DNA from: an uncultured delta proteobacterium
GTDB taxonomy: Bacteria; RBG-13-61-14; DRUE01
Assembly: GCA_903930515.1 (NCBI GenBank)
Contig: CAIYYW010000038.1
Coordinates: 1-8,221 of the forward strand
Direction of reading: 5' to 3'
DNA length: 8,221 nucleotides
In this document: positions 1 to 8,221 of the stretch, one piece after another
How positions within the stretch are numbered: position 1 is the stretch's first letter
Layout of the letters: every line of letters begins with the position of its first letter
Program-made: the position numbers and the translations under genes
Notes under the pieces: model-generated
Told to the model about the DNA's origin: nothing
Databases searched by the model: none
Seen by the model: the letters and a program-made list of their open reading frames with translations, nothing else

Positions 1-749
1 GTAATATAGCATCCCCCAAAGGAGTGAACTCTCCCGGTTTCCCATTGATACTGTTCGGACTTTATCTCCCGGGCCATTTGCGCAAGTTCGCCGGCGGTAT
101 AACTTCTCAGGCAGGACACCAAAGAATCCCACTCAAACATTATAATGGGCAAAAGGATTACCGCCCAGAGAACTCTTTGCCACTTGAAGGGTTTGACCAT
201 AAATGCGGAAAGAAAAAAAGCCAACGGCATGCCGAGCAATGCCATCAGCCAGACCCAGGTTTTTTCCGTGTATTCAAAAATGCCAATCCCTTCATTCTTC
301 CTGACCGCGTCTTGAAGAATTTTTTTGGCAATCACCGGCGGGAAATGATGAAAGGAAGTAAATATGGTTCTGAATCCGTTCAAGTCGTCCGGGACCTCGG
401 TTGCGTCAACGGTTTGCTCAATAAAACCGATCCTGCTTTGGGAGGCCCGGCAAATTTCTCTTAAGGCATCCCGATTCGGAAATTTGTCGGTCAGGATGAT
501 GCCGATGGAATGATCGCCCCTGCTCTCAAGATATTTCTGAATGTGCAAGGCCGGTCCGCCTGCGCCGGAGCATAGATCAATGATCTTGGAAGAGCCGGTC
601 TTTTTAAGGGCCTGCGCCAGCGCGGGAATCACCGGCCGATAGGGGTTGAAGGTTGCGTCAAACACATTCATAATGTCGGTCATAAAATCGCGCCACGATT
701 GCGGAAACCAGGCCTGGTCGTGAAATTCAAAAAGTTGGATTCGTTTCAT
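1..749 (-). CDS. Class I SAM-dependent methyltransferase with two membrane segments (partial; C-terminus off the left edge)
   Basis: The reverse strand reads openly from an ATG at 749 to the window edge, giving 249 residues. Residues 56-68 (IIDLCSGAGGPAL) form a Rossmann motif I that binds S-adenosylmethionine. TDKF at 87-90 fits the acidic end of motif II, and TSFHHFPP at 131-138 fits the motif IV region. After the methyltransferase core there are two hydrophobic stretches, about 163-184 and 192-212, so the protein is probably anchored in the membrane. The start is supported by an AGGGAGAG ribosome-binding site about 10 nt upstream, which lies in the edge of repeat A. It is the third gene in a same-strand series after GH2 and the DUF559 endonuclease. 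The methyl acceptor cannot be deduced. The methyltransferase call is good; the substrate is unknown. Confidence 0.8.
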   Translation of the reverse strand, partial: MKRIQLFEFHDQAWFPQSWRDFMTDIMNVFDATFNPYRPVIPALAQALKKTGSSKIIDLCSGAGGPALHIQKYLESRGDHSIGIILTDKFPNRDALREICRASQSRIGFIEQTVDATEVPDDLNGFRTIFTSFHHFPPVIAKKILQDAVRKNEGIGIFEYTEKTWVWLMALLGMPLAFFLSAFMVKPFKWQRVLWAVILLPIIMFEWDSLVSCLRSYTAGELAQMAREIKSEQYQWETGRVHSFGGCYI

Positions 750-754
750 TAATT

Positions 755-792
755 TCACTCTCTCCCTAAACCCTCTCCCTCAAGGGAGAGGG
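755..792 (+). repeat. Palindromic dispersed repeat, copy A
   Basis: This holds a perfect palindrome with 10-bp arms, CCCTCTCCCT at 771-780 and AGGGAGAGGG at 783-792. It is preceded by a TCAC and CTCTCCC segment starting at 755. The whole 38 nt is a near-identical direct repeat of copy C (1200-1237), differing by a few substitutions and single-base indels. It lies immediately upstream of the methyltransferase start and contributes part of its Shine-Dalgarno sequence. Confidence 0.85.
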
Positions 793-811
793 AATAATAA
801 GGTTTAAATTC

Positions 812-1273
812 CTATAATTCCCCTCCCTTGATGGGAGGGGAAAAAGGGGAGGGTGATTTGCATTCATCAGCTATGATCTCTAATACCCCCTCCAAATTTT
901 GCAGAACCTCGTGATTCCAGATTCTCAGGATTTTGAATCCTTGAGATTTCATCCATTCATCACGCGTTCTATCTTCCGATGCAACCCGTTTTTTCGCATG
1001 CTGACCTCCATCCAGTTCTATTGCTAATTTCTTCTTCAAGCATATGAAATCAACAATATATTTCCCAATTGGATGCTGGCGCCTGAATTTGAATCCTCCG
1101 AGCTTTTTGGCGTGCAAGTATTGCCATAAGAGATTCTCTGCATCAGTTGGATGTTTTCTCATAATTTTTGCCAGGAGTATAAGAGTTTTCTTGGGGCAAT
1201 CACCCTCTCCCCTGCCCTCTCCCTCAAAGGGAGAGGGTTTATGAATTCTATTTCTTATTTTACTGGTGAGCAT
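812..1273 (-). CDS. DUF559 / Vsr-like endonuclease domain protein
   Basis: This is a small PD-(D/E)XK-type protein of the DUF559 family, related in fold to very-short-patch-repair endonucleases. Numbered from the first in-frame ATG at 1294 (160 residues), the domain runs from about TDAENLLW (50-57) to EVLEII. Family residues visible are RQHPIG (72-77), D82 in IVDF, E93 and D95 in IELDG, and H99 in GGQH, so the catalytic set looks intact. I chose the ATG at 1273 because a GGAG lies 8 nt upstream and it overlaps the GH2 stop, suggesting translational coupling. An ATG at 1162 would start just before the conserved domain but has no clear ribosome-binding site. The N-terminal PSPFEGEGRGEG and the C-terminal SPSPFSPPIKGG are read through palindromes C and B. 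The cellular role is unknown; a repeat-associated mobile nuclease is possible. Confidence 0.8.
   Translation of the reverse strand: MLTSKIRNRIHKPSPFEGEGRGEGDCPKKTLILLAKIMRKHPTDAENLLWQYLHAKKLGGFKFRRQHPIGKYIVDFICLKKKLAIELDGGQHAKKRVASEDRTRDEWMKSQGFKILRIWNHEVLQNLEGVLEIIADECKSPSPFSPPIKGGEL
818..858 (-). repeat. Palindromic dispersed repeat, copy B (inverted relative to A and C)
   Basis: A perfect 10-bp-arm palindrome, TTCCCCTCCC at 818-827 and GGGAGGGGAA at 833-842, has a 5-nt loop. It is followed by GGGGAGGGTGATT at 846-858. Reverse-complemented copy C ends in GGGGAGAGGGTGATT, so B and C are imperfect inverted repeats of about 40 bp bracketing the DUF559 gene. Copy B encodes the last residues of that protein (SPSPFSPPIKGG). 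Confidence 0.8.
1199..1237 (+). repeat. Palindromic dispersed repeat, copy C
   Basis: This contains the 10-bp arms CCCTCTCCCT (1215-1224) and AGGGAGAGGG (1228-1237) with a 3-nt loop, preceded by AATCACCCTCTCCCC at 1199-1213. It is a direct repeat of copy A and an inverted repeat of copy B. It lies inside the N-terminal part of the DUF559 reading frame and 18 bp beyond the GH2 stop codon. Confidence 0.85.
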
Positions 1274-3918
1274 TGCACTTGCTCCACATTCCATCCGCTC
1301 ACCCGGATCACCGGCTCCTTTGCTTCCAGGTCTGATTGCGCGAAGGAGACGGTGAGGGATTTTTCAGCGCCGGGGAGAAGGGAGAAATAGTTTTCGCTCC
1401 AGTATCCGGGCGCGACCTGGAGTCCGTTTTCCCCTTTGGCGAGTTCCACCTTGACCAGGAAGGCGAGATGATCGGTCGGGTTTTTGACCTGGACCGAGAT
1501 CACCCGGTCTGATCCGGAATTCGCGGTTTGGCAGGAGAGGCTGAGTTTCACGGGAGGGAGCTTGCGCAAATCGGAATGGTCAAAGAAGGACCCTTTGGAA
1601 AGGGACACCGCTCCGAAATATCTTCGGGCCGGTTTTTCCGGCGTGGTTGACAGCCAGTAGAAATTGTCGGTGATTTTTTTGCCGTCGCGGTCAAAGAGTT
1701 CCAGGGACAGGAAATAGCTTTTGCTCAGGCCCTGCGGGAACTGGATTTTAAAGGCCTCGGTTTTGCCGTCTTCGCCGACATTCACCACCGCGCTTTGGTT
1801 GAATTTTTCCGTGAGGTCTAAGTTGAGGATTTTAGCGCTCGCTTTCAATCCCTGGAACGCGCGGTAATAGCTGTTCACGACATAGATGGAATTGTCGTCA
1901 TAAGAATATTGGATGTGCAAAGGCTCGCAGGCCTTTTGGGCGCCGAAGTAAGCGCCGGTGGGTAGCAGGAACCAGTCCACATAATGCCAGGTGAGGGCGG
2001 CGGGCCAGGAGGCGTCGTATTTCCAGGTGGTGATTCCGGTGGCTGAATATTTATTGCGGGCATAAGCCTCATACATCCCGCGCGCGCTCTCGTAATTGTT
2101 GGCAGTGATGATTTTCCAGAAATCCTCAAACCCGCCCGGGGCCCCGTATCTCCGATAAACGGCCTCGCGCAAATAGTCAAAATAACCCGCGCCCTGGATC
2201 ACGCTATGTAGGGAGAAGGCCTCGGACCATTGCGGCCAGAGCTGGTCCTCAGGCATCATCCGCCGGATGCTTTCCTGGTCCGCGATGATCCCGCCGATCC
2301 CGCCCGATTGCGCGAAGCCCCAGGCGCCGTCTTCCTTGTGCGTGTAATAATGCGCCGGGCCGGCATAGGTCCAGAGTTCCAAAGTCCCGGTCCGGGTGCC
2401 CCCGGTCTCAAACCGGTCTTTTACATTGAACGCGCCCGAGTGCGGCTGATAGGTCCGATCCGGAATATATTTCACGATCAGGCCGCGGTAGGCCGCGTCC
2501 AGGGTCGGGGTGGGGAAGGTCTCGTCGTGTCCGAGAAAATGGGCGAGACTGGGATGGTTGCGGATCCGGAGCATCATATCTTCCACACATTCCACCGCCA
2601 GTTTTTCATCCGGGATGCTCCTTCCGAAAATCTGCTGGGTGACCATTATGCCGTATTTGTCGCACATAGCATAAAACTCTTCGGTCTCGCGGATGGAAAA
2701 GCCCTCGCTCCGAAGCATATTGAACCCGGCCTCTTTCGCGTAGCGGACCAAAGCCTCGTATCGTCTGGGCGTGAGCCTGAGCAGCATATCGCTGGTCATC
2801 CAGGCGCCGCCGCGGATCAAAATGTTTCTTCCGTTGACCTGGAAAGTCCGCCAGCCTTCGGGGTTGATGAAGCTGGTGATCTCGCGGATGCCGAAGCGGA
2901 CAAATTCATCATCCGAAATTTTTCCGTCAATCCTGGTTTCCAGCTTCAGATCATACAGCTCCTGGCTCCCGACCAGGTTCGGCCACCAGACCCGGGGGTT
3001 TTTGAGGTTGAGTTGCGCAAACTGATCCGGCTTGAACCAGACGGTCTTGACTTCGCCCGGAGCCAGCTTCACCGTTTGCGAGAAGTTGATGTTCTCAATC
3101 GTGCCGGCGAGTTCCGCGGAAATTTCCTTCTTGCCCTGGTTGACCAGGTCCGCGGAGATAGTGAGATGCGCCTCGGAGAGAGTCGGTATTTCCAGCCTGG
3201 TCAGCACATAGGGGTTTTTCATCTCCACCGGGCCGGTCGCCGTGACATAAACCTCCCCCCAGATGCCGAGGTTGGCGTCGGGCGGCTCCGGGTTATGATC
3301 GTCCCAACCGGTGGTCGCTTCCACCTGCTTGGTCACATACTGTCGCTCGGTGAGTTTGCCCGGGCCGATGGTCTCAATCGCCAGGTAGTTGAGTTCGCCG
3401 AATTTATACAGGTCGGTAATGTCAAACTCAAAGCGGCGGAACATCCCGATCACATCTTTCGCGTCGCCGATTTTTTTACCGTTGAACCAGACATTGGCCT
3501 GATAGTTGATCCCGTCCAGATGAAGGGCCAGGTTTTTGCCTTGATCGCTGTCGGGCAAAGCGAATTCCGTCCGATACCACCAGGAGGGATAGAACGGGCT
3601 GGTCTTGGGCATGGCCAGCCATTTGCCCGCCACATAGCCGGGGATTTTGGTCAGGTTGAGGCCATAGAACGGGTCCGGATACACCTTGTTCAAGGTCAGC
3701 ACCGCGAGCACCGTCGCCGGAACCTCGGCCGGGTACCAGACCTTGAGGTTGACCCCGGACTGCGAAAGTCGGGCGCCGCCTTCCTTGATCTCCTGAATCT
3801 CAGTTGCCGACTGCACCCGCCAGTTGTCTTTGAGGCGGGTGATTTCCTTGGACCAGGAAACTTTTGCGAGAAAGCCAACCAGGAAAAAGCCGCACAGGAC
3901 CGGCAATATTTTTTTCAT
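1255..3918 (-). CDS. Secreted GH2 glycoside hydrolase, exo-beta-D-glucosaminidase / beta-mannosidase-like
   Basis: This 887-residue protein has a Sec signal peptide (about 1-23, cleavage after SWS), so it acts outside the cytoplasm. It has the GH2 layout: a sugar-binding jelly roll at about 24-230 (WYRTEF 114-119, LHLDGINYQANVWFNGKKIG 132-151), an Ig-like domain at about 231-345, a TIM barrel at about 346-660 (VNGRNILIRGGAW 361-373, NHPSLAHFLGHDE 454-466), and Ig-like domains to the C-terminus. The length and jelly-roll/barrel motifs resemble the CsxA exo-beta-glucosaminidase branch more than LacZ. E466 fits the acid/base position. The nucleophile region GFAQSGGIGG (534-543) has Ser538 where Glu is expected, 72 residues after E466. 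Activity is therefore doubtful or altered. A GGAGGGAG ribosome-binding site precedes the ATG closely. The expected role is polysaccharide or glycoprotein breakdown; the substrate is not certain. Confidence 0.85.
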   Translation of the reverse strand: MKKILPVLCGFFLVGFLAKVSWSKEITRLKDNWRVQSATEIQEIKEGGARLSQSGVNLKVWYPAEVPATVLAVLTLNKVYPDPFYGLNLTKIPGYVAGKWLAMPKTSPFYPSWWYRTEFALPDSDQGKNLALHLDGINYQANVWFNGKKIGDAKDVIGMFRRFEFDITDLYKFGELNYLAIETIGPGKLTERQYVTKQVEATTGWDDHNPEPPDANLGIWGEVYVTATGPVEMKNPYVLTRLEIPTLSEAHLTISADLVNQGKKEISAELAGTIENINFSQTVKLAPGEVKTVWFKPDQFAQLNLKNPRVWWPNLVGSQELYDLKLETRIDGKISDDEFVRFGIREITSFINPEGWRTFQVNGRNILIRGGAWMTSDMLLRLTPRRYEALVRYAKEAGFNMLRSEGFSIRETEEFYAMCDKYGIMVTQQIFGRSIPDEKLAVECVEDMMLRIRNHPSLAHFLGHDETFPTPTLDAAYRGLIVKYIPDRTYQPHSGAFNVKDRFETGGTRTGTLELWTYAGPAHYYTHKEDGAWGFAQSGGIGGIIADQESIRRMMPEDQLWPQWSEAFSLHSVIQGAGYFDYLREAVYRRYGAPGGFEDFWKIITANNYESARGMYEAYARNKYSATGITTWKYDASWPAALTWHYVDWFLLPTGAYFGAQKACEPLHIQYSYDDNSIYVVNSYYRAFQGLKASAKILNLDLTEKFNQSAVVNVGEDGKTEAFKIQFPQGLSKSYFLSLELFDRDGKKITDNFYWLSTTPEKPARRYFGAVSLSKGSFFDHSDLRKLPPVKLSLSCQTANSGSDRVISVQVKNPTDHLAFLVKVELAKGENGLQVAPGYWSENYFSLLPGAEKSLTVSFAQSDLEAKEPVIRVSGWNVEQVQCSPVK

Positions 3919-3957
3919 AACTCCCTCCGTTTCAAATATTTTTGCCCAAGCCCGAAT

Positions 3958-3983
3958 CCCGGCATCCAGTATAGATTGCCGGG
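3958..3983. promoter_or_regulatory. Palindrome overlapping the GH2 -10 box, operator candidate
   Basis: The arms CCCGGCA (3958-3964) and TGCCGGG (3977-3983) are perfect inverted repeats around a 12-nt spacer that contains the GH2 -10 box. The position fits a repressor site. A terminator is less likely because no T-run follows on either strand and the element lies upstream of both flanking genes. Confidence 0.45.
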
Positions 3984-3997
3984 CCTTTTATTGTCAA
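3968..3997 (-). promoter_or_regulatory. Sigma-70-type promoter of the GH2 gene
   Basis: On the minus strand a perfect -35 TTGACA (3997-3992) is followed after 18 nt by -10 TATACT (3973-3968). This predicts a transcript start near 3961, about 40 nt ahead of the GH2 start codon. Confidence 0.65.
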
Positions 3998-4021
3998 AAG
4001 AAGAGTGGGGATCAAAACTAC

Positions 4022-4049
4022 TTGCAAGAGGGATGATTTCCGTTAAGAT
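4022..4049 (+). promoter_or_regulatory. Possible promoter of the cyclophilin lipoprotein gene
   Basis: TTGCAA (4022-4027) and TAAGAT (4044-4049) with a 16-nt spacer match the sigma-70 consensus at four of six positions each. They lie just upstream of a GAGGAG ribosome-binding site and the ATG at 4076. The call is weak. Confidence 0.35.
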
Positions 4050-4075
4050 ATTTGACTTAAGCGAGGAGATGAAAA

Positions 4076-4690
4076 ATGAAAACGAAAATATGGGTTTTTA
4101 GTTTGGCGGCCGTGGCGATGGTCGGGGCGATCGGCCTGATGACGGCCTGCAATAAGCAAGGAGGACCAGAGATGGATAAAGGCTCATTGGAAAAACCGGT
4201 GGATCAGGTTACTCCCGCGGATATGGCGAAGATGACCGCGGTGATTGAAACCAATTTCGGCACAATCAAGTTCAAGTTTTTCCCGGAACAGGCCCCGAAC
4301 CACGCCCGCAATTTCATCAAGCTGGCCCGGATGGGTTTCTACAATAATTTGATCTTCCACCGCGTGATCAAGGGATTTATGATCCAGGGCGGAGACCCGA
4401 ACGGGAACGGCTCCGGCGGCCCGGGCTGGACCGTCAACGCGGAGTTCAGCGATTTGCCTCATCTCAAGGGTACCGTCTCAATGGCGCGCACGCAAGACCC
4501 CAACAGCGCCGGGTCCCAGTTCTTCATCTGCCTGGACCGGCAGGAGTTCCTGGACGGAAAATACACGGCCTTCGGACAGGTGACCGAGGGGCAGGAGGTG
4601 GTGGACAAGATCGGAGCCCTACCCACCCGCAATGAAAAGCCGACCCAGGACGCGGTGATGAAAAAAGTGTATATTGAAACCGCGAAATGA
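4076..4690 (+). CDS. Cyclophilin-type peptidyl-prolyl cis-trans isomerase, predicted lipoprotein
   Basis: This 204-residue protein catalyses cis-trans isomerisation of prolyl bonds in folding client proteins, here in the envelope. A type II signal peptide (1-24) ends in LMTAC with lipidated Cys25; the next residue is Asn, not Asp, which by the Lol rule favours the outer membrane. The cyclophilin domain spans about 53-203. Active-site residues are visible as FHR (R96), GFMIQGGDP (F101, Q104), SMAR (M136) and GSQFFI (Q148, F149). Phe158 stands where human cyclophilin A has Trp121, as in many bacterial members, predicting weak cyclosporin binding. A linker of about 27 residues separates the lipid anchor from the domain. 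The GGAG ribosome-binding site lies 7 nt before the ATG. It is divergent from GH2 and convergent with the DUF362 gene, so probably monocistronic. Confidence 0.93.
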   Translation: MKTKIWVFSLAAVAMVGAIGLMTACNKQGGPEMDKGSLEKPVDQVTPADMAKMTAVIETNFGTIKFKFFPEQAPNHARNFIKLARMGFYNNLIFHRVIKGFMIQGGDPNGNGSGGPGWTVNAEFSDLPHLKGTVSMARTQDPNSAGSQFFICLDRQEFLDGKYTAFGQVTEGQEVVDKIGALPTRNEKPTQDAVMKKVYIETAK

Positions 4691-4704
4691 ATTATGAATT
4701 AGAA

Positions 4705-4734
4705 TTCTCTGCGTCCTCTGCGCCTCTGCGGTGA
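4705..4734 (+). repeat. 30-nt dispersed repeat, first copy
   Basis: This is identical to 4753-4782, with a period of 48 nt. It is built from three CTCTGCG cores and ends in CGGTGA. I recall this CTCTGCG-type sequence as a common intergenic repeat in many bacterial and archaeal genomes. It fills the spacer between the convergent cyclophilin and DUF362 genes; the open frame across it on the minus strand is not a gene. Confidence 0.85.
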
Positions 4735-4752
4735 GACCAGAATTGATTCGTC

Positions 4753-4782
4753 TTCTCTGCGTCCTCTGCGCCTCTGCGGTGA
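4753..4782 (+). repeat. 30-nt dispersed repeat, second copy
   Basis: This is a perfect direct copy of 4705-4734. It ends 9 bp from the DUF362 stop codon. The spacer shows no T-tailed hairpin, so no intrinsic terminator could be assigned to either convergent gene. Confidence 0.85.
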
Positions 4783-4791
4783 ATATGTATT

Positions 4792-5889
4792 TCAAGACCA
4801 ATTCGATTTGATCTCATCCATTAATTTGACCCCGGAGTCAATGATGGAAATCTTGTCCGCCTCGGCTTGGCCCAGTCCCAGTTCGGCCCCGTAATAAATC
4901 TGCGCCTGGTTCCAGACGCTTTTCTTCACATAAGGCAACTCCACCCTGTTCTCGGCGCCGTATCTCTTGAGCACGGCCAGCGCCACCGAGTCGCAGGCCA
5001 CCCGGTCTTTGGACGCAAGGATCAAATTTGATTTGCACCAGATGCTTTGCTTGCGCCGAAGCCCGTCCGGCCCTCCCTTTACCATAATCTCAATCGCGTC
5101 CACGATATTGAGCGTCGGCTTGCGCGACAGGTTCAACTCGGCGATTTTTTCGGAGATGTTTTTTAAGTGGAGCGCGTTCGCGCCTTTCTGGTGGCGGTCT
5201 TCGGGTAAGGCAACCCCGACAAAGGCTTTCATACAGCAGGTGAAATCCGCGCCGCCCACGCCGTGATTTTTCAACAGCGGCACATTGATGAAATGGTCAA
5301 CCTCGGTAAGGATTTTCGGGATCCGGAATCCGTCGGTCCAATATCTTTTCTTGGGATAAAACCGGACATACTCGGATTTGGTCCAGGGAAACGGGACCGC
5401 GCCCTCTTCCTGGCACACCCGGGCGAAGCCCGAGGTCTCAAACGCCAGGTTGGGGTAAAACATCGCCCGGTCGCCCACCATCGGGATCGCCCCGCGCTCT
5501 TTCACCAGACGGATCACCGCCCGGATCACCTCCGGGTTGGTGGTGATCCTTCCCGGATACTTGTCCTTGATCGCCGGGCCGCACATATTCGGCTTGATCA
5601 TCACCCGTTGCCCCTTCTCAATCTCCTTCAAGCCCCCCGCGGCCTCAACCGCCTCCCGCACCGCTTTTTCAATCTCATCCGAAAGTCCAACCATCGCCAC
5701 CGTGGCTTTGGGCATGGCCGGATAGATTCGGGTCGGAGGCAAAGGCTCCGGATTGTCCGCGCTCGCCTCCTCCGCCCAAATCTTGCTGAAAATACCGCTC
5801 CCATAAAAGCCCGCCACGGCTCCAGCGTATGCCGCGCTCTTGATAAATACCCTTCTCCCTAACTTCCCGCTGCTCTCATCCTTTCCCAT
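4792..5889 (-). CDS. Tat-exported DUF362 domain protein
   Basis: This 365-residue protein begins with a twin-arginine signal: GRRVFIKSAA at 11-20 followed by a hydrophobic stretch to about 33. It should therefore be folded, perhaps with a cofactor, before export. The DUF362 domain covers about 62-355, with the recognisable blocks MIKPNMCG (97-104), INVPLLKNHG (201-210), TCCMKAFVG (217-225), LNIVDAIEIM (260-269) and SKDRVACDSVALAVL (293-307). Cysteines at 103, 159, 218, 219, 285 and 299 exist, but I see no ferredoxin-type CxxCxxC cluster, unlike the DUF362-ferredoxin fusions. The biochemical function of DUF362 is not firmly established, so none is assigned. The start is supported by a GAGGTGAG ribosome-binding site and an upstream promoter. 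It is transcribed alone, with the MNT gene divergent on its upstream side. Confidence 0.88.
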   Translation of the reverse strand: MGKDESSGKLGRRVFIKSAAYAGAVAGFYGSGIFSKIWAEEASADNPEPLPPTRIYPAMPKATVAMVGLSDEIEKAVREAVEAAGGLKEIEKGQRVMIKPNMCGPAIKDKYPGRITTNPEVIRAVIRLVKERGAIPMVGDRAMFYPNLAFETSGFARVCQEEGAVPFPWTKSEYVRFYPKKRYWTDGFRIPKILTEVDHFINVPLLKNHGVGGADFTCCMKAFVGVALPEDRHQKGANALHLKNISEKIAELNLSRKPTLNIVDAIEIMVKGGPDGLRRKQSIWCKSNLILASKDRVACDSVALAVLKRYGAENRVELPYVKKSVWNQAQIYYGAELGLGQAEADKISIIDSGVKLMDEIKSNWS

Positions 5890-5930
5890 AACTCACCTCA
5901 TCAAAATTTCATTCGCCGTCTCAGATTTTT

Positions 5931-5958
5931 AGTATAGCTTTTAATCCAACTCCCGCAA
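5931..5958 (-). promoter_or_regulatory. Probable promoter of the DUF362 gene
   Basis: On the minus strand, TTGCGG (5958-5953) and TATACT (5936-5931) are separated by 16 nt. The -10 is the same hexamer as in the GH2 promoter. The predicted start near 5924 gives a leader of about 35 nt that contains the ribosome-binding site. Confidence 0.5.
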
Positions 5959-6024
5959 ATTTGAGCGGACGCCCCGGCGCCGGATGACTTTGGAGCAAGA
6001 TTTTTAAAATGAGAAATTTCCTGC

Positions 6025-6030
6025 TAAAAT
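6025..6030 (+). promoter_or_regulatory. Possible -10 box of the MNT gene (near-leaderless)
   Basis: TAAAAT lies 7 nt before the ATG at 6038, so a transcript from it would begin almost at the start codon. No Shine-Dalgarno sequence is present in the 20 nt before the ATG, which agrees with a leaderless message. No good -35 was found (TTTTAA at 6002-6007 is the closest), so the call is tentative. Confidence 0.3.
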
Positions 6031-6037
6031 ATCACAA

Positions 6038-6361
6038 ATGGTTGAAAAATCAATTATTGAAGTGATCAAGCTTTATCTTGCGAGTCTGAGCGCGGAAGGC
6101 ATTCACTCGCAACAGGCCATCCTCTTCGGCTCGTATGCGCGAGGACGGGCGGATCAGGATAGCGACCTGGACCTGATTGTGATTGCGCCGGAGCTGGAGG
6201 GAGAGCTGACCATTGAAACCGTGAAAAAATTATGGAGAGTGGCAAGTGAGTCGGACAATAGAATAGAGCCGATCCCGTGCGGACTGGAAGAATGGAAAGC
6301 CGATACCGGCCGACCCATCCTGGAAATCGCAAAAAAAGAAGGATTGATCATTCAGAATTGA
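6038..6361 (+). CDS. MNT-type minimal nucleotidyltransferase domain protein
   Basis: This 107-residue protein belongs to the polymerase-beta-like nucleotidyltransferase superfamily. The signature GSYARGRADQDSDLDLIVI (31-49) supplies the nucleotide-binding Gly31-Ser32 and the metal ligands Asp43 and Asp45; Glu77 in RIEPIP is the likely third carboxylate. Family members that are MntA-type antitoxins modify a HEPN-domain RNase toxin (HepT) encoded next to them. Here no HEPN-like reading frame lies on either side: the downstream 165 bp holds only repeat relics and then an opposite-strand XRE gene. It may thus be an orphan antitoxin, may act on a distant partner, or may have another substrate. No ribosome-binding site is seen at the ATG. 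The fold assignment is strong; the toxin-antitoxin role is inference. Confidence 0.85.
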   Translation: MVEKSIIEVIKLYLASLSAEGIHSQQAILFGSYARGRADQDSDLDLIVIAPELEGELTIETVKKLWRVASESDNRIEPIPCGLEEWKADTGRPILEIAKKEGLIIQN

Positions 6362-6380
6362 TTTTGCCAAGTTCGGGCAG

Positions 6381-6421
6381 TGGCGCAGGCACTCCGGTGC
6401 AACAGACACTCTTGTCTGTTG
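6381..6421. repeat. Hairpin-forming repeat relic downstream of the MNT gene
   Basis: CAACAGACA (6400-6408) and TGTCTGTTG (6413-6421) form a perfect 9-bp stem with a CTCT loop, preceded by TGGCGCAGGCACTCCGG. It resembles a common dispersed intergenic hairpin family. No T-run follows, so it is a poor intrinsic terminator, though it could protect the 3' end of the MNT transcript. Confidence 0.55.
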
Positions 6422-6439
6422 ACCTCTAAATTCAATTTT

Positions 6440-6466
6440 AACCGCGGAGACACGAATGACGCGGAG
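6440..6466 (+). repeat. CGCGGAG-type dispersed repeat relic
   Basis: ACCGCGGAGACACGAATGAC and the following GCGGAG resemble degenerate forms of the widespread intergenic repeats built from CGCGGAGA units. It is a single degenerate copy, recognised by eye from its motif structure. Confidence 0.45.
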
Positions 6467-6485
6467 CAATTCAATCTGGATTTAT

Positions 6486-6516
6486 CCGCAGATGGACGCA
6501 GATGAACGCAGATAAT
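6486..6516 (+). repeat. Three tandem 10-nt CGCAGATgaa units
   Basis: The units CGCAGATGGA (6487-6496), CGCAGATGAA (6497-6506) and CGCAGATAAT (6507-6516) form a short tandem array. It matches in style a common dispersed intergenic repeat. It lies 10 bp beyond the stop codon of the XRE gene. Confidence 0.7.
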
Positions 6517-6526
6517 CAGGAATAGA

Positions 6527-6814
6527 TTAACGAGGAGATTTTTTATTTTGAGACCTGGGCTTAGGCGCGGCTTTGTTGCCTTCAGCTTCTTCCGCGAATT
6601 GAACCAAATCCGAAACTTCCACTTTTAGAGCTTCTGCAATTTTGAGCAGGGTTTTCAAGGTCAGGTTGGCGGGATGGGAGCCGGGAGATTCAATGCGCTG
6701 GAAGTATTTGTAAGGGATCCCAAACTCCTCCATATCTTCCTGGGTCAATCCCCGTTGCTTCCGTAACTCCTTGATTCTCTTGCCAATTCTTGCCGCCAGC
6801 TTCTCAAATTCCAT
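6527..6814 (-). CDS. XRE-family helix-turn-helix transcriptional regulator
   Basis: This 95-residue protein has a Cro/C1-type DNA-binding domain at about 6-74. The turn region TQEDMEEFGIPYKYFQRIE (24-42) contains helix 2 and the recognition helix, and TLKTLLKIAEALKVEVSDL (52-70) is the typical end of the domain. A basic tail (KAAPKPRSQNKKSPR, 81-95) follows. The first ATG is used; its only possible ribosome-binding site is a weak GGGGCTG directly before it. It is divergent from the nuclease-like gene at 7062, and a palindrome lies 33-61 bp upstream, fitting autoregulation and possibly control of the divergent gene. Stand-alone regulators of this size occur in toxin-antitoxin, restriction-control and phage settings; the sequence does not decide which. 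Confidence 0.88.
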   Translation of the reverse strand: MEFEKLAARIGKRIKELRKQRGLTQEDMEEFGIPYKYFQRIESPGSHPANLTLKTLLKIAEALKVEVSDLVQFAEEAEGNKAAPKPRSQNKKSPR

Positions 6815-6846
6815 CAGCCCCGAAGCCTACAGAATTTGCTTGACAA

Positions 6847-6875
6847 TTAACACCCAATTATGTTAGGGTGTTTAA
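6847..6875. promoter_or_regulatory. Palindromic operator candidate upstream of the XRE gene
   Basis: AACACCC (6849-6855) and GGGTGTT (6866-6872) are perfect inverted arms around a 10-nt AT-rich spacer; TTAA flanks extend the symmetry with one extra T. The spacer holds a minus-strand CATAAT (6862-6857) that could be the -10 of the XRE gene. This is a typical arrangement for autorepression by an XRE protein. Confidence 0.5.
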
Positions 6876-6929
6876 AAGGCGGGAAAATGGGACCCAAAAC
6901 CGAAAAATTGCATGGTTGTAATTTATCAC

Positions 6930-6957
6930 TTGACAAGAAATGGGGGGGGGGTATAAT
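6930..6957 (+). promoter_or_regulatory. Consensus sigma-70 promoter with a G10 tract in the spacer (phase-variable candidate)
   Basis: A perfect -35 TTGACA (6930-6935) and a perfect -10 TATAAT (6952-6957) are separated by 16 nt, of which the last ten (6942-6951) are an uninterrupted G run abutting the -10 box. Gain of one G would give the optimal 17-nt spacer; loss would weaken the promoter. The predicted transcript starts near 6964 and leads into the gene at 7062 with a leader of about 98 nt. Confidence 0.8.
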
Positions 6958-7003
6958 TATGATAAATTTAGGGAGGGTATAAATTTTTTAAAATATCTCA
7001 AAT

Positions 7004-7033
7004 TTAATGACCGGATCTGACATTAAGACCGGT
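7004..7033 (+). promoter_or_regulatory. Repeat and hairpin element in the leader of the nuclease-like gene
   Basis: TTAATG (7004-7009) pairs with CATTAA (7021-7026), and ACCGG (7010-7014) pairs with CCGGT (7029-7033). These two pairings interleave, so they are mutually exclusive. GACCGG also occurs twice as a direct repeat. It could be a protein-binding site or a weak RNA switch; the evidence is only the symmetry. Confidence 0.25.
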
Positions 7034-7061
7034 TAAAATAAAAAGGAAAAAGGAGGACACA

Positions 7062-8221
7062 ATGGACGAGGAAAAATTTAGCCCGGTCATTTGTGAAGAC
7101 GAGGAAAAGAGCCGGGAGCTGAAAAGGGTTTACGGCGGGAAGAAAGACGAGAAAAAGGTCTTTGACGAGGGGTGGCTTAAGGAACTTCTAAAGACTCATC
7201 CCAAAATCTTGCCCATCAATGAAATTGAACCCGTGTTCGCGCCACTGATCTCCATCGGAAGAGAAGTACGGACCAAGGCCGGGCCAATAGACAATCTTTT
7301 TATCAATCCTGAAGGTTACCTTACGGTCGTGGAAACCAAGCTGTGGAAGAATCCGGAAGCGCGGAGAGAGGTTGTCGGTCAAATTATTGACTACGCCAAG
7401 GCGCTCGCCAGCTGGAGTTTTGCGCAACTTGATAAAGAACTTGGGATCCGCGAGCTGGTCAAAAACTATGTTGGCGAGGACGAGTTTGATGAACAATCTT
7501 TTATTGACAATGTCAGCCGAAACCTTGAGCAAGGCAGGATGCTCTTGCTAATAGTTGGCGATGGAATCAGAGAAGATGTCCAAGAGATGGTGGAATTCAT
7601 TCAAAAGAGTCCGACTCTTTACTTTACGATGGGACTGGTTGAAATAAAATGCTATAAGCTGGATGAAGCCAAGGATTGGCCCATAATCGCGATCCCCCGG
7701 GTTGTTACTCGCACGAAGGAAATCGAGCGAGCGGTCGTCATCATTAAATTCGAGGGGAAAAAGCCGGAAATAACGGCCGAGGTTCCGGCCCCGGGCGAGG
7801 CAAAGACAGGATCAATTACAGAACAAGAATTTATCAATACGGTGCGCGCTCAATATGGCGCAGATGCCGCCGATGCAGTGATGAGGCTCAAGAAACATTG
7901 CGAGGAAAAGGGGCTGGAGATAAGCTGGGCGACAACCTCATTTTCAGCGCATATGATGGATGTGGGGGAAAGCGGCGAAGCTATAAAGCTGATTTCCGTT
8001 GCCATGGGGGGAAAAGGACATCTTGTCCAGACCCCAATGTCATTGCAAGAGCAAGTGCATGCGGCAGGGCTTGACAAAAGCATAGCGCTGGATTTTCAGA
8101 ATGCCTTAATAAAGAAATTCCCCGGAAGCAAGATTGCCCTACGCCAAAGTGATCCAAATATCAGGAAAGTCAAAATTCCTCTGAAAGACTTCAGCGCGAA
8201 TTTTGATGATTATATAAAAAA
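7062..8221 (+). CDS. PD-(D/E)XK nuclease-like protein of unknown type (partial; C-terminus off the right edge)
   Basis: The frame is open from the ATG at 7062 to the window edge, 386 residues, with an ideal AGGAGG ribosome-binding site (7051-7056) 5 nt ahead. The N-terminal part contains a PD-(D/E)XK-like core: GPIDNLFI (74-81) with Asp77, VVETK (89-93) with Glu91 and Lys93, then REVVGQIIDYAKALASW (102-118) with the conserved-type Gln107. Spacing and order match restriction-endonuclease-like nucleases that act on DNA. The segment around 157-230 continues the fold with several beta strands (RMLLLIVGDG, LYFTMGLVEIKCYKL). A second region from about 251 (GSITEQEFINTVRAQYG) follows a Pro/Glu-rich linker and is not recognised. 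It is divergent from an XRE regulator and driven by the G10 promoter. A defence role is possible but unproven. Confidence 0.72.
   Translation, partial: MDEEKFSPVICEDEEKSRELKRVYGGKKDEKKVFDEGWLKELLKTHPKILPINEIEPVFAPLISIGREVRTKAGPIDNLFINPEGYLTVVETKLWKNPEARREVVGQIIDYAKALASWSFAQLDKELGIRELVKNYVGEDEFDEQSFIDNVSRNLEQGRMLLLIVGDGIREDVQEMVEFIQKSPTLYFTMGLVEIKCYKLDEAKDWPIIAIPRVVTRTKEIERAVVIIKFEGKKPEITAEVPAPGEAKTGSITEQEFINTVRAQYGADAADAVMRLKKHCEEKGLEISWATTSFSAHMMDVGESGEAIKLISVAMGGKGHLVQTPMSLQEQVHAAGLDKSIALDFQNALIKKFPGSKIALRQSDPNIRKVKIPLKDFSANFDDYIK

Follow-up and report, generated by a model that had tools for sequence, protein, structure and literature searches.

A G10 tract between perfect consensus hexamers upstream of a nuclease-like gene points to a probable porA-type slippage-modulated promoter in an uncultured delta proteobacterium

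The window, that is, the whole stretch of 8,221 nt that was analysed, is the entire contig C38 of a 3.65-Mb MAG of 401 contigs, whose phylum has only three genomes in the comparison set. A generic promoter scan of positions 6500-7200 gave a score of 12/12 to a promoter lying upstream of the last gene of the contig. The features of this promoter and its gene are listed below.

6920..6928, + strand: left arm AATTTATCA of an exact 9-bp inverted repeat bracketing the promoter (recognised post hoc)
6930..6935, + strand: -35 hexamer TTGACA, perfect consensus (read from the sequence and found by the promoter scan)
6936-6951, + strand: spacer AGAAATGGGGGGGGGG, AGAAAT followed by G10, 16 nt
6942..6951, + strand: G10 homopolymer that fills the 3' end of the 16-nt spacer
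6952..6957, + strand: -10 hexamer TATAAT, perfect consensus (read from the sequence and found by the promoter scan)
6960..6968, + strand: right arm TGATAAATT of the 9-bp inverted repeat (recognised post hoc)
7051..7056, + strand: ribosome-binding site AGGAGG, 5 nt before the ATG (direct reading)
7062..8219, + strand: target gene, PD-(D/E)XK nuclease-like (GPIDNLF...VVETKLWK...QIIDYA), 3' end cut by the contig end

The sequence-only reading of this DNA had described TTGACA, a 16-nt spacer ending in G10, and TATAAT, and both the sequence and the coordinates are exactly as it gave them. The transcript would be expected to start at about 6964, and the ATG at 7062 starts a 386-codon frame that leaves the contig at its end. 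As in porA-type phase-variable promoters, a tract of at least about eight bases lies inside the -35/-10 spacer (TTGACA-AGAAAT-G10-TATAAT). None of 200 dinucleotide shuffles of the window contained the full promoter pattern, which, with up to three mismatches allowed, has a single occurrence in the 3.65-Mb MAG, at this site. The inverted repeat begins its bracket 1 nt before the -35 hexamer and closes it 2 nt after the -10 hexamer, with 31 bp between the arms. An invertible promoter (inverton) was considered and rejected, as the arms of the repeat are too close, and no Pfam match to a recombinase was found among the eight window proteins scanned. Rfam gave no match in the window or in the related promoter regions.

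Several other features of the window were observed. An HTH gene (6527-6814, minus strand) has just upstream of it a palindrome, AACACCC-N10-GGGTGTT (6849-6872), which is likely to be its autoregulatory operator. A lone MNT-type nucleotidyltransferase gene with a PDC-S09 match occupies 6038-6361 (+), and no HEPN partner was seen adjoining it. Copies of a CTCTCCCT...AGGGAGAGGG repeat at 770-850 and 1195-1245 flank a DUF559 (REase-like) gene at 812-1294, and direct repeats TCTCTGCGTCCTCTGCGCCTCTGCGGTGA lie at 4705-4785, between two genes. A ACAGAGAC/GCAGAG repeat, similar to TCTCTGCGTCCTCTGCGCCTCTGCGGTGA, precedes the homologue of the target gene on contig C1 of the same genome (L066).

The target had been called a nuclease-like gene, and this description held at the level of signature and relatives rather than of the protein's own family match. 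The window protein had no Pfam, NCBIfam or PDB sequence match, nor did it itself give a family-level profile or fold match to a PD-(D/E)XK or NucS-like nuclease; its single-sequence structure model (pLDDT 39) was too poor for a structure search. On the other hand, it carries the GPID...VETK signature and matches PDC-S11 (PADLOC, PDLC04916) at 6e-11 over residues 33-182. The homologue on C1 is 37% identical, and its upstream region is without a G tract. A more distant homologue on C281 of the same genome exceeds the NucS_C cut-off, and its PDC-S11 match reaches 1.5e-42. Across five aligned homologues, D77, E91, K93, Q107, D110 and Y111 are invariant, which is the signature of NucS-type PD-(D/E)XK nucleases, and the D...E-x-K catalytic signature is thus kept among them. 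It suggests that the nuclease reading of the target is reasonable, and from these motifs the protein may cut DNA or take part in phage defence. The target protein has no signal segment, and no relatives of it were found in viral contigs. The match to the PDC-S11 candidate anti-phage proteins of PADLOC is a likeness at the profile level; it differs in being confined to the N-terminal half, and the family itself is only a candidate.

We then consider the G and C runs of the window's own genome. Perfect TTGACA-N15-18-TATAAT sites number 14 in the MAG and none in the reversed control, so consensus promoters are a type that this genome uses. When the G8+ and C8+ runs of the MAG were listed and read in context, nearly all were inside long open frames, the coding G9 runs at C273:2950 and C394:16910 among them, for which reason the other G8-G9 tracts were rejected as promoter tracts. 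Only three runs reach ten or more G/C, and all three sit 1-6 nt past a perfect TTGACA; other non-coding DNA of the MAG is without such runs. The two beyond the window's own are given here, together with two copies in G001, a sister species of the same genus.

C356:8757-8785 (G000:C356): C10, at 8764-8773, in TTGACAACCCCCCCCCCAAGTTCTATAAT, a perfect promoter with a spacer of 17, before a glutamate dehydrogenase gene
very end of contig C341: TTGACAAGAAAT followed by G16, at C341:1-16, the -10 and the gene lying beyond the assembled sequence
G001, C557: TTTTTGACAAGTTCA-G10-TATGCTCGGGAGGCATG
G001, start of C762: TTTTTGACAAGGTCA-G9-TATGCTCGGGAGGCATG, second copy

The C356 tract reads C10 toward its gene. 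Toward the contig end, C341 reads GCGCTTGACAAGAAATG16, in which TTGACAAGAAAT is identical to that of the window and the upstream flank is different. An occurrence of TTGACAAGAAATGGG at C343 was rejected as a further case, since no G tract follows it. From the measured TTGACA frequency, the chance that three of three such runs fall 0-8 nt after TTGACA is about 6e-8, a post hoc figure with a wide margin. The tract is in excess of chance at its position by shuffles, by the runs after TTGACA and by reversed controls, and the position of the G10 after TTGACA is not due to chance. Neither a glutamate dehydrogenase orthologue nor a close nuclease orthologue was found for promoter comparison in the phylum's two other genomes.

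A comparison of the tract among related genomes, which the earlier reading had proposed, revealed the same architecture in the sister species, in near-identical copies with G9 and G10. The C557 copy directly follows a fragment of a gene whose product has a type I restriction R-subunit domain (hsdR), and it precedes a CoA-ligase gene. The C762 copy is oriented divergently to a gene for a protein with a type III restriction res domain. Over the stretch shown, the two are one base apart outside the tract and one G apart inside it, the G9/G10 difference coming from one draft assembly. Both have a weaker -10, TATGCT. The homologue of this promoter in the window's genome (C273) has an interrupted tract, G6-T-GG (TTGACA-AGGGCAG6TGGAT-TATACT). 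In the three genomes, TTGACA followed by G6+ within 8 nt gave 18 listed match positions, some loci being counted repeatedly, versus 2 for the reversed pattern. Not all of these genomes are alike in the enrichment of long runs: of the runs of at least ten, 1 of 5 in G001 and 0 of 3 in G002 follow TTGACA.

The same promoter class exists in other bacteria. The pattern TTGACA-N3-8-G8-N0-3-TATAAT, scanned in 84,980 genomes, matched at least 120 stretches, and the reversed-pattern controls matched none. Among the matches listed, most belong to Clostridia, Bacilli, Candidatus Ancillula and Saccharibacteria, with a few others, and G9 (57) is commoner than G8 (29). A whole search of fifteen chosen genomes gave about 110 such promoters (reversed control 0), and a domain-wide sample had one in 5 of 386 genomes (control 0). 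Only 3 loci of viral contigs carry the pattern. A literature search, limited mostly to titles and the starts of abstracts and of incomplete coverage, found no description of this class outside well-known pathogens.

The sequences of this class bear three signatures of slippage, namely length variation among copies, dispersed spacers and targets of the phase-variation type. Within one genome, tract length differs among copies whose spacer flanks are identical, overall from G10 to G15 in Candidatus Ancillula, where one set of 13 copies ranges over G10-14 and another of 3 copies has G10, G13 and G15. Smaller differences with identical flanks (8-10, 9-10 and 11-12) were seen in Streptobacillus notomytis and two other genomes. 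A spacer of 16-18 was found in 73 of 125 G-tract promoters versus 28 of 30 ordinary perfect promoters of the same loci (Fisher p = 0.0002); the G-tract spacers are spread over 13-19, the pattern being blind to spacers longer than 19. By a simple hydrophobicity rule, an N-terminal hydrophobic segment is present in 70 of 106 driven genes (66%) versus 93 of 380 background frames (24%), p = 9e-15, and lipoboxes are about five-fold enriched (odds ratio) among the driven genes. The Pfam tally of these genes is headed by BspA-type LRR, collagen, InlB-type repeat, Ig-like and beta-helix families, and PADLOC found among them a Cas12a gene and AriA-type and mad-type genes. Judging from these matches, the genes driven elsewhere mostly encode surface proteins, with a few defence genes. 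Both known targets in the window's genome, the nuclease-like protein and glutamate dehydrogenase, look cytosolic, unlike most elsewhere.

A counter-example is a Clostridia genome (G100, locus L087) with 19 copies, mostly TGGTATAAT (extended -10), of which 18 have G8 and one has G7. This family looks nearly fixed in length from its sequences, and it indicates that a spacer G tract may show no visible length variation.

Some of these genomes deserve mention in their own right. In Candidatus Ancillula G098 (L206-L225), 25 promoters read TTGACAAGC-G(9-15)-TG[A/C]TATAAT with a length that varies between copies; many precede large secreted or surface proteins, and several contigs break nearby. Streptobacillus notomytis G110 (L226-L245) has 21 perfect promoters with G8-G11 spacers, which precede a small secreted protein family and other surface genes and form a candidate phase-variable set. 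In a Treponema sp. MAG, a Cas12a gene (L143:6174-7523:-) lies about 100 nt downstream of TTGACATTTTTATG9TGTTATAAT, and it is possible that this is a phase-variable CRISPR effector.

Taken together, the recurrence, the length variation among copies, the dispersed spacers and the target bias make a porA-type slippage-modulated promoter the best explanation of the locus, with a probability of roughly 60%. According to this explanation, a sigma-70-type promoter carries a slippage-prone G10 tract in its spacer, which would gain or lose G during replication and so shift the -35/-10 spacing around the 17-nt optimum. The spacing would be 15 with G9, 16 with G10 (as assembled), 17 with G11 and 18 with G12, in agreement with the earlier statement that a change of one or two G moves the spacer between 15 and 18 nt; one G above the assembled length would give the optimal spacing. 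Cells of one population would then differ in a heritable but reversible manner in the transcription of a probable defence gene, as for porA. The claim of a phase-variable switch therefore stands in its architecture, in the non-chance tract, in the recurrence within the genome and the sister species and in the copy variation elsewhere, while we infer that the tract slips at this locus, that this changes transcription and that the gene serves in defence. By analogy, phase variation at this site is likely. The accompanying rationale, that a potentially costly activity would be made heterogeneous in the population, is weakened, because the second such promoter drives a metabolic glutamate dehydrogenase gene.

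That same gene, for which switching is without obvious benefit, is compatible with a different account, in which the promoter is an ordinary constitutive one, the G run grew by neutral slippage in a weakly constrained spacer and has since become fixed in practice or of no selective importance, and the nuclease-like gene is simply expressed. Promoter spacers tolerate sequence change, and the Clostridia genome holding 18 of 19 copies at G8 fits such fixation. However, runs of ten or more in the MAG are restricted to sites after TTGACA, tract length differs among copies elsewhere and in the sister genome, and the strong surface-protein bias of targets elsewhere is not predicted by neutrality. We consider this account unlikely. 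An error of sequencing or assembly, in the run or in its length, such as poly-G from two-colour Illumina chemistry, is very improbable. Homopolymer length is uncertain in MAGs, and the G16 at the end of C341 may partly be of such origin, but the window tract is internal: TATAAT, the ribosome-binding site and an open frame follow it directly, and the contig continues for more than 1 kb. Moreover, the C356 tract is C10 when read in the direction of its gene, and a separate genome, that of the sister species, has the same architecture.

The inverted repeat raises another alternative, that AATTTATCA/TGATAAATT is an operator pair for a repressor, for example the adjoining HTH protein, and that the G tract sets the distance between operators instead of, or besides, the -35/-10 distance. 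It is reported that NadR binds operators flanking the variable tract at nadA (PMC2791445), and this precedent, the adjoining HTH gene and the exact placement of the repeat just outside the two hexamers speak for it. The repeat was reached in 11 of 20000 shuffles and at 0 of 117 other G-tract promoters, in a test made after the repeat had been seen. Against it, this statistic was picked with the repeat in view, the HTH gene has a different palindrome of its own (AACACCC-N10-GGGTGTT), and the repeat is missing from the C341 and C356 promoters. We regard such an operator pair as improbable as the explanation of the locus, although the repeat could add a NadR/nadA-like control.

Returning to the slippage-modulated promoter, if the tract varies, a mutable promoter spacing lets this lineage hedge how strongly it expresses a nuclease-like gene. 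Such a means has been described mainly for surface antigens of host-adapted pathogens. Our survey suggests that G-tract perfect promoters occur commonly in gut Clostridia, Bacilli, Candidatus Ancillula, Saccharibacteria and Streptobacillus, where they mark surface-protein genes. With this simple signature, phase-variable genes can be sought in metagenomic sequence with no need for culture. As a tentative proposal, which we rate somewhat short of an even chance, perfect-consensus promoters with a G8-G15 spacer tract may be a widespread, phylogenetically scattered class of slippage switch, with dozens of copies in some genomes of uncultivated bacteria. Restriction-like and defence-like genes are among those beside or under such promoters in the window's genus, and a nuclease-based defence would then stand in a low or a high state in part of the population.

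Of the precedents named by the sequence-only reading, porA and opc, the former holds and the latter is disputed. In the porA promoter of Neisseria meningitidis, the two papers agree that the poly-G lies between -35 and -10 (PMC7864442, PMC2791445), and at both porA and tp0126 the activity is best at 17-nt spacing (PMC7864442, PMC2791445). The window shares with porA a poly-G in the -35/-10 spacer whose length sets the spacing around 17 nt. It differs in its target, which is nuclease-like and lacks a signal segment where porA encodes a porin, and in that both hexamers are perfect consensus here, slippage at the window tract is deduced, and the host's phylum is represented by only three genomes in the comparison set. 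The tp0126 promoter of Treponema pallidum likewise has its poly-G between -35 and -10, with an optimum total spacing of 17 (PMC7864442), but there the target is an OmpW-type outer membrane protein. For the poly-C opc promoter of Neisseria meningitidis, in which homopolymer length tunes transcription and which is comparable to the C10 promoter on C356, the two papers disagree on whether the tract is in the spacer or over the -35 (PMC7864442, PMC2791445). As a mechanism, the switch proposed here is of an already known kind; what takes it beyond routine is that it recurs in the genus, in part next to restriction genes, and that the same promoter class is widely dispersed among uncultivated bacteria.
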